Assembly (NCBI RefSeq): GCF_002224265.1
Contig: NZ_CP012881.1
Location: 372,001 to 436,000 of the forward strand
From: Vibrio vulnificus NBRC 15645 = ATCC 27562
GTDB lineage: Bacteria; Pseudomonadota; Gammaproteobacteria; Enterobacterales; Vibrionaceae
Reading direction: 5' to 3'
Length of the DNA stretch: 64,000 bases
Position 1 is the stretch's first letter. Every line of letters begins with the position of its first letter. A program made the translations under genes and the position numbers. Below are positions 1 to 64,000 of the stretch, one piece after another. The notes beneath the pieces were generated by a model. It saw only the letters and a program-made list of their open reading frames with translations, did not search any database and was not told the origin of the DNA.

Positions 1-1
1 C

Positions 2-745
2 AACACCATCAATATCTCGACTACCGCTGCCTTTGTGGCCGCGGCCTGTGGGTTGAAAGTCGCTAAACATGGTAATCGCAGCGTTTCAAGTAAATCAGGT
101 TCTTCCGATCTACTTGATTCATTTGGCATCAACCTCGCGATGAGCGCAGAAGATACTCGCTCAGCCGTCGATAGCATTGGCGTCGCCTTTTTGTTTGCAC
201 CTCAATACCATAGCGGTGTGAAGCACGCGATGCCTGTGCGCCAAACCATGAAAACGCGTACTATCTTCAATATCTTAGGCCCCTTGATTAACCCTGCGCG
301 TCCTAACATCGAACTGATGGGTGTATATAGCCAAGAACTGGTTCGCCCAATCGCAGAAACCATGCTGAAAATGGGCATGAAACGTGCCGCGGTCGTACAT
401 GGCAGCGGCTTGGATGAAGTCGCTATTCATGGCGACACCTTGGTCGCAGAAATCAAAGATGGCGTAATTCACGAATACACTCTCACCCCAGCCGACTTTG
501 GCGTTAATACGCATCCATTGGAAGCGATTAAGGGGGGCGATCCTGAGGAAAACAAAGCCATCATCACGCACTTACTCACCGGAAAAGGAACGGAAGCTCA
601 ATTGAGTGCCGTTGCCGTCAACGTCGCGCTACTCATGCGTCTTTTTGGTCACGAAGATCTCAAAGCCAATACGCAACAAGCGATCGACGCAATGAACTCT
701 GGTAAAGCGTATCAACTGGTCGAAAAATTGGCTCAACACGCCTGA
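2..745 (+). CDS. trpD: Anthranilate phosphoribosyltransferase, 5' end missing
   Basis: Second step of tryptophan synthesis: transfers phosphoribose from PRPP to anthranilate in the cytoplasm. The window opens inside the gene; reading from base 2 gives an open frame through NTINISTTAAFVAAAAG-like sequence and the KHGNRSVSSKSGSSDLL segment typical of TrpD, followed by FNILGPLINP and a DEVAIHG-like motif. About 247 residues remain, so roughly the first quarter, including the PRPP-binding loop, lies upstream. The stop is 5 bases before trpCF, whose ribosome site (GAGG) overlaps the trpD stop region, so the two are translationally close-coupled in the trp operon. Identification is by recognisable family motifs and by operon position. 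Confidence 0.97.
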   Translation, partial: NTINISTTAAFVAAACGLKVAKHGNRSVSSKSGSSDLLDSFGINLAMSAEDTRSAVDSIGVAFLFAPQYHSGVKHAMPVRQTMKTRTIFNILGPLINPARPNIELMGVYSQELVRPIAETMLKMGMKRAAVVHGSGLDEVAIHGDTLVAEIKDGVIHEYTLTPADFGVNTHPLEAIKGGDPEENKAIITHLLTGKGTEAQLSAVAVNVALLMRLFGHEDLKANTQQAIDAMNSGKAYQLVEKLAQHA

Positions 746-750
746 GGTTT

Positions 751-2181
751 ATGATGACAAACAACAACGAAAAACTGTCAGAACACGTTTCTCTGCAGGA
801 AGCACAAATGGCGGAAGTCCTAGCCAAGATAGTTCGCGATAAATACCAGTGGGTAGCAGAGCGTAAACAGGCGCAACCATTGGCCAGTTTCCAAGCCACG
901 TTGACACCATCGGATCGCAGCTTTTACCAAGCCTTGCAGGGCCAACGCACGGTATTTATTACTGAATGTAAGAAAGCCTCTCCATCGAAAGGATTGATCC
1001 GTGAAGATTTCGACTTGGATTACATCGCGTCGGTGTACAACCACCACGCAGATGCGATTTCGGTACTCACCGATGAGAAATACTTCCAAGGCAGCTTCGA
1101 TTTTCTACCCCAAGTTCGTCAACAAGTGCGCCAGCCTGTGTTGTGTAAAGATTTTATGGTCGATAGCTATCAAGTTTATCTCGCTCGTCACTATCAAGCC
1201 GACGCCATTTTATTGATGTTGTCAGTCCTCAATGACGAGCAATATCAAACACTGGCGGATGTTGCCCACCAGTTGCAAATGGGTGTGCTGACAGAAATCA
1301 GTAATGACGAAGAGCTTGAGCGTGCTGTGAAGCTGGGGGCGAAAGTGATTGGTATTAACAACCGCAACTTACGAGACCTCACCACCGATTTGAATCGCAC
1401 CAAAGTACTCGCACCAACTTTGCGTCGCTTAGCACCAGAAGCGACTGTGATCTCGGAATCGGGCATTTACACCCACCAGCAAGTGCGCGATCTCGCCCAA
1501 TACGCTGATGGCTTTTTGATTGGCAGCTCGTTGATGGCAGAAAAAAACCTCGAGCTCGCGGTACGCAAAGTGACACTGGGTGAAAACAAAGTCTGTGGTC
1601 TCACTCATCCGGAGGAAGCCGCCAAAGCCTATCAAGCTGGCGCTGTCTTTGGTGGTTTGATTTTTGTAGAGCAATCCAAACGTGCTGTAAATATAGAGCA
1701 GGCAAGACTGACGATGAGTGGCGCTCCGCTCAATTATGTTGGCGTGTTCCAAAATCACCCCGTTACCTTGGTGGCCGAAACCGCAAACCAGCTCCAACTG
1801 CACGCGGTGCAATTACATGGCAACGAAGACGCCGATTACATCGCACAACTGCGCAAGCAACTCAACGAATCGATTGAGATTTGGAAAGCCTATGGCGTGA
1901 CCGACCAAGCACCGACCCTAATTACTCAAGACGTTGATCGTCACCTTTTCGATGCGCAAGTCGGCCAACAAAGCGGTGGAACAGGGACCACGTTTGATTG
2001 GGCTCTATTGGATGATCCAAGCCATATCATGTTGGCAGGCGGTCTCAATCCAGACAACGCGCAAAAGGCAGCAAGCCTTGGATGTTTAGGGCTGGATTTA
2101 AACTCTGGTGTTGAAGAAAGCCCAGGGAAAAAAGATCTGACGAAGCTGCAGCAAGCGTTTGCAGCCATACGAAATTATTGA
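751..2181 (+). CDS. trpCF: Bifunctional indole-3-glycerol phosphate synthase / phosphoribosylanthranilate isomerase
   Basis: A 476-residue fusion carrying two consecutive tryptophan-pathway activities, as in enteric bacteria and vibrios. The N-terminal half is a TIM-barrel IGP synthase with the ECKKASPSKG substrate loop near residue 70, a VLCKDFMVD segment and GINNRNL. The C-terminal half, from about residue 270, is the PRA isomerase with KVCGLTHPEEA, GLIFVEQSKRAV and a terminal AGGLNPDN phosphate-binding loop. The start follows a GAGG ribosome site at normal spacing. An extra N-terminal stretch of about 15 residues precedes the usual MAEVLAKIVRDK start, so initiation at the internal Met is possible. 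It is usually annotated trpC or trpCF. Confidence 0.97.
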   Translation: MMTNNNEKLSEHVSLQEAQMAEVLAKIVRDKYQWVAERKQAQPLASFQATLTPSDRSFYQALQGQRTVFITECKKASPSKGLIREDFDLDYIASVYNHHADAISVLTDEKYFQGSFDFLPQVRQQVRQPVLCKDFMVDSYQVYLARHYQADAILLMLSVLNDEQYQTLADVAHQLQMGVLTEISNDEELERAVKLGAKVIGINNRNLRDLTTDLNRTKVLAPTLRRLAPEATVISESGIYTHQQVRDLAQYADGFLIGSSLMAEKNLELAVRKVTLGENKVCGLTHPEEAAKAYQAGAVFGGLIFVEQSKRAVNIEQARLTMSGAPLNYVGVFQNHPVTLVAETANQLQLHAVQLHGNEDADYIAQLRKQLNESIEIWKAYGVTDQAPTLITQDVDRHLFDAQVGQQSGGTGTTFDWALLDDPSHIMLAGGLNPDNAQKAASLGCLGLDLNSGVEESPGKKDLTKLQQAFAAIRNY

Positions 2182-2191
2182 TATTGATGAT

Positions 2192-2208
2192 CTGAACCTG
2201 AGGTTCAG
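2192..2208 (+). other. Intercistronic hairpin between trpCF and trpB
   Basis: A 7-bp perfect stem (CTGAACC / GGTTCAG) with a 3-base TGA loop lies in the 75-base gap before trpB, the only sizeable gap in this part of the operon. There is no T-run, so it is unlikely to terminate. It may affect mRNA processing or stability. Confidence 0.5.
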
Positions 2209-2256
2209 TGAAGAACAAATTCTGGCACATAGCCAAACACAATTAAGGAAGCAAAC

Positions 2257-3447
2257 ATGACTAAGTTAAATGCCTACTTTGGCGAATACGGCGGTCAGTA
2301 CGTACCTCAGATTCTGGTACCCGCATTAGAACAGCTCGAGCAAGCGTTCATTGACGCCCAAGAAGACCCTGACTTCCGCAGTGAGTTTATGGGGTTACTC
2401 CAAGAATACGCAGGCCGCCCAACCGCACTGACGCTGACGCGCAATCTGACCAAAGGCACCAAAACCAAACTGTACCTAAAACGTGAAGATTTGCTGCACG
2501 GTGGCGCGCACAAAACCAACCAAGTACTTGGCCAAGCACTGCTGGCTAAGCGCATGGGCAAAAACGAGATCATTGCTGAAACGGGCGCAGGCCAACATGG
2601 TGTTGCCACCGCACTTGCCTGTGCACTACTGGGCTTGAAATGCCGTGTGTACATGGGAGCAAAAGACGTTGAGCGCCAAAGTCCAAACGTGTTTCGTATG
2701 AAGTTGATGGGCGCGACGGTGATTCCGGTGCACTCAGGTTCTGCCACACTAAAAGACGCGTGTAACGAAGCATTGCGTGATTGGTCGGGTAGCTATGAAA
2801 CCGCCCACTACTTATTGGGCACTGCCGCGGGTCCCCACCCTTTCCCAACCATCGTACGTGAGTTCCAACGAATGATTGGTGAAGAAACGAAGAATCAGAT
2901 CCTCGCACGTGAAGGTCGCCTGCCTGATGCAGTGATTGCTTGTGTGGGTGGCGGCTCAAACGCCATCGGTATGTTCGCCGATTTTATCGAAGAAGAAACG
3001 GTTCGCCTAATTGGTGTTGAGCCTGCGGGCAAAGGCATTGATACCGACCAACATGGCGCGCCCTTAAAACATGGCAAAACTGGCATTTTCTTTGGTATGA
3101 AAGCGCCACTCATGCAAGATGAAAACGGCCAAGTCGAAGAATCGTACTCCGTTTCCGCAGGTCTCGATTTCCCATCAGTGGGTCCTCAACACGCTCACCT
3201 TAATGCCATTGGTCGCGCTGAATACGACAGCATCACCGATGATGAAGCACTTGATGCTTTCCAAGAGTTGGCAAGAAGTGAGGGTATTATACCTGCGTTA
3301 GAATCGTCTCACGCTTTAGCACATGCGCTGAAAATGGCCCGCAACAACCCAGAGAAAGAGCAGTTGTTGGTCGTTAACCTATCTGGTCGAGGTGACAAAG
3401 ACATCTTTACCGTTCATGCCATTTTAGAAGAAAAAGGAGCAATCTAA
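2257..3447 (+). CDS. trpB: Tryptophan synthase beta chain
   Basis: PLP enzyme that joins indole and serine to make tryptophan; works as an alpha2-beta2 complex with TrpA through an indole channel. The 396-residue length is standard. The PLP-lysine motif GGAHKTNQ is near residue 85, the substrate loop ETGAGQHG near 110, and the glycine-rich phosphate loop [11 protein letters not shown] near 233. The start is preceded by an AAGGA ribosome site. The coding region ends by overlapping the trpA start by one base (TAATG), which suggests translational coupling and equal production of the two subunits. Confidence 0.98.
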
Positions 3448-4253
3448 TGGACCGTTATCAAGCGACATTTGAGCGCCTCGCCGCGCAAAAACAAGGTGCC
3501 TTTGTTCCTTTTGTTACCGTGTGTGACCCTAACCCTGAACTCTCACTCAAGATCATGGATACCTTAGTTCAAGCGGGTGCCGATGCTCTTGAACTTGGCA
3601 TTCCATTTTCTGATCCATTGGCCGACGGCCCAACGATCCAAGGCGCAAATATTCGCGCGCTGGATTCAGGCGCAACACCTGATATCTGTTTTGATTTGGT
3701 CGGACAAATCCGAGCTAAATACCCAGATCTACCGATTGGCCTGTTGATGTACGCCAACTTGGTCTATTCACGTGGTATCGAGAATTTCTACCAACGTTGC
3801 GCTCAAGCCGGCATTGATTCTGTGTTGATCGCCGATGTCCCAACGAACGAGAGTGCAGAGTTTGTCGCGGCAGCCGAAAAGTTTGGTGTACATCCAATCT
3901 TTATCGCACCACCAACGGCCAGTGATGAAACACTAAAACAGGTTTCACAACTGGGTGGCGGTTATACCTATCTTCTCTCTCGAGCGGGGGTCACAGGAGC
4001 TGAAACAAAAGCCAACATGCCTGTGGGTGATATGCTTGCGAAGCTAGAACAATTTAATGCGCCACCTGCACTGTTGGGCTTTGGTATATCAGAGCCTGAA
4101 CAAGTCAAACAGGCTATCGATGCGGGTGCGGCAGGTGCCATTTCAGGTTCTGCTGTGGTCAAAATCATCGAAAGTCACCTCAATGAACCTGACGCGATGT
4201 TAACGGCACTGGCAAACTTTGTTTCCAACATGAAGTCTGCAACACAAAAGTAA
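3447..4253 (+). CDS. trpA: Tryptophan synthase alpha chain
   Basis: Cleaves indole-3-glycerol phosphate to indole and glyceraldehyde-3-phosphate and channels indole to TrpB. The 268-residue TIM barrel has the expected length. The catalytic Glu lies in [11 protein letters not shown] (near residue 50) and the catalytic Asp in the following [10 protein letters not shown] segment. The [12 protein letters not shown] loop near 175 and the [10 protein letters not shown] phosphate loop near 212 are intact. It is the last gene of the operon: a strong intrinsic terminator follows within about 30 bases. Confidence 0.98.
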
Positions 4254-4278
4254 CGTGGTAGACATCTAAACATCTATG

Positions 4279-4320
4279 AGATCGATTTCTTATTTACCAC
4301 TAGAAATCGATCTTTTTTTT
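4279..4320 (+). terminator. Intrinsic terminator of the trp operon
   Basis: A 12-bp perfect stem (AGATCGATTTCT / AGAAATCGATCT) around an 11-base loop runs directly into eight or more T residues. It sits 25 bases after the trpA stop. Confidence 0.9.
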
Positions 4321-4401
4321 AACATTCCAACTCACTTCCATCTCGGCTTATAAACGAGCCATCACTCAATAAAACGCCACCATTATATAAGGCCAAGCTA
4401 T

Positions 4402-4415
4402 AGCAAACGTTTGCT
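4402..4415. promoter_or_regulatory. Perfect palindrome resembling a PurR/LacI-family operator
   Basis: The 14-base perfect palindrome AGCAAACGTTTGCT lies between the trp terminator and the symporter gene. Its 12-base core GCAAACGTTTGC matches the centre of the PurR operator consensus (ACGCAAACGTTTKCGT). It is about 180 bases upstream of the symporter start, in a 339-base gap that otherwise holds only the trp terminator and AT-rich DNA. Binding by PurR is inferred; another LacI-family regulator could use the same core. Confidence 0.45.
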
Positions 4416-4592
4416 TTCTGCTTAAAAAATTGTCAATCGTCAATAAAACGCCTGATATTCACACCCTCGCTTCTTATCCCGTATTGCTAAATGTGAAATA
4501 AACGTGTAAAAATCTGATCGAATATTTATCCAAAGAACACTTTTCGTTCAGTGGGTAATTCTGGATTTTTAATATTTATTAGCACAGAGGTT

Positions 4593-5855
4593 ATGGAAGT
4601 GTTAAAAGAAAAGAGTTTGTTACGCAACATTGGTGTGCAGGTTGTCATCGCCATGATCGTGGGTACTGCCGTTGGTGCCTTGATGGGTGATAGCGCCTCT
4701 ATGTTTGCTCCACTGGGGGCCATCTTCATCAACTTGATCAAGATGCTGGTTATCCCTCTTGTTGCTGTTGCCCTAATTTCTGGCGCAGCGGGCCTAGGCA
4801 ATAGTCAATCTGCTGGCAAGGTAGGTTTCGTGACACTAGGTTACTTCGGTCTAACATCTGCACTTGCCGTTGCACTTGCCCTGTTCATGGGTGAAGTCTT
4901 CAAGCCGGGCATGGGTATCGATGTTTCCGGTGTCGAAGGCATGTTCTCTGCTGAGTACGCTTCTAAAGGTGAACTTCCTACTTTTTGGGCTACCATCACA
5001 GGTATGATCCCAACCAACGTTTTCCAGTCACTTAATGAAGCCAACATCCTACAGATCCTCGTCTTCTGTCTATTCTTAGGTATCGCCATCTCTAAACAAG
5101 AGAAAGAGAAGCGTGAGCCAATCATGAATGGCGTAAACTGCATTGTTGATTCCATGGTTTGGATGATCAACAAAGTGATGGTCATCGCGCCTCTCGGTGT
5201 ATTTGGCCTGATGGCAGAAGCCGTAGGTACGTTTGGTTTTGGCGCCCTGATGGTGGTGTTTAAACTGTTTGTGGTTTACGTTGCGGCGATTCTTATTTTT
5301 GGCTTCGTTGCTTATCCACTGATGATCCAGTTGTTTACTAAAACCTCTGCGAAGAAATTCATCAGTGCGATGAAAAAGCCACAAGCTGTTGCTCTGTCAA
5401 CCGCTTCTTCAATGGCAACCCTGCCAGTCACCATGGATACCGTTGAGAAAGAACTGGGTGTTCGCAACTCGACCGCATCTTTCGTTTTGCCTCTAGGCGC
5501 AACGATCAACATGTCTGGTAACGCCATTTACTACGGCCTAGTCGCGATCTTCTTTGCTCAGCTATTCAACATCGATTTGAGCATGGGTGCTTACATTGCC
5601 ATCATTGTGACCGCAACGCTCGGCGCAGTAGGTCAAGCAGGTGTTCCTGGTCCTTCTTTCCTCGTTGTTGCCGTCTTGCTCGCAGCGGGCATTCCAATCG
5701 AAGGTCTACCACTGTTGTTCGCTCTTGACCGTATCTTCGATATGATTCGTACCGCGCTCAACATCACTGGTGATGCAGCGTGTGCCGTCATTGTCGATGC
5801 ACTGCTTGATGAAGAAAATGAAAAACAAGCTGAGATGAATAAGCAAGAAGCGTAA
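4593..5855 (+). CDS. Dicarboxylate/amino acid:cation symporter (SLC1/DAACS family)
   Basis: Inner-membrane transporter of the GltP/GltT family that takes up glutamate, aspartate or C4-dicarboxylates with H+ or Na+. The 420-residue protein has the eight-helix plus two-hairpin layout. Visible signatures are LIKMLVIPLV in TM2, the serine-rich hairpin STASSMATLPVTMD near residue 285, and the NMSGNAIYYGL segment near 320 (NMDGT in close relatives). A C-terminal RTALNITGDA segment also matches. I chose the ATG at 4593, where the family N-terminus begins. An in-frame GTG at 4551 would add 14 residues, and neither start has an ideal ribosome site. Substrate cannot be settled from sequence. Confidence 0.88.
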   Translation: MEVLKEKSLLRNIGVQVVIAMIVGTAVGALMGDSASMFAPLGAIFINLIKMLVIPLVAVALISGAAGLGNSQSAGKVGFVTLGYFGLTSALAVALALFMGEVFKPGMGIDVSGVEGMFSAEYASKGELPTFWATITGMIPTNVFQSLNEANILQILVFCLFLGIAISKQEKEKREPIMNGVNCIVDSMVWMINKVMVIAPLGVFGLMAEAVGTFGFGALMVVFKLFVVYVAAILIFGFVAYPLMIQLFTKTSAKKFISAMKKPQAVALSTASSMATLPVTMDTVEKELGVRNSTASFVLPLGATINMSGNAIYYGLVAIFFAQLFNIDLSMGAYIAIIVTATLGAVGQAGVPGPSFLVVAVLLAAGIPIEGLPLLFALDRIFDMIRTALNITGDAACAVIVDALLDEENEKQAEMNKQEA

Positions 5856-5885
5856 TCGCAGTTTTTGCAAATTGATTCTCAAAAC

Positions 5886-5913
5886 GGGGTGACCAATGCG
5901 TTACCCCTTTTTT
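5886..5913 (+). terminator. Intrinsic terminator after the symporter
   Basis: An 8-bp stem (GGGGTGAC / GTTACCCC, one G-T pair) with a 6-base loop is followed by six T residues, 30 bases after the stop codon. Confidence 0.8.
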
Positions 5914-6039
5914 ATGCCTGCAGAAAGCGCCAAAGGCGGCAAACTGAAAGTGGCACTCATATTGCTTCTTGCTCATAACCATCAGAAGCGTCAAATTCAT
6001 CACGCAGTTTGTGCTTCGACGCAGAATGAGGACAGCATT

Positions 6040-6282
6040 ATGACGTTACATCGACGCACCTATTATGGCCTTATCCATCATGGCATGAAGGCACTACTGT
6101 TAGACCGCATTGGCCATTTTACCGAAGATGAGTATCACCACTACCTTGGCATAACCACCGGCAAAACGACGTGCTTTTCAATGACCGACGACGAACTTGA
6201 GGTGACCGTTGAGAATCTTCGCACCGAAGGCTATTTGGAAGACATGAAACGTGTCATCGCCCAATTTCAGGGGGCTGCTTAA
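6040..6282 (+). CDS. Small GemA/Gp16-like (DUF1018-like) protein
   Basis: An 80-residue cytosolic protein of unknown role. The pattern 'LIHHGMKALLLD....FTEDEYHHYLGITTGKTTC..MTDDELE' resembles the start of phage Mu Gp16/GemA-family proteins, in which a helix is followed by a DxxYR-like segment, a TGK(T/S)S turn and a 'LSxxEL' helix. Here that unit makes up nearly the whole protein. The ATG at 6040 has a GAGGA site 7 bases upstream; the frame stays open upstream to 5896 but runs through the preceding terminator, so the short form is preferred. No phage genes lie nearby. Family assignment is by eye and tentative. Confidence 0.7.
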   Translation: MTLHRRTYYGLIHHGMKALLLDRIGHFTEDEYHHYLGITTGKTTCFSMTDDELEVTVENLRTEGYLEDMKRVIAQFQGAA

Positions 6283-6293
6283 GCGCGGCGAAT

Positions 6294-6319
6294 CTTGGGA
6301 AGCCGCCGGGCTTCCTAAG
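6294..6319 (+). other. Stable hairpin after the GemA-like gene
   Basis: An 11-bp stem (one G-T pair) with a GCCG loop starts 11 bases after the stop codon. It lacks a T-run, so it may protect a 3' end rather than terminate by itself. Confidence 0.5.
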
Positions 6320-6413
6320 CCTCCAATAACCCATCATTTACTTTCAAGGCTTCACATTGAGCCAGTTTTGTTTAGACTGTGGGCAATTCAATCGACAGGA
6401 ACATTTTTGCCAC

Positions 6414-6977
6414 ATGAAGCAAATACTTGATTTTATTCCTCTAATTATCTTTTTCGCCCTCTACAAGATGTATGATATCTATGTTGCAACAGGCGCTTTG
6501 ATTGCAGCAACAGCCATTCAGATCGTTGTCACCTACGCCTTGTACAAGAAAGTTGAGAAGATGCAGTTAATTACCTTCTTAATGGTGGCCATTTTTGGTG
6601 GCATGACCATTTTCCTGCATGACGACAACTTTATTAAGTGGAAAGTGACCATCGTCTACGCCGTGTTTGCCATTGGTTTGACGGTCAGCCATGTTATGGG
6701 CAAATCGGCCATCAAAGGCATGTTGGGCAAAGAGATCACCTTGCCTGAGTCAGTATGGGCAAACATTAACTGGGCATGGGTTGGCTTTTTCACCTTTTGT
6801 GCAGGGCTGAATATCTATGTGGCCTACCAGCTTCCTTTAGATGTTTGGGTGAATTTTAAAGTCTTTGGTTTATTAGCGGCGACGTTGGTTTTTACCGTCC
6901 TCACTGGCGGCTATATTTATAAACATCTCCCTAAAGAACAAAATGGCCAGTCATCGGACGTGCCAACGGATGAATAA
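6414..6977 (+). CDS. yciB: Inner-membrane septation/cell-envelope protein YciB (IspZ)
   Basis: Polytopic inner-membrane protein linked to septation and envelope integrity in enterobacteria. The start [26 protein letters not shown] is the family signature, followed by the ATAIQI helix, a [10 protein letters not shown] helix, [16 protein letters not shown] and the [10 protein letters not shown] segment. Length is 187 residues with about five membrane helices, ending in a charged tail (HLPKEQNGQ). The ATG at 6414 restores the conserved N-terminus; longer in-frame reading adds a cysteine-rich stretch unlike the family. In E. coli yciB, yciA and yciI lie close together, and that grouping is kept here. 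Confidence 0.95.
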
Positions 6978-7014
6978 ACTGCATTTTTTGCTATAATCCT
7001 GTTCTTATTTTTCG

Positions 7015-7041
7015 CAGCGACCCTTTGGTCGCTGTTTTGTT
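7015..7041 (+). terminator. Hairpin with T-rich tail between yciB and yciA
   Basis: An 8-bp perfect stem (CAGCGACC / GGTCGCTG) with a 4-base CTTT loop is followed by TTTTGTTTG. It probably ends the yciB transcript. A TATAAT hexamer at 6992-6997 could start a yciA transcript, in which case the hairpin would lie in its leader. Confidence 0.65.
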
Positions 7042-7057
7042 TGTTGTGGATGTCAAA

Positions 7058-7456
7058 ATGAGTCAGGAATTTCACTCTCCAAAGGGTCAGTTACTGTTAA
7101 GAACCCTCGCCATGCCAGCCGATACCAATGCCAATGGGGATGTATTTGGTGGTTGGATCATGTCTCAGCTCGATCTCGCCGGTGGTATTTTGGCGAAAGA
7201 GATCTCGCACGGACGAATCGTCACTGTATCCGTATCCGGCATTACCTTTAAAAAGCCAGTCAGTGTGGGTGATGTCGTTTGTGTGTACGGTGAATGCACC
7301 AAAATTGGTCGCACTTCAATGTCGATTAATCTCGAGGTTTGGGTGAAGCCCGTACGCGATCACGGGATCGAAGATCGCTTTATGGTTTGCGATGCCACGT
7401 TTAACTATGTCGCCATTGATGCAGACGGCAAACCACGGCCTATCGTTACGGCATAA
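7058..7456 (+). CDS. yciA: Acyl-CoA thioesterase YciA
   Basis: Hotdog-fold thioesterase that hydrolyses short and medium acyl-CoAs in the cytoplasm. The 132-residue protein has the family catalytic region TNANGDVFGGWIMSQLDLAGG (Asn and Asp near residues 24-28), the SGITFKKPVSVGDVV strand and the GRTSMSINLEVW segment. The ATG at 7058 gives the usual N-terminus (MSQEFHSPKGQLLLRTLAMP). An in-frame upstream extension of 11 residues overlaps the preceding hairpin and is not expected to be translated. It is followed about 100 bases later by yciI. Confidence 0.95.
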   Translation: MSQEFHSPKGQLLLRTLAMPADTNANGDVFGGWIMSQLDLAGGILAKEISHGRIVTVSVSGITFKKPVSVGDVVCVYGECTKIGRTSMSINLEVWVKPVRDHGIEDRFMVCDATFNYVAIDADGKPRPIVTA

Positions 7457-7557
7457 ATTCCGTAGAGTTTCACAGTTTCTCGAATTTAGCTGTTCTAACT
7501 CCCTGTAATTGAGATAGATTAGGCCAAGTTAGTATCACCATTAGAAAGGAAAAGAGA

Positions 7558-7854
7558 ATGTGGTATGTCATTTTTTCTCAGGACGTTGAGAATTCGTTGG
7601 AAAAACGCCTTAGTGTGCGCCCACAACACCTAGAGAGATTGCAAGCATTGCAAGACGAAGGACGTCTATTAACTGCAGGCCCGATGCCAGCCATCGACTC
7701 TGACAACCCTGGTGACGCGGGTTTCACAGGTTCAACCGTCATTGCGGAGTTTCCTTCTTTGCAAGAAGCTCAAGCCTGGGCGGATGCCGATCCTTATATC
7801 GCAGCGGGTGTTTATGCCAATGTGATCGTTAAACCTTTCAAGAAAGTGTTCTAA
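7558..7854 (+). CDS. yciI: YciI-family protein
   Basis: A 98-residue member of the YciI family, small ferredoxin-like-fold proteins whose reaction is uncertain. The start [17 protein letters not shown], the [11 protein letters not shown] segment and the '[14 protein letters not shown]' motif with its conserved Asp-Pro are diagnostic; the conserved His sits in the RPQHLERL segment. An AAGGAAAAGAG ribosome site precedes the ATG. The stop overlaps the next start by one base (TAATG), so the following lipoprotein is translated from the same message. Confidence 0.93.
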
Positions 7855-8246
7855 TGTTTAAAAAAGTACTCTCTGCATCGTTAGTGTTGTTGGCATTAGC
7901 GGGCTGTTCTTCAAATGGTGAGAAAGAGCGCCAATTAGAGCTCATGGCGTCTAACCGCGCTGGTGTACTCTCGGCGGGATTACCGATTGAATACGGTCCA
8001 CTTAAAGTCATGCGTATTTCATCATCGAAAAACATTGTTGAGATCATGATGATCTACAACACCGACGCGACTGGTGCAAAACCGACACAAGAGCTGCTTT
8101 CCACCAGCGTAAGTAAATACTGTGAAGACGCAACCGTGCGAAACCAACTCGATATGGGGCTGATGTACCGCATCAAAATTCGCAACTCTCGTGGGCAACT
8201 GATCATCGATGAGATGGTGACGGCGGCGAGTTGTCAGCCACAATAG
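7854..8246 (+). CDS. Lipoprotein resembling the AspS/GspS-beta type II secretion pilotin
   Basis: A 130-residue lipoprotein with a signal peptide ending in the lipobox LALAGC (lipid on Cys18; Ser at +2 predicts the outer membrane). The mature part follows the AspS/YghG pilotin pattern: an N-terminal helix ending 'LMASNRAGVLSAGLPIEYGP', a strand pair 'VEIMMIYN', then 'YCEDATV......G..YRIKIRNSRG' and a final Cys ('TAASC'). The two late cysteines match the disulfide pair of that family. Pilotins carry the type II secretin to the outer membrane. The gene overlaps yciI by one base and no secretion genes are nearby, which is unusual. The pilotin role is inferred from remembered family sequences and not aligned here. 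Confidence 0.72.
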   Translation: MFKKVLSASLVLLALAGCSSNGEKERQLELMASNRAGVLSAGLPIEYGPLKVMRISSSKNIVEIMMIYNTDATGAKPTQELLSTSVSKYCEDATVRNQLDMGLMYRIKIRNSRGQLIIDEMVTAASCQPQ

Positions 8247-8280
8247 CGGCTTGCTTCGAAAGCAACGCTCAATAACAGCA

Positions 8281-8306
8281 AAAACGGAGGTCATGACCTC
8301 CGTTTT
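8281..8306. terminator. Bidirectional terminator
   Basis: The perfect inverted repeat AAAACGGAGGTCA / TGACCTCCGTTTT separates the convergent lipoprotein and hydroquinone-reductase genes. It has T tracts on both strands. Confidence 0.88.
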
Positions 8307-8343
8307 ATTTAAGTTCACTTCACGACATCTGATCGCAAACTCC

Positions 8344-9294
8344 CTAACGTCCAATGCCCTCACGACCGTGGTCACTGTCCAAATCCAAATTGGGGCCTAA
8401 TGGCACGACTTGCGTTGGATTAATCCCAATGTGACTAAAATAGTAATGGCGTTTAATGTGGTAGAAATCTGTCGTTTCAGCAATCCCTTCGATCTGATAC
8501 AGCTCTTTCATGTAGCCATTAAGATGGGGGTAATCCGCAATACGCTTTTGATTACACTTAAAATGACCAACGTACACCGCATCAAAGCGGATCAGTGTGG
8601 TGAACAGGCGCCAATCGGCTTCCGTCATTTGACTGCCCGCTAAGTAACGATGCGTCGCAAGATGATGATCCACACGATCGAGTGCAGAAAAAAGAGCGTA
8701 ATACGCTTCTTCATAAGCCTCTTGCGTCGTGGCAAACCCACAACGATAAACGCCGTTGTTGATATTGGGGTAAATGAAGGCGTTCCACTCTTCGATCACC
8801 TCACGTAATGAATCTGGATAGTAATCATCTTGATTCCCCGTCAGTTGATTAAACTCCGAGTTAAACATGCGAATGATTTCCGATGATTCGTTGCTCACGA
8901 TTGTATTAGTTTTCTTATCCCAAAGAACGGGAACCGTCACTCGCCCAGTATAATCAGGTTTTGCTTGGGTATAGATTTGATGCAATTTGGTATGACCAAA
9001 CAAGGGCTCTGGCAACCCCATCTTCCATCCATCACTGAGCATATCAGGGCAAACCACGGTGACATCAATATGCTCTTCCAGTCCTTTTAATTTGCGAAAA
9101 ATCAGCGTTCGGTGTGCCCAAGGGCAAGCTAACGAAACATAAAGGTGATAGCGACCCGATTCCGGCTGAAAGGGGGCTTGTGGTTTATTTTCAATCCAGT
9201 CACGAAATCCTGCATCTTCACGCACGAACTTTCCTTTGGTCTGCTTTGTATCGTACCAAACGTCGTGCCATACCCCTTCAATTAATTTGCCCAT
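8344..9294 (-). CDS. yqjG: Glutathionyl-hydroquinone reductase (Xi-class GST)
   Basis: Reduces glutathionyl-hydroquinones, using glutathione and a catalytic cysteine. The 316-residue protein has the class signature: the thioredoxin-like N-domain carries the active-site motif SLACPWAHRT (Cys near residue 57), followed by VTVPVLWDK and SNESSEIIRMFN, and the helical domain carries ITNGVYRCG-like (NINNGVYRCGFA), EADWRLFTTLIRFDAVYVGHFKCN and a late DFYHIKRHYY segment. Start is the ATG at 9294 after a GAGGGTTC ribosome site. It stands alone between convergent and divergent neighbours. The symbol follows E. coli YqjG. Confidence 0.93.
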   Translation of the reverse strand: MGKLIEGVWHDVWYDTKQTKGKFVREDAGFRDWIENKPQAPFQPESGRYHLYVSLACPWAHRTLIFRKLKGLEEHIDVTVVCPDMLSDGWKMGLPEPLFGHTKLHQIYTQAKPDYTGRVTVPVLWDKKTNTIVSNESSEIIRMFNSEFNQLTGNQDDYYPDSLREVIEEWNAFIYPNINNGVYRCGFATTQEAYEEAYYALFSALDRVDHHLATHRYLAGSQMTEADWRLFTTLIRFDAVYVGHFKCNQKRIADYPHLNGYMKELYQIEGIAETTDFYHIKRHYYFSHIGINPTQVVPLGPNLDLDSDHGREGIGR

Positions 9295-9423
9295 GAACCC
9301 TCCTCACTTTTTTCTCAGTATAGGAAAAGGACGTGATTTATTAAGCGCTAATATTTGCAAGTGATATTCGAAAAATTTGAACGTATCACCGACAAGGCAA
9401 GATTGAACTCAAATAATAGAGAT

Positions 9424-9453
9424 AAAAAACCGCGGCTCATAAAGAAACCGCGC
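9424..9453 (-). terminator. Terminator of the opp operon
   Basis: On the minus strand a CGCGG...CCGCG hairpin is followed by a T-run, about 30 bases past the oppF stop. The stem is short and the loop about 12 bases, so strength is moderate. Confidence 0.6.
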
Positions 9454-9479
9454 TTAAGCCCGTCACAGGCTGAATTACG

Positions 9480-10475
9480 TTACATCTCTACATGTAAACA
9501 AGACACTGCGTGTGTGTCATTACCTTGAATCGTTGGTTTGGTTTGCGCACACGCCTCTGTTGCCTGTGGGCAACGAGTGCGGAACACACAACCAGACGGC
9601 GGATTCATCGGTGAAGGCAGGTCGCCTTCAAGCATTTGAATGGTTTTCGCGCGCTCCAACTTTGGATCTGGAATGGGCACAGCCGACATCAATGCGCGTG
9701 TGTACGGGTGTTTAGGGTCCGCAAACAAGGCTTCAGAGGTGCCGAGTTCAACCGCATTACCCAAGTACATCACCAAAACACGATCAGAAATGTGTTTTAC
9801 CACCGAAAGGTCATGCGCAATGAACACCAAAGAAAGGCCTAGCTCTTTTTGCAGTTCTTTCAAAAGGTTAACTACCTGAGCTTGAATAGATACGTCAAGT
9901 GCTGAAACCGGTTCATCACAGATGATCATTTTCGGATTGAGGATCAGCGCACGTGCAATACCAATACGCTGACACTGACCACCAGAAAACTCGTGTGGGT
10001 AGCGGTTAATCACGTTGGGTAGCAGACCCACTTTGGCCATCATCTCTTTCACGCGAGACTTCACTTCCTGCTTACCAAGTTCAGGGTAGAAGGTTTCTAG
10101 TGGCTCAGCGATGATGTCACCGATGGTCATACGCGGGTTAAGCGAGGCAAGCGGATCTTGGAAAATCATCTGCATGTCTTTGCGTGTTTCGCGACGTTGC
10201 ACTTCTTTCATCTTAGTGAGGTCTTGACCTAGCCATACCACTTCACCTTCAGTCGCATTCACCAGACCAATGATGGCACGCGCGAAAGTAGACTTACCAC
10301 AACCGGACTCGCCCACTACGCCAAGGGTTTCACCTTCATAAAGACGAATATTCACACCGTCAACCGCTTTAAGACTCGACGGTTTGCTCCATGGCCATGC
10401 CGACTTGGATGCAATGCTAAAGTGAACTTTAAGGTCTTTTACATCCAGTAGGATTTTTTTCTCTTGTGCACTCAT
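9480..10475 (-). CDS. oppF: Oligopeptide ABC transporter ATP-binding subunit OppF
   Basis: One of the two ATPases driving oligopeptide import. Walker A is GESGCGKST (near residue 57), the ABC signature [15 protein letters not shown] is near 165, and Walker B is [12 protein letters not shown]. The C-terminal extension typical of Opp/Dpp ATPases ([19 protein letters not shown]) contains the cysteines that bind an Fe-S cluster in some relatives. I set the start at the ATG at 10475, which overlaps the oppD stop as ATGA; the product is then 331 residues. Six more in-frame codons upstream lie inside oppD. Confidence 0.95.
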
Positions 10476-11446
10476 TTTGTCCAAGCCTCCCATTCAGAAA
10501 AACACGCACGCTGACGACCATCGGCAAATGGGGTCAAGATTGGCGCTTCACGTTTACAACGATCTATTACGCGATGGCAACGCTCTTGGTAAGGGCAGCC
10601 AGGTGGTAGGCGCAGTAGGTTTGGTGGGTTACCAGGAATGGTTGGCAGAATCTCACCTTCGGTATCCAAACGTGGGATCGCCTTAAGCAGACCTTCCGCA
10701 TATGGGTGGCTTGGGTTGTAGAAAATTTCGTCAACAGTGCCATATTCCATGGTACGACCGGCGTACATAACCAGCACTTTGTCACAAGAGCCAGCCACGA
10801 CACCAAGGTCATGAGTGATCATGATGATGGCAGTGTTGAACTCTTGTTTCAGCTCGTTGAGCAGATCCATAATCTGTGCTTGAACCGTTACGTCAAGTGC
10901 GGTCGTCGGCTCGTCGGCAATCAACAATTTAGGACGGAACAATAGCGCCATCGCAATCATCACGCGCTGACGCATACCACCCGAAAATTCGTGTGGATAC
11001 ATGGTAATACGCTTGCGAGCTTCTGGAATCTTAACCGCTTCTAACATGCGCACAGACTCTTCAAACGCCTCTGCTTTGCCCATGCCTTTGTGCAGCATCA
11101 ACACTTCCATGAGCTGATCGCTCACCTTCATGTAGGGGTTCAGAGAGGTCATCGGATCTTGGAAGATCATCGCAATCTGTTCAGCACGAACTTTATTCAG
11201 TTCTTTCTCTGGCAAGTTCAGAATTTCTTTACCTTCGAACTTTGCGCTGCCTGAGATAATACCGTTTTTGGCCAGCAGACCCATGATCGCAAATACGGTT
11301 TGCGATTTGCCTGAACCTGACTCACCTACGATACCGAGTGTTTCACCCTGATTGAGTGAGAAATTTAAATCGTTTACTGCGGTCACGATACCATCTTGCG
11401 TGGTAAATTCGACGCGCAGATCTTTGACATCTAATAAGCTCATCAT
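10472..11446 (-). CDS. oppD: Oligopeptide ABC transporter ATP-binding subunit OppD
   Basis: Partner ATPase of OppF. The 324-residue protein shows Walker A GESGSGKSQ, ABC signature FSGGMRQRVMIAMAL, Walker B LLIADEPTTALDV and the C-terminal PPGCPYQERC cysteine motif. Two consecutive ATG codons open the frame; an AAGGA site serves either. The stop overlaps the oppF start by four bases, indicating translational coupling. It follows oppC by about 25 bases. Confidence 0.95.
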   Translation of the reverse strand: MMSLLDVKDLRVEFTTQDGIVTAVNDLNFSLNQGETLGIVGESGSGKSQTVFAIMGLLAKNGIISGSAKFEGKEILNLPEKELNKVRAEQIAMIFQDPMTSLNPYMKVSDQLMEVLMLHKGMGKAEAFEESVRMLEAVKIPEARKRITMYPHEFSGGMRQRVMIAMALLFRPKLLIADEPTTALDVTVQAQIMDLLNELKQEFNTAIIMITHDLGVVAGSCDKVLVMYAGRTMEYGTVDEIFYNPSHPYAEGLLKAIPRLDTEGEILPTIPGNPPNLLRLPPGCPYQERCHRVIDRCKREAPILTPFADGRQRACFSEWEAWTK

Positions 11447-11471
11447 TGCTTCCTTAATCTTATCGTTCTAA

Positions 11472-12380
11472 TTATCTGTCTTTTGGATCCAGCGCATCGC
11501 GCAAGCCATCACCGACGTAGTTGAAACAGAATAGAGTGACAACCATGAACAGGGCTGGGAAAGCCAACTGCCAAATAGCCACTTCCATTGTTTGAGAACC
11601 TTCTTGTAGAAGTGCGCCCCAACTTGTCATTGGCTCTTGAACCCCAAGACCAAGGAATGAAAGGAAAGATTCAGTCAGAATCATGCTCGGAATCAATAGT
11701 GTTGAGTAAACCGCAACAATGCCAAGTACGTTTGGCACAATGTGGCGAGTGATGATCTTCCACTTGCTCACACCACAAACGTGGGCGGCTTCGATAAACT
11801 CTTTGCTACGTAAGCTCAGTGTTTGACCACGTACAATACGCGCCATATCCAACCAAGCAATCGCACCGATAGCCACGAAGATAAGCACAATGTTACGGCC
11901 GAAGAATGTCACCAGTACGATAACAAGGAACATGAAAGGCACTGCGTAAAGGATTTCAAGAATACGCATCATAATACGGTCAGTACGGCCACCAATAAAA
12001 CCTGAGGCCGCGCCGTAGAGCGTACCAATCGTAACCGCGACCAATGCACCAAGTACACCCACCATTAGCGAGATACGACCACCAATCAAGGTACGGACGT
12101 ACAAATCTCGGCCTAAACTATCCGTACCAAACCAATGCTCAGCATTTGGTCCAACGTGCATGGCATACCAGTCAGTATCATCAAACGTGAAAGGTGCTAG
12201 CATTGGTAGGAAAATGACAGCAAGTGTCATCACCATAAGGATAAACAAACTCACCATCGCAGCTTTGTTGCGCATAAAGCGAATGCGGGCATCTTGCCAT
12301 AAGCTGCGGCCTTCAATTTCTAGGTTTTCTGAAAACTTCTCAAGCGCTTCCAGATTCTCTTTTTTCGTCAACATAACCAT
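11472..12380 (-). CDS. oppC: Oligopeptide ABC transporter permease OppC
   Basis: Inner-membrane permease half. The 302-residue protein starts with an amphipathic cytosolic stretch, then has six membrane helices. The EAA-type coupling motif 'EFIEAAHVCGVSKWKIITRHIVPN' near residue 195 is the ATPase docking loop. HWFGTDSLGRDLYVR and SFLSFLGLGVQEP are typical of OppC/DppC. It lies 11 bases after oppB. A second Met two codons in is a possible alternative start. Confidence 0.95.
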   Translation of the reverse strand: MVMLTKKENLEALEKFSENLEIEGRSLWQDARIRFMRNKAAMVSLFILMVMTLAVIFLPMLAPFTFDDTDWYAMHVGPNAEHWFGTDSLGRDLYVRTLIGGRISLMVGVLGALVAVTIGTLYGAASGFIGGRTDRIMMRILEILYAVPFMFLVIVLVTFFGRNIVLIFVAIGAIAWLDMARIVRGQTLSLRSKEFIEAAHVCGVSKWKIITRHIVPNVLGIVAVYSTLLIPSMILTESFLSFLGLGVQEPMTSWGALLQEGSQTMEVAIWQLAFPALFMVVTLFCFNYVGDGLRDALDPKDR

Positions 12381-12391
12381 ATACGTCCCTG

Positions 12392-13312
12392 TTAGTAGCG
12401 AATTTTCGGATCAATCATCGCCAACAGAATATCTACAATGGCGTTGAACAGAATAAACAAGAAACCGATCAGAATCGTTACGCCCATAACCAGTGAATAG
12501 TCACGGTTAAATGCGGCGTTAACAAATAGCTTACCAATACCTGGTAAACCAAAGATGGTTTCGATAACAACAGAGCCGGTAATAATGCCGACAAACGCAG
12601 GCCCCATGTAAGAAACCACAGGTAACATAGCTGGCTTGAGTGCGTGCTTTACAATGATGTAAGGGTAGCTCAACCCTTTCGCTCGAGCAGTACGAATAAA
12701 GTTACTGTTGAGCGTTTCGATCATCGAACCACGAGTGATACGAGCGAAGGTCGCGACATAAAGCAGCGACATACCGATAACCGGTAGGACAAGGTATTTC
12801 AGACCGCCATCATGCCAACCGCCTGCAGGGAACAAATCCCAATGCAGCGCAAAGAGGTAGATCAGCGCGGGGGCTAACACAAACGATGGCATAACCACAC
12901 CAATCATGGCCGTAGACATAATGGTGTAATCCACCCAAGTATTGTGTTTGAGTGCGGCAATGGTGCCGACCGTGACCCCGAGAATAACGGTAAAGATAAA
13001 CGCAATGAAACCAACTTTCGCCGATACCGGCAACGCAACGGAAATCAATTCGTTTACGGAATAGTCAAGGTATTTAAACGACGGGCCAAAATCGCCCTGG
13101 ATAACGTTAAATAAGTAAGTGGTGTATTGTTCGAGCACCGGCTTATCTAGGCCATATTTGGCTTCGATATTGGCCATAACTTCAGGCGGAAGTGGCTTCT
13201 CACTTGAAAATGGGTTACCTGGTGCGAAACGCATAAGAAAGAAAGATACGGTGATCAAAACCAACATGGTTGGAATCGCCTCAAAGATCCTTTTAATGAT
13301 GAATTTAAGCAT
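12392..13312 (-). CDS. oppB: Oligopeptide ABC transporter permease OppB
   Basis: Inner-membrane permease that pairs with OppC. The start MLKFIIKRIFEAIPTMLVL is the standard first helix of the family. The EAA motif 'NFIRTARAKGLSYPYIIVKHALKP' is near residue 200, followed by GSVVIETIFGLPGIGKLFVNA. Length is 306 residues. It is separated from oppA by about 100 bases containing a stable hairpin, which may lower expression of the membrane and ATPase genes relative to the abundant binding protein. Confidence 0.95.
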   Translation of the reverse strand: MLKFIIKRIFEAIPTMLVLITVSFFLMRFAPGNPFSSEKPLPPEVMANIEAKYGLDKPVLEQYTTYLFNVIQGDFGPSFKYLDYSVNELISVALPVSAKVGFIAFIFTVILGVTVGTIAALKHNTWVDYTIMSTAMIGVVMPSFVLAPALIYLFALHWDLFPAGGWHDGGLKYLVLPVIGMSLLYVATFARITRGSMIETLNSNFIRTARAKGLSYPYIIVKHALKPAMLPVVSYMGPAFVGIITGSVVIETIFGLPGIGKLFVNAAFNRDYSLVMGVTILIGFLFILFNAIVDILLAMIDPKIRY

Positions 13313-13351
13313 AAACTCACTCTTTCAGTCTGTGACAGTTTAAATGAAATT

Positions 13352-13386
13352 AGACGCTGCACGCGGCTATGCCACATGCAGTGTCT
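13352..13386 (-). other. Stable hairpin between oppA and oppB
   Basis: On the minus strand an 11-bp stem (CTGCATGTGGC / GCCGCGTGCAG, with G-T pairs) closes on a 3-base loop and is extended by a further GAC/GTC pairing. There is no strong T-run. In many binding-protein operons such a hairpin stabilises the upstream message and reduces read-through. Confidence 0.6.
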
Positions 13387-13414
13387 CTATTTTTATAGTT
13401 ATCAGCTTAGGTGA

Positions 13415-15046
13415 TTACTTCGCGATGATGTAGAGATCTTTTGAGTAGATCTTCTCTTCCGCGTTGTTTGATGGGAAACCACCAACACGTGGATTTAGTA
13501 GACGCGAACGTACATATTGGTAGATTGGTGCGATAGGCATATCTTTTGCCATCAGATTTTCAGCATCCAAGTACAGCGCAGTACGCTCTGCTTCAGATGT
13601 TGACTTCAGCGCTTTGTCGATCAGAGCGTCATACTCTGCATTACCCCAGTGCTGACCACCCGTTGTATTCGCGCTCACCATCAGAGTTAGGAACGAAGAT
13701 GCTTCGTTGTAGTCACCACACCAACCAGCGCGTGCCACTTCGAAATCACCTTGATCTTTAGTAGATAGGTAAGTTTTCCACTCTTGGTTTTCAAGATTAA
13801 CATCTAGACCAAGTGTTTTCTTCCACATAGAACCGAGCGCAACGGCGATCTTCTTGTGGTTTTCGTTGGTGTTGTAAAGCAAAGTAAACTTCAGTGGATT
13901 GCCTTTGCCGTAACCCGCTTCTTCAAGTAGGCGAGCCGCTTCTGCGTTACGCTCTTTCTGAGACATTTTGCCGTACTCAGGAAGTTCTGGGTTGAAGTTT
14001 GCAGTGATCTCTGGCGTTAGGAAATAGGCAGGCTTCTGGCCCTGACCTAAGATCGCGTTTGCTACGATGTCACGGTCAATCGCGTAAGAGATTGCTTTAC
14101 GTACACGCACGTCATCAAACGGTTTTTTCTTCGTGTTGAAAGAGTAGTAGTAAGTACATAGGCTGCCTTCAACAGAAACCGATTCTGGGTGCTCTTTTTT
14201 CAGACGCTTGAAGTGTTCAGTTGGTAGCGTTGATGTAAAGTCAATTTCACCCGAAAGGAAACGGTTCATTTCTGCAACCGCGTTTTCGATTGGTAGGAAA
14301 GTGACTTTGTTGATCACTGTCTTAGAGTCATCCCAGTACTTGGTGTTACGAACCATTTCTAAACGTTCGTTAACAACCCATTTGTCTACAACAAATGCAC
14401 CGTTACCGACGAAGTTTTCTGGCTTAGTCCACTGATCACCAAACTTCTCTACCGTTGCTTTGTGTACTGGTTTCATGGTGGTGTGACCAGTCATCATCAC
14501 AAAGTAAGGAACCGCCGTTTCAAGCTCGATAACGAGCGTGTAATCGTCAGCCGCTTTTACACCCAACTCAGATTTGTCTTTCTTACCTGCAACAATGTCT
14601 TTCGCGTTTTTCATCTTGGTGTATTCCATGTACCAAGAGTATGGCGATGCTGTTGCTGGATCGACAGCACGTTGCCAGCTGTATACGAAATCTTGCGCGG
14701 TAACAGGGTCGCCGTTAGACCATTTTGCATCTTTACGTAGGTGGAAAGTAAATGTCTTGTTGTCCGTCGTTTCCCAGCTCGTTGCGACACCAGGAATGGT
14801 GTTGCCGTCTGCATCTTGGTTTACTAGACCTTCCAATAGGTCACGAATCACATGTGACTCTGGCACACCTTGAGATTTGTGCGGGTCGATAGTAGCAACT
14901 TCAGTACCGTTACCACGAACGAGTTCTTGTTTTGCTGCTAATTTAGTTCCAGCTGGTACGTCTGCGGCAAGAGCAGAAAGAGAGGTAGTTGCGAGTGTTA
15001 GACCAGCACCAAGAAGAAGTGCTTGGGTGATTTTGTTCTTATACAT
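13415..15046 (-). CDS. oppA: Periplasmic oligopeptide-binding protein OppA
   Basis: Secreted substrate-binding protein of the Opp importer. From the ATG at 15046, which has a TTGGAG ribosome site, the 543-residue product has a signal peptide (MYKNKITQALLLGAG, cut after SLSALA). It then shows the family features NGTEVATIDPHKSQG, DAKWSNGDPVTAQDFVYSWQRAVDP (the SBP5 signature) and a C-terminal 'PIAPIYQYVRSRL'. An in-frame upstream extension lacks a ribosome site. It is the first gene of oppABCDF. The 357 bases upstream are AT-rich and must contain the promoter; I could not place it. Confidence 0.96.
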   Translation of the reverse strand: MYKNKITQALLLGAGLTLATTSLSALAADVPAGTKLAAKQELVRGNGTEVATIDPHKSQGVPESHVIRDLLEGLVNQDADGNTIPGVATSWETTDNKTFTFHLRKDAKWSNGDPVTAQDFVYSWQRAVDPATASPYSWYMEYTKMKNAKDIVAGKKDKSELGVKAADDYTLVIELETAVPYFVMMTGHTTMKPVHKATVEKFGDQWTKPENFVGNGAFVVDKWVVNERLEMVRNTKYWDDSKTVINKVTFLPIENAVAEMNRFLSGEIDFTSTLPTEHFKRLKKEHPESVSVEGSLCTYYYSFNTKKKPFDDVRVRKAISYAIDRDIVANAILGQGQKPAYFLTPEITANFNPELPEYGKMSQKERNAEAARLLEEAGYGKGNPLKFTLLYNTNENHKKIAVALGSMWKKTLGLDVNLENQEWKTYLSTKDQGDFEVARAGWCGDYNEASSFLTLMVSANTTGGQHWGNAEYDALIDKALKSTSEAERTALYLDAENLMAKDMPIAPIYQYVRSRLLNPRVGGFPSNNAEEKIYSKDLYIIAK

Positions 15047-15403
15047 GCATAAACTCCAAGTTTTATATTTGCATCCATGACTTCTTTGCCAAAACACCAG
15101 AACGGCAGTGTTTTAGAACTTTTTAGCTGCGTTTTAGAAAACAAAACAACTAAAAGTATTGCAAAGATTGCGGCACACATTAGCAATCATTGAAGTAATT
15201 TGCCATAAAAATGTAGCAAAAAACTCAATAATCCTGACTGAACGCCACGAAAATAGCACCTTATGCCAGTATATTAATTTCTCATGGTTATTTCCATTTA
15301 CCAGACCAATCAGCGATAGCTATAAGTGCCAATAAATCTAAAAAATAACCACATACCAGCATCTTGTGCTAGATAATTAGCCAAAAATTAACATTTACGA
15401 CAC
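15047..15403. other. AT-rich intergenic region upstream of oppA
   Basis: This stretch separates oppA from the moa end of the next cluster. It is strongly AT-rich and presumably holds the oppA promoter and leader. I found no convincing -35/-10 pair, operator or sRNA. Confidence 0.4.
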
Positions 15404-15586
15404 ATGACGTCTAACGAATTGTGGGATTTGTATTGTCAGAAAATTGAAGAGTGTGAAGAGACTCACCGAACGGAAATTGAAGTAGGAAAAATTGTTAGAG
15501 CGTTTGTTCTGTCACAACAAACTGCTCTGTCACAGCAAAATAACAAAAGCGATGGACAGAACCATCGCTTTGAATCACAAATTTAG
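15404..15586 (+). CDS. Possible 60-residue small protein
   Basis: A short acidic open frame (MTSNELWDLYCQKIEECEETHRTEIEVGKI...) that looks protein-like in its first 35 residues, with a predicted helix. No ribosome site is evident before the ATG, and its last 14 codons run through the terminator hairpin at 15546-15571. A small direct repeat (CTGTCACA.CAAA) near the end gives LSQQTALSQQ. I do not recognise a family. It could equally be non-coding. Confidence 0.3.
   Translation: MTSNELWDLYCQKIEECEETHRTEIEVGKIVRAFVLSQQTALSQQNNKSDGQNHRFESQI
15546..15571 (-). terminator. Terminator of the moa operon
   Basis: A perfect 10-bp stem (AAAGCGATGG / CCATCGCTTT) with a 6-base loop. On the minus strand it is followed by TTTTGTTATTTTG, 32 bases after the moaE stop. 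Confidence 0.85.
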
Positions 15587-15602
15587 CATATAGCGGAAAC
15601 GG

Positions 15603-16058
15603 CTATGATTGCCAGCGCTCAGCCGCTTGAGCATCAGACTCTCTAGACTCAACCCATCGAGTCGTTTCGGTTGTGCGTTCTTTTTTCCAGAAAGGCGCTT
15701 TGGTCTTGAGATAATCCATAATGAACTCACAAGCCTCAAACGCCGCACCGCGATGTGCACTAGACACCCCAACATACACGATTTGATCACCGATATTGAG
15801 GTCGCCAACTCGATGAATAACACGGACATTCAGCAGCGGCCATCTCTGCTCGGCTTGATCACAAATCTCACCCAGCGCTTTTTCCGTCATCCCTGGGTAA
15901 TGCTCCAAACTTAGGCCCGTGACATTGTCGCCCAAGTTCATGTCTCTCACCTTGCCAACAAAAGTCACCACAGCGCCCGCCGCGCTCCCTTGTGACAACC
16001 ACGCATATTCTGCTGCGATGTCGAAATCTTCGACTTGAACTGAGATACGATTATCCAC
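15603..16058 (-). CDS. moaE: Molybdopterin synthase large subunit MoaE
   Basis: Catalytic subunit that converts cPMP to molybdopterin using sulfur from the MoaD C-terminus. The 151-residue protein has GAVVTFVGKVRD, LSLEHYPGMTEKAL, the HRVGDLNIGDQIVYVGVSSAHR core and the active-site Lys segment LKTKAPFWKKE. It uses a GTG start one base after the moaD stop. It is the last gene of moaABCDE. Confidence 0.96.
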   Translation of the reverse strand: MDNRISVQVEDFDIAAEYAWLSQGSAAGAVVTFVGKVRDMNLGDNVTGLSLEHYPGMTEKALGEICDQAEQRWPLLNVRVIHRVGDLNIGDQIVYVGVSSAHRGAAFEACEFIMDYLKTKAPFWKKERTTETTRWVESRESDAQAAERWQS

Positions 16059-16059
16059 G

Positions 16060-16305
16060 CTACCCCCCTGTCACGGGAGGGAAAAAGGCCACTTCGTCAC
16101 CATCTTGCAGTGTTGTTTCCAGTGGAACGATCGACTGATTGACTGCAGCAAGTAATTTTCCCGCCTCTAAAGCAAGCGACCACTTACCTTCTTGCTCAGC
16201 TAAATGCGCTCGAAGCGATTCAACGGTGTCGAAGTTTGCCTCAACGTCGACTGAATCCACACCCACCAGCTCACGGGTTTGAGCAAAGAATAAAACCTTA
16301 ATCAT
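16060..16305 (-). CDS. moaD: Molybdopterin synthase sulfur-carrier subunit MoaD
   Basis: Ubiquitin-like sulfur carrier of 81 residues. The C-terminus PPVTGG ends in the required Gly-Gly, which is adenylated and then thiocarboxylated. The start [15 protein letters not shown] is typical. Its ATG overlaps the moaC stop by four bases (ATGA). Confidence 0.96.
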
Positions 16306-16781
16306 GCTTCCACCTTAAAGTGTCCAGACTTGCCACCCGTTTTCTCTAGCAAACGCACAGAGCCAATCACCATGTCTTTCTGCACCGCTTTACACATATC
16401 GTAAATTGTCAGTGCCGCGACAGACGCGGCGGTCAGCGCTTCCATCTCAACGCCGGTTTTACCCGCTAGTTTACAAACCGATTCAATACGAACTTTATTT
16501 TCCGCTTCGATCGCTTCTAGCTGTACTTCGACTTTTGACAATAATAAAGGGTGACATAGCGGGATTAAGTCCCATGTTTTCTTGGCGGCTTGAATACCCG
16601 CAATGCGGGCCGTCGCGAAAACATCTCCTTTGTGATGCTGACCAGAAACAATAAGCTGTAACGTCTCTGGTGCCATATGCACAAACGCTTCCGCACGTGC
16701 TTCGCGTACCGTCTCAGCTTTGGCAGACACATCCACCATGTTTGCTTCGCCAGAGGCGTTGATGTGAGTAAACTGGCTCAT
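16302..16781 (-). CDS. moaC: Cyclic pyranopterin monophosphate synthase MoaC
   Basis: Completes cPMP formation from the MoaA product. The 159-residue protein carries [20 protein letters not shown], the [26 protein letters not shown] core with catalytic Lys and His, and [23 protein letters not shown]. The ATG overlaps the moaB stop by four bases and has a GGAGGG ribosome site inside moaB. Confidence 0.97.
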
Positions 16782-17287
16782 GGACCCTCCTTTATACGCT
16801 CAGGTGAGGCATAAAGTTGCAAGGACGATGGCTCGCATCCATTAGTCCAACCTGTACGACAAGCCCCCGTTGAACCTGGCATAGCAAAAATCACAGTATG
16901 ATTTGCAAAACCGGCAATCGCACGAGATTGAATCGTCGAAGTGCCAATTTCTTCATAAGAAACCTGACGGAATAACTCACCGAAACCTTCAACCTCTTTG
17001 TCGAAAAGCGGTTTTAGTGCTTCAGGAGTACTGTCGCGAGAAGTGAATCCGGTACCACCAGTGATCATAATCGCTTGCACGTTTTCATCTGCGATCCATT
17101 GAGAGACGATCGCGCGAATCTTGTACATGTCATCGATGACAATTTGTTTGTCGACCACGTTGTGGCCTGCTTCTTTTGCATTTTCAACGAGGTACGCACC
17201 AGAAGTATCATTTTCTTCTGTACGTGTATCAGAAACAGTGAGAACCGCGATGTTGGCTGGTTGGAATTTACTTTCTGCGTGACCCAT
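16778..17287 (-). CDS. moaB: Molybdenum cofactor biosynthesis protein MoaB
   Basis: MogA/MoaB-fold protein associated with molybdopterin adenylylation or Mo insertion. The 169-residue sequence has [40 protein letters not shown] and the [14 protein letters not shown] loop. An AGAAGGTG ribosome site precedes the ATG. It lies about 80 bases after moaA. Confidence 0.95.
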
Positions 17288-17365
17288 GTGTTCACCTTCT
17301 CTCAGTTAAATTGGTTGCGTTGCCAGCAATTCGGGATTGCCAGCTGAATAATTTAATTTTGCGGA

Positions 17366-18355
17366 TCATCCGCCTATTGAAGCCAAATGTGGCGTCATGC
17401 CGGTGTTGCCATCGTTTAAGAAATGGCTGACAGATTTGGTTTGCAGTTCCGCTTGAATTCGTTCAATAAGTGCTGACTCCTGAGAGTCCTGTTGGAGCAA
17501 ATCTCTAAGCTCAACACCTCGGTCACCAAATAGGCATAAGTGCAGTTTGCCTTTCGCAGAAACTCGTAAGCGGTTACAGCTCGCACAAAAGTCTTTTTCG
17601 TAAGGCATGATCAAACCAATCTCACCTTGATAGTCAGGGTGAACGAACACTTGCGCAGGGCCATCATTAGCCGCCTTCACTTTCAGTAACCAGCCATTTG
17701 CGATCAGATGATTGCGAATCGCCACACCAGAGACATGATGTTGTTGGAATAATGTATCCATCTCACCCGTTTGCATCAGTTCGATGAAGCGCAATTGGAT
17801 GGGACGATGCTTAATCCAGTGCAGAAAAGCAGGTAACTCGTTGTGGTTGAGATCTTTCATCAACACAACGTTGACTTTCACTTGTTCAAAACCCACTTCG
17901 AACGCACGATCAATACCCGACATCACTTGGTGAAATTTATTCTCGCCGGTGATTTGATGGAACATACGTGGGTCAAGGCTATCCACGCTGACATTAACTT
18001 GGTTTAAACCGGCTTCTTTCCATTCTCCAATGTGCTTTTCCATTCGATAGCCATTGGTGGTAGTGGCAACTCGTTTAATGCCTTGAGTTGAAGCGACCGT
18101 ATGGATAATGTCAGTAAAATCTTTGCGCAGACTTGGCTCTCCGCCCGTAATGCGCACTTTACTTGTGCCACAGTCAGCAAAAGCCTTAACGACTCGGCGG
18201 ATTTCAGCGAGGTTTAAAAAAGACGAGTTTTTCTGCCCCGAAGGTTGGTAGCCATCAGGTAAACAGTAAGTACATTTGAAATTACACACGTCCGTCACGG
18301 ACAGACGCAAGTAATAGAATTTGCGGTGGAATCTATCTTCGAATTGTTGCGCCAC
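17366..18355 (-). CDS. moaA: GTP 3',8-cyclase MoaA (radical SAM)
   Basis: First enzyme of molybdenum cofactor synthesis. The radical-SAM cysteines are in [15 protein letters not shown] (near residue 24), the GE-like SAM motif is [11 protein letters not shown], and the C-terminal cluster cysteines are in [23 protein letters not shown]. The C-terminus ends in the required Gly-Gly. I chose the GTG at 18355, which has GGAAAGG 6 bases upstream and gives 329 residues, as in E. coli. A TTG five codons earlier is in frame but would remove the ribosome site. The long structured leader suggests riboswitch control. Confidence 0.96.
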
Positions 18356-18359
18356 GGAA

Positions 18360-18525
18360 CACCTTTCCAAACACGGGAGGCGTAGTCATTTCCAAATACG
18401 CCCTTGTGACCTTTTGCCACTGGCTTAAGCCGCGTATTATTCAACACTTGATGTCGAATAACTTAGCAAGTTAAGCTCGGAGTTATGGCAACCCTTGACC
18501 CTATTGGTCAAATGGTAGCTTTGCC
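18360..18525 (-). promoter_or_regulatory. Structured moaA leader, probable Moco riboswitch
   Basis: Reading the minus strand, at least five hairpins follow one another before the moaA ribosome site: GGCAA...TTGCC enclosing TTGACC/GGTCAA; TAACTT/AAGTTA; an 8-bp ATTCGACA/TGTTGAAT; GTGGC/GTCAC; and GGCGTA/TACGCC. The leader ends with CGCCTCCCGTGTTTGGAAAGG just before the GTG start, so a CCT segment could mask the GGAAAGG ribosome site. The position upstream of moaABCDE is that of the Moco RNA motif described in gamma-proteobacteria. The identity rests on position and structure; I have not scored it against the motif model. Confidence 0.68.
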
Positions 18526-18669
18526 CGTTAAAATACTTAATATTTGTAGTGGAATCTAGCTCTAATCTAGAAAAATCTCACTAAACCCACAATTTACCAC
18601 CTTGTGAGTACCTGTTATTAACGGGATACTCTAAATTGTAGTTGGTTATGAAAAAATAAGAAGAACAGA

Positions 18670-19560
18670 ATGAACATATACGCTTCCAAAAAGGTCGTCG
18701 CTGTTGGCGGCGGTCATGGCTTGGGAAGAATGCTTGCGGCTCTCAAAGAGTTTAGTGGCAATGCAACGGGTATTGTCGCGACCACAGATAATGGCGGCTC
18801 AACAGGACGAATTCGCCATTGCCAAGGGGGCATTGCGTGGGGAGACACACGCAACTGCATCAATCAGTTGATCACAGAACCTTCCATCAGCTCGATGATG
18901 TTCGAATATCGCTTCAAAGGCAGTGGAGAGCTTGATGGTCACAACCTCGGTAACCTAATGTTGACGGCGCTCGACAACTTATCGGTCCGCCCTCTCGATG
19001 CCATTAATCTGGTTCGCGACATGCTGAAAGTGCAAGTGAATATTTTACCGATGTCTGAGCATCCTTCCGATCTGACCGCGCTATCAACCGATGGACGCTG
19101 GGTCACTGGTGAGACAAATGTGGATGAAATGGACACGGATTTGCGCCGCTTAGATCTCTCCCCAGAAGTACCAGCCACCAAAGAAGCTGTTACCGCCCTT
19201 GAAGAGGCCGACGCCATCATCCTTGGCCCAGGTAGTTTTCTGACCAGTATCATGCCACCACTATTATTACCGGAACTTGGCAAGGCTATAGCACACAACA
19301 AAAAAGCCAAGTTGATTTTTGTTGCGAATTTAAGTCCAGAATTCGGCCCTGCTGGTCGAATGAGCTTTAAAGATAAACTCGAATGGTGTGAGCGTGCATG
19401 CCAAGGGCGAAAGATTGACGTAGTCTTGGGGGATACCGAGCATCCTGAGTTGAAAGATCGATGGCACTTTGTGACCCAATCTCTTGCTTCCGCGAATCGT
19501 GATTGGCGTCATGACCGTAAAAAATTACGCCTCGCTATAGAGCAGCAACTCACCGAATAG
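18670..19560 (+). CDS. YvcK-family (gluconeogenesis factor-like) protein
   Basis: A 296-residue member of the CofD/YvcK family, related to E. coli YbhK. The N-terminus has the nucleotide-binding VVAVGGGHGLGRMLAALKEF, followed by GIVATTDNGGSTGRIR, GDTRNCINQL, the SGELDGHNLGNLMLTAL motif and the ADAIILGPGSFLTSIMPPLLLP loop. B. subtilis YvcK binds UDP-sugars and affects carbon flux and cell-wall synthesis; no enzymatic reaction is established for YbhK. Divergent from moaA, as ybhK is close to moaA in E. coli. No ribosome site better than AAGAA is visible before the ATG. Confidence 0.9.
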   Translation: MNIYASKKVVAVGGGHGLGRMLAALKEFSGNATGIVATTDNGGSTGRIRHCQGGIAWGDTRNCINQLITEPSISSMMFEYRFKGSGELDGHNLGNLMLTALDNLSVRPLDAINLVRDMLKVQVNILPMSEHPSDLTALSTDGRWVTGETNVDEMDTDLRRLDLSPEVPATKEAVTALEEADAIILGPGSFLTSIMPPLLLPELGKAIAHNKKAKLIFVANLSPEFGPAGRMSFKDKLEWCERACQGRKIDVVLGDTEHPELKDRWHFVTQSLASANRDWRHDRKKLRLAIEQQLTE

Positions 19561-19619
19561 CGATTAAACATACGAAGCCAGACTTAGGGCTTGGTAAATC
19601 GCTTGTATTTTGACAGTAA

Positions 19620-19643
19620 AACGGCTCGTATCTACGAGCCGTT
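19620..19643. terminator. Bidirectional terminator between yvcK-like gene and luxU
   Basis: A perfect 11-bp inverted repeat (AACGGCTCGTA / TACGAGCCGTT) lies between convergent genes and almost touches the luxU stop. T tracts are short on both sides. Confidence 0.7.
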
Positions 19644-19646
19644 ATT

Positions 19647-19994
19647 TCAAAAGCCGTTTGCCTGCCAGTTGAGGTAGGCCTGCTGGGTTTGATGCAGACG
19701 GTCAATCATTGTGACCACGTCTTGCGTTTCATCTAAAGCGTCCCCTTCTTTTGCTCGAGTATCTATCTCGACGGCAAAATGACATAGTGCATCCGCGCCA
19801 AAACTGGCGGCACTGCTTTTTAAGGCATGGCTGATGTCTTTAAGATAGACGAGCTTGTCACTGTAGGTGGCATCACACAGAACCTTCAAATAACTCTCAA
19901 GTTCGTTCAAAAATATCTCCAACAACACGGGGACATTATCGGCACCTATTTCCTCAGTCAACGAGGCAATTTTCTTCTGGTTTAGTAATTCCAT
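19647..19994 (-). CDS. luxU: Quorum-sensing phosphorelay protein LuxU
   Basis: HPt protein that passes phosphate between the autoinducer-sensing hybrid kinases and LuxO. The 115-residue protein contains the HPt motif 'ISHALKSSAASFGA', with the phospho-accepting His at residue 56. The flanking residues LFLNELESYL-like and the helix ending FGADALCHFAVEID are typical. The ATG overlaps the luxO stop by one base (TAATG), so luxO and luxU form one coupled operon. The order luxO-luxU is standard in vibrios. Confidence 0.96.
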   Translation of the reverse strand: MELLNQKKIASLTEEIGADNVPVLLEIFLNELESYLKVLCDATYSDKLVYLKDISHALKSSAASFGADALCHFAVEIDTRAKEGDALDETQDVVTMIDRLHQTQQAYLNWQANGF

Positions 19995-21394
19995 TATGCT
20001 TTCTGTTTTTCTTCTTTTTCATTCCACGCCTGTAACTTGCGATAAATCGTCGACGGGCTGACATCAAGATAGCCTGCGGCTCTCGGAATGTTACCATCAC
20101 ACGCTTTAATCGCTTGTTCAATCGCCAGTTTCTCGGTCAACCACAATGGACAAATATCCCTGACGGAAATCAACTCACTCAGATCAGGTTGCGCACTTTC
20201 TTTGCGTTCAAAGGGCTGATTCAAAGGAGGCGGCAACATCTCCATGGTAATCTCTTTACCGTTGTTAAGTACCACCACGTTACGCAGCACATTTTGTAAC
20301 TGACGCACATTGCCTGGCCACTCATATTCATTAAATCTATCTATCACAGATTGAGAGAAACGAACAAAGTTTTTCCCTTCCTCATGTGACATATAACCCA
20401 GTAACGAGTAAGCGATCTCAATGACATCCTCTCCACGCTCACGAAGTGGTGGCAAGTGCAGTGGAATCACATAAAGTCGGTAGTACAAATCTTCACGAAA
20501 GCGCCCTTCTTGTACTTCTTTCCAAGGGTCTCGGTTTGTCGCGCACACAAAACGCACGTCAACACTCTTCATTTTTGAAGAGCCCACTTTTTGGAAAGTA
20601 CCCGTTTGGATAAAACGCAGCAATTTTGTTTGCAGATCTAGGTCCATTTCACACAGCTCATCAAGGAACAGTGTGCCTCCATCGGCGAGCTCTGCTGCCC
20701 CTTGGCGATCGGTCGCTGCGCCAGTAAACGCACCTTTGACATGCCCAAATAGCTCGCTTTCAATCAAATCCTTGGGGATCGCTGCACAGTTAATCGCGAT
20801 AAATGGCTTGTCTCCGCGTCGACTGGCTGCATGAATGGCTTCTGCGCACACCTCTTTACCCGTACCACTTTCACCAGTGATAAAAATACTCGCTTTACTA
20901 CTGGCCGCCGAGTCAATGGTTCGGTAGACCTGCTGCATTTTTTGACTACTGCCGATAAAGCCTTGATAATTCTGACTTCCGGCGCTGTCTGAATCATTTT
21001 TTAGCTTGCTCGCCTTGCGGATAGCGTTGTTCACCGTGACCCTGAGTCGGTCAGCTTCACAGGGTTTGATCAAGAAATCTTGCGAGCCGTGTCGCATTGC
21101 TTCAACAGCAGTATCGATCGAGCCGTGTGCGGTCATGAAAATGATAGGAACATCAGGGTGGCTTGCTTTCACTGCATGCAATACGTCCATTCCCGTCATG
21201 TCCGGTAGGCGTAAGTCCAGCAGAATAAGATCTGGAATGCGATGTTTTAAACTGTCTATCGCGTCACGCCCAGTACCCACGATATTGATATCGATACCCA
21301 ATGGCATGAGATAGGAGCGATAGAGGGCTGCGACAGAAGCGGTGTCTTCTACCATCAGCAAGTAACGCTGTTTCGTTGTCGTTATTTGTTGCAT
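19994..21394 (-). CDS. luxO: Sigma-54-dependent quorum-sensing response regulator LuxO
   Basis: At low cell density phospho-LuxO activates the qrr sRNA genes with sigma-54. Domains: receiver (residues 10-125) with phospho-Asp60 in LLDLRLPDM and Lys in LIKP; AAA+ domain with Walker A GESGTGKE, the sigma-54-contacting GAFTGA loop and Walker B GGTLFLDE; and a Fis-type HTH at the C-terminus ([17 protein letters not shown]). The literature number D47 (V. harveyi) corresponds to a start at the internal Met14, but that would remove the first beta strand (RYLLMVED), so I keep the longer 466-residue form. Neither start has a clear ribosome site. qrr1 lies directly upstream, divergent. Confidence 0.95.
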
Positions 21395-21435
21395 AGTCTA
21401 GCCAATTGTTATTTGTGTTTTGAATAATAATCGCA

Positions 21436-21455
21436 TTGCGCGATGCATTTTGCAA
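21436..21455. promoter_or_regulatory. Two overlapping candidate LuxO-binding sites
   Basis: Two sequences resembling the LuxO box TTGCA-W3-TGCAA overlap here: TTGCGCGATGCAT (21436-21448) and ATGCATTTTGCAA (21443-21455). They lie about 60-80 bases upstream of the qrr1 sigma-54 promoter, where enhancer sites are expected. They also sit between luxO and qrr1, so LuxO could repress its own gene from the same place. Assigned by eye. Confidence 0.7.
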
Positions 21456-21516
21456 ATGACAATGGCAAATATTCACTTTTAGCGGTAAATAATCATCACT
21501 TAGCGGCGTTAAAATT

Positions 21517-21530
21517 GGCACAAACAATGC
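21517..21530 (+). promoter_or_regulatory. Sigma-54 promoter of qrr1
   Basis: TTGGCA-N6-ATGCA gives the invariant GG (21517-21518) and GC (21529-21530) separated by exactly ten bases. Twelve bases after the GC is T21542, which coincides with the first base of the qrr1 hairpin. Position and spacing both fit the known qrr promoters. Confidence 0.9.
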
Positions 21531-21541
21531 ACAAACTAAAG

Positions 21542-21634
21542 TGACCCCTCGGGTCACCTAGCCAACTGACGTTGTTAGTGAACCTAGTGTTCACAATTGA
21601 TAGCCAATAGTGAAATGACTGTTGGCTTTTTTTT
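21542..21634 (+). ncRNA. qrr1: Qrr1 quorum-regulatory small RNA
   Basis: Hfq-dependent sRNA made at low cell density; Qrr sRNAs pair with the LuxR/HapR-type master-regulator, luxO and aphA messages. The 5' hairpin TGACCC.CTC.GGGTCA is followed by the invariant Qrr core CCTAGCCAACTGACGTTGTT and the GTTAGTGAAC segment. The RNA ends in an 8-bp terminator stem (GCCAATAG / CTGTTGGC) and eight T residues. Length is about 93 nt, as for other Qrr1. It sits between luxO (divergent) and uvrB (convergent), the usual Vibrio location. Other qrr copies, if present, are outside the window. Confidence 0.96.
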
Positions 21635-21701
21635 GTCTGCAATAATGACAGTCAATGTTCTTCAAAAATGACTTGTTAATAGTAGCCATTAAACTCGGAT
21701 G

Positions 21702-23732
21702 TTAGCTGTTAGCGATAAACTGCTGACGCAACTTTTCAATTTCATCACGCTTCTGCGCGGCCAACTCAAATTCCAAATTCTGAGCGTGTTTGTACATTTG
21801 CGCTTCCAGTTTTGTGATTTCTTTTTCCAATTGCTGTGGTGTCAACACATTATAGGACAGCGATGGTTCAGCCACTTTCGACAATGGCACCGTTTTGCTC
21901 ACTTTCTGCTTGCGGGATTTAGTAATATCGCCCAGCTCCATAATATCTTTGATATTACGCTTCAAGGCTTGAGGCTGAATGCCTATTTTTTCATTGTACG
22001 CTTGCTGTTTCTCACGGCGTCGTTCCGTTTCATCCATCGCTTTCTTCATCGATTTGGTGATGGAATCTGCATACAAGATCGCTTTACCATGGAGGTTACG
22101 GGCTGCACGGCCAATGGTCTGAATCAATGAGCGCTCTGAACGTAAAAAGCCTTCTTTGTCGGCATCGAGAATCGCAACCAAAGACACTTCAGGCATGTCG
22201 AGACCCTCGCGTAACAAGTTAATCCCCACCAACACATCGAACTCCCCTAGCCTCAAGTCACGAATGATCTCCACTCGTTCAACCGTGTCGATATCAGAGT
22301 GTAAGTAACGCACTTTCACATCGTGCTCGTGCAAGTATTCAGTTAGGTCTTCCGCCATACGTTTGGTCAGTGTTGTCACTAACACTCGTTCATCTTTCAC
22401 TGCGCGAATGCGGATCTCAGAAAGCAGATCATCCACTTGAGTCGCCACTGGTCGCACTTCCAGTACAGGATCGAGCAGACCAGTCGGACGCACCACTTGG
22501 TCAGCAATTTCGCCCGCACTTTTCTCTAGCTCGTAATTGCCCGGGGTGGCTGAAACGAAAATAGTTTGTGGCGCAAGAGCTTCGAACTCTTCAAATTTCA
22601 ATGGTCGATTGTCCAATGCTGAAGGCAAACGGAAACCATATTCAACCAAGGTCTCTTTCCGCGAGCGGTCACCTTTATACATTGCGCCAATTTGTGGCAC
22701 GGTCACGTGAGATTCATCGATGATCAACAAACCATCGTGTGGTAAGTAGTCAAATAATGTTGGAGGCGGCTCACCTTCTGCTCGACCACTGAGGTAACGC
22801 GAGTAGTTTTCAATGCCAGAGCAGAATCCCAGCTCATTCATCATTTCAATATCGAACTGGGTACGTTGACTAATACGTTGCTCTTCCAACAATTTATTAT
22901 TGTCACGCAAGTAAGTTTGTCGCTCACGCAGCTCTTGCTTGATGTTTTCAATCGCCTGCAGAATACGCTCTCGTGGCGTGACGTAGTGAGTCTTAGGGTA
23001 AATGGTGAAGCGGGGTAAATCGCGTTGTTTGACCACTCCGGTCAGTGGGTCAAACACACTGATGCAGTCGATCTCATCATCAAACATCTCGATGCGTACC
23101 GCATCTTGGTCCGACTCAGCCGGAAAAACGTCGATGACCTCTCCGCGCACGCGAAATTGGCCTCGCTCAAAAGCAATATCGTTACGACTGTATTGCAACT
23201 CAGCCAAACGGCGCAGTATGTCGCGTTGATCCATCACATCACCACGGCGTATATGCAGCATCATTTGCAGGTAAGCTTCGGGATCACCCAAACCATAAAT
23301 AGCCGAAACAGAGGCGACGATAATGGCGTCTTTTCGCTCCAATAACGCTTTGGTGGCAGATAAACGCATTTGCTCGATATGTGCGTTGACCGATGAGTCC
23401 TTCTCTATAAAAGTGTCAGTGGTTGGCACATAGGCTTCAGGTTGGTAATAATCGTAGTAAGAGACAAAATATTCGACCGCGTTATTTGGAAAAAACGCTT
23501 TCATCTCACCGTAAAGTTGGGCGGCAAGGGTTTTGTTTGGCGCAAGTAGAATTGCAGGACGTTGCGCTTGAGCAATCACATTCGCCAAGGTAAATGTTTT
23601 ACCGGATCCCGTCACTCCGAGTAAGGTTTGGTGAGCCAAACCAGCATCCAACCCTTCTGTCAGTTGTTTGATCGCCGTTGGTTGATCTCCCGATGGCGCA
23701 TAGTCAGAAACCAGATCGTAAAGTTTGCTCAT
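21702..23732 (-). CDS. uvrB: Excinuclease ABC subunit B
   Basis: DNA-damage-verifying helicase-like subunit of nucleotide excision repair; loaded by UvrA and then binds UvrC. The 676-residue protein has Walker [16 protein letters not shown] (near residue 38), the beta-hairpin region [16 protein letters not shown] motif [13 protein letters not shown], motif [11 protein letters not shown], and the C-terminal UVR domain ([24 protein letters not shown]). The ATG at 23732 follows an AGAGGA site; four extra upstream codons begin with GTG and overlap that site. A near-consensus LexA box lies 30 bases upstream, so it is likely SOS-induced. Confidence 0.97.
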
Positions 23733-23762
23733 TTTTCCTCTCACTACAGCACAACGTAAAAA

Positions 23763-23778
23763 CTGTATAAATATACAC
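23763..23778 (-). promoter_or_regulatory. LexA (SOS) box of uvrB
   Basis: The sequence CTGT-ATAAATAT-ACAC matches the LexA consensus CTGT-N8-ACAG in all but the last base, with the AT-rich centre typical of strong boxes. It is 30 bases upstream of the uvrB start. E. coli uvrB is also LexA-regulated. Confidence 0.75.
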
Positions 23779-24035
23779 TCCCACCCCTCATAAGAACAGT
23801 TGCAATTTAGGCATACAACACAACTTTTAGTCAGCCAAACGAATCAGGCGACAGTGACCACTTTTATTGTTGAAGAGAGTTAACCATTTCATGACATTTT
23901 TCTGGCTTATCAATTTCAACTCTGATATCCTCCTCCGCCCAATCATTGCTCTATCAGCAAAAAAGACGTTTTTGTCATCCACATCTTTTCCCCATTTTTT
24001 GTTTTTTTCGTTCATTCCAGCCTAAATCAGAAAAA

Positions 24036-24201
24036 TTATCCACAAGCTCTATAAATGCCAATTCCTAATAAAAACCTTTCAAATTCAATATTTAAAAAGA
24101 AATACCATACTTTAAAATAATTGAGCACTTACTCTAGTTCGTGTCTGTTTTTATTTTGCTCAAGTTTCACTAACACACTTATCCACAAAATTGGTGGATA
24201 A
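24036..24201. promoter_or_regulatory. DnaA-box cluster, candidate DARS1-like or DnaA-titration site
   Basis: Two exact DnaA boxes TTATCCACA are on the plus strand at 24036-24044 and 24179-24187. A third, inverted box (TTATCCACC on the minus strand) is at 24193-24201, five bases from the second, so these two face each other. A weaker TCATCCACA lies at 23975-23983. E. coli carries its DARS1 element, which regenerates ATP-DnaA, in the region just upstream of uvrB, the same relative position. The boxes are seen directly; the function is inferred. Confidence 0.55.
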
Positions 24202-24287
24202 GTAAAGGCAGGCCAATAAAGAAAAGGGATGCAGAAAAGTAAAGCACTTTTTTTACAGTTTCTTGGCATTTTGTCTCATTATTATTA

Positions 24288-24316
24288 TTGACACACCCAA
24301 ACCTGCTGAGTAAGAT
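24288..24316 (+). promoter_or_regulatory. Sigma-70 promoter of tRNA-Asn with GC-rich discriminator
   Basis: A perfect TTGACA (24288-24293) is separated by 17 bases from TAAGAT (24311-24316). It is followed by GCGTCCCGC, a GC-rich discriminator typical of stringently controlled stable-RNA promoters. Transcription should start near 24323, about 20 bases before the tRNA. Confidence 0.85.
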
Positions 24317-24341
24317 GCGTCCCGCTTTTAAGCGAAGCAAT

Positions 24342-24417
24342 TCCTCCTTAGCTCAGTCGGTAGAGCGACGGACTGTTAATCCGCAGGTCGCTGGTTCGAG
24401 CCCAGCAGGAGGAGCCA
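24342..24417 (+). tRNA. tRNA-Asn (anticodon GTT)
   Basis: A 76-base tRNA. The acceptor stem is TCCTCCT / AGGAGGA with discriminator G and an encoded CCA. The D-arm (AGCTCAGTCGGTAGAGC), the anticodon loop CTGTTAA with GTT at 24375-24377, and the T-arm GGTTCGAGCC are all intact. It is a single gene with its own promoter and terminator. Confidence 0.97.
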
Positions 24418-24427
24418 AATTCTAAAA

Positions 24428-24458
24428 AACGCCACATCTTCGGATGTGGCGTTTTTTT
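24428..24458 (+). terminator. Terminator of tRNA-Asn
   Basis: An 11-bp perfect stem closed by a stable TTCG tetraloop and followed by seven T residues, 10 bases after the tRNA. Confidence 0.93.
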
Positions 24459-24612
24459 ATATTTCCCAGCCTAAACATCTCGCACGGCCTTAAGTCAATC
24501 GTTTACCACGTATAAAATTCCGTCAGCTACTCAAAACCTTACCTTTCATTGGTTGTTATTACCGGGACAAAGCACGATAATATCGGGATCGGATTTGCAG
24601 AACGTAATAATT

Positions 24613-25191
24613 ATGACCGAATATATTTTGTTGTTGATTGGCACCGTCCTCGTAAACAACTTTGTACTGGTGAAGTTTCTCGGATTGTGTCCCTTCATGG
24701 GCGTGTCAAAAAAATTGGAAACCGCAATTGGTATGGGCTTGGCAACGACCTTTGTCCTTACTATGGCCTCCGTGTGCGCTTATCTTGTTGAAAGCTACAT
24801 TCTTGAGCCATTGCACATCGAATACCTACGAACCATGAGCTTTATTTTGGTGATTGCAGTGGTGGTCCAGTTTACGGAAATGGTGGTTCACAAGACCAGC
24901 CCAACCCTCTATCGCCTGCTGGGTATTTTTCTACCTTTGATTACCACCAACTGTGCCGTGTTAGGGGTTGCTCTACTGAATATCAATGAAAACCACTCGT
25001 TTGTAGAATCCATCATCTATGGTTTTGGTGCGGCGGTTGGTTTTTCTTTGGTACTGATTCTGTTTGCTTCGATGCGTGAGCGCATTTCTGCAGCGGATGT
25101 GCCCGTGCCTTTTAAAGGGGCTTCCATTGCGATGATTACTGCAGGATTAATGTCGCTAGCGTTTATGGGCTTTACGGGGTTGGTGAAATAA
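24613..25191 (+). CDS. rsxA: Electron transport complex subunit RsxA (RnfA)
   Basis: Six-helix inner-membrane subunit of the Rnf/Rsx ferredoxin:NAD oxidoreductase complex. In enterics the complex re-reduces SoxR; in vibrios an ion-pumping role is also considered. The 192-residue protein starts at ATG 24613 ([24 protein letters not shown]) and shows [11 protein letters not shown] and [15 protein letters not shown], whose Cys residues may hold a membrane Fe-S cluster. In-frame codons upstream run back into tRNA-terminator territory and are not expected to be used. It is the first gene of rsxABCDGE. Confidence 0.96.
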
Positions 25192-25192
25192 G

Positions 25193-25789
25193 ATGACAAC
25201 CATCATGATTGCCGTGCTAGCAATTGCACTGCTGGCTACGCTCTTTGGCGCTATCCTTGGTTTTGCCTCGATTCGCTTTAAAGTCGAAGCGGATCCAATC
25301 GTGGATCAAATCGATGCCATATTGCCACAAACGCAATGTGGCCAGTGTGGCTATCCTGGTTGCCGTCCTTACGCAGAAGCCATCGCGAATGGAGACAGCA
25401 TCAATAAATGCCCACCCGGAGGCCAAGCGACCATTGAAAAACTGGCCGATCTTATGGGCGTTGAAGCGGAAGAATCCGCCCATGATCTCGAAGGAAAAGT
25501 CAAAAAAGTCGCGTTTATCCACGAAGACATGTGTATTGGTTGCACTAAGTGCATCCAAGCCTGTCCGGTCGATGCTATTGTTGGTGGAACCAAAGCCCTA
25601 CATACGGTCATTAAAGATGAATGTACTGGCTGTGACTTATGCGTGGCGCCTTGCCCGACAGACTGTATTGAAATGATCCCTCTGGAGACAACCACGGAAA
25701 CATGGAAGTGGCAGCTTAATGCTATACCTGTGGTCAATATTTCCGAAGCTAACCCTAACTCTGCCACCAGCAGAGATCAGAATAACTAA
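25193..25789 (+). CDS. rsxB: Electron transport complex subunit RsxB (RnfB)
   Basis: Membrane-anchored ferredoxin-like subunit. One N-terminal helix (residues 5-25) is followed by the Fe-S domain with [18 protein letters not shown] (four-cysteine [4Fe-4S] motif with NKCPPGG) and two classical CxxCxxCxxxCP clusters ([13 protein letters not shown] and [13 protein letters not shown]). Length is 198 residues. It starts one base after the rsxA stop, so the genes are tightly coupled. Confidence 0.96.
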
Positions 25790-25801
25790 AGGGCAAAGAA
25801 G

Positions 25802-28327
25802 ATGTTGTCTTTAATTGAACAAATTCGTACAGGCGCGCTTTGGGATTTTCCAGGTGGTGTTCATCCTGCGGAAAACAAACGCCAGTCAAACCAGCAGCCT
25901 TTGGTGCACGCAGCGCTAGCCAATGAGATTGTGTTGCCGCTCAAACAACACATCGGCAAACCGGGAAACATCTTGGTCAACGTAGGCGATCACGTCTTAA
26001 AAGGGCAATTACTCACCCAATCGAATGCCGGTTTTACACTTCCAATTCACGCCTCGACTTCCGGAACCATAACGGCCATTGAAACACGCACAGTGGCGCA
26101 CCCTTCTGGTTTGAGCGAAATGTGCGTGGTGATCACGCCAGATGGCCAAGATACATGGTGTGAAAAACAACCTGTCGTCGATTATTCACAACAAAACAGT
26201 GACTATCTTTTGGATGTGATTCGCATGGCGGGCATTTCCGGAATGGGAGGCGCAGGCTTTCCGACCGCGAAAAAAATCCAATCTGGCTTAGGCCGAACAG
26301 AAATTTTGATTGTCAACGCAGCAGAATGTGAACCGTACATCACCGCAGACGACAAGCTTTTGCAAGAACACGCGGAAGAGGTTCTACAAGGTATCGAAAT
26401 TGTAGAACACATTTTGCAGCCTAAACTGACCATCATCGGAATTGAAGATAACAAGCCCGAAGCAATTAAAGCCCTTGAATCCGCCGCACAAAATAAAGAC
26501 ATCGTTATTCGCGTTATCCCCACCAAGTACCCCTCCGGTGGTGAAAAGCAGCTGATTAAGGTTCTAACAAATAAAGAAGTTCCCGCGGGCGGTATTCCTG
26601 CCGATATTGGTATCCTTGTGCAAAATGTGGGATCGCTGTACGCGATCAAACGCGCGGTGATCGATGGCGAACCAATGGTCAATCGAGTCGTTACCTTAAC
26701 GGGTAACACCTTCGAGACACCACGTAACGTTTGGGTACCGCTGGGCACGCCAGTCCATGCTTTATTAGAGCAATTTGGCTATCAAGCAGACAAAAAACTG
26801 CCACGCTTGATTATGGGCGGGCCGATGATGGGCTTTAGCCTTCCTCATGCAAACGTTCCGATCACCAAAACGTCCAACTGTATTTTGGCTCCAACTCGCA
26901 AAGAGATTTCTCCAGCGGGTTACGAAATGGAATGCATTCGCTGCGGCGCATGCGCTGAAGCTTGTCCTGCTTCACTGCTTCCTCAGCAGCTACAATGGCA
27001 CGCGAAAGCCGAAGAGTTCGACAAGTGTGAAGAGCTAAACTTAAAAGATTGTATCGAATGTGGCGCTTGTGCCTTTGTGTGTCCAAGTGAAATCCCGCTT
27101 GTCAGCTATTATCGTCAAGCCAAAGCCGAAATTCGAACGCGCGCGCAAGAAGCTGACGCAGCAGAACGTGCCAAGCTTCGCTTTGAAGAGAAAAAGGCGC
27201 GCATGGAGCGTGAGAAAGAAGAACGCGAGAATCGCTTTAAGAAAGCCGCGGAAGATCGCCGTAAGGAAATGAAATCCACCGGAGGCGACGACGCCATTGC
27301 CGCCGCTATCGCTCGTGTTAAAGCGCAAAAAACTCAAGATAGCGAGCAAACACCAAGCGTTAAACCGGCAGTGGCTGCTGCTATTGCCAAAGCAAAAGCC
27401 AAACAAGCCGCCGCTGCTGACTCCGGTTCGTCTGAACCAGACAATTCAGAAATGGTGAAGTTACGCGAAGAACGTAAGCGTCTTGCTCGCGAGCGAAAAG
27501 CAGAGAAAGAGCAATCTACAATCCCAGACTCTCAAGAGCAAGGGGATAAGAAATCTGCGGTCGCCGCCGCCATTGCAAGAGCAAAAGAGAAAAGAGCGCA
27601 GCAACCACCACTTGCTTCATCCGAATCATCGGCAGAGGAACCTGAAGATAAGAAAGCGGCTGTAGCTGCGGCAATTGCTCGCGCCAAAGCACGAAAAGCG
27701 CAGCAAACAGGCGAGCCTGCACCTGAGCAAAATCGCGAAGAATCGCAAGTCGCAGATGACGATCCTAAGAAAACGGCCGTCGCTGCGGCAATTGCTCGCG
27801 CCAAAGCGCGAAAAGCGCAGCAAACGGACGAGCCTGCACCTGAGCAAAACCGCGAAGAATCGCAAGTCGCAGATGACGATCCTAAGAAAGCGGCCGTCGC
27901 TGCTGCAATTGCTCGTGCCAAAGCACGAAAATCGCAGCAAGCAGGCGAGCCAGCACCTGAGCAAAACCGCGAAGAATTGCAACCAGCAGAAGACGATCCT
28001 AAAAAAGCGGCCGTCGCTGCAGCAATTGCTCGTGCCAAAGCACGAAAAGCGCAGCAAGCAGGCGAGCCAGCACCTGAGCAAAACCGCGAAGAATCGCAAC
28101 CAGCAGATGACGATCCTAAAAAAGCGGCCGTCACTGCAGCGATTGCGCGTGCCAAAGCACGAAAAGCGCAGCAAACTGACAAGCCTGCACCTGAGCAAAA
28201 TCGCGAAGAATTGCAACCAGCAGAAGACGATCCGAAGAAAGCGGCCGTCGCCGCGGCGATTGCTCGTGCCAAAGCGCGTAAAGCTCAACAAGCAGAACAA
28301 AAACAAAATACTGAGGAGAACGAGTAA
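25802..28327 (+). CDS. rsxC: Electron transport complex subunit RsxC (RnfC) with long repeat tail
   Basis: NADH/FMN-binding peripheral subunit that passes electrons through Fe-S clusters. The conserved core (residues 1-440) has [39 protein letters not shown] and two [4Fe-4S] motifs, [12 protein letters not shown] (near 378) and [12 protein letters not shown] (near 419). The C-terminus, about 400 residues, is a low-complexity basic/acidic region containing five near-identical 39-residue repeats built on '[13 protein letters not shown]' plus 'PAPEQNREE'. Total length is 841 residues, longer than most RnfC. The tail probably forms extended helices. The stop overlaps rsxD by one base. Confidence 0.95.
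27650..28300 (+). repeat. 117-bp tandem repeats in the rsxC tail
   Basis: Five in-frame units of 117 bp begin at 27650, 27767, 27884, 28001 and 28118, followed by a partial unit from 28235. Each encodes a variant of [19 protein letters not shown] plus [19 protein letters not shown]. More diverged copies of the 'AAIARAK' element lie upstream (27290-27640). High nucleotide identity suggests recent expansion and possible copy-number variation between strains. Confidence 0.95.
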
Positions 28328-29394
28328 TGTCGTTTTTTATTGCGAGCTCACCACACGCCCACAGTCGCAAAAGCACCCCAGATTTAATGAAATGGGTAGC
28401 ACTATGTGCATTACCCGGATTGTTGGCACAAACCTACTTTTTTGGATGGGGTACATTCGTTCAACTCATTTTGGCGATCACCATCGCGTTATCTTTAGAA
28501 GCGCTCGTGATGCTATTAAGAAAGCGCCCCCCAATGCGAGCGCTACGTGATCATAGTGCTCTGGTCACCGCTTGGTTACTGGCGGTTGCCATCCCCCCAA
28601 TGGCACCTTGGTGGATCATCACGATTGGCCTTTTGTTTGCGATCGTCATTGCAAAGCATCTCTACGGCGGCCTAGGGCAAAACCCGTTCAACCCTGCCAT
28701 GATTGCTTATGTGGTACTGCTGATTTCCTTCCCAGTGCAAATGACCAGTTGGAGCGCTCCGCTACCTCTGATTGAAGCCGGACACGAAGTGGCCAAAGAT
28801 CCGGTGACATTCGGGGATCTGCTTTCCCTGATCTTTACCGGGCTCACTATCGATGGTTCTTCTCTGCAACAAGTTCGTGCAGGTATCGATGGCATTACCA
28901 CGGCAACGCCGCTTGATGCTTTCAAAACGGGTCTGCACAGCGGAGCGACATCGTCAGAAATTCTCAGCCAACCTATTTTTGAAGGTTTTGCAGGTGTGGG
29001 CTGGCAATGGGTTAACCTTGCCTATTTGGCGGGTGGTCTGATTTTGCTCAAGCAACGCGTTATCCAATGGCATATTCCTGTCGGATTTTTAGGTGCGTTG
29101 CTTGTGATGAGCAGCTTTTTCTCCCTATTCTTCCCTGGCGAAACGGCGTCCCCCCTGTTTCATCTCCTTTCCGGAGCGACGATGCTAGGCGCATTCTTTA
29201 TTGCAACGGATCCCGTATCCGCTTCCACAACAATCAAGGGGCGTATCCTCTTTGGGGCGATCATCGGTTCTCTCGTCTTTATCATACGTAGTTGGGGAGG
29301 CTTCCCAGACGGTGTGGCGTTTGCAGTGTTATTGGCCAACATGTGTGTACCTTTGATCGATTACTACACCAAACCAAGAACTTACGGGCACTAA
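28327..29394 (+). CDS. rsxD: Electron transport complex subunit RsxD (RnfD)
   Basis: Polytopic membrane subunit with a covalently bound FMN. The 355-residue protein starts [21 protein letters not shown], and has the [15 protein letters not shown] segment and the flavinylation motif region [11 protein letters not shown] (Thr near residue 187). The late [23 protein letters not shown] helix is typical. Overlaps the rsxC stop by one base and precedes rsxG by 15 bases. Confidence 0.96.
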
Positions 29395-29409
29395 AAGGCA
29401 GGAAATGAA

Positions 29410-30045
29410 ATGTTAAACGCAATACGTAAAAACGGTTTAACACTAGCAATATTTGCCTGTGCTACCACAGGGCTAGTGGCCATGACCCAGTATTTAACTA
29501 AGGACCAAATCACGCTTCAGGAGCAAAAACAGCTCTCTTCGGTCCTTAATCAGGTTATCCCGCAAAGCGCACATGACAATTTATTGTTTGAATCTTGTAC
29601 TTTGGTGAGCGATTCCGCGCTGGGCTCCGATAAGGCGATGCCAGCCTATATTGCCACACGTAATGGCCAAGCCACCGCCATTGCGATTGAATCCGTAGCA
29701 CCAGATGGCTACAACGGTGCCATTAAGATCATTACGGGTATCGATGCCAGCGGTACCGTGCTTGGCACGCGCGTACTTAGCCACCAAGAGACACCGGGGT
29801 TAGGCGATAAGATCGACCTTAGAGTGACAGATTGGATCACCAGTTTCACTGGAAAACAGTTAAACGATGACAACTATAACAGTTGGAAGGTGCGTAAAGA
29901 TGGTGGAGAATTTGACCAGTTTACCGGCGCGACCATTACACCTCGTGCGGTTGTTAAAGCGGTGCGCAACACCGTTGAGTTCGTCAACAGCCATCGTGAA
30001 CAGATTTTGAATCAACCACTTAACTGTGGAGGCCGCTATGAGTGA
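29410..30045 (+). CDS. rsxG: Electron transport complex subunit RsxG (RnfG)
   Basis: Periplasm-facing FMN-binding subunit with a single N-terminal membrane helix. The 211-residue protein has a [20 protein letters not shown] anchor, [27 protein letters not shown] and the FMN attachment motif [14 protein letters not shown] (FMN on the Thr of SGAT-like TGAT). The stop overlaps the rsxE start region by 8 bases. Confidence 0.96.
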
Positions 30046-30730
30046 GCATAAAAAATTACTTAAAAATGGCATGTGGGACAACAACCCTGCACTGGTCCAG
30101 TTACTTGGTCTGTGTCCGCTACTGGCGGTATCGTCAACCGTCACCAACGCACTTGGTCTCGGAATAGCAACATTATTAGTGCTAGTTGGCTCCAACGTCA
30201 CTGTTTCACTGATTCGTAACTACGTACCAAAAGAAATTCGTATTCCGGTATTCGTTATGATCATTGCTTCACTGGTAACGTGCGTTCAATTACTGATGAA
30301 CGCCTACGCCTATGGCTTATACCTATCATTAGGCATTTTCATTCCTTTGATTGTGACCAACTGCATCATCATCGGTCGTGCTGAAGCGTACGCGTCAAAA
30401 AACGATCCTTTGCCTGCGGCATTAGATGGTTTTTGGATGGGCATGGGTATGACCACCGTGCTTGTCGTTCTTGGCGCAATGCGTGAAATCATCGGTAACG
30501 GCACCCTTTTCGATGGCGCAGATCTTCTACTTGGTGAATGGGCGAGCGCGCTGCGAATTCAGGTATTCCAATTTGACAGTAGCTTCCTACTGGCACTGCT
30601 ACCGCCTGGGGCATTTATTGGTGTCGGCCTGCTCATCGCGTTGAAAAATGTCATCGATACACAGTTAAAAGCTCGCCAACCTAAACAAGAAAAACCCGCG
30701 ATTGAACGCGCTCGCGTAACTAACGCGTAA
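30038..30730 (+). CDS. rsxE: Electron transport complex subunit RsxE (RnfE)
   Basis: Six-helix membrane subunit related to RsxA. The ATG at 30038 has a GGAGG site and gives [42 protein letters not shown], the standard N-terminus; length 230 residues. [20 protein letters not shown] carries the conserved Cys, and the C-terminal [16 protein letters not shown] helix is typical. Last gene of the rsx operon; nth follows after a 70-base gap with a hairpin. Confidence 0.96.
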
Positions 30731-30739
30731 GTTACTGTC

Positions 30740-30782
30740 TAGGCTCATCAAAATACGCACCGCTAGAGTGCCCATGAGCCTA
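30740..30782 (+). other. Intercistronic hairpin between rsxE and nth
   Basis: A 9-bp perfect stem (TAGGCTCAT / ATGAGCCTA) encloses a smaller GCAC/GTGC hairpin. There is no T-run, so partial processing or stabilisation is more likely than termination. The nth ribosome site lies just after it. Confidence 0.55.
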
Positions 30783-30801
30783 GAACAACTGGAAGTCAGC
30801 A

Positions 30802-31443
30802 ATGAATAAAGACAAACGCATACAAATTCTCGAACGATTACGAGAAAACAACCCCAACCCGCAAACCGAACTCAATTGGAACTCCCCTTTTGAGCTACTG
30901 ATAGCGGTTTTGTTATCAGCACAAGCAACGGATGTCAGTGTCAATAAAGCCACCGACAAACTGTTCCCAGTCGCCAACACCCCTCAAGCGATGTTGGATC
31001 TTGGGGTGGAAGGTCTCAAAGAGTACATTAAGACCATTGGCTTGTTTAATTCCAAAGCGGAAAACACCATCAAAACATGTCGCATTCTGCTCGAAAAACA
31101 CAACGGTGAAGTACCTGAAGATCGAGCAGCGCTTGAAGCACTGCCCGGGGTTGGGCGCAAAACCGCCAATGTGGTGCTCAACACCGCCTTTGGCTGGCCA
31201 ACCATCGCTGTCGATACCCATATTTACCGCGTTTCCAATCGCACCAAGTTTGCCCCAGGCAAAAACGTGGATGAAGTCGAACAAAAACTTCTCAAAGTCG
31301 TACCAAAAGAGTTTAAACTCGATGTCCACCACTGGTTGATTTTGCATGGACGCTACACCTGTATTGCACGTAAGCCTCGCTGTGGCAGTTGCATCATTGA
31401 AGACCTGTGCGAATTTAAAGAAAAAGTCTACCCAGAGAATTAA
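30802..31443 (+). CDS. nth: Endonuclease III
   Basis: Base-excision-repair glycosylase/AP lyase that removes oxidised pyrimidines. The 213-residue protein has LLSAQATDVSVNKAT, the helix-hairpin-helix LPGVGRKTANVVLN with catalytic Lys120, catalytic Asp138 in AVDTHIYRVSNR, and the C-terminal [4Fe-4S] loop CIARKPRCGSCIIEDLC (Cys spacing 6-2-5). The rsx-nth linkage is conserved in gamma-proteobacteria. Confidence 0.97.
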   Translation: MNKDKRIQILERLRENNPNPQTELNWNSPFELLIAVLLSAQATDVSVNKATDKLFPVANTPQAMLDLGVEGLKEYIKTIGLFNSKAENTIKTCRILLEKHNGEVPEDRAALEALPGVGRKTANVVLNTAFGWPTIAVDTHIYRVSNRTKFAPGKNVDEVEQKLLKVVPKEFKLDVHHWLILHGRYTCIARKPRCGSCIIEDLCEFKEKVYPEN

Positions 31444-31467
31444 TCTCTATCTGTAAGGAGCATAACA

Positions 31468-31884
31468 ATGTCAAACGGTCGTATTCTTCATACTATGTTA
31501 CGTGTTGGTAACTTAGAAAAATCAATTCAGTTCTACACCGAAGTTATGGGCATGCAATTGCTGCGTACCAATGAAAACAAAGAATATGAGTATACTTTGG
31601 CGTTTCTAGGTTACGGCGACGAATCACAAGGCGCAGTCATCGAATTAACTTACAACTGGGGTAAAACGGAATACGACCTCGGCAGTGCATTTGGTCACAT
31701 TGCAATTGGCGTCGACGACATTTATGTGACATGCGATGCCATTAAAGCTGCTGGCGGTAATGTCACTCGCGAACCTGGCCCGGTAAAAGGCGGCACGACC
31801 CACATCGCTTTTGTGAAAGATCCTGATGGCTATATGATTGAGTTGATCCAAAACAAACAAGCATCTGCAGGTTTAGAAGGCTAA
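31468..31884 (+). CDS. gloA: Lactoylglutathione lyase (glyoxalase I)
   Basis: Metalloenzyme (Ni or Co type in bacteria) that converts the methylglyoxal-glutathione adduct to lactoylglutathione. The 138-residue protein has the metal ligands in [10 protein letters not shown] (His near 6), [11 protein letters not shown] (Glu near 57), [10 protein letters not shown] (His near 75) and MIELIQ (Glu near 123). It has a clear TAAGGAG ribosome site and follows nth by 24 bases. Confidence 0.97.
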
Positions 31885-31913
31885 TCACCACATCAATATG
31901 GCGTAATAGAAAC

Positions 31914-31937
31914 GAGGAGGCAAAAGCCTCCTCTTTT
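31914..31937 (+). terminator. Terminator after gloA
   Basis: A perfect 8-bp stem (GAGGAGGC / GCCTCCTC) with an AAAA loop is followed by TTTT, 29 bases after the gloA stop. Confidence 0.85.
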
Positions 31938-31961
31938 GATCTTAATCATGAAACTTTACAT

Positions 31962-31980
31962 GATAATAATTTTCATTTAG
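31962..31980. promoter_or_regulatory. Weak Fur-box-like sequence
   Basis: GATAATAATTTTCATTTAG agrees with the 19-base Fur consensus (GATAATGATAATCATTATC) at 13 positions and lies 33 bases upstream of the DUF2753-like gene. The region is AT-rich, so chance is a real alternative. Confidence 0.25.
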
Positions 31981-32013
31981 ATTAATCCCAATTTTGCTAA
32001 CTGGGATAAGCAC

Positions 32014-32448
32014 ATGATCAGTGAATGGGAAAAACACACGTTGCTCGCAGATACCGCGCTACAACTTGACGATCCAATTCGTAGTATTTTGCACTATCAA
32101 CAAGCCTACAATTTGAGCGAAGACATCATCGCTTCCTCAACGGTAGAAGCCGACGACAAATTACTGATATCCGTGATCTCGTGCCACAACTTGGCACAAT
32201 TTTGGCGTTGGGCGGGTGACACCGACTATGAACTAAAATATCTGCAATTGGCCTCGGAAAAAGTGCTGACCTTAATTCCTCAGTGCCCTCACCACCAATG
32301 TGAAAGTTTTATCGAGTCTATCGGTTGCTGCAAAAAAGCGTTGTTCGATTTTTTAAAGCGCCACCCAAACCCAAAGATCGCGCAACTGGTGGAAAAGATC
32401 GACACTGCGACCCATTGCGAAATCATCGCAAAGTTCAAACTCAACTAA
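32014..32448 (+). CDS. DUF2753-like helical protein
   Basis: A 144-residue cytosolic protein of unknown function. The sequence is all helical, with a TPR-like start ([33 protein letters not shown]) and later [29 protein letters not shown]. Several cysteines ([17 protein letters not shown]) cluster near residue 95. It resembles the Vibrio-restricted DUF2753 family as I remember it. It converges with motY, overlapping that gene's end by 4 bases. The ribosome site (GGGA) is weak. Confidence 0.75.
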
Positions 32449-33326
32449 ACTTCACTTCGCCCCAGTGAAATGACAACGCGGCGGTTTTTATCTTTACCTA
32501 TAGGCGTTGCGTTGTCTGCAATTGGGCGGCGTTTACCATAACCTTGAACTTGGATGCGATCTTCCGGCAATCCTAGTGCTTTGAAGTAATCTCTCAACGA
32601 CTCCGCTCTACGCTCCGATAAGTTTTGGCTCACACTAGTACCATCAGTGGAATCGGTGTAAGTCGACACCAACACCAAATCAATATCAGAGTTGTAGCGC
32701 ACGTATTCAGCAATCTGCGACAAGCGCTTTTGCGATGCCTTGGTGAGTTTATCGCCATTGCGTTCATAATGCAGAATCGTGAACGAAATATCTTCAAAGC
32801 TGTAAGGCAAAAGATTAGCGACACAGTCACTGAATACATTGTATTTCTGTTGGAACAAAACGGCAGACAGCGCGACTTCAATTCTTTGGTCACGGCTTTG
32901 CCAATCTTGATAACTAAAGGTCGGATAGCGCCCTTTCTCTAACTCAGACAGAATGCCCCACGCCGTTTGCCCACCAACATAACCATTAAACTGTTGAAAG
33001 AACTTAATATTAGTAATACGGTCGGCGTTTTCTCCTGGTCGCCAAGGAGGCGGCATCGAAATCAAACTCACATTGCGCGTTTCGCCCATAGGTCGACGCA
33101 TTTTTAGCTCAAAATCCAGCACAATTTTTTTACTTGCGCGTGAAGAGAATTCCGCATCACCGTAGTTAGGGATCGGATGCACCAAACGGCATTCCAGCGG
33201 TGAATTCATCACCATTTCCCATTGTGATTGCTGCGGGGTGGCAATATAACGCTTCGTCATCGCTGCCGAAGGCAATGATGCAAAGGTAGTTAGTACTAAA
33301 CCACTGGTTATTAGCCACTTTTTCAT
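32445..33326 (-). CDS. motY: Sodium-driven flagellar motor protein MotY
   Basis: Periplasmic T-ring component that, with MotX, holds the PomAB stator around the polar flagellar motor. From ATG 33326 the product is 293 residues, the length of V. alginolyticus MotY. A signal peptide ([23 protein letters not shown]) is followed by the MotY-specific N-domain with [11 protein letters not shown] and [13 protein letters not shown]. The C-terminal OmpA-like peptidoglycan-binding domain has [36 protein letters not shown] two codons upstream is an alternative start. It stands alone on the minus strand. Confidence 0.95.
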
Positions 33327-33524
33327 TATCACTACTTCTCTTACTCGCTCACAGTTGCATGGCAGACATTTGCCACTACCGGATGAATTCTATCTGACTT
33401 ACACATTTATGCAAAAACCTCGCCAAATAGGAGCAAAACTTTTGCGGTTTTCTCCTTTTGTAACGTTTTTTTCATAAGGATAATCTGTAATAATGCAGCC
33501 TTTGTCACACAAAAATATAGAAAC

Positions 33525-34178
33525 ATGACTGTAGAAAACACAGCTCTGACCCTGAAAAAACGCTTTCGCGGCTATTTTCCCGTAGTTGTTGACGTAGAAA
33601 CTGCTGGGTTCAATGCACAAACCGATGCACTACTCGAAATTTGTGCTGTTACCTTGTCCATGGATGAAAACGGTGATCTTCACCCTGCATCGACCATTCA
33701 CTTTCATGTTGAGCCCTTTGAGGGGGCAAATCTCGAAAAAGAAGCTCTTGAGTTCAACGGCATTCGTGACCCGTTTAGCCCATTACGTGGCGCCGTGACC
33801 GAACAAGAGGCGCTAAAAGAGATCTATAAACTCATCCGTAGAGAACAAAAAGCCGCTGATTGTAGCCGTGCCATTATGGTGGCGCACAACGCAGCGTTTG
33901 ACTTAAGTTTCGTTAACGCAGCGAATGAGCGCTGCAAACTTAAACGAGTTCCGTTTCATCCTTTTGCCACTTTCGATACCGCAACGCTCAGTGGGTTGGC
34001 TTATGGTCAAACTGTACTGGCGAAAGCGTGCAAAACCGCAGGGATGGAATTTGACAATCGAGAGGCCCATTCGGCGCTTTACGATACCGAAAAAACCGCA
34101 GAGCTGTTCTGTGGCATCGTCAATAAATGGAAAGCGCTTGGAGGCTGGCCATTAATTGAAGATGAAAACGAAAAATAA
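33525..34178 (+). CDS. rnt: Ribonuclease T
   Basis: 3' to 5' exoribonuclease that trims tRNA and other stable RNAs. DEDDh motifs are complete: VVDVETAGF (Exo I), [10 protein letters not shown] (Exo II) and [16 protein letters not shown] (Exo III with the His). Length is 217 residues. Divergent from motY. An antiporter gene follows after 28 bases and may be cotranscribed. Confidence 0.97.
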
Positions 34179-34206
34179 TAAGTAAACACAACTACCTGAG
34201 AAAACT

Positions 34207-35532
34207 ATGAATCCTGTCGTTATATCTGTTTGCGTCATGCTAGTTTTAGCTTTGATGCGAGTGAACGTGGTGGTCGCCCTCACGTTCAGTGCCATCGTTG
34301 GTGGCCTTGTTGCTGGAATGGGCCTAGGCGATACCATCGCTGCGTTTGAAAGTGGCCTTGGTGGCGGTGCAACCATCGCTCTGAGTTACGCCATGTTGGG
34401 CACCTTCGCAGTTGCTATTTCGAAATCGGGCATTACTGACCTGCTTGCCAGAAGCGTTATTAAGCACCTTAACGGCAAAGAAAGTGACGCTTCAACCACC
34501 GGCTTAAAATACGCGGTTTTGGTAGCGCTCGTACTGGTGACCATGTCATCGCAAAACGTCATTCCTGTCCATATCGCCTTTATTCCCATTTTAATTCCAC
34601 CTCTATTGGGCGTATTTGCAAAACTCAAACTCGATCGTCGATTGGTCGCGTGTGTGCTGACATTTGGCCTGATTACGCCATACATGGTCTTACCTGTCGG
34701 CTTTGGCGGTATTTTCCTTAATAACATCCTATTGAAAAACCTGCACGATAACGGTTTAGAGAGCGTTGTCGCCAGCCAAGTACCGACCGCAATGCTCCTA
34801 CCCGGCGCAGGAATGGTGTTTGGTCTTTTGACTGCTATTTTCTTTAGCTACCGTAAACCTCGCGAATACCGTGAAACCGAGCTGACCGTCGTGCATGAAG
34901 AAAGCAAAGGCATCAACAAGAAACACATTCTGGTAGCCGCCCTAGGTATCATCGCAGCTCTCAGTGTTCAGCTATACACGGGTTCAATGATCATTGGTGC
35001 ACTGGCCGGCTTTATGGTCTTCACCTTTGGTGGTGTCATTGCTTGGAAAGAAACTCATGATGTGTTCACTAAAGGTGTTCACATGATGGCAATGATCGGC
35101 TTCATCATGATCGCCGCCGCTGGCTTTGCTGCGGTAATGAAACAAACGGGTGGCGTTGAAACACTGGTACAATCGCTTTCAACCAGCATCGGCGACAACA
35201 AAGGCCTTGCCGCTCTTCTTATGCTTGTGGTCGGTCTGCTTGTCACGATGGGGATTGGTTCTTCTTTCTCAACCATTCCAATCTTAGCAACTATTTACGT
35301 TCCGCTTTCCATTGCTTTTGGTTTTTCACCGATGGCAACCATTGCTCTTGTGGGTACAGCTGCGGCTCTTGGTGACGCAGGTTCACCTGCTTCTGATTCA
35401 ACGTTAGGCCCAACTTCCGGTCTGAATGCCGACGGACAACACGAGCACATTTGGGAAACTGTGGTTCCAACCTTTATCCACTACAATATCCCACTCATTA
35501 TTTTTGGTTGGATCGCGGCCATGGTGCTGTAA
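34207..35532 (+). CDS. Na+/H+ antiporter family protein (NhaC/YuiF-like)
   Basis: Polytopic inner-membrane protein of 441 residues, about 11 helices. The N-terminus [25 protein letters not shown], the [22 protein letters not shown] segment and the C-terminal [25 protein letters not shown] motif match the Na+/H+ antiporter family containing B. subtilis YuiF; some relatives transport amino acids such as histidine. Substrate is therefore uncertain. It lies 28 bases after rnt and ends at a strong terminator. Confidence 0.85.
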
Positions 35533-35566
35533 GCGCCTAAAACATTGCATGATCGACAATCAAAAA

Positions 35567-35590
35567 AAAGCCGCTCCATGGAGCGGCTTT
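35567..35590. terminator. Bidirectional terminator
   Basis: The perfect palindrome AAAGCCGCTCC-AT-GGAGCGGCTTT lies between convergent genes, with a long A tract on the left (a T-run for the minus strand) and TCTCTTTC on the right. Confidence 0.85.
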
Positions 35591-35661
35591 CTCTTTCAAT
35601 AAACAGGGCGATCTTTTTCAGCGTGTCTCGCTGACCTATTCCATCACGCTATTTTTTCACA

Positions 35662-36291
35662 CTATTGAGCGGGCATATTCTCGACAATGCGCTCACGGAT
35701 CAACTTCAACGTCGGCTCCGTGGAGAGGTAATCGATCTCGATTGGAAAATACGCATCGTTAATTTGCAACACCAAACTTGGGTAAGCGTTGACGCCTAAG
35801 CTTCGAGCCAAACTCAGCTGGTCTTCAAAGACGCCTTCCAATAAACGCCCTGTCACATCGTTTTCAAACTGTTGAACATTGAGTCCAATTTCTTGCGCAA
35901 GCTGGCGATGTGTCGCTTCATCATGTGGCGGCATGGCGCGCAAATAATACGCGTGCTGAATCGCTTCTAGCATTTGCTCATAAGAATCTTGAAAACCTGC
36001 CGCGATCACCGCACGACACGCCTGATAGGTACTACGAACCGGAGTACAACGAGTCCAAAACTCATAATTAAATTGAGTGCCTAGACGCTGTTCAATTTGA
36101 TGCCAAATGCTTTCAATTTTTTGCTGCATTTCAGGTGACATCGGCAATGTTGAATCTGACGCGAGGCCGCCAACCACATACTCAAACTGAATGACTCCAG
36201 GTAACTGTTGCTTCAATTTTTCCAAGGTAGGTTTGTATCCCCAGCACCAGCTGCACATAGGATCATGGACGTAATATAGTTTGATTTTCAT
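35662..36291 (-). CDS. DsbA-family (FrnE-like) thioredoxin-fold oxidoreductase
   Basis: A 209-residue cytosolic thiol-disulfide protein. The thioredoxin CxxC is CSWC at residues 13-16, directly after the first beta strand (MKIKLYYVHDPM), and a helical insertion of about 110 residues follows. The cis-Pro lies in LGVNAYPSLVL. There is no signal peptide, which separates it from periplasmic DsbA. Relatives are described as FrnE-like isomerases or 2-hydroxychromene isomerase-like proteins. The substrate is unknown. It stands alone, with its own terminator. Confidence 0.85.
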   Translation of the reverse strand: MKIKLYYVHDPMCSWCWGYKPTLEKLKQQLPGVIQFEYVVGGLASDSTLPMSPEMQQKIESIWHQIEQRLGTQFNYEFWTRCTPVRSTYQACRAVIAAGFQDSYEQMLEAIQHAYYLRAMPPHDEATHRQLAQEIGLNVQQFENDVTGRLLEGVFEDQLSLARSLGVNAYPSLVLQINDAYFPIEIDYLSTEPTLKLIRERIVENMPAQ

Positions 36292-36311
36292 GGTAGTAAC
36301 TCAAAAACAAA

Positions 36312-36331
36312 AAGGAGCCAAACAGCTCCTT
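36312..36331 (-). terminator. Terminator after grxD
   Basis: A perfect 7-bp stem (AAGGAGC / GCTCCTT) with a 6-base loop; on the minus strand it continues into TTTTTGTTTTTG. Confidence 0.8.
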
Positions 36332-36399
36332 CGTATTCTATCTTCGTTTGACGATAACCACTACCGAAACTCTTTCAAGCGCCATAGTGGTTGGCCAAA

Positions 36400-36738
36400 T
36401 TATTCCGCGTCGTTGCCCGCTGCGCGTGCTGTCGCTTCTTTGATCAATGGTTGAAGTTCGCCTTTTTGGAACATCTCAATCACGATATCACAACCGCCAA
36501 TCAACTCACCTTCAACCCATAGTTGTGGGAAAGTTGGCCACTCCGCGTATTTTGGCAATTCTGCGCGAATATCTGGGTTTTGTAGAATGTCTACATAAGC
36601 AAATTTTTCGCCACACGCCATCAATGCCTGAGCTGCTTGAGAAGAAAAACCACAGCTTGGTAGCTTTGGAGAACCTTTCATGTAGAGAAGGATTGGGTTT
36701 TCTGCGATTTGTTGTTTGATTTTGTCGATAGTTTCCAT
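36400..36738 (-). CDS. grxD: Monothiol glutaredoxin
   Basis: CGFS-type glutaredoxin that binds and transfers [2Fe-2S] clusters. From ATG 36738 the 112-residue protein starts METIDKIKQQIAENPILLYMKGSPKLPSCGFS, with CGFS near residue 30. The glutathione-binding parts WPTFPQLWVEGELIGGCDI follow. An in-frame upstream extension of 13 residues lacks a ribosome site, while GAGGAAGC precedes the chosen ATG. In E. coli grxD is also near sodB, and here the two are divergent. Confidence 0.96.
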   Translation of the reverse strand: METIDKIKQQIAENPILLYMKGSPKLPSCGFSSQAAQALMACGEKFAYVDILQNPDIRAELPKYAEWPTFPQLWVEGELIGGCDIVIEMFQKGELQPLIKEATARAAGNDAE

Positions 36739-37038
36739 TGCTTCCTCGTTCACGGAATGACTGCAAATTTTTCGCACATTCTACCTTATTAGTGCAGAAT
36801 AAAAAGCACATAAAATTAAGGGCTATTACCCGCACTAGATCCGCATTAGAATGACAAAGAAATTTCATATCAAAAAGCGGATTTTTCCTTTTAATAAAGT
36901 AAAAACTTGCTAAACTATAGCGCAAGTCAGTCATATTGACAGTCGATTCGTTGGTGAGTCATCAAACGGGTTGATTTAATTATAAATTCACTGGAAGCAA
37001 CCGAAGGTAATCCCTTCATATAAATGGAGAATCGAGCA

Positions 37039-37623
37039 ATGGCATTTGAACTACCAGCTCTTCCTTACGCAAAAGACGCGCTTGAGCCACACATCTCTGC
37101 AGAAACTCTTGAGTTCCACCACGGCAAACACCACAACACTTACGTTGTGAAACTAAACGGCCTAATTCCTGGTACTGAATTCGAAGGTAAAACTCTAGAA
37201 GAGATCATCAAGACTTCTACTGGCGGTATCTTCAACAACGCAGCACAAGTATGGAACCACACTTTCTACTGGCACTGCCTTGCTCCAAATGCAGGCGGCG
37301 AACCAACAGGTGCAGTTGCAGAAGCGATCAACGCAGCGTTCGGTTCATTCGAAGAATTCAAAGCAAAATTCACAGATTCAGCAATCAACAACTTTGGTTC
37401 ATCTTGGACTTGGTTGGTGAAGAAAGCTGACGGTTCTCTAGCAATCGTTAATACTTCAAATGCGGCAACACCAATCACTGAAGAAGGCGTAACACCACTA
37501 CTGACTGTAGACCTATGGGAACACGCTTACTACATCGATTACCGCAACCTACGTCCAGACTACATGAACGGTTTCTGGGCACTGGTTAACTGGGATTTCG
37601 TTGCAGAGAACCTAGCGAAATAA
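37039..37623 (+). CDS. sodB: Superoxide dismutase [Fe]
   Basis: Cytoplasmic Fe superoxide dismutase. The 194-residue protein has metal ligands in LEFHHGKHH (His27), [12 protein letters not shown] (His74), and [13 protein letters not shown] (Asp and His). [14 protein letters not shown] and the Gln in NFGSSWTW favour the Fe form over Mn. The ATG at 37039 has a TGGAGA site; five in-frame codons upstream include that site. A strong terminator follows. In many gamma-proteobacteria sodB is controlled by RyhB and Fur; no obvious Fur box is seen here. Confidence 0.97.
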
Positions 37624-37658
37624 TTTTCGCCCCTTAAGTTCCAATTTAGTCATACTTG

Positions 37659-37686
37659 AAAGCCCGCATTCGCGGGCTTTTTGTTT
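37659..37686 (+). terminator. Terminator after sodB
   Basis: A 9-bp perfect stem (AAAGCCCGC / GCGGGCTTT) with a 4-base ATTC loop and TTGTTTATTT tail. Confidence 0.88.
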
Positions 37687-37744
37687 ATTTTCTCTAAAGT
37701 TATCTGCCGACGTGCCGCTAATAAAGCATCACACGGAGAGCCGC

Positions 37745-38248
37745 ATGCAGATACACACATTAGACAAAGCAAGCATCATTAACGAGCTGAGCTTCGGCAA
37801 TGGCATTAGCCAAGCCGTTCAGCAAGGACGTCGTGCCGACTTTGCGCTGCTGCTTTCGATGTTTTCTGAAGACGCTCGTCACATCACTCCCGTAGAACAA
37901 ATTGAAACGCAGGAAATGACGGATGCCGTGTTGCGTAAGCAATTTGGTTTGTCCGAACCTCAAAAATTAAGAAGCGATCAATCGAGCTACGCGATTTCTG
38001 CAGAACAAGCGAAACAGTTCCACAATGCAGGGCTTCCTTCAGCCAAACTGAGCCACTATCTCAGTGCAGAGCCATTGGCTTATATGCCAGAAGAGACGTT
38101 TGATCTACCAGAAGAGGTTTATCAAAACCTTTCTGGGCACGAGCGAGCAAAACTCGCAACCCCTGAAGTTAAATTGCTACCAGAAGCTGGGTTGTACAAC
38201 CACCTATCCACTGCACTGGTCAAAGCAAAATTTGCCGCCTACGCGTAA
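37745..38248 (+). CDS. VC2046/SO_2500-family protein
   Basis: A 167-residue cytosolic protein of unknown function. The N-terminus (MQIHTLDKASIINELSFGNGISQAVQQGRRADFALLLSMFSEDA) and the LRKQFGLSEP segment match the family named after V. cholerae VC2046, which is next to sodB (VC2045), as here. The ATG at 37745 has an ACGGAGAG site; eleven in-frame upstream residues are probably not translated. The C-terminal part is proline-rich with a LSTALVKAKFAAYA helix. Confidence 0.85.
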   Translation: MQIHTLDKASIINELSFGNGISQAVQQGRRADFALLLSMFSEDARHITPVEQIETQEMTDAVLRKQFGLSEPQKLRSDQSSYAISAEQAKQFHNAGLPSAKLSHYLSAEPLAYMPEETFDLPEEVYQNLSGHERAKLATPEVKLLPEAGLYNHLSTALVKAKFAAYA

Positions 38249-38468
38249 CACGCTGTTTATCGTTGTATTTACTGGCATGGCACGGATCAACTTTGCTAGA
38301 CGCTATGCGACAATTTTTCATCCCTCAGAACACCAAACTGTGACTGTTTACAAATATCTCATCATCTCTTTTGCACGATTAACCGTTGTTTGAAGTTATT
38401 CACACAGCGTACCCAATTTCTCACCCAAGATGAAAGTACGGTCTGAATGCTTGAGGGAGAGCAACGAG

Positions 38469-39152
38469 ATGGATATCAAGAACGCTTTGATTTTAGTGAC
38501 GAGTGCGGGCTCATTATTGGGCAGAACAGTGGCAGCGCACTTTGCGCGTCTCGGTGCCATTGTTATTCTCTGCGACCAAGACCAAACTTCATTGAGTGAG
38601 ACACACAAAGAGCTCTATGCCATCACTCAAGATGTTTATCCGATCACTTTGCAAGACTATAGCCAATCTTCCATTCAATCCTTGTTTGACCACATTCAGG
38701 CACAGTTTAACCGCGTCCCCAATGTACTCGTGAACTGTTGGACCAGCTCTCCTCTGCCACTTTTGAATACTGAAGCAACCTCAGAAGGCTTCATAGAAAA
38801 GCTATCAAGTACCGCTGGCGCACTATACGGCTATGTGCAAGTGTGCGCGGAACGAATGCGACGCACTGAAACGAAAGGCGTGATCGTCAATGTTATTTCG
38901 CACGATGATCATCTAAATTTTACCGGAGTTGAAAGTGTTACTTCCCTCGTTTCAGGTTTTACTCACAGTTGGGCAAAAGAGCTCACCCCTTTTAATATTC
39001 GCGTTGGTGGTGTGATTCCATCGGTATCACACCATCACGGACAGATAGACGCGACACATTGGGCTCAAGTGCAGGATGAACTCATTCGCAACGCTGAGTA
39101 CATCGTGGCGAATGAGTACTTTAGTGGTCGAGTCGTCACGACTGAGGTATAA
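38469..39152 (+). CDS. SDR-family protein lacking the catalytic Tyr-Lys pair
   Basis: A 227-residue Rossmann-fold protein of the short-chain dehydrogenase family. The fold is clear: an N-terminal LVTSAGSLLGRTVAAHFARLGAIVILCDQD unit, LVNCWTS at the NNAG position, and a VIVNVISH strand. However, the TGxxxGxG loop reads TSAGSLLG, and the YxxxK site aligned to the following GFTHSWAKEL helix reads VESVT. Both catalytic residues are therefore missing. The reading frame is intact and it has a ribosome site (GAGAGCAACGAG), so it is probably a non-enzymatic binding protein rather than a decayed gene. Start chosen at ATG 38469. Confidence 0.8.
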   Translation: MDIKNALILVTSAGSLLGRTVAAHFARLGAIVILCDQDQTSLSETHKELYAITQDVYPITLQDYSQSSIQSLFDHIQAQFNRVPNVLVNCWTSSPLPLLNTEATSEGFIEKLSSTAGALYGYVQVCAERMRRTETKGVIVNVISHDDHLNFTGVESVTSLVSGFTHSWAKELTPFNIRVGGVIPSVSHHHGQIDATHWAQVQDELIRNAEYIVANEYFSGRVVTTEV

Positions 39153-39174
39153 CGAATACGTTCTAAATTGCCTC

Positions 39175-39558
39175 TCAATTGAGTATCACATACCCACGGT
39201 TGGTCATGCAATTACGCAGTACTTGGTGCTTTTGCTCTTGATAGTTTTTACTGTTTTCGCGTCTGTCTCGACTACCACCAATAACACCAGCGGCTAAACC
39301 AACAGCAGCACCTTTCTTTGCGCCTTCGCTACCGGAGCCTCCAGCGATAGCCGTCCCCGCAGAACCAATTGCAGCGCCTTTCAGTGCTCCACCGACTGCA
39401 CCTCGACTCTGTGTTTCCTTCTCTACTTGCTCAGAAAGTGCTTCACACTGGTGCAAGTCGTAAATATACTCTTTTTCATCTATACCATTCTTGTCGATGA
39501 TGAGTGACGCTTGTGTGCTGCTCGAGAAGAGCAACACCACCAATAATTTACTTTTCAT
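39175..39558 (-). CDS. Secreted glycine-zipper protein
   Basis: A 127-residue exported protein. The signal peptide is MKSKLLVVLLFSSSTQA. After a short acidic domain with one Cys (LHQCEALSEQVEKE) comes a glycine-zipper (GAVGGALKGAAIGSAGTAIAGG and GAAVGLAAGVIGG), which normally forms a membrane-inserted helical hairpin, then a basic tail with a second Cys (NCMTNRGYVI). Similar proteins (YMGG or rickettsial 17-kDa-like) associate with the outer membrane. Function unknown. It is alone, between the SDR gene and the adhE terminator. Confidence 0.8.
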   Translation of the reverse strand: MKSKLLVVLLFSSSTQASLIIDKNGIDEKEYIYDLHQCEALSEQVEKETQSRGAVGGALKGAAIGSAGTAIAGGSGSEGAKKGAAVGLAAGVIGGSRDRRENSKNYQEQKHQVLRNCMTNRGYVILN

Positions 39559-39659
39559 ACTCTATTCCCATTACGTTTTTGGTTAGGGAGGAATTGTATG
39601 AAGGCCTGTTTGTCGATTCGAGGAATATTAGATATTCCATTTATCCGTTTGATCCAAAA

Positions 39660-39687
39660 AAAGCCCCGGTCTTTCGACTGGGGCTTT
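39660..39687 (-). terminator. Terminator downstream of adhE
   Basis: A 10-bp stem (AGCCCCGGTC / GACTGGGGCT, one G-T pair) with a TTTC loop; on the minus strand it is followed by seven T residues. Two weaker hairpins lie between it and adhE (39709-39732 and 39764-39778). Confidence 0.8.
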
Positions 39688-39784
39688 GATCTTTTTCCCG
39701 ATTTTTTTAGGTTTCGTGCTAGCGAAAACCTACCTCATTCCTGAGTCTTACTTCTTGCTGACACTTAGTGACTAAGTATCAGAC

Positions 39785-42460
39785 TTATTTTTTCGCTTTT
39801 GGCGCTACTTGGTCTGCTTTCTTCTTGATTACAGTCGTACCTTCGAAAGTTTCACCTTCAACGAAAGCTTTACCGTAGTAAGAAGCCAGTAGAACTTCTT
39901 TTAGCTCAGCGATTAGTGGGTAGCGTGGGTTCGCACCAGTACATTGGTCATCGAACGCTTCTACTGCTAGTTCATCAACTTTCGCTAGGAAGTCAGCTTC
40001 AGCAACACCTGCCGATTGGATAGACAGTGGAATGTCTAGGTTGCCTTTTAGCTCATCCAACCATGCTAGTAGACGTTCAATCTTCTGAGCAGTGCGGTCA
40101 CCAGCTTGGCTTAGGCCTAGGTGGTCAGCAACTTCAGCGTAACGACGACGTGCTTGTGGACGGTCGTATTGAGAGAACGCAGTTTGCTTAGTTGGGTTAT
40201 CGTTCGCGTTGTAACGTACCACGTTAGAGATAAGTAGAGCGTTCGCCAAACCGTGTGGTAGGTGGAACTCTGCACCGATCTTGTGCGCCATAGAGTGACA
40301 TACACCTAGGAAAGCGTTCGCGAATGCGATACCAGCGATGGTCGCTGCGTTGTGTACTTTCTCACGAGCGATTGGGTCTTTTGCACCGTTCGCGTAGCTT
40401 GATGGTAGGTACTCTTTTAGCATCTTAAGAGCTTGTAGAGCTTGACCGTCTGAGTATTCGTTCGCAAGAACAGATACGTAAGCTTCTAGAGCGTGAGTCA
40501 CTGCATCGTAACCACCGAATGCGGTTAGAGACTTAGGCATGTTCATCACTAGGTTTGCATCTACGATTGCCATTTGAGGAGTCAATTCGTAGTCTGCTAG
40601 TGGGTACTTAGCACCAGTCTTGTCGTCAGTAACAACCGCGAATGGGGTTACTTCTGAACCTGTACCTGAAGTGGTAGTGATACATACAAGCTCAGCTTTT
40701 TGACCCATTTTAGGGAACTTGTAGATACGTTTACGGATATCCATAAAGCGCATTGCAAGTTCTTCGAAGTGAGTTTCTGGGTGCTCGTACATTACCCACA
40801 TGATCTTCGCAGCATCCATTGGTGAACCACCACCTAGCGCTAGAATCACATCAGGTTGGAAGCTTTGCATTGCTGCTGCGCCTTTCTCTACAACAGATAG
40901 CGTTGGGTCAGCTTCAACATCAAAGAATGTTTGAACTTCCATGCCTTGTGCTTTAAGCAATTGTACTACGTCATCTGCGTAACCGTTGTTGAATAGGAAA
41001 CGGTCAGTAACTAGGAATGCGCGTTTCTTACCTTCTAGGTCGCTTAGTGCGATTGGAAGGCTACCACGACGGAAGTAGATTGACTTAGGTAGTTTGTGCC
41101 ACAACATGTTTTCAGCTCGCTTCGCAACAGTTTTCTTGTTGATTAGGTGCTTAGGACCTACGTTCTCAGAGATAGAGTTACCACCCCATGAACCACAACC
41201 AAGAGTTAGAGATGGTGCAACGTTAAAGTTGTAAAGGTCACCGATACCACCGTGAGTAGTTGGGATGTTTACAAGGATACGAGCCGTCTTCATCTTGTCA
41301 CCGAAGTAACGGATACGGTCTGCGTTTACGTCTTGGTTAGTGTATAGGCCAGATGTGTGACCGATACCACCGATTTCAACCATAGTTACCGCTTGAGCAA
41401 CTGCGTCTTCGAAGTTGTCTGCGCGGAATAGACCTAGAGTTGGAGATAGTTTCTCGTGAGCAAATGCGTCATCGTATGACACTTTACCAAGACCTTCACC
41501 AACAAGAACTTTAGTGTCAGCTGGAACTTTAACGCCTGCCATTTCAGCGATTGCTGGCGCTGGCTGACCTACGATTTTCGCGTTTAGGTTACCGTCGATT
41601 AGCAGAACTTTACGAACTTTGTCCGCTTCAGCTTTGTTTAGAACGTAAGCTTTGTGAGAAGCAAAACGCTCTTTCACTTCGTCGTATACAGAGTCAACAA
41701 CGATTGCAGCCTGCTCAGAAGCACATACTACGCCGTTATCGAATGTTTTAGACATTAGGATAGACGCTACAGCACGTTTGATGTCTGCTGTTTCATCGAT
41801 AACAACTGGAACGTTACCTGCACCTACACCGATTGCTGGTTTACCTGAAGAGTAAGCTGCTTTAACCATGCCTGGACCACCAGTTGCAAGGATAAGAGCG
41901 ATACCATCGTGCTTCATAAGAGCGTTAGAAAGCTCAACTGAAGGTTGGTCGATCCAACCGATGATGTCTTTTGGTGCGCCTGCTGCAACTGCTGCGTCTA
42001 GTACTAGTTTCGCTGCGTCGTTAGTTGAGTTTTTCGCACGTGGGTGTGGTGAGAAGATAATACCATTACGAGTCTTCAGAGAGATTAGAGACTTGAAGAT
42101 CGCTGTTGATGTTGGGTTAGTAGTTGGAACGATACCGCAGATGATACCTACAGGCTCAGCAATAGTCATTGTGCCTAGGTTGTCGTCTTCTTCAAGAACA
42201 CCACAAGTTTTCTCATCTTTGTATTTGTTGTAAATGAACTCAGATGCGAAGTGGTTCTTGATTACTTTATCTTCAACAATACCCATACCAGACTCAGCAA
42301 CCGCTTGTTGTGCTAGCGGGATACGAGCTTGGTTAGCTGCTAAAGATGCTGCGCGGAAAATTTTATCTACTTGCTCTTGAGAGTAAGTAGCAAATTCAGC
42401 TTGAGCCGCTTTTACGCGTTCTACTAGAGCATCTAGTTCAGCCAAGTTAGTTACAGGCAT
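39785..42460 (-). CDS. adhE: Bifunctional acetaldehyde-CoA/alcohol dehydrogenase AdhE
   Basis: Fermentative enzyme that reduces acetyl-CoA to ethanol in two steps and assembles into spirosome filaments. The 891-residue protein has an N-terminal aldehyde dehydrogenase domain (PVGIICGIVPTTNPTS; catalytic Cys in NGVVCASEQ near 245) and a C-terminal iron alcohol dehydrogenase domain (LALGGGSPMDAAK near 545; metal-ligand His residues in AFGGYDAVTHALEAY, GVCHSMAHKIG and FHLPHGLANA). The start has a TAGGAG site. A candidate FNR box lies upstream, in keeping with anaerobic use. In E. coli the MarC-family gene ychE is also next to adhE. Confidence 0.98.
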   Translation of the reverse strand: MPVTNLAELDALVERVKAAQAEFATYSQEQVDKIFRAASLAANQARIPLAQQAVAESGMGIVEDKVIKNHFASEFIYNKYKDEKTCGVLEEDDNLGTMTIAEPVGIICGIVPTTNPTSTAIFKSLISLKTRNGIIFSPHPRAKNSTNDAAKLVLDAAVAAGAPKDIIGWIDQPSVELSNALMKHDGIALILATGGPGMVKAAYSSGKPAIGVGAGNVPVVIDETADIKRAVASILMSKTFDNGVVCASEQAAIVVDSVYDEVKERFASHKAYVLNKAEADKVRKVLLIDGNLNAKIVGQPAPAIAEMAGVKVPADTKVLVGEGLGKVSYDDAFAHEKLSPTLGLFRADNFEDAVAQAVTMVEIGGIGHTSGLYTNQDVNADRIRYFGDKMKTARILVNIPTTHGGIGDLYNFNVAPSLTLGCGSWGGNSISENVGPKHLINKKTVAKRAENMLWHKLPKSIYFRRGSLPIALSDLEGKKRAFLVTDRFLFNNGYADDVVQLLKAQGMEVQTFFDVEADPTLSVVEKGAAAMQSFQPDVILALGGGSPMDAAKIMWVMYEHPETHFEELAMRFMDIRKRIYKFPKMGQKAELVCITTTSGTGSEVTPFAVVTDDKTGAKYPLADYELTPQMAIVDANLVMNMPKSLTAFGGYDAVTHALEAYVSVLANEYSDGQALQALKMLKEYLPSSYANGAKDPIAREKVHNAATIAGIAFANAFLGVCHSMAHKIGAEFHLPHGLANALLISNVVRYNANDNPTKQTAFSQYDRPQARRRYAEVADHLGLSQAGDRTAQKIERLLAWLDELKGNLDIPLSIQSAGVAEADFLAKVDELAVEAFDDQCTGANPRYPLIAELKEVLLASYYGKAFVEGETFEGTTVIKKKADQVAPKAKK

Positions 42461-43107
42461 AGGGAATCTCCTAAAATTAACAAATATTAAAAACTTTTTA
42501 GTAAGGCTACTTGTCTATCGTTTTTACTGTTTATCAGTAAGTTACTTAACAACCGACTTAGTAAATTGCTTTCAGGGCTGAGTATAATATTTCAGAGTAT
42601 GAAAAAAATTGACTTGGATCAGATCCCACACTTTAAATACCCCGAAAGTGGTGCTTCAGTACAACAAAAACCGCTAATTCATTGATAAACAAATAAATTA
42701 AAAGCCACATTTGGTTGAGCAAAAAAGAAGCAAACGAACCAAAAGGTCAAATTAGCAACAAAACCTTGTAAAAAAGTTTCATCATAAATCTACAAAATTA
42801 CATAAAATTACATGTAGACGAGAAATTCTGTGCTACTGAGAGTATATCCAAATGGTTAACTCGCTAAAGAAGAGCGCTGGGTTTTTATCAAAAATGTGCG
42901 AATGTTAACGTTTATGTAAATTAATTGGATGCTTGCGAAGAATTATACACAACAAAGTGTGACAAATTATTTTACAACTCTTTCAATGATTAGTTTTTCT
43001 CAGCAATCAAACAGCTCACACGTTAGTTTTTTTCATTCGTGAAGTCGCGCAATATCGACTATATTTCGCCAACAATCTGTTCTCCTATCTTTCGTGTGGT
43101 TTCTCTA
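42461..43107. other. Divergent promoter region between adhE and the MarC-family gene
   Basis: About 650 bases, very AT-rich, without a convincing gene. It should contain the adhE promoter. Apart from the FNR-like site I could not assign individual elements. Confidence 0.5.
42609..42622. promoter_or_regulatory. Candidate FNR-type site upstream of adhE
   Basis: TTGAC-TTGG-ATCAG resembles the FNR consensus TTGAT-N4-ATCAA (two mismatches, one in each half-site). It lies about 150 bases upstream of the adhE start. Regulation by FNR would fit a fermentative gene but is inferred. Confidence 0.4.
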
Positions 43108-43746
43108 ATGCAAACGTTCGAAGTCGCTATCTTTTTGCAGTTTTTCTTAGGCTTAGTGGCCGCAGTAAACCCTGTGGGCATCATGCCGGTATTTGTGTCG
43201 CTTACAGGCCACATGACACCGGAAGAAAAATACAAAACCGCACTAACGGCCAATGTCGCAGTTGCGATTATTCTGACCGTTTCATTGCTAGCGGGTCAGA
43301 TGCTACTCGACATGTTTAGCATTTCTCTCGATTCTTTCCGCGTTGCCGGTGGTTTGCTACTACTTAGCATCGCCTTTTCGATGATGAGCGGTAAGTTGGG
43401 TGAAGATAAACAAAACAAACAAGAGCAATCGGAATACGTGAGTCGCGAACAAATTGGTGTTGTGCCTTTGGCAATGCCTTTAATGGCGGGTCCTGGTGCG
43501 ATTAGCTCGACCATCGTTTATGGTTCTCGCTACCCAAGCATGTTCGATACCATGGGTATTGTGATCACCATTGTTGCCTTTAGCTTTTGCTCATGGCTGC
43601 TATTTCGCTCAGCGCCAATTATCGTTCGCTTCTTAGGACAAACAGGCATCAACGTGATCACCCGTATTATGGGTCTTATCTTGGGTGCACTCGGCATCGA
43701 GTTCATCGCCAATGGCCTGCGTAATCTCTTCCCCGGATTAGCCTGA
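43108..43746 (+). CDS. MarC-family integral membrane protein (YchE-like)
   Basis: A 212-residue inner-membrane protein with six predicted helices of the MarC (UPF0056) family. Features are FFLGLVAAVNPVGIMPVFVSLT, FRVAGGLLLLSIAFSMM, PLAMPLMAGPGAISSTIVYG and the C-terminal RIMGLILGALGIEFIANGL. Biochemical role is unclear; some relatives are called amino-acid transporters. The ATG at 43108 restores the family N-terminus (MQTFEVAIFLQF). E. coli ychE also neighbours adhE. Confidence 0.9.
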   Translation: MQTFEVAIFLQFFLGLVAAVNPVGIMPVFVSLTGHMTPEEKYKTALTANVAVAIILTVSLLAGQMLLDMFSISLDSFRVAGGLLLLSIAFSMMSGKLGEDKQNKQEQSEYVSREQIGVVPLAMPLMAGPGAISSTIVYGSRYPSMFDTMGIVITIVAFSFCSWLLFRSAPIIVRFLGQTGINVITRIMGLILGALGIEFIANGLRNLFPGLA

Positions 43747-43797
43747 TTCCCGAAATAAAGGTATGATGTTGCAACGTTTCCACTATGTCGCAACATC

Positions 43798-44658
43798 ATG
43801 TCACGCCAGTCACTCAAGCATCATCTATACGTTATAATTTTCGGTACGCACACGCCTGCAGGCAGAGCCTTTGATATTGGCTTGATTGTCGCGATTTTGA
43901 CCTCGCTGCTGGTGCTTTTACTTGAATCTATCCCATCGATTCGCGCTCAGTGGGCCAGCGAACTCAAATATCTTGAGTATGGTTTTACCGCTCTATTTAC
44001 GCTCGAGTATTTGCTGCGTTTATATTGCTCGCCAAAACCTGCCGCCTACGCACGCAGTTTTTATGGTGTGGTGGACTTACTGGCGATACTGCCGACCTAT
44101 CTTGCCTTCTTGTTCCCTTCAGCGGCTTTTATGGGCGTAATTCGACTGCTGCGTGTGATGCGTATCTTCCGTATTCTGAAACTCGTTCGTTATTTGCAAG
44201 ACTCAAACTTGCTGATGCGCTCCTTGCTGATGGCTCGAAGAAAAATACTGATATTTTTCAGTGCCGTAGCCATTTTGGTGACCATATTTGGCTCTCTGAT
44301 CTACGTGATTGAAGGTCCGCACAATGGCTTTACCAGTATTCCCAAAAGTATCTACTGGGCCATTGTGACCATTACGACCGTGGGCTATGGTGACCTCGTG
44401 CCACAAACCAATATAGGTAAAGCCATCGCGTCACTGACAATGTTACTCGGTTACTCTATTTTGGCGGTGCCAACGGGGATCATTACCGCCGAACTCAACC
44501 AAGAGATGAACTCACACCGACAATTGGTCAAGTGCCCCAACTGCTCACGTGCTGGACATGAATCCGATGCACTATTTTGCAAACACTGCGGCAGTGAACT
44601 GGCGGATCCCGATAAACGTGTGGTTGCCGTACAAAGCACAGAATCCGACAAAAAATAA
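43798..44658 (+). CDS. Voltage-gated potassium channel with C-terminal zinc ribbon
   Basis: A 286-residue six-helix ion channel of the VIC superfamily. Helices S1-S3 lead to an arginine-rich S4 (RLLRVMRIFRILKLVRYL, near residues 122-140), then the pore loop with the K+ selectivity filter TVGYGD near residue 198 and S6 with AVPTGIITAE. After S6 comes a compact zinc ribbon with two CPNC/CKHC-type pairs (CPNCSRAGHESDALFCKHCG). The ribbon is a plausible ligand- or redox-sensing domain. The gene starts 50 bases after the MarC-family gene on the same strand. Confidence 0.92.
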   Translation: MSRQSLKHHLYVIIFGTHTPAGRAFDIGLIVAILTSLLVLLLESIPSIRAQWASELKYLEYGFTALFTLEYLLRLYCSPKPAAYARSFYGVVDLLAILPTYLAFLFPSAAFMGVIRLLRVMRIFRILKLVRYLQDSNLLMRSLLMARRKILIFFSAVAILVTIFGSLIYVIEGPHNGFTSIPKSIYWAIVTITTVGYGDLVPQTNIGKAIASLTMLLGYSILAVPTGIITAELNQEMNSHRQLVKCPNCSRAGHESDALFCKHCGSELADPDKRVVAVQSTESDKK

Positions 44659-44678
44659 GCGCTCGTGTGAGCGCTTGA
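44656..44678 (-). terminator. Terminator after the orphan prepilin
   Basis: A perfect 8-bp stem (AAGCGCTC / GAGCGCTT) with a GTGT loop; on the minus strand it is followed by TATTTTTTG. It overlaps the stop codon of the channel gene. Confidence 0.7.
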
Positions 44679-44706
44679 TTGCCTTGTTGAATGAGCCGTA
44701 GCGGGT

Positions 44707-45228
44707 TCAACATCCGTCTGTGATGGTTTCCACGGCGAAGTCCGCGCCCGGTTCCATCGCTGCGGTGTATTTGACGTAGCAACGGCTCTCTTCGATGGCT
44801 TTATTGAAATCCACAATGTTGCCATCTGCCAACCATTGTGACTGCGTGATGATCCACCAATCGGGATCTGAGACTGAGCCATTATTGTGTGCAGCCCAAA
44901 CCCATTCACGTTCTAAATCATGGTACCCAGTGTCAATTTGTAAGAAGCTTTCCATTCCACCACGCGAGACACTCGGATAACCATATTGCACAATCCCGTA
45001 ATTCGGCACGTGATAGGATTCAAGCTCTTCCATCCCTTCCACAGCGGTTTTTCCATACGCCATCTCAGCGGCATTCGTCACGGCGCCAGCTAAACCTTCA
45101 ACGACGGAACGCCGTGCATCAGATTGTAAGTTCAGGAATCTTGGCGCAGCGATCACCGCTAACACGGCGACAAGCACAATCACCACGATTAATTCTATTA
45201 GCGTAAAACCTCGAAATTTCTTATACAT
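44707..45228 (-). CDS. Orphan type IV prepilin-like protein
   Basis: A 173-residue pilin-like protein. The short basic leader ends at the prepilin peptidase site, RG|FTLIELIVVIVLVAVLAVIAAPRFLNLQ, with Glu5 present. The globular domain has a conserved tryptophan cluster (VWAAHNNGS, DPDWWIITQSQW) and a C-terminal disulfide-type Cys pair (SRCYVKY ... TDGC). It resembles MSHA-type pilins in size and leader. No pilus assembly genes are nearby, so it must use machinery encoded elsewhere. Start at ATG 45228. Confidence 0.85.
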   Translation of the reverse strand: MYKKFRGFTLIELIVVIVLVAVLAVIAAPRFLNLQSDARRSVVEGLAGAVTNAAEMAYGKTAVEGMEELESYHVPNYGIVQYGYPSVSRGGMESFLQIDTGYHDLEREWVWAAHNNGSVSDPDWWIITQSQWLADGNIVDFNKAIEESRCYVKYTAAMEPGADFAVETITDGC

Positions 45229-45297
45229 ACAGAACACCACTCTCAAAACCCACGCTAAATTAGGTCATCAATGTCAACGAACTGTCATTGAACAAAC

Positions 45298-45325
45298 AAA
45301 AAAAGCGCCAACAAGGCGCTTTTTA
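45298..45325 (-). terminator. Terminator after asd
   Basis: A perfect 9-bp stem (AAAAGCGCC / GGCGCTTTT) with a 5-base loop and a T-run on the minus strand, 22 bases after the asd stop. Confidence 0.85.
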
Positions 45326-45346
45326 GAATGATGTCTCATATTTGAG

Positions 45347-46462
45347 TTATTGCTTCTCAGCAAGGATGATTCTTAGCGTACGACGCAAAGGTTCTGCCGC
45401 CCCCCAAAGAAGCTGGTCACCCACGGTGAATGCGTTAAGGAAATCATCACCCATCGACATTTTGCGTAAACGGCCAACAGGAATTGAAAGCGTTCCTGTT
45501 ACTTTAGCTGGCGTTAGCTCTTGCGCGGTAATGTCACGCTCGTTTGGAATCACTTTCACCCACTCATTGTCACTCGCAATGATCTCTTCAATTTCATCAA
45601 GAGGTACATTTTGCTTAAGCTTGATAGTCAGCGCTTGTGAATGACAACGCATTGCACCGATACGAACACAAGTTCCATCGATTGGAATTGGAGAGTTTTG
45701 TAAACCAAGGATCTTGTTCGCTTCTACGCCACCTTTCCATTCTTCTTTGCTTTGACCGTTTTCACGTTTCACGTCGATCCATGGAATCAATGAGCCAGCC
45801 AGAGGCGCACCAAAGTTGTCAACTGGGAACGAGCTGCTGCGCATCGTTTCCGCAACCTTACGATCGATATCAAGAATAGAGCTTGATGGGTTTGCCAATT
45901 CTGAGCTTACTGCATCATTGATTACACCCATCTGAGAAATCAGTTCACGCATGTTCTGCGCGCCCGCACCAGAAGCCGCTTGGTAAGTCATCGCGCTCAT
46001 CCACTCAACCATACCTTGTTTGTATAGTCCACCTAACGCCATCAACATTAGAGAAACGGTACAGTTACCACCAACAAAGGTGTTTGTGCCACTATGGATG
46101 CCTTGCTGAATTTGAGCTAGGTTAACTGGGTCAAGAGTGATAATCGAATCTGGAGCCATACGCAGCGTAGATGCCGCATCGATCCAGTAGCCTTTCCAAC
46201 CCGCTTCGCGCAGTGCTGGGTATACCTTTTCTGTATAACCACCACCTTGACAAGTGATGACTGCGTCGAGCTGTTTCAACGCATCAATATTGAATGCATC
46301 TTGTAGTAAACCAGCATCTTTACCAAAATTTGGCGCTGGAATACCAATTTGAGAGGTACTGAAAAAGACTGGTTCAATCAGATCAAAGTCTTTTTCTTCA
46401 ACCATGCGCTGCATCAGCACCGAGCCAACCATGCCACGCCAACCAACTAAACCCACTCTCAT
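45347..46462 (-). CDS. asd: Aspartate-semialdehyde dehydrogenase
   Basis: Makes aspartate semialdehyde, the branch point for lysine/DAP, threonine and methionine. The 371-residue protein starts [20 protein letters not shown] (NADP-binding). The catalytic Cys is in [17 protein letters not shown] (near residue 135), and the catalytic His is in [14 protein letters not shown]. The ATG at 46462 is preceded by an AGAG site; an in-frame extension of 25 residues upstream does not fit the family. Confidence 0.97.
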
Positions 46463-46873
46463 CACATTAACTCTCCGTGTATTCAAATAACAAAATAAAG
46501 TTGCATTAATAGTTCTATTTTCTAGGCAAAATCTCAAGCACTAATTGACGAAAACGTCCAACTTTTTCGTTTTGATTTGTCAAGGTCGCAAAACTTTATG
46601 ATTTAGCTTTGGTAAGAGCTCTGACCGAGCTGGATTTCCTACCCATCCTCCATATTCACACATGAAGCACATTTATTTCACATCACACAACACTTAAAAC
46701 TAATTATTTTAAACTTTAGTAGTTTATTATTTCACAAAATACGCATTACACCGATCTACATCAAAACAAATGACTAAATAAATCGAATTATCCACTACGT
46801 TAATGTAATGTAAGCATCCTAAACATACGGGGGCGTAATCCCTCTAACGCTCCGACATTTAGCAGAGGAATAT
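46463..46873. other. Divergent promoter region between asd and the second NhaC-type gene
   Basis: About 410 bases, AT-rich. Near the right end a 6-bp hairpin (46829-46852) precedes the antiporter ribosome site. I could not recognise a known riboswitch here, including a lysine riboswitch. Confidence 0.4.
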
Positions 46874-48310
46874 ATGAAGCAGGAAATTACTCGCTTACCA
46901 AGTCTTCCCCAAGTGCTTATTTCACTGGGATTGTTTTTACTTTTGGCTTTTTCGTTTACCGCGAAATTAGATCTACCTATTCAGCTAGCACTTTATATCG
47001 GCTGGTTCATTATTATGGTGTTGGGCTTACGTCTAGGTCATCAGTATAAAGACCTGGAAAAAGCGGCATTAAACGGAATTTCGAATGGTTTGGGTGCTGT
47101 TCTTATTCTATTAGCCGTTGGCGCATTGGTTGGTACCTGGATCTCCGGCGGTATCGTACCCACTATTATTTACTATGGTCTGAAGGCAATACATCCTTCT
47201 ATCTTCCTTTTAGCCACTATGATCATTTGCTCCCTAACAGCACTTGCAACAGGCACCTCTTGGGGCGCAGCAGGTACCGCAGGTATCGCAATGATGGGGA
47301 TTGGCCAAGGTCTTGGCGTACCAGCACCGATCACAGCAGGTGCGGTACTATCAGGCTGTTACTTCGGTGACAAAATGTCTCCGCTTTCAGATTCAGTGAT
47401 CCTTGCTTCTTCAATGTCGAACGTGGAAGTCATGGAGCACATCAAAGGCATGCTGCCAATCGCTCTGATCAGCTACATCATTACTGGCATTATGTTCACG
47501 GCATTTGGCTTCCATTACGCAGGTAATGTTGACATGAGCCAAGTAGAATCTGTGATTAAAGCGATGGATCAGCAGTTCTACATCACGCCTTACTCGTTTG
47601 TTCCCGTGATCATCGTATTGGCGCTGCTTGCCATGCGTATGCCTTCATTCCCTGTCATCAGCTTTGGCTCTCTACTGGGCATTATTTGGGCAGTCATGAT
47701 CCAAGATGTGGATTTCCTAACCGCGTTCAATACTGCTTGGGCACCGTTTGCGATTTCTTCAGGCGTCGATTTCATTGATTCCATCCTAAACCGTGGTGGC
47801 ATGTCCTCCATGTTGGGCTCAGTGGCTGTTATCGTGTTTGGTCTTGGTTTTGGTGGTCTACTGGATAAAGTTGGCGTGCTAGAAACCATCGCGAAACTGT
47901 TTGAACGTCGTGTGCAAAATGCCGGTTCTCTCGCAACCAGCACGATTGGTACAGCGTTTATGGGTAACGTGTTCGGTTCAGCGATGTACGTTTCTCTTAT
48001 CCTAACGCCAAAGATTTGTGCGAAAAACTACGACCGCCTAGGTTACAAACGTAAGAACCTGTCACGAAATGCCGAGTTCGGCGGCACGCTAACATCCGGT
48101 ATGGTGCCTTGGAGTGACAACGGTATTTACATGGCGAGTATTCTTGGTGTCGCTACCCTGTCGTATGCACCGTTCATGTGGTTGAGCTTTGTTTGTATCG
48201 CAGTGACGATTTTCACCTCCTACATGGGTTGGTTTGTCGACAAGTGCGAGCCAACCGCGCAGGCGAGCGAAGACGAAACACTGGCAGAGACAAGACAACA
48301 AACCGCTTGA
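46874..48310 (+). CDS. nhaC: Na+/H+ antiporter NhaC family
   Basis: A 478-residue inner-membrane antiporter with about 11-12 helices. NhaC signatures are ATGTSWGAAGTAGIAMMGIG near residue 138, AGAVLSGCYFGDKMSPLSDSV near 155, and the C-terminal TLTSGMVPWSDNGIYMASILGV. It is probably used in Na+ or pH homeostasis; relatives may exchange organic acids such as malate/lactate, so substrate is tentative. It stands alone, with a strong terminator. Confidence 0.9.
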   Translation: MKQEITRLPSLPQVLISLGLFLLLAFSFTAKLDLPIQLALYIGWFIIMVLGLRLGHQYKDLEKAALNGISNGLGAVLILLAVGALVGTWISGGIVPTIIYYGLKAIHPSIFLLATMIICSLTALATGTSWGAAGTAGIAMMGIGQGLGVPAPITAGAVLSGCYFGDKMSPLSDSVILASSMSNVEVMEHIKGMLPIALISYIITGIMFTAFGFHYAGNVDMSQVESVIKAMDQQFYITPYSFVPVIIVLALLAMRMPSFPVISFGSLLGIIWAVMIQDVDFLTAFNTAWAPFAISSGVDFIDSILNRGGMSSMLGSVAVIVFGLGFGGLLDKVGVLETIAKLFERRVQNAGSLATSTIGTAFMGNVFGSAMYVSLILTPKICAKNYDRLGYKRKNLSRNAEFGGTLTSGMVPWSDNGIYMASILGVATLSYAPFMWLSFVCIAVTIFTSYMGWFVDKCEPTAQASEDETLAETRQQTA

Positions 48311-48325
48311 TCTTCACCACTCAAT

Positions 48326-48357
48326 AAAAAAGCGTAGCCCTCGAGCTACGCTTTTTT
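48326..48357. terminator. Bidirectional terminator after nhaC
   Basis: An 8-bp GC-rich stem (AGCGTAGC / GCTACGCT), extended by A-T pairs, with a 6-base loop and six T residues on the plus strand. It also serves the convergent lipoprotein gene. Confidence 0.9.
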
Positions 48358-48399
48358 GTTTCTCAGCGGCACTCGTTGTGCCAACATTCTGCCCTTTGG

Positions 48400-49599
48400 C
48401 TAACTGATCTTTCTTTGTGCTCTCTTTCCGAGTGCGTAACCTAAGCCAAGCGGGGCAAAGAAAATCACAGCGATAAACAGAACAAAGTAAATAATCACGC
48501 TTTTGATCAGCTCAACCAACTTATCCATCGCCAGCGCGACCACATCTTGTGAGAGCTTATCCATATCTTGAGTAAAGCTCACTCGCTCTTGCGTCACCAT
48601 CTTATTTAGCGCTTCTCTTTCACGCTCTATCATCGCAAACAGCTCAACCCTCTCGCGTGCAACCATGGCTTCCAATGCCGCCCTTTGTTCATCGAGTTTA
48701 CTCATCTGACGCGAGGTTTTTTGGTCAATATCAACCACCAGCGGCTGCAACTCTATGGCCATCTGCTCCGCCAAGTTCTTCATGTATTCTGGGTTATTCT
48801 TCACGAAATCTTGAAAGGCCTCAGAAGTGGCCTTCATGGAGGCCAAGGTTTGTGACAAATCTTCGCCACTGATGTGGCTGTTAAGTGCAATAAGCTCCGC
48901 TTTCCAACTCATGATCTTCGGCGTTTGCTCTGAAATCAAACTGAGGCGATCAGAGACATCGCCTAAAGCTTCCGGCATAGTGCCTAGCGTGGCTATCGCC
49001 TCATCTTCATTAATATCATTGGCTTTTAGCCAAGCGCGGTAAGCCGGCGTGGGATTGAATTTGAGATCGGTAAATGGATGTTGTGTGGCAAACTCGCGAA
49101 CAAATTGCTCGCTGCTCTTGTACGAACTGTTCTTCAATAGATCACTCGCCAACTCTTCCACTTGTGTCAGTAAGGCCTGTGATGCATCTGAGGCGAGAGC
49201 CAATTCAAACTGCTCGCGACCCGGCCCTTGAGAAAAATAGTCTGCCATCTGCTGAGTAAAAACCCAACTGTCGATCAGCGCCGCAGTGGGTGAAACCTGA
49301 TACGCAGCCCGTGCTAGACCTTCCTCTGCATTGATTTTCCACAACAAAATATAGGACTGGTGCAGCGTATCCGTCGCAGGATAGCGGCTTTTAAGCGTAT
49401 CCGCCGTTTGCTCGACTTGGGTAAAAAATTGCAATGCGTATTCACGCGTATGTAAACGAGTATTCAGCTCTTGCTGAGTCAATGGGGTGACTTGACTATC
49501 CAGCTTCACCTCTAATAACGAGCATCCCGACAAACTCATTAGCGCCAAAATAGGCAAACAAAAACTTTTGTAAAAAGCGACCATCGTTGAGCGAGTCAT
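48400..49599 (-). CDS. Lipoprotein with coiled coil and C-terminal membrane helix
   Basis: A 399-residue envelope protein of unknown function. The N-terminus has a signal peptide with lipobox LSGC (Cys26; Ser at +2 predicts outer-membrane sorting). A helical middle part (residues 40-270) is followed by a long charged coiled coil (KLDEQRAALEAMVARERVELF... to about 350), and then a strong membrane helix (SVIIYFVLFIAVIFFAPLGLGYALG) with a positive tail GKRAQRK. Lipid anchor at one end and membrane helix at the other could tether it to both membranes. It lies about 70 bases downstream of the HPt gene on the same strand. I do not recognise a named family. Confidence 0.82.
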   Translation of the reverse strand: MTRSTMVAFYKSFCLPILALMSLSGCSLLEVKLDSQVTPLTQQELNTRLHTREYALQFFTQVEQTADTLKSRYPATDTLHQSYILLWKINAEEGLARAAYQVSPTAALIDSWVFTQQMADYFSQGPGREQFELALASDASQALLTQVEELASDLLKNSSYKSSEQFVREFATQHPFTDLKFNPTPAYRAWLKANDINEDEAIATLGTMPEALGDVSDRLSLISEQTPKIMSWKAELIALNSHISGEDLSQTLASMKATSEAFQDFVKNNPEYMKNLAEQMAIELQPLVVDIDQKTSRQMSKLDEQRAALEAMVARERVELFAMIEREREALNKMVTQERVSFTQDMDKLSQDVVALAMDKLVELIKSVIIYFVLFIAVIFFAPLGLGYALGKRAQRKIS

Positions 49600-49668
49600 T
49601 GCTATAACCACGACAAAAAGAAAAGGACGACGAATATAACCAGTATAAGTCAGAGAAATATCAGCGTC

Positions 49669-51003
49669 TTATGATGAGATGATAATCTCGCGATTGAGAA
49701 TGCGGTGCGCGTAAGCCACCGTTTTATCAATGCACTCTTTCAATTGCTGCAATTGTTGCTCTGTCGGTTCATGACCATGCTTCATGCTGGATTCAATCTC
49801 CATCGCCACTTTACGTAAAGCATCTGCACCAAGGCTGGCGGCAACCCCTTTCAGGCTGTGAACGATGCGCTGTGCAGTTTCGGGATCATCGCGATAGGTT
49901 GCAACAAAATTGCTGTGCTCATCCGCATGATCTTGGACAAACACGCTCAATAACATCTGCACCGATTCTTCATCGCCAGATAAAGAGTCCATCATCAGAT
50001 CGATTTTAATCGGCGGCAGTTCTTCACTCCCTTGCGGTACTGCCGTGGTGGACATGGAACGGTTTCTGTCTATCTCTGTTCTCTGCTCAAGCAGAGCGGT
50101 GTCACTTTGACGGCTTGATTGCTCCTGCCTCTCCTCGGTTTGCACTGCTTCGGATGACAAGCGTTCTCTCAAGGTTTCTGTCGGTACGTGCAACACCTCA
50201 TTTTCTGCCGATTGTTGTGGCGACTTCACTAACGTATTGCCCCAGTACAGTAACCACAACAAACCGAGAAAACAGAGCCCACTCACCGCAATCACAATCA
50301 CGATGGATTGCAAAACAATATGGTGATACTGCTCTTCTAACCAAGATTGCTGGGCGTAGACTTCGTGGGTACTGACTTGATTGACCAGATGATTCACTTC
50401 GGCATTTTGCCCAAGTACCACCGCCGATTGGGCCAACAACTTTTGTAGCGGCACACGTTGCGCTTCTTCAAGTTCATTCGATAACAACACTAAGTTATCG
50501 ATATCTTTGAATACTGGGCTTAAGCGCGTGCTGTTGCTTAACGTAGCCTCGGAAATATACGAGCCGAGTAAAGCAAAGGAGAGAATGGAATCCGCATGCG
50601 TTTGTTGAAGACGTTGGCGACGCACCTCAGCGACCAAGTCTGACAAGCGGGTGTCGATTTGCAAAATGGTTTTTACACTATCTATGTAGCGATCGGTGAC
50701 GTGCAAAAACTGAGTAATATCCGGGGCAAAAAACGAGTGTACATAGGTTGCTTCGAGCTGAATACGCAACGCATAAATCAATTGCACATTCAGCGAAATT
50801 TCATCTAACTTTTGGATTCTTTGTTCACGCTTGTAAGAAAATGCCGCGTGCACTTCTTCAATTTTGTTCCCAACTTCCTCTACGGCATCGACCGCAGCAC
50901 GCATGTTGGTGATTTGCATCCAAACAAACGCGACAGAGCACAACCACACCAAGGCAAGACCCAAAGAATAGCGAAATACCCATTTATTACTCAATCGAAC
51001 CAT
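49669..51003 (-). CDS. Membrane-anchored HPt-domain protein
   Basis: A 444-residue inner-membrane protein with a sensor-like architecture but no kinase. TM1 (YSLGLALVWLCSVAFVWMQ) and TM2 (IVLQSIVIVIAVSGLCFLGLLWLLYW, near residue 235) flank a periplasmic helical domain of about 200 residues. After a Gln/Glu-rich linker comes a C-terminal HPt domain with the phospho-His in RIVHSLKGVAASLGADALRKVA (near residue 380). There is no HisKA, HATPase or receiver domain. The ATG at 51003 has an AAGGATGG site. Immediately downstream is the coiled-coil lipoprotein, probably in the same operon. Function is not known. Confidence 0.88.
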   Translation of the reverse strand: MVRLSNKWVFRYSLGLALVWLCSVAFVWMQITNMRAAVDAVEEVGNKIEEVHAAFSYKREQRIQKLDEISLNVQLIYALRIQLEATYVHSFFAPDITQFLHVTDRYIDSVKTILQIDTRLSDLVAEVRRQRLQQTHADSILSFALLGSYISEATLSNSTRLSPVFKDIDNLVLLSNELEEAQRVPLQKLLAQSAVVLGQNAEVNHLVNQVSTHEVYAQQSWLEEQYHHIVLQSIVIVIAVSGLCFLGLLWLLYWGNTLVKSPQQSAENEVLHVPTETLRERLSSEAVQTEERQEQSSRQSDTALLEQRTEIDRNRSMSTTAVPQGSEELPPIKIDLMMDSLSGDEESVQMLLSVFVQDHADEHSNFVATYRDDPETAQRIVHSLKGVAASLGADALRKVAMEIESSMKHGHEPTEQQLQQLKECIDKTVAYAHRILNREIIISS

Positions 51004-51083
51004 GCTCCATCCTTGCACAGAGATTCCAAGTTGCTTTCATAAGCTTATAACACAATCCGCTAGGGTAATGTGAAGTCACAAAA

Positions 51084-51106
51084 AAAGAGAGCATCTCGCT
51101 CTCTTT
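51084..51106 (-). terminator. Terminator after yejK
   Basis: A 9-bp perfect stem (AAAGAGAGC / GCTCTCTTT) with a 5-base loop; the minus strand continues into seven T residues. Confidence 0.85.
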
Positions 51107-51117
51107 CTTCATTTGTA

Positions 51118-52119
51118 TTATCGATTTCGCGTCAGTTGGTCACGCAGATTTGGCGGCGTGCCTTTGATCGTCAGCGTATCGGTCTCTGGATCGTAGAAAA
51201 TGCGCTCTCCCAGCAGCAAACTATCGAAGCTCACGTTGAGACCACCACCTGCCCCTACATACTTCGTTAACTTGCGTACTAAACCACGATCGGCAGGAAA
51301 ACTCTCTTCCAAGCCATAGCCTTGTTCTTGCGTAAATTCTAAGAAGCTCGCGCCAGATGGGCTTGGTGGTAACTCGCCAGAAAGCTCGCGAATTTCCACT
51401 TCTTCGCCTGCTTTGATTTGGCCATTACAGTATTCATAGACTTGCTTCTTGTACTCGTTGACTTCTTGTTTTTCCAACTTTGCATCGGTACAGAAATCAT
51501 CGAGCGCTTGCATCAACACTTGGTTTTGCTGCTTGCTGTCTAGGCCCACTTCCGCTTGCAAGAAATCGAGGAAGAAATCCGCCACTTTACGGCCAACTCG
51601 TCCCTTAATGTAAGAGAGATAACGGTTGGAATCTTTATCTGCTTCGTACACCGATAAATCAATACGCGCAGCGATGTCCATCTTATTGATGTCCAAATAA
51701 TCGGTCGCGCTGATGTCCAACCCTTCTGTCACTTTCAAACTTTGATTAAGCGGCAATATACCCACGAACAAATAATCGGTCGCTAGGCTTTGGTACTCCG
51801 CAAACACAAGAATACCTTCGTCCGCAAACGGGTATTTTGCTAACTCTTCTTTCAGTCTTACGGCGCATTTTTGTGAGAAATCATAGAAATCCAGTTCGCC
51901 ACGTTGTAATTCATTGAGCCAAATCTGAAATTCGCTGTCAGATTGGAAACACCCAAAGCCTTTTCCTGCTTTGGAATGAAACACGCGATGCAGCTCAGCG
52001 ACCAGATTTTCTGTAGAAGAATCATTGACCAGGGACTCAGAACGGTAGTTTACCATTAGCTCATCCTGATCATTTTTACTAAGCTGATGCAGAATAACGT
52101 TTGAAAGATGCAGACTCAT
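51118..52119 (-). CDS. yejK: Nucleoid-associated protein YejK
   Basis: DNA-binding nucleoid-associated protein (NdpA). The 333-residue sequence starts MSLHLSNVILHQLSKNDQDELMVNYR, with RIDLSVYEADKDSNRYLSYIKGRVGRKVADFFLDFL near residue 170 and a C-terminal 'VSFDSLLLGERIFYDPETDTLTIKGTPPNLRDQL' as in E. coli YejK (335 aa). It is divergent from yejL with an 84-base gap. Confidence 0.95.
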   Translation of the reverse strand: MSLHLSNVILHQLSKNDQDELMVNYRSESLVNDSSTENLVAELHRVFHSKAGKGFGCFQSDSEFQIWLNELQRGELDFYDFSQKCAVRLKEELAKYPFADEGILVFAEYQSLATDYLFVGILPLNQSLKVTEGLDISATDYLDINKMDIAARIDLSVYEADKDSNRYLSYIKGRVGRKVADFFLDFLQAEVGLDSKQQNQVLMQALDDFCTDAKLEKQEVNEYKKQVYEYCNGQIKAGEEVEIRELSGELPPSPSGASFLEFTQEQGYGLEESFPADRGLVRKLTKYVGAGGGLNVSFDSLLLGERIFYDPETDTLTIKGTPPNLRDQLTRNR

Positions 52120-52203
52120 AGTATTTTATCTTGCTTCAAGGTTTTAGTTGCGAGGCATTGTAGGTTATCATAGGCCGCTTTTACTATCATTATTAGAGTT
52201 TTT

Positions 52204-52431
52204 ATGCCGATTACATCGAAATACACAGACGAACAAGTAGAATCCATTCTTACTGAGATTGGAGCGGTGCTTGATAAGCACGGTGCAACACCAGAATTAT
52301 CACTGATGATTGCCGGAAACATCGCAACAAACGTTCTTAATCAACAAGTTGCTGCTTCTCAACGTAAGCTAATTGCTGAAAAGTTTGCACAGGCACTGAT
52401 CTCTTCTTTACAAGAACCAAAAACTCACTAA
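52204..52431 (+). CDS. yejL: YejL family (DUF1414) protein
   Basis: A 75-residue small helical protein of unknown function. [46 protein letters not shown] is the family signature. It precedes yejM by 21 bases, the same order as in E. coli. Confidence 0.94.
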
Positions 52432-52452
52432 TAACGGATAACAGAATCAGAC

Positions 52453-54273
52453 ATGGTTGACAGCGGAAACTCATACGGCGAGCGCGTATCCAGATTAGTT
52501 GGATGGGGTCACTGGTTCGCATTTTTCAATATCATTGCTGCGATGTTGATTGGTACGCGTTATATCACCCAGTCCCCTTGGCCAGAAACGCTACTCGGGC
52601 AATTTTATCTGGTTGTCTCTTGGGTTGGTCATTTTGGCTTTTTGGTGTTTGCCTTATACCTGCTGATTCTGTTTCCTTTAACTTTTTTATTGCCATCGCA
52701 GCGGTTATTCCGTTTAACTTCTGTGGTTTTTGCGACCACAGGATTGACGGTGCTGCTGATCGATACACAAGCGTATCAAAGCATCAACCTGCACCTAACC
52801 CCCGTGGTTTGGGAGTTGCTGTTTAGCGATGACAAATCCGCTCTCAGCGCCGATCTCCAGCATCTGTTTATTGTGCTTCCGCTGATCTTTTTCCTGCAAC
52901 TTGGTTTGTCGGAATGGGTGTGGAAGAAACAACGTAAACTCGCACACAAACATATTGGCCGCCCATTAGCCGCCGTCTTCTTTGTCTGCTTTATTGTTAG
53001 TCATCTGATCTACATGTGGTCCGATGCTTATTTCTATAATCCCGTGACTAGCCAAAGAGCCAACTTCCCGTTGTCTTACCCAATGACAGCGAAAAGCTTT
53101 ATGGAAAAACATGGTCTACTGGATCGTGATGAATACTTAAAACGTTTGGAAGCGAACGAAAACAACGTCGAGTTGGTGCGTTACCCATTAGACCAGCTAA
53201 CGTTTAACCGTCGTGGTAACAACCTCAATGTACTGATGATCAGCGTAAACAATTTACGCAGCGATCGTCTTTCGGCAGAACAAATGCCAAATATGTTTGA
53301 GTTTGCCTCTAACAACCAATGGTTTACCAACCACTACAGCTCAAGTAACGATGGCTATGGCATTTTTGGCCTTTTCTATGGCCTGCCGACCAGCTACGCC
53401 AGCAGCATTAAAGCACAAGGCACCGCGCCCATTTTCTTGAAAGTCCTCCAAGATCACGGCTATCAATTTGGTTTGTTTAGCGGAAATGGCTTTAACGAGC
53501 CTTTGTATAGTGAAGTTATCTTCCGTAATCAGCATTTAGCGACGCAGATCGAAGCAGAGAAAAACGCGCAACAAGCGGTGACTCATTCCGATGCAAACGC
53601 GGTCGATGCGTGGAACGAATGGGTAGTAAACCAAGCAAAATCGCCTTGGTTCAGCTACATCGAAGTCACTGAACTCGATAATATTGAAACCGCTTCGCTG
53701 CCAACCACCGCCAACGCGAGCGATAAATTCAAGCAAGCTTATGATGTCGCAGTGCGACAAGCCGACAGCACGCTACAACGTATTTTTGCGACCCTAGATG
53801 AACAGCAGTTAAGCGATAACACCGTGGTGATCATCACCTCAAATCACGGCAGCGAGTTTAACGAAACCCAAACCAACAGCTGGGGCGCAAACAGTAACTA
53901 CAGTCGTTACCAGTTACAGGTACCTATGGTGATTCATTGGCCAGGAAAGCTGCCTGCGCAATTTGGCCAAAGTACCAGTCATTTGGATCTCTCCGTTACC
54001 CTACTTCAAGACCTGATGGGTGTGGCGTCGAATCCGGCTGATTTCAGCTCTGGGCGAAATCTGTTTGATGAAAGTAAACGCCGCTGGATCCTCGCAGGTG
54101 ATACGAGAGAAATCGCGCTGATCACACCAAATCAAACCACGGTTATCGATAAATTCGGTAATTTCAAACTGTACGATAACCACTATCAGAGAGTTCGCGA
54201 CGACAGCCCGAAACTGCCAGTATTGATGCAAGGGCTCACTGAGTTACAGCGCTTTTACGCTAAAAGCAACTAA
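52453..54273 (+). CDS. yejM: Inner-membrane LPS-regulating protein YejM (PbgA/LapC)
   Basis: Controls lipopolysaccharide synthesis by acting on the LapB-FtsH-LpxC pathway and binds lipid A. The 606-residue protein has an N-terminal DUF3413 domain of five helices (residues 10-190), a linker, and a periplasmic sulfatase-like domain beginning near residue 245 (RRGNNLNVLMISVNNLRSDRL), with the metal-site-like SNHGSEFNETQTNSWG near 480. No enzymatic role is expected. Coupled to yejL; followed by tRNA-Ser. Confidence 0.95.
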   Translation: MVDSGNSYGERVSRLVGWGHWFAFFNIIAAMLIGTRYITQSPWPETLLGQFYLVVSWVGHFGFLVFALYLLILFPLTFLLPSQRLFRLTSVVFATTGLTVLLIDTQAYQSINLHLTPVVWELLFSDDKSALSADLQHLFIVLPLIFFLQLGLSEWVWKKQRKLAHKHIGRPLAAVFFVCFIVSHLIYMWSDAYFYNPVTSQRANFPLSYPMTAKSFMEKHGLLDRDEYLKRLEANENNVELVRYPLDQLTFNRRGNNLNVLMISVNNLRSDRLSAEQMPNMFEFASNNQWFTNHYSSSNDGYGIFGLFYGLPTSYASSIKAQGTAPIFLKVLQDHGYQFGLFSGNGFNEPLYSEVIFRNQHLATQIEAEKNAQQAVTHSDANAVDAWNEWVVNQAKSPWFSYIEVTELDNIETASLPTTANASDKFKQAYDVAVRQADSTLQRIFATLDEQQLSDNTVVIITSNHGSEFNETQTNSWGANSNYSRYQLQVPMVIHWPGKLPAQFGQSTSHLDLSVTLLQDLMGVASNPADFSSGRNLFDESKRRWILAGDTREIALITPNQTTVIDKFGNFKLYDNHYQRVRDDSPKLPVLMQGLTELQRFYAKSN

Positions 54274-54358
54274 GCCGCTATTTGTTGGTGATTTTCTATT
54301 CACTTAGTATTCATAGGGCTTTACAAACGAATTACGGGCTTATATATTTACCCGCACT

Positions 54359-54449
54359 GGAGAGATGGCTGAGTGGTTGAAAGCACCGGTCTTGAAAACC
54401 GGCGTACGTTAATAGCGTACCTAGGGTTCAAATCCCTATCTCTCCGCCA
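54359..54449 (+). tRNA. tRNA-Ser (anticodon TGA)
   Basis: A 91-base class II tRNA. The acceptor is GGAGAGA / TCTCTCC, discriminator G, with encoded CCA. The anticodon loop CTTGAAA gives TGA at 54393-54395. A long variable arm (GCGTACGTTAATAGCGTACC) and T-arm GGGTTCAAATCCC are present. It reads UCA and probably other UCN codons. A TATATT/TTACAA pair upstream is a possible promoter. Confidence 0.97.
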
Positions 54450-54456
54450 CTTTAGT

Positions 54457-54488
54457 AAAAGGGCCACTAAGATATTAGTGGCCCTTTT
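54457..54488 (+). terminator. Terminator of tRNA-Ser
   Basis: A 13-bp perfect stem (AAAAGGGCCACTA / TAGTGGCCCTTTT) with a 6-base loop and TTTT, beginning 8 bases after the tRNA. Confidence 0.9.
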
Positions 54489-54748
54489 CGTTTCTATCGT
54501 ATCCAGATTCGTTATCTCTCCGCTTCCCAAGTAATTCCATACACTGTTTCTCGTGCAAATCAGCAAAGGGATTTGTTCTGCTCAATCTTGAGTGTGTCGC
54601 TTCACGCATCACACTCGCCATCATGAAACATCGCTGTTTTTATGCACAACTTCCGTTAATCTTCTGTCAAATTCTCATCAATAAATTTGCACCGAAGTGA
54701 AATTAGGCGCAGACTTTTCTGCCGAAATCCATAGATTAAGAGGCGCTC

Positions 54749-55411
54749 ATGAGACGAGCTGAAAAACAATTTGCGGTGATTGGCTTAGGTCGTTTTGGTC
54801 TGGCGGTGTGTCAGGAGTTGACCGATTCCGGTGCTCAAGTGCTGGCCATCGACGTTAATGAAGAACGCGTCAAGTTAGCTGCAAGTTTTGTCACTCAAGC
54901 TCTAGTGGCCAACTGTACACATGAAGAGACCATGGCAGAGCTGAAATTGGATGACTACGACATGGTGATGGTCGCCATTGGTGCGGATATGAACTCCAGC
55001 ATTTTAGCCACTCTGATTGCCAAAGAAGCGGGGGTCAAATCAGTTTGGGTTAAAGCCAACGACAAGTTCCAAGCTCGAGTTTTGCAAAAAATCGGCGCAG
55101 ACCACATCATCATGCCAGAGCGCGATATGGGGATCCGCGTGGCAAGGAAGATGCTCGACAAACGCGTTCTTGAATTTCATCCACTTGGCAGTGGCTTGGC
55201 CATGACTGAATTTGTGGTGGGGTCACGCTTAATGGGTAAAACCCTCGGTGAACTGGCATTGTGCAAAGTCCCCGGCGTGCAGGTACTTGGGTTTAAACGC
55301 GGCCCAGAACTGGTCAAAGCTCCAGAGTTAGATGTCGAACTCGAAATTGGTGACATGATCATTTTGGTTGGCCCACAAGACGCATTGGCAAACAAACTCA
55401 GTTCACTATGA
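54749..55411 (+). CDS. ktrA: Potassium uptake regulatory subunit KtrA
   Basis: Cytosolic RCK ring protein that gates KtrB in response to ATP/ADP. The 220-residue protein has the Rossmann nucleotide loop VIGLGRFGLAVCQEL (residues 10-24), the acidic end of beta-2 (AIDVNEERV), and a C-terminal RCK-C domain (LGELALCKVPGVQVLGFKRG). It overlaps ktrB by four bases (ATGA). Confidence 0.96.
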   Translation: MRRAEKQFAVIGLGRFGLAVCQELTDSGAQVLAIDVNEERVKLAASFVTQALVANCTHEETMAELKLDDYDMVMVAIGADMNSSILATLIAKEAGVKSVWVKANDKFQARVLQKIGADHIIMPERDMGIRVARKMLDKRVLEFHPLGSGLAMTEFVVGSRLMGKTLGELALCKVPGVQVLGFKRGPELVKAPELDVELEIGDMIILVGPQDALANKLSSL

Positions 55412-56778
55412 ATCCATTTTCTTCTAACAACGGCTTGTTTTACCTCGCCGATAAAGCATCGAAACAGAGCAAAGGGAATGAGCCTCGCATCATTCTGCTT
55501 AGCTTTTTGGCGGTACTATTACCCTCCGCAATCCTGCTGACATTGCCCGTTTTTTCTGTCTCGGGCTTGTCGATAACCGATGCGCTTTTTACCGCAACTT
55601 CCGCCATTAGTGTGACTGGACTTGGTGTGGTGGATACCGGTCAACACTTCACCTTAGCGGGAAAAATCTTGCTGATGCTGCTGATGCAAATCGGTGGTTT
55701 GGGGCAAATGACACTTTCTGCCGTGCTACTTTATATGTTTGGTGTGAAACTGAGTCTTCGCCAGCAAGCTTTGGCCAAGGAGGCACTTGGGCAAGATCGA
55801 CAAGTGAATCTGCGGCGATTGGTTAAAAAAATCGTCGTCTTCGCTTTTGTCGCAGAGTTGATCGGTTTTGTGTTATTGGCGTTTCGTTGGGTGCCGGAGA
55901 TGGGCTGGCAAAGCGGGCTGTTTTATGCCCTTTTCCACGCGATTTCTGCATTTAACAATGCTGGCTTTGCACTCTTTTCTGACAGCATGATGAGCTTCGT
56001 TGACGATCCTCTGGTCATCTTCACCCTCGCTGCACTGTTTATTTTCGGTGGCTTGGGGTTCACTGTGGTTGGGGATGTGTGGATGAACTGGCGACGCGGT
56101 TTTCACTTCCTGCATTTGCACACCAAAATCATGTTAGTCGCCACTCCTGCACTGCTCATTATTGGTACGCTCTTGTTCTTCGTCTTAGAGCAGCACAATG
56201 CCAGTACGATGGGCGAGTTAAGCACTTCTGGGCAGTGGCTTGCCGCCTTTTTCCAATCCGCCAGCGCGCGAACTGCGGGATTCAACAGTGTCGACCTCGC
56301 CCAGTTCACGCAACCAGCCCTACTGGTGATGATCGTGTTGATGCTAATTGGTGCAGGTTCAACCTCTACAGGTGGCGGGATCAAAGTCTCTACCTTCGCC
56401 GTTGCGTTTATGGCGACCTGGGCATTTTTGCGTCAAAAGAAACATGTGGTGATGTTTCAGCGCACCGTGAACTGGCCAACTGTGACCAAATCTCTCGCAA
56501 TCATTGTGGTCAGCGGCGCAATTCTTACCACGGCGATGTTCTTACTCATGATCACCGAGCAAGCTCAGTTTGACAAAGTGATGTTTGAAACCATCTCTGC
56601 ATTTGCCACGGTCGGTTTAACGGCAGGCTTAACCGCTGAGCTTTCGGAACCGGGCAAATACATCATGATCGTGGTGATGATCATCGGACGAATTGGGCCA
56701 CTAACGCTGGCTTACATGCTGGCAAGGCCGGAACCCACCCTGATCAAATACCCTGAAGACACCGTATTGACGGGCTAA
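55408..56778 (+). CDS. ktrB: Potassium/sodium transporter subunit KtrB
   Basis: Membrane subunit of the Na+-dependent KtrAB K+ transporter, first described in V. alginolyticus. The 456-residue protein has four M1-P-M2 repeats with selectivity-filter glycines: TSAISVTGLGV (near 72), ISAFNNAGFALF (near 184), SARTAGFNSVDL (near 290) and SAFATVGLTAGL (near 400). The intramembrane loop GAGSTSTGGGIKVSTFAVAF gates the channel. Coupled to ktrA. Confidence 0.97.
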   Translation: MNPFSSNNGLFYLADKASKQSKGNEPRIILLSFLAVLLPSAILLTLPVFSVSGLSITDALFTATSAISVTGLGVVDTGQHFTLAGKILLMLLMQIGGLGQMTLSAVLLYMFGVKLSLRQQALAKEALGQDRQVNLRRLVKKIVVFAFVAELIGFVLLAFRWVPEMGWQSGLFYALFHAISAFNNAGFALFSDSMMSFVDDPLVIFTLAALFIFGGLGFTVVGDVWMNWRRGFHFLHLHTKIMLVATPALLIIGTLLFFVLEQHNASTMGELSTSGQWLAAFFQSASARTAGFNSVDLAQFTQPALLVMIVLMLIGAGSTSTGGGIKVSTFAVAFMATWAFLRQKKHVVMFQRTVNWPTVTKSLAIIVVSGAILTTAMFLLMITEQAQFDKVMFETISAFATVGLTAGLTAELSEPGKYIMIVVMIIGRIGPLTLAYMLARPEPTLIKYPEDTVLTG

Positions 56779-56914
56779 CAAAGCACGCACAATATCTCAT
56801 TTTAGAAACAGTGTTTTGAAAAATGACTGGTGTTCGCTTTCGCGAGCAGTAAAATCGTTGCAAGCCAGTAAAAACTGGTTTGCGACTTTTATTTTCTTTT
56901 TGGGGGTAATCACC

Positions 56915-57382
56915 GTGTTTGTCGGTAAAACAACAGAGCTCGCCTTTACATCTTGTCTCTCTTCAAATCTCAAGCAAATCATTGCGCAGGTGTTAGCTAA
57001 ACTGGCTGAGCCAATTGAAGATGGGCGTCATGAGTTGGACGGCGACAATGCGTTCTTTCTGGTCATGAGTGACCATACTCAGCCGCTCGCGTTAAGAAAA
57101 TCAGAATGCCACCAGCGCTACCTCGACGTACAAATTCTGTTAAGCGGGAAAGAGACGTTCGGCTACAGCTTGCAACCTTTTGAAGCGTTGGATGAAGATT
57201 ATCTCGCAGAGCGAGACTTGGCATTTAGTCACCATGTTGTGGATGAAAAGTTTGTGACACTCGGCGAAAACGAGTTCATTATTTTCCCACCAGGGCAGCC
57301 TCATCGTCCTCTTATCGCGCCAGAAGGCGAAGGCTCACCCGTGCGTAAAGTGGTGATTAAAGTGGATGGCGCAACGCTTTAA
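56915..57382 (+). CDS. YhcH/YjgK/YiaL-family protein
   Basis: A 155-residue cupin-type protein of the family that includes EbgC and YhcH, thought to act on sugars or sialic-acid derivatives. Motifs are GRHELDGDNAFFLVM, the metal-ligand ECHQRYLDVQILLSG, FGYSLQPFEALDEDYLAERD, and FIIFPPGQPHRPLIAPEG with a terminal KVVIKV strand. I chose the GTG at 56915, preceded by GGGGGT; longer reading adds a membrane-like stretch foreign to the family. It stands alone after ktrB; no sialic-acid genes are nearby. Confidence 0.9.
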   Translation: MFVGKTTELAFTSCLSSNLKQIIAQVLAKLAEPIEDGRHELDGDNAFFLVMSDHTQPLALRKSECHQRYLDVQILLSGKETFGYSLQPFEALDEDYLAERDLAFSHHVVDEKFVTLGENEFIIFPPGQPHRPLIAPEGEGSPVRKVVIKVDGATL

Positions 57383-57545
57383 CCTCACTTAAGATCAGTA
57401 TGATAAAACGATGCGCCACTCGCTTGGGCCGCATCGTTTCTCCCTCGAATATCGTGAGCTTTACTGGATTTAAACCTCACACAACTTGCATGCCTGCCGT
57501 GCCACTTCCAAACTATCTGAAGAATCCATTTTGGGGCTTGGTCCG

Positions 57546-59063
57546 TTGCGAACATTTATCCATAAAGCATTGACGTATTGTTCTGTGATGTTGCTCTGCG
57601 CGTGTACATCACTCGAAAATCACACGCCATTCGACAAGCAACCAAGCTACCAACTGGGCTACCAAGCAGACTCTCGCCTATCGGCCTATCTTAACCATCA
57701 CCCTCAAGACAGAGAAAACTTAACCGCTTTTTTCCCCCTGGACAAAGGACATGATGCGCTCCTCGCGAGATTGGCGTTGATCGAGGCGGCCGATAAAACG
57801 CTCGATTTGCAATACTACATCTTCCGCGATGACGAAACCGGACAATTACTGACATGGCGTTTATTTGAAGCCGCCCAACGAGGGGTTCGAGTTAGAATTC
57901 TCCTCGATGATATGCAGAAAAGAAACGATAACGGATTGGCTCGATTAAGTGCTCATCCCAACATTCAGATTCGCTTGTTTAACCCGCATCAATATCGAAC
58001 GGCACGCACGCTTGCAATGGCCAGCAATTTTTCACGACTAAATCGGCGCATGCACAATAAGTCCCTCACCGCAGACAGCGTGGTGGCCATTGTTGGGGGC
58101 CGTAACATCGGTAACGAGTATTTTTCGGTTAACTCCCCTGTCGAATTTGGGGATTTTGATTTGATGCTTTATGGCAACAGTGTTGAACAGACTGCCGAGC
58201 AATTTGATTTGTATTGGAACAGTCTCCATGCCGTGCCAATTGAGTGGCTCACCGACAACCCCATCTCGGTTACCGAAGCGGAACTGCAAACTTGGCTAAA
58301 GGAAGCACAGCTAGAACAAAAGTTTACTCAAGGACAATACGACTTTACTCAGTTGCAACTGTACGAACAGTTTACCGACAAGAGTTTAGTTTGGTATTGG
58401 GGTAAAGGGCAGGTTTGGTATGATCTGCCTGACAAAGTAGACACGCAAGCACCACAATTGGCAGACAACCTCGCTTCGCTGTTAAGAACCGTGAAGGATT
58501 CCCTCGTCCTTATCTCGCCCTATTTCGTTCCAACGGAACGAGGTACACAAGCCTTGGTAGAAGCGGCTCAACGCGGCGTCGACATCACCATTGTCACCAA
58601 CAGCTTGGCCTCAAATGACGTCTTTGCCGTGCACGGTTGGTACGCCAAGTATCGACAAGACCTTGTTGAAGCGGGCATTCAGTTATGGGAAACCAAAGCC
58701 AGCGCAAGAATCGACAGCAAATGGAGTTTCACCGGAAGCAGTCGCTCAAGCCTGCATGCCAAAGTGCTGTTAATCGACCACCGATTGCTGTTTGCCGGCT
58801 CCATGAACTGGGATCCTCGTTCGGCTTTGCTCAACACCGAAATGGCAGCAGTGATCGAACATCCTGATTATGTTCAAGCATCAGAAGCCAAATTGCCCAT
58901 GGGTTTAAAAACCAATGCCTATCAGGTGCGAATGAAAAAAGGTCAAGTGGCTTGGTTTGATCACCAATCTCAAGCCTGGTTTGATTCAGAACCGGAAGCC
59001 ACGGTATGGCGGAAAATCGGCGCTTGGTTTGCTGGCATTTTACCTATTGAAGAGCAACTTTAG
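57546..59063 (+). CDS. Phospholipase D-family lipoprotein (cardiolipin synthase C-like)
   Basis: A 505-residue membrane-anchored protein with two HKD motifs: HNKSLTADSVVAIVGGRNIGNEYF (near residue 180) and HAKVLLIDHRLLFAGSMNWD (near 405). The arrangement matches ClsC/YmdC-type cardiolipin synthases. A TTG start at 57546, with GGGG upstream, gives the signal peptide MRTFIHKALTYCSVMLLCAC with lipobox LCAC. A longer frame from another TTG at 57486 would bury the signal peptide. Other PLD-family activities are possible. No clsC partner (ymdB) is visible. Confidence 0.87.
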   Translation: MRTFIHKALTYCSVMLLCACTSLENHTPFDKQPSYQLGYQADSRLSAYLNHHPQDRENLTAFFPLDKGHDALLARLALIEAADKTLDLQYYIFRDDETGQLLTWRLFEAAQRGVRVRILLDDMQKRNDNGLARLSAHPNIQIRLFNPHQYRTARTLAMASNFSRLNRRMHNKSLTADSVVAIVGGRNIGNEYFSVNSPVEFGDFDLMLYGNSVEQTAEQFDLYWNSLHAVPIEWLTDNPISVTEAELQTWLKEAQLEQKFTQGQYDFTQLQLYEQFTDKSLVWYWGKGQVWYDLPDKVDTQAPQLADNLASLLRTVKDSLVLISPYFVPTERGTQALVEAAQRGVDITIVTNSLASNDVFAVHGWYAKYRQDLVEAGIQLWETKASARIDSKWSFTGSSRSSLHAKVLLIDHRLLFAGSMNWDPRSALLNTEMAAVIEHPDYVQASEAKLPMGLKTNAYQVRMKKGQVAWFDHQSQAWFDSEPEATVWRKIGAWFAGILPIEEQL

Positions 59064-59086
59064 ACCTAACAAGCAATGCTGCCCCT

Positions 59087-60001
59087 TTACAGTTCGCGGC
59101 TCTCCATGGCGCGGCTTGATACAACGCGATTTTTGCCACTCTTTTTGCCTTGATACATTGCAGCATCGGCTTGGCGAATAACCTGATGAAACGAGAGTGC
59201 ACCAAGATTGCACGCGACTCCGAAACTTGCGGTGAAGTGGTAAGCACCCAGCGCGCCCTTCGATTCATTGAACTCATATTGAATACCAGCAGCCAGATCG
59301 TAGGCGCGTTTGACATCAAAGTTCGGCAGTAAGATCAGGAACTCCTCCCCTCCCCACCTTGCGCAATAACCATGCTGCCCAATGACTCTGCGAGTAATCT
59401 CAGCAATTCTCACTAAAACTTCGTCTCCGACGTGATGCCCATATTGATCATTGATGGTCTTGAAATTATCGATATCAAACAAAATCAGGGCAAAGTTTCC
59501 TGACACTTTCCCCGCCATATCGGCAAGATAGCGACGGTTGACCAACCCCGTCAGTGCATCGGTGGTCGCCATTCTTTTAAGTTGTTCATTTTGTTCGATC
59601 AATGCGCGCTGCAATGTCACCAATCCCGCATGAGTACGAACTCTGGCCAACACTTCCATCACTTCGAAAGGCTTTTGAATATAATCGACGCCACCGATCT
59701 GAAATGCGCGCACTTTATCTTGAACATGATCTAAGGCGCTGAGAAAGATCACCGGGATATCTTGTGTCGAGGGATCCTTTTTTAGCTGTCGACACAGCTC
59801 ATAGCCATCCACCTCTGGCATCATGATATCGAGTAATATCAAGTCAGGTTTCTTTTTTTGGCACATGCGTAATGCACTCTTGGCACTCAAAGCACCTTTC
59901 ACCAAATAGCCTTCGTTTTGCAGCAACTGACTTAAAAGCTTGACGTTATCAACGGTATCATCGACAACCAGAATTTCCGTATTCGATGGTTCTACTTTCA
60001 T
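59087..60001 (-). CDS. Response regulator with GGDEF diguanylate cyclase domain
   Basis: A 304-residue REC-GGDEF protein, expected to make c-di-GMP when phosphorylated. The receiver has phospho-Asp58 (LLDIMMPEVDG) and Lys in YIQKPFE. The cyclase signature is RWGGEEFLILLP (near 220), with DALTGLVNRRYL and FDIDNFKTINDQYGH upstream. The inhibitory I-site RxxD that would precede GGEEF is absent (the residues there are GQHG), so product inhibition may be weak. It lies 38 bases downstream of a hybrid kinase gene, likely its partner. Confidence 0.95.
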   Translation of the reverse strand: MKVEPSNTEILVVDDTVDNVKLLSQLLQNEGYLVKGALSAKSALRMCQKKKPDLILLDIMMPEVDGYELCRQLKKDPSTQDIPVIFLSALDHVQDKVRAFQIGGVDYIQKPFEVMEVLARVRTHAGLVTLQRALIEQNEQLKRMATTDALTGLVNRRYLADMAGKVSGNFALILFDIDNFKTINDQYGHHVGDEVLVRIAEITRRVIGQHGYCARWGGEEFLILLPNFDVKRAYDLAAGIQYEFNESKGALGAYHFTASFGVACNLGALSFHQVIRQADAAMYQGKKSGKNRVVSSRAMESREL

Positions 60002-60039
60002 CTGCTTTCATTGCGACGCTTTTCCCGCAATGCCCTTTT

Positions 60040-62190
60040 TTATTCTTGAAATAACTCGTAAAGCTCATCAAATTGATAGTTCTCTACCAAGCTGTTTAGA
60101 CGAGTGCGAACCTCACTGTTCGCTATCGTTTGTTCGAACAAGTAATAGAGCTCCTGCTGTTGCCCTTGCTCTATCGCTTCAACAATATCTTGAGTCGACT
60201 CGTTGGTTAAATCATCCAAAAAGCTCAGATCCAAGTCATCGAATGATATGTTCTCTGCCTCGTCTTGCCCCTGCTCATAGTCATAATCGAGATCGAGATG
60301 CTTCTTCATCATGTAAAACAAATCTTGCGGCATAAACGGCTTACGCGCAAAATCATCCATACCTGATGCTAACATCTCTTCTATCTCGTCATTAAAGACA
60401 CTGGCGGTCAGGGCAACAATTTTTACCTGGCTGTTCTCTGAGGCGGCGCGGATTTCTTTGGTTGCTTGCAAGCCATCTTTTTTCGGCATGCGGCGATCCA
60501 TCCAAATAAAATCCGGGCTCCAGCTCTTATGCAGAGCAACCGCTTCTTCGCCGTCTCTGGCCAGTTTGACGGTAAAGCCCGCTTGCTGCAAAAGCGTGGC
60601 AAGCAGCGTCTGGTTGTCCAGCTGATCTTCTGCGATCAAAATCTTAGGACTGAATGAGCCACTTTTTAACCCTAAGACTCGGGGCAAATTCGCAGGCTTG
60701 TTCTCGACCAAATGCTCACTGGTTTCCATCACAAGACTGAATGAGAAAGTAGAGCCTCGATGAAGCTCACTTTTGAGCACCAACTGGCCTCCCATCAGTT
60801 CGACAAACTGCTTACTGATGCTCAATCCAAGCCCTGTGCCATTTTGCGTAATATCAGAGTCCAATTGCTCAAAAGGTTGGAAGACGCGTCCTTGGTTTTC
60901 TTCACTAATACCAATGCCCGTATCACTCACTTCAAACGTTACTTTGTGCTGGCCATTTTGCAAAGCTTCGCTGGCTATGTTTAAACGGACATTGCCTCGA
61001 TATGTAAATTTAATCGCATTTCCCAGCAAGTTGATCAGCACTTGTCGCGTTTTCACGACATCACCTAATACAAAATGCGGCACTGAATCTTCAACGCGGC
61101 AGTGCAATGTCAGTTGCTTTTGCATTGCCTTCATCTGCATGAGGTCATTAATCTCTTCAGAAACTTCTCGGAAGTTAAACCACTTGCGCTCTACTACACT
61201 ATGGCCAGCGTCGATCTTTGACATGTCCAACACATCATTGATCAGCGATAACAGGTGCTCACCAGAACGGTTAATGATATCGAGATATTCGTGATGTTTT
61301 GCAGTTAAGCGTTGGTCGCACTTCATCAACTGCGTATAGCCCAACACGGCATTCAACGGTGTGCGAAGCTCATGACTCATGTTAGCCAAAAAGATCGATT
61401 TTGCACGGTTTGCCACTTCCGCTTTGTCTTTGGTTTCAGAAAGGCTCTGTTGCAGGCGCTTGAGTTTATCGATATCAACATGGATGCCGTTCATGCGCAC
61501 AGGGACACCATCTTGATCGCGCTCGAACACTCGCCCAAGATCTAAAATCCATTTCCACTGACCATCACCGCAACGTACACGAAATTCGGCATGGTAGAGT
61601 TCCGTCTCACCGTCTAAATGGGCTTGAATCTTATCTGTGGTTTCAGCCACGTCATCGGGATGAACGATTTCAGACCATTTTTCGATGCCATTGATGATCT
61701 CAGAAAACAAAGCATCGTCAGAAAACAAATGATCGGGATCGAGTTTTTTCTGTATCGCCCACGTTTTATTGCCAATGATACAGCCCGTTGACGGATTAAA
61801 ATCCCAAATGCCCAAATTCGCGCCCTGGGCAGCGAAGTCGAGCCGTTCAATATCACGACGTAAGCGCGCATTTTCGTCTCTGAGCGCATCATCACAAACG
61901 GCTTCTTGTAACCATAAATCGAAGCCACCTTGCGTTCTTGGGCTTGCAGAAAGCGTCCAATGCGTCGCGCGGGAAGACATGATGCTGAGTGGCGGGGATT
62001 GAGCAGAAAGCTGCTTTACCCATTCATGAAAGGTTCGACTGGAGTGAGCGCACGTGAGTGCTTCCCCTACCATCAAGGGTTGAAGCCAAAGCTCGCAAGA
62101 CTGTGCTTGCTGGTTATACGCTTCAATCCATCCCTCGTGGGTGATTGAAAGCCAACCAATGGGCAGCGTTTCGGGACAAATCGTTACCAT
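60040..62190 (-). CDS. Hybrid sensor histidine kinase (PAS-HisKA-HATPase-REC)
   Basis: A 716-residue cytoplasmic hybrid kinase with no membrane helix. An N-terminal PAS-like region is followed by a second PAS with PAC motif (FRVRCGDGQWKWILDLGRVFERDQDG, near residue 210), then HisKA with the phospho-His in SHELRTPLNAVLGY, HATPase with N-box NAIKFTYRGNV and G-boxes GIGISEENQGR / GTGLGLSI, and a REC domain with WMDRRMPKKDG. A C-terminal acidic tail has no HPt signature. I chose ATG 62190, with AGGG 7 bases upstream; ATG 62196 and TTG 62208 are in frame. Probably signals to the adjacent diguanylate cyclase. Confidence 0.94.
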   Translation of the reverse strand: MVTICPETLPIGWLSITHEGWIEAYNQQAQSCELWLQPLMVGEALTCAHSSRTFHEWVKQLSAQSPPLSIMSSRATHWTLSASPRTQGGFDLWLQEAVCDDALRDENARLRRDIERLDFAAQGANLGIWDFNPSTGCIIGNKTWAIQKKLDPDHLFSDDALFSEIINGIEKWSEIVHPDDVAETTDKIQAHLDGETELYHAEFRVRCGDGQWKWILDLGRVFERDQDGVPVRMNGIHVDIDKLKRLQQSLSETKDKAEVANRAKSIFLANMSHELRTPLNAVLGYTQLMKCDQRLTAKHHEYLDIINRSGEHLLSLINDVLDMSKIDAGHSVVERKWFNFREVSEEINDLMQMKAMQKQLTLHCRVEDSVPHFVLGDVVKTRQVLINLLGNAIKFTYRGNVRLNIASEALQNGQHKVTFEVSDTGIGISEENQGRVFQPFEQLDSDITQNGTGLGLSISKQFVELMGGQLVLKSELHRGSTFSFSLVMETSEHLVENKPANLPRVLGLKSGSFSPKILIAEDQLDNQTLLATLLQQAGFTVKLARDGEEAVALHKSWSPDFIWMDRRMPKKDGLQATKEIRAASENSQVKIVALTASVFNDEIEEMLASGMDDFARKPFMPQDLFYMMKKHLDLDYDYEQGQDEAENISFDDLDLSFLDDLTNESTQDIVEAIEQGQQQELYYLFEQTIANSEVRTRLNSLVENYQFDELYELFQE

Positions 62191-62441
62191 TGCCATTCCC
62201 TTGCTCAATGCCCTTCGAGGACATTGTCCTTTGATTGCTTGCTCTTGTTAACGAGGACTAAGAAAACCTAACGCCCATCTTCGAAGTAAGGCCATCTCCA
62301 CTCGTTATTGTGCAAAACATCATCATACTAAACATATGAGCGTACGCTTATTTAATTAATTCAAATTCATAGTGAAAGTTGATGCATAGCACACTTTGTC
62401 AAAACAACGTTTTCGAGCAAAAATCTTGGCACGAATATGCA

Positions 62442-63380
62442 TCAATCTCGTGTCGAACGATACACATCGTACGCCGCGTGGAGCAGTTGCAAATGCAGCG
62501 GCACCAGCGATTCATGATCCGTTCGATATCCACCACCCACCACCGCTGCAACCGGGATAGCATTGGCTTTCGCCTGCCCAAAGAGAAAGACATCACGTTG
62601 ATACAAAGCGTCTGTGGATACATTGAGATAGCCCAACTCATCGTCGACATGAATGTCGACACCGGCATCGTAGATAATGAGATCCGGTTGATGGAGACGT
62701 ATCGCCATCGGAACCACCTCTTTAAACGCCGCAAGAAACGCGTCATCACCACACTCTCTTGGTAAACCAATATCGAGATCAGAATCCGGCTTGCGGGCAG
62801 GGAAGTTCTTATCGCAATGGAAAGAAAGCGTCACAATGTCGTCGCGCCGTTGGCATAAAGTGGCCGTCCCATCGCCATGATGTACATCACTATCGATGAT
62901 CAACACTTTGTCGACGGAAACATGTTCCAATGCTTTGTGTGCAGCCATCACAAGATCGTTGAACAAGCAAAAACCGCTGCCATAGTCGAAATGGGCATGG
63001 TGATACCCGCCACTAAGATGAATCGCAACGCCATGTTGTAAGGCTTTTTCCGCTGTCAGCACGGTTCCGGCGGTCGAGGTTAACGTACGTTCAATCAGTT
63101 GTTCGCTCCAAGGAAAACCGATTCTGCGCATTTTCGCTGCAGGCAATAAGCCAGTCGTCAGCAGATCCACGTATTCTTGTTGGTGAACTTGTTTGATGGC
63201 TTCAATCGACAACGCTTCAGGCTGATAAAAAGCAAATGCCCGCTGCCACTCGAGATGCTGTTGCTGATATCTACACACCGCTTGATAGAGATGGTGATAT
63301 TTCATGATCGGGTAACGATGCCCCTCTGGCAGTGGCAACTGAGAGTAGATTGGGTGATAAATCAGAGGAATGCTCATCAT
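62442..63380 (-). CDS. Histone deacetylase-family protein (class II-like/AcuC-like)
   Basis: A 312-residue zinc-dependent deacetylase-fold protein. Motifs are SGGYHHAHFDYGSGFCLFNDLVMAA (His-His pair), IDSDVHHGDGTATL (zinc ligands Asp and His) and DAGVDIHVDDELG (Asp ligand), plus AVVGGGYRTD at the catalytic end. Bacterial members act on small acetylated amines or on acetylated proteins (AcuC); the substrate here is unknown. It begins 5 bases after topB on the same strand. Confidence 0.92.
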   Translation of the reverse strand: MMSIPLIYHPIYSQLPLPEGHRYPIMKYHHLYQAVCRYQQQHLEWQRAFAFYQPEALSIEAIKQVHQQEYVDLLTTGLLPAAKMRRIGFPWSEQLIERTLTSTAGTVLTAEKALQHGVAIHLSGGYHHAHFDYGSGFCLFNDLVMAAHKALEHVSVDKVLIIDSDVHHGDGTATLCQRRDDIVTLSFHCDKNFPARKPDSDLDIGLPRECGDDAFLAAFKEVVPMAIRLHQPDLIIYDAGVDIHVDDELGYLNVSTDALYQRDVFLFGQAKANAIPVAAVVGGGYRTDHESLVPLHLQLLHAAYDVYRSTRD

Positions 63381-63385
63381 GGGGT

Positions 63386-64000
63386 TTAAGCCGACTTGTT
63401 GGTTCTGTTTTTGGTCGCGGTTGATGCCGTTTTCTTGCTGGTACTGGCGCGTCTCTTGCGCTTAAACGCTGGGCGCTCCACTGGTGGTAGTTGACGCAGC
63501 GAACTCGGCACGGGCGATGTCTTGACCTGCTGCATTAATTCCGAAATACGCTGTTGCAAGGCTGCCATAAAAGGCTGGTAGGCTTGATTGCGTTCAGCCA
63601 TGCCCTGCAATTGGTGCTCCCAGTGGGCCGTCATGTCCGGATAGGTTGATTCTTGTGGCAACGCATGGATTAACCCTCTCCCTGCCGGGGTACTAAGAAT
63701 GGCTTTGCCTTGCCGAGAGAGTAACTGACGTTTAAACAGAGTATCAAGTATGCCCGCTCTGGTCGCTTCTGTACCTAATCCGTCGGTCTCTCTTAAGATT
63801 TTTTTCAGTTCTTTATCACTGACGTAACGTGCAATTCCCGTCATCGCCTGCAATAAGGTCGCTTCGGTAAAGTGCTTTGGCGGCTCGGTTTTGCAGTCTT
63901 TGATTACCCCTTCTCGACAGGTAAGTACCGTGCCTTTCGCAAGTGGTGGTACGGTATCTGCACCATCCTCTTCTTTTTCTGTTGCTCCCGTGAGTGCTTT
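63386..64000 (-). CDS. topB: DNA topoisomerase III, 3' end only
   Basis: Type IA topoisomerase that decatenates DNA. Only the C-terminal 204 residues are in the window; the open frame runs off the right edge. The visible part begins KALTGATEKEEDGADTVP and includes PKHFTEATLLQAMTG, GLGTEATRAGILDTLFKRQLL (a topoisomerase IA motif), and a basic C-terminal tail rich in Lys/Arg/Thr (KRKRRASTSKKTAS). Identification is firm; the catalytic Tyr lies outside. Confidence 0.92.
   Translation of the reverse strand, partial: KALTGATEKEEDGADTVPPLAKGTVLTCREGVIKDCKTEPPKHFTEATLLQAMTGIARYVSDKELKKILRETDGLGTEATRAGILDTLFKRQLLSRQGKAILSTPAGRGLIHALPQESTYPDMTAHWEHQLQGMAERNQAYQPFMAALQQRISELMQQVKTSPVPSSLRQLPPVERPAFKRKRRASTSKKTASTATKNRTNKSA

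Follow-up and report, generated by a model that had tools for sequence, protein, structure and literature searches.

In E. coli, the DARS1 locus upstream of uvrB converts ADP-DnaA to ATP-DnaA, and the genome of Vibrio vulnificus NBRC 15645 raises the question of whether a cluster of DnaA boxes upstream of its own uvrB gene is the counterpart of that locus. The cluster lies within a stretch of 64,000 nucleotides (contig NZ_CP012881.1, positions 372,001 to 436,000), which we call the window. A sequence-only reading of the window had proposed a candidate Vibrio DARS1 here, and this proposal is supported by the sequence and layout of the boxes, the gene neighbourhood, the position on the chromosome arm, and the conservation in relatives. 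On these grounds, the element is very probably the Vibrio orthologue of E. coli DARS1. The reasons that had been given for the proposal hold up in part: there are indeed DnaA boxes near uvrB, but the defining trait is a head-to-head pair with a 5-bp gap, and the other boxes are extras.

A head-to-head pair of DnaA boxes with the layout of DARS1

The window sequence and a pattern scan both confirm the four boxes named in the sequence-only reading, which had included neither the 5-bp head-to-head geometry nor the weak third box at 24167-24175 (Table 1). The core of the element is the head-to-head pair at 24179-24201, TTATCCACA-AAATT-GGTGGATAA, which has zero mismatches, and it is this pair, rather than two exact boxes 143 bp apart, that is the decisive feature. 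The order of the boxes at the core is III-3 bp-II-5 bp-I, with box I opposed to box II. The region had also been called gene-free, which is right except for a 62-aa frame (23827-24015) that overlaps the box at 23975 and does not reach the core; this frame is probably not a gene.

Table 1. Features of the uvrB-side locus and of related elements in the same genome. Positions without a contig prefix are those of the window.
Feature	Position	Strand	Description
uvrB	21702..23732	-	NCBIfam UvrB, 1090.7 bits; start placed 4 codons into the listed ORF, at an ATG
LexA-box-like site	23763..23778	.	CTGTATAAATATACAC; pattern match just upstream of uvrB
Accessory DnaA box	23975..23983	+	TCATCCACA; 204 bp from core; place not conserved
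Accessory DnaA box	24036..24044	+	TTATCCACA, exact; 143 bp from core; place not conserved
Weak DnaA box III	24167..24175	+	TCACTAACA; 3 mismatches to TTWTNCACA; 3 bp ahead of box II
DnaA box II	24179..24187	+	TTATCCACA, exact; position matches box II of E. coli DARS1
DnaA box I	24193..24201	-	TTATCCACC; opposed to box II, gap 5 bp; E. coli has TTATCCACT at equal spacing
tRNA-Asn (GTT)	24342..24417	+	promoter-like TTGACA-17-TAAGAT at 24288-24316
rsxA	24613..25191	+	NCBIfam RsxA, 363.8 bits; first gene of the rsx (rnf) cluster
DARS2 core	C1:984593-984627 (L004)		upstream of mutH; TTCTTCACA-AAG-TTATTCACA-GAAAA-GGTGAATAA
Site B	C1:214384-214406 (L003, 3385-3407)		perfect head-to-head pair between formate/nitrite transporter and UPF0014 genes
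Chromosome-2 element	C2:1335780-1335814 (L120, 4781-4815)		complete DARS-type core beyond the end of an FtsX/MacB-type permease gene

E. coli DARS1, also upstream of uvrB, reads TTATCCACA-GGAAT-AGTGGATAA, and its strand relative to that gene is the one seen for the window pair. Like the window element, it has an exact box II, an opposed box I across a 5-bp gap, and a box III at 3 bp. The two elements also lie at similar distances from uvrB (about 434 and 384 bp) and at similar positions on the chromosome arm (0.66 in E. coli and 0.67 in the window genome); in the 15 genomes for which this position was computed, of 25 in which mnmG was located, the element lies at 0.58-0.74 of the arm from mnmG (ori1). 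The window element differs from E. coli DARS1 in its spacer letters, in its weaker box III, and in the places of its accessory boxes, and tRNA-Asn and rsxA stand where E. coli has bioD. The traits of DARS1 that are found at the window locus are head-to-head boxes I and II in III-3-II-5-I spacing (with a weak box III), an intergenic location upstream of uvrB, a mid-arm position, and conservation in relatives.

A passage of PMC5742627 describes DARS1 and DARS2 as having three equally spaced boxes, with box I opposed to boxes II and III, and a passage of PMC10380432 describes the head-to-head arrangement as essential and box III as stimulatory. ChIP-seq in E. coli, as reported in part of PMC11317965, finds DnaA at the DARS1 double box TAATACACAtggTTATCCACA, which corresponds to box III-3 bp-box II. 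If the window element works like its E. coli counterpart, the ADP-DnaA molecules bound at its boxes I and II would make contact through their AAA+ domains, and this contact would lead to release of ADP, whereupon apo-DnaA would depart and take up ATP. The regained ATP-DnaA would aid the next initiation at ori1, and box III would reinforce the assembly.

The weakness of box III in the window is a point against assigning the element to DARS1, since its 3 mismatches place it in the lowest class, to which 5/30 Vibrio loci belong; 23/30 loci have 2 mismatches and 2/30 have 1. These 30 loci are one per genome, nearly all chosen as uvrB-type by their spacer letters from the listed places. When box III offsets on that side of the core were scored on both strands against TTWTNCACA, the mean mismatch across the loci was lowest at a gap of 3 (2.1, the next best being 3.1). 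Judged by its letters, box III is genuine in register, yet weak.

A uvrB-side DARS-like locus is already known in V. cholerae, and the locus itself is thus not new: the review PMC6090056 cites Fujimitsu 2009, in the part available, for DARS-like sequences at the same places, including near uvrB, in V. cholerae. The uvrB-side sequence of V. cholerae is apparently the same locus as that in the window. The datA locus, at which DnaA-ATP is hydrolyzed, is likewise a DnaA-box cluster in non-coding DNA, but it is set apart by its description in a passage of PMC5742627, which gives it an IHF site and another set of boxes.

Frequency and geometry of DnaA boxes in the genome

The window contains 28 DnaA-box sites at no more than one mismatch, compared to 14.4 expected, and 0/100 shuffled windows reach 28. 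In the whole 5.0-Mb genome, the exact 9-mer is present in 59 copies, compared to 25 for the reversed pattern. The sequence-only reading had expected a perfect 9-mer once per 130 kb, an estimate that the genome count replaces with about one per 85 kb. Two exact boxes lie no more than 200 bp apart at five places in the genome, namely the window locus, upstream of mutH, next to mnmG, C1:214384, and C1:1760000; the exact-box pair adjoining mnmG is presumably oriC1. The head-to-head pair has a sole match in the window when up to 3 mismatches are allowed, and shuffled windows contain on average 0.13 such matches, with a match present in 13/100.

Across Vibrio, the exact pair, TTATCCAC-N7-GTGGATAA, is found in 147/148 genomes and the reversed pattern in 2/148. 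The single miss is a 73%-complete genome, and every good-quality genome has the pair (143/143). By our own table count, exactly three exact pairs are present in 124/148 Vibrio genomes; this three-pair set, common to most of them, is new here. When the gap of the head-to-head pair was left free (up to 28 bp), 39 of the 61 pairs in 13 Vibrio genomes had a gap of 5 bp by hand count, and the remaining pairs had gaps of 10 bp (10 pairs), 21 bp (10 pairs), 9 bp (1 pair), and 13 bp (1 pair). The 10-bp-gap pair is found in 10/13 Vibrio genomes; in the window genome, two exact boxes lie head-to-head with a gap of 10 bp at C1:1760000-1760027 (L006).

These counts bear on whether the cluster only sequesters DnaA. 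Passive titration requires no fixed 5-bp head-to-head gap, which so many of the 61 pairs nevertheless have, and the accessory boxes differ in position; we consider it very unlikely to be the whole explanation, even though exact boxes are enriched genome-wide, titration by chromosomal boxes is argued for E. coli in part of PMC12371093, and some further same-strand box lies 40-240 bp towards uvrB in 27/42 listed loci (hand count).

Conservation of the element beside uvrB

The element lies roughly 250-610 bp upstream of uvrB in 30/30 Vibrio loci. Conservation of the boxes across Vibrio had been put forward as a check on the proposal, and it extends to the core pair, its gap, and its orientation, but not to the accessory boxes, which shift position. 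A conserved layout made up of the boxes at 24036 and 23975 was accordingly ruled out, as their positions vary between species, and comparison of the sequences marks these boxes as lineage-specific extras.

UvrB loci were compared using the best 80 of 595 UvrB-encoding stretches, of which 23 have the pair at no more than one mismatch within 3 kb upstream of uvrB. An upstream range of 1200 bp misses loci at which a MATE-family gene separates the pair from uvrB, and the 3-kb range recovers them. All 23 positive loci fall within the first 25 table rows (L040-L064), the exceptions there being L052 and L062, and none of the other 55 loci has the pair (0/55), four of the 55 having less than 450 bp of upstream sequence. 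A point against the DARS1 reading is the absence of the pair from four of the first 27 named loci, which are L052 (Prodigiosinella), L062 and L066 (Ursidibacter), and L065 (an Enterobacterales MAG).

Family-wide, the exact pair is present in 250/296 genomes but in only 8/13 genera, and its absence from 5/13 sampled genera is a further point against; at one mismatch, 34/34 picked genomes from 13 genera hold two to four pairs. uvrB lies 300-520 bp from the pair in three genera of the family (L244, L247, and L248) and about 4.3 kb from it in L249 (G161). In G157 and G182, two genomes of one sister genus, uvrB was not found within about 3.5 kb of any pair examined (2 of the 2 in G157 and 3 of the 4 in G182), which, like the distance in G161, also counts against the reading.

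Maintenance of the element without an adjacent uvrB

An element placed so regularly upstream of uvrB could be an operator through which DnaA, together with LexA, represses uvrB, and nothing else. In E. coli, DnaA and LexA do repress uvrB, and mutation of a box raises uvrBp3 activity, as described in part of PMC6015884. By analogy, repression of uvrB by DnaA and LexA may also occur in Vibrio, because the window has a LexA-like box at 23763-23778, just upstream of uvrB. A uvrB operator would be expected to be kept only where uvrB is adjacent, however, and two sets of loci depart from this expectation. At five loci (L051, a Colwellia MAG; L053, Cognaticolwellia; L060, Alteromonas; L061, an uncultured gammaproteobacterium; and L064, Arsukibacterium), the pair lies 1.67-2.05 kb upstream of uvrB and a MATE-family gene intervenes in 5/5, assigned by Pfam for L051 and L053 and by 50-58% identity to the L051 protein for the other three.

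The second set consists of two genomes of the genus Vibrio, 1.0 and 1.1 Mb in size (G026 and G124, completeness 99). A UvrB profile search of these genomes gave best matches of 48.5 and 57.1 bits, compared to a cut-off of 750 and a score of 1078 for the window genome, and these matches are parts of open frames 1158 and 1175 aa long. Both genomes nonetheless keep a DARS1-type element, box III flank included, adjoining rsxA, with plsX occupying the former uvrB side. The cores are TCATTAACA-CAG-TTATGCACA-ATTTT-TGTGGATAA in G026 and TCATCAACA-TAG-TTATGCACA-ATTTT-TGTGGATAA in G124, and their box II, TTATGCACA, fits TTWTNCACA. Since the element is kept with a MATE-family gene between it and uvrB, or without a UvrB above the cut-off, these sequences argue that it is maintained for a reason other than uvrB. 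We therefore regard an operator for uvrB alone as unlikely; DnaA control of uvrB may be a second role of the DARS1-type element, but it cannot account for retention of the element in all lineages. Lineages in which uvrB was naturally lost or displaced allow the upkeep of DARS1 to be told apart from the control of uvrB, which overlapping sites make difficult in E. coli.

The same reduced genomes bear on whether the boxes are an operator or promoter element for the genes to the right, tRNA-Asn or rsxA. Although rsxA remains beside the element in both, no tRNA was found between the element and rsxA in either one, the E. coli neighbour on that side is bioD, and the window tRNA-Asn is preceded by a promoter-like site of its own, which lies 87 bp downstream from the core. 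A right-hand operator is therefore highly improbable. In addition to the tRNA-Asn site, the promoter scan of 23700-24345 returned two weaker promoter-like matches.

It is hardly credible that the palindrome acts as an RNA hairpin or terminator rather than as a DnaA site. As RNA, the window palindrome folds with -16.1 kcal/mol (z -2.1), and the chromosome-2 element of the window genome folds with -33.5 kcal/mol (z -8.5), but a scan of 23700-24345 found no terminator-like site. Furthermore, the box letters are conserved across the order beyond what mere pairing requires, and a hairpin does not explain why a third box lies 3 bp away on one side only.

DARS2 and site B

DARS2, which lies upstream of mutH in E. 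coli and likewise in Vibrio, has the same core layout as the window element, and the DARS2-type core upstream of mutH in E. coli K-12 has a spacing equal to that of the DARS1 core. V. cholerae is among the species compared for DARS2 in a figure legend of PMC8682772, a passage of which also states that DARS2 requires IHF and Fis.

The window genome has two further exact pairs, one at site B and one on contig C2. Site B was considered as DARS2 and ruled out, mutH being at C1:985051, and no box III was seen there. Among 16 distinct places in relatives (18 loci minus two repeats, with most stretches extending only 0.8 kb each way), site B is accompanied by the transporter gene in 13, by both neighbouring genes in 10, and by neither in 3. 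Only two pairs, even at one mismatch, are present in four normal-sized Vibrio genomes (G069, G072, G074, and G078), and site B is the missing pair in the three of these with places listed.

A DARS-type element on chromosome 2

Contig C2 is called chromosome 2 because it carries the cluster of ATGATCA repeats that marks ori2. The element on it has the form TTATCCACA-5-(N)GTGGATAA-3-box III in 30 Vibrio loci, each from a different genome. Its box III starts with TTATCC in 30/30 loci and is stronger than that of DARS1. The element follows the FtsX/MacB-type permease gene at a distance of at most about 350 bp in 30/30 loci, and an FAD oxidoreductase gene comes after it in 29/30. Four Vibrio genomes with only two exact pairs carry it at the same place with one mismatch. 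A full core with a TTATCC box III was found in 8/9 Vibrio genomes and 0/139 others of the order, a sample that includes no non-Vibrio genus of the family; sister-genus loci L226 and L227 carry the full TTATCC core beside an oxidoreductase gene. In the reduced genomes G026 and G124 (L235 and L236), a chromosome-2-type element adjoins rplT-infC, and in G026 it is on one contig with the DARS1-type element. An operator for a neighbouring gene is unlikely here, since the oxidoreductase gene is missing at locus L124 and the element lies by rplT in the reduced genomes. The strong RNA hairpin in the window genome may reflect a terminator.

The median distance of the chromosome-2 element from ori2 is 0.96 of the half-circle, and 18/21 genomes have a value of at least 0.85, the exceptions being G054 (0.39), G010 (0.54), and G003 (0.785). 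Distances were obtained for 21/25 genomes, four being omitted for a split contig or missing length, and the genomes are related, such that the counts are not independent. In the window genome, the element lies across from ori2, with a dif-like site 16 kb away. A pattern search found such a site on chromosome 2 in 7 genomes, at 16-103 kb from the element, and the pattern had no match at all in 15/27 genomes searched.

A near-terminus pair with a stronger third box on chromosome 2 is new here; a search of the open-licence literature, mostly titles and the starts of abstracts, found no report of a DARS-like element on chromosome 2 of Vibrio, and no word starting with 'DARS' occurs in the available parts of PMC5854411, PMC8826520, PMC11066055, and PMC11711613. 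We tentatively suggest, while considering it doubtful, that this element functions as a DARS and plays a part in timing, through which chromosome 2 reports to the start of chromosome 1. Being copied last, it would cause DnaA reactivation to rise as chromosome 2 is completed, and completion of chromosome 2 would thereby feed back on initiation at chromosome 1, in the direction opposite to the known crtS signal. The crtS site has itself been likened to DARS2, in part of PMC6139311, and the passages seen of the literature on Vibrio replication control describe no link that runs from chromosome 2 to chromosome 1. If the chromosome-2 element does recharge DnaA, it would be a concrete, deletable candidate for such a signal.

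Other features of the window

A Qrr small RNA is located at 21542-21635, between a luxO-like gene and uvrB, and a molybdenum cofactor riboswitch is located at 18344-18494, upstream of a moaA-like gene. On the other side of the element, the rsxC-like gene (27500-28300) has a long C-terminal series of near-identical repeats.
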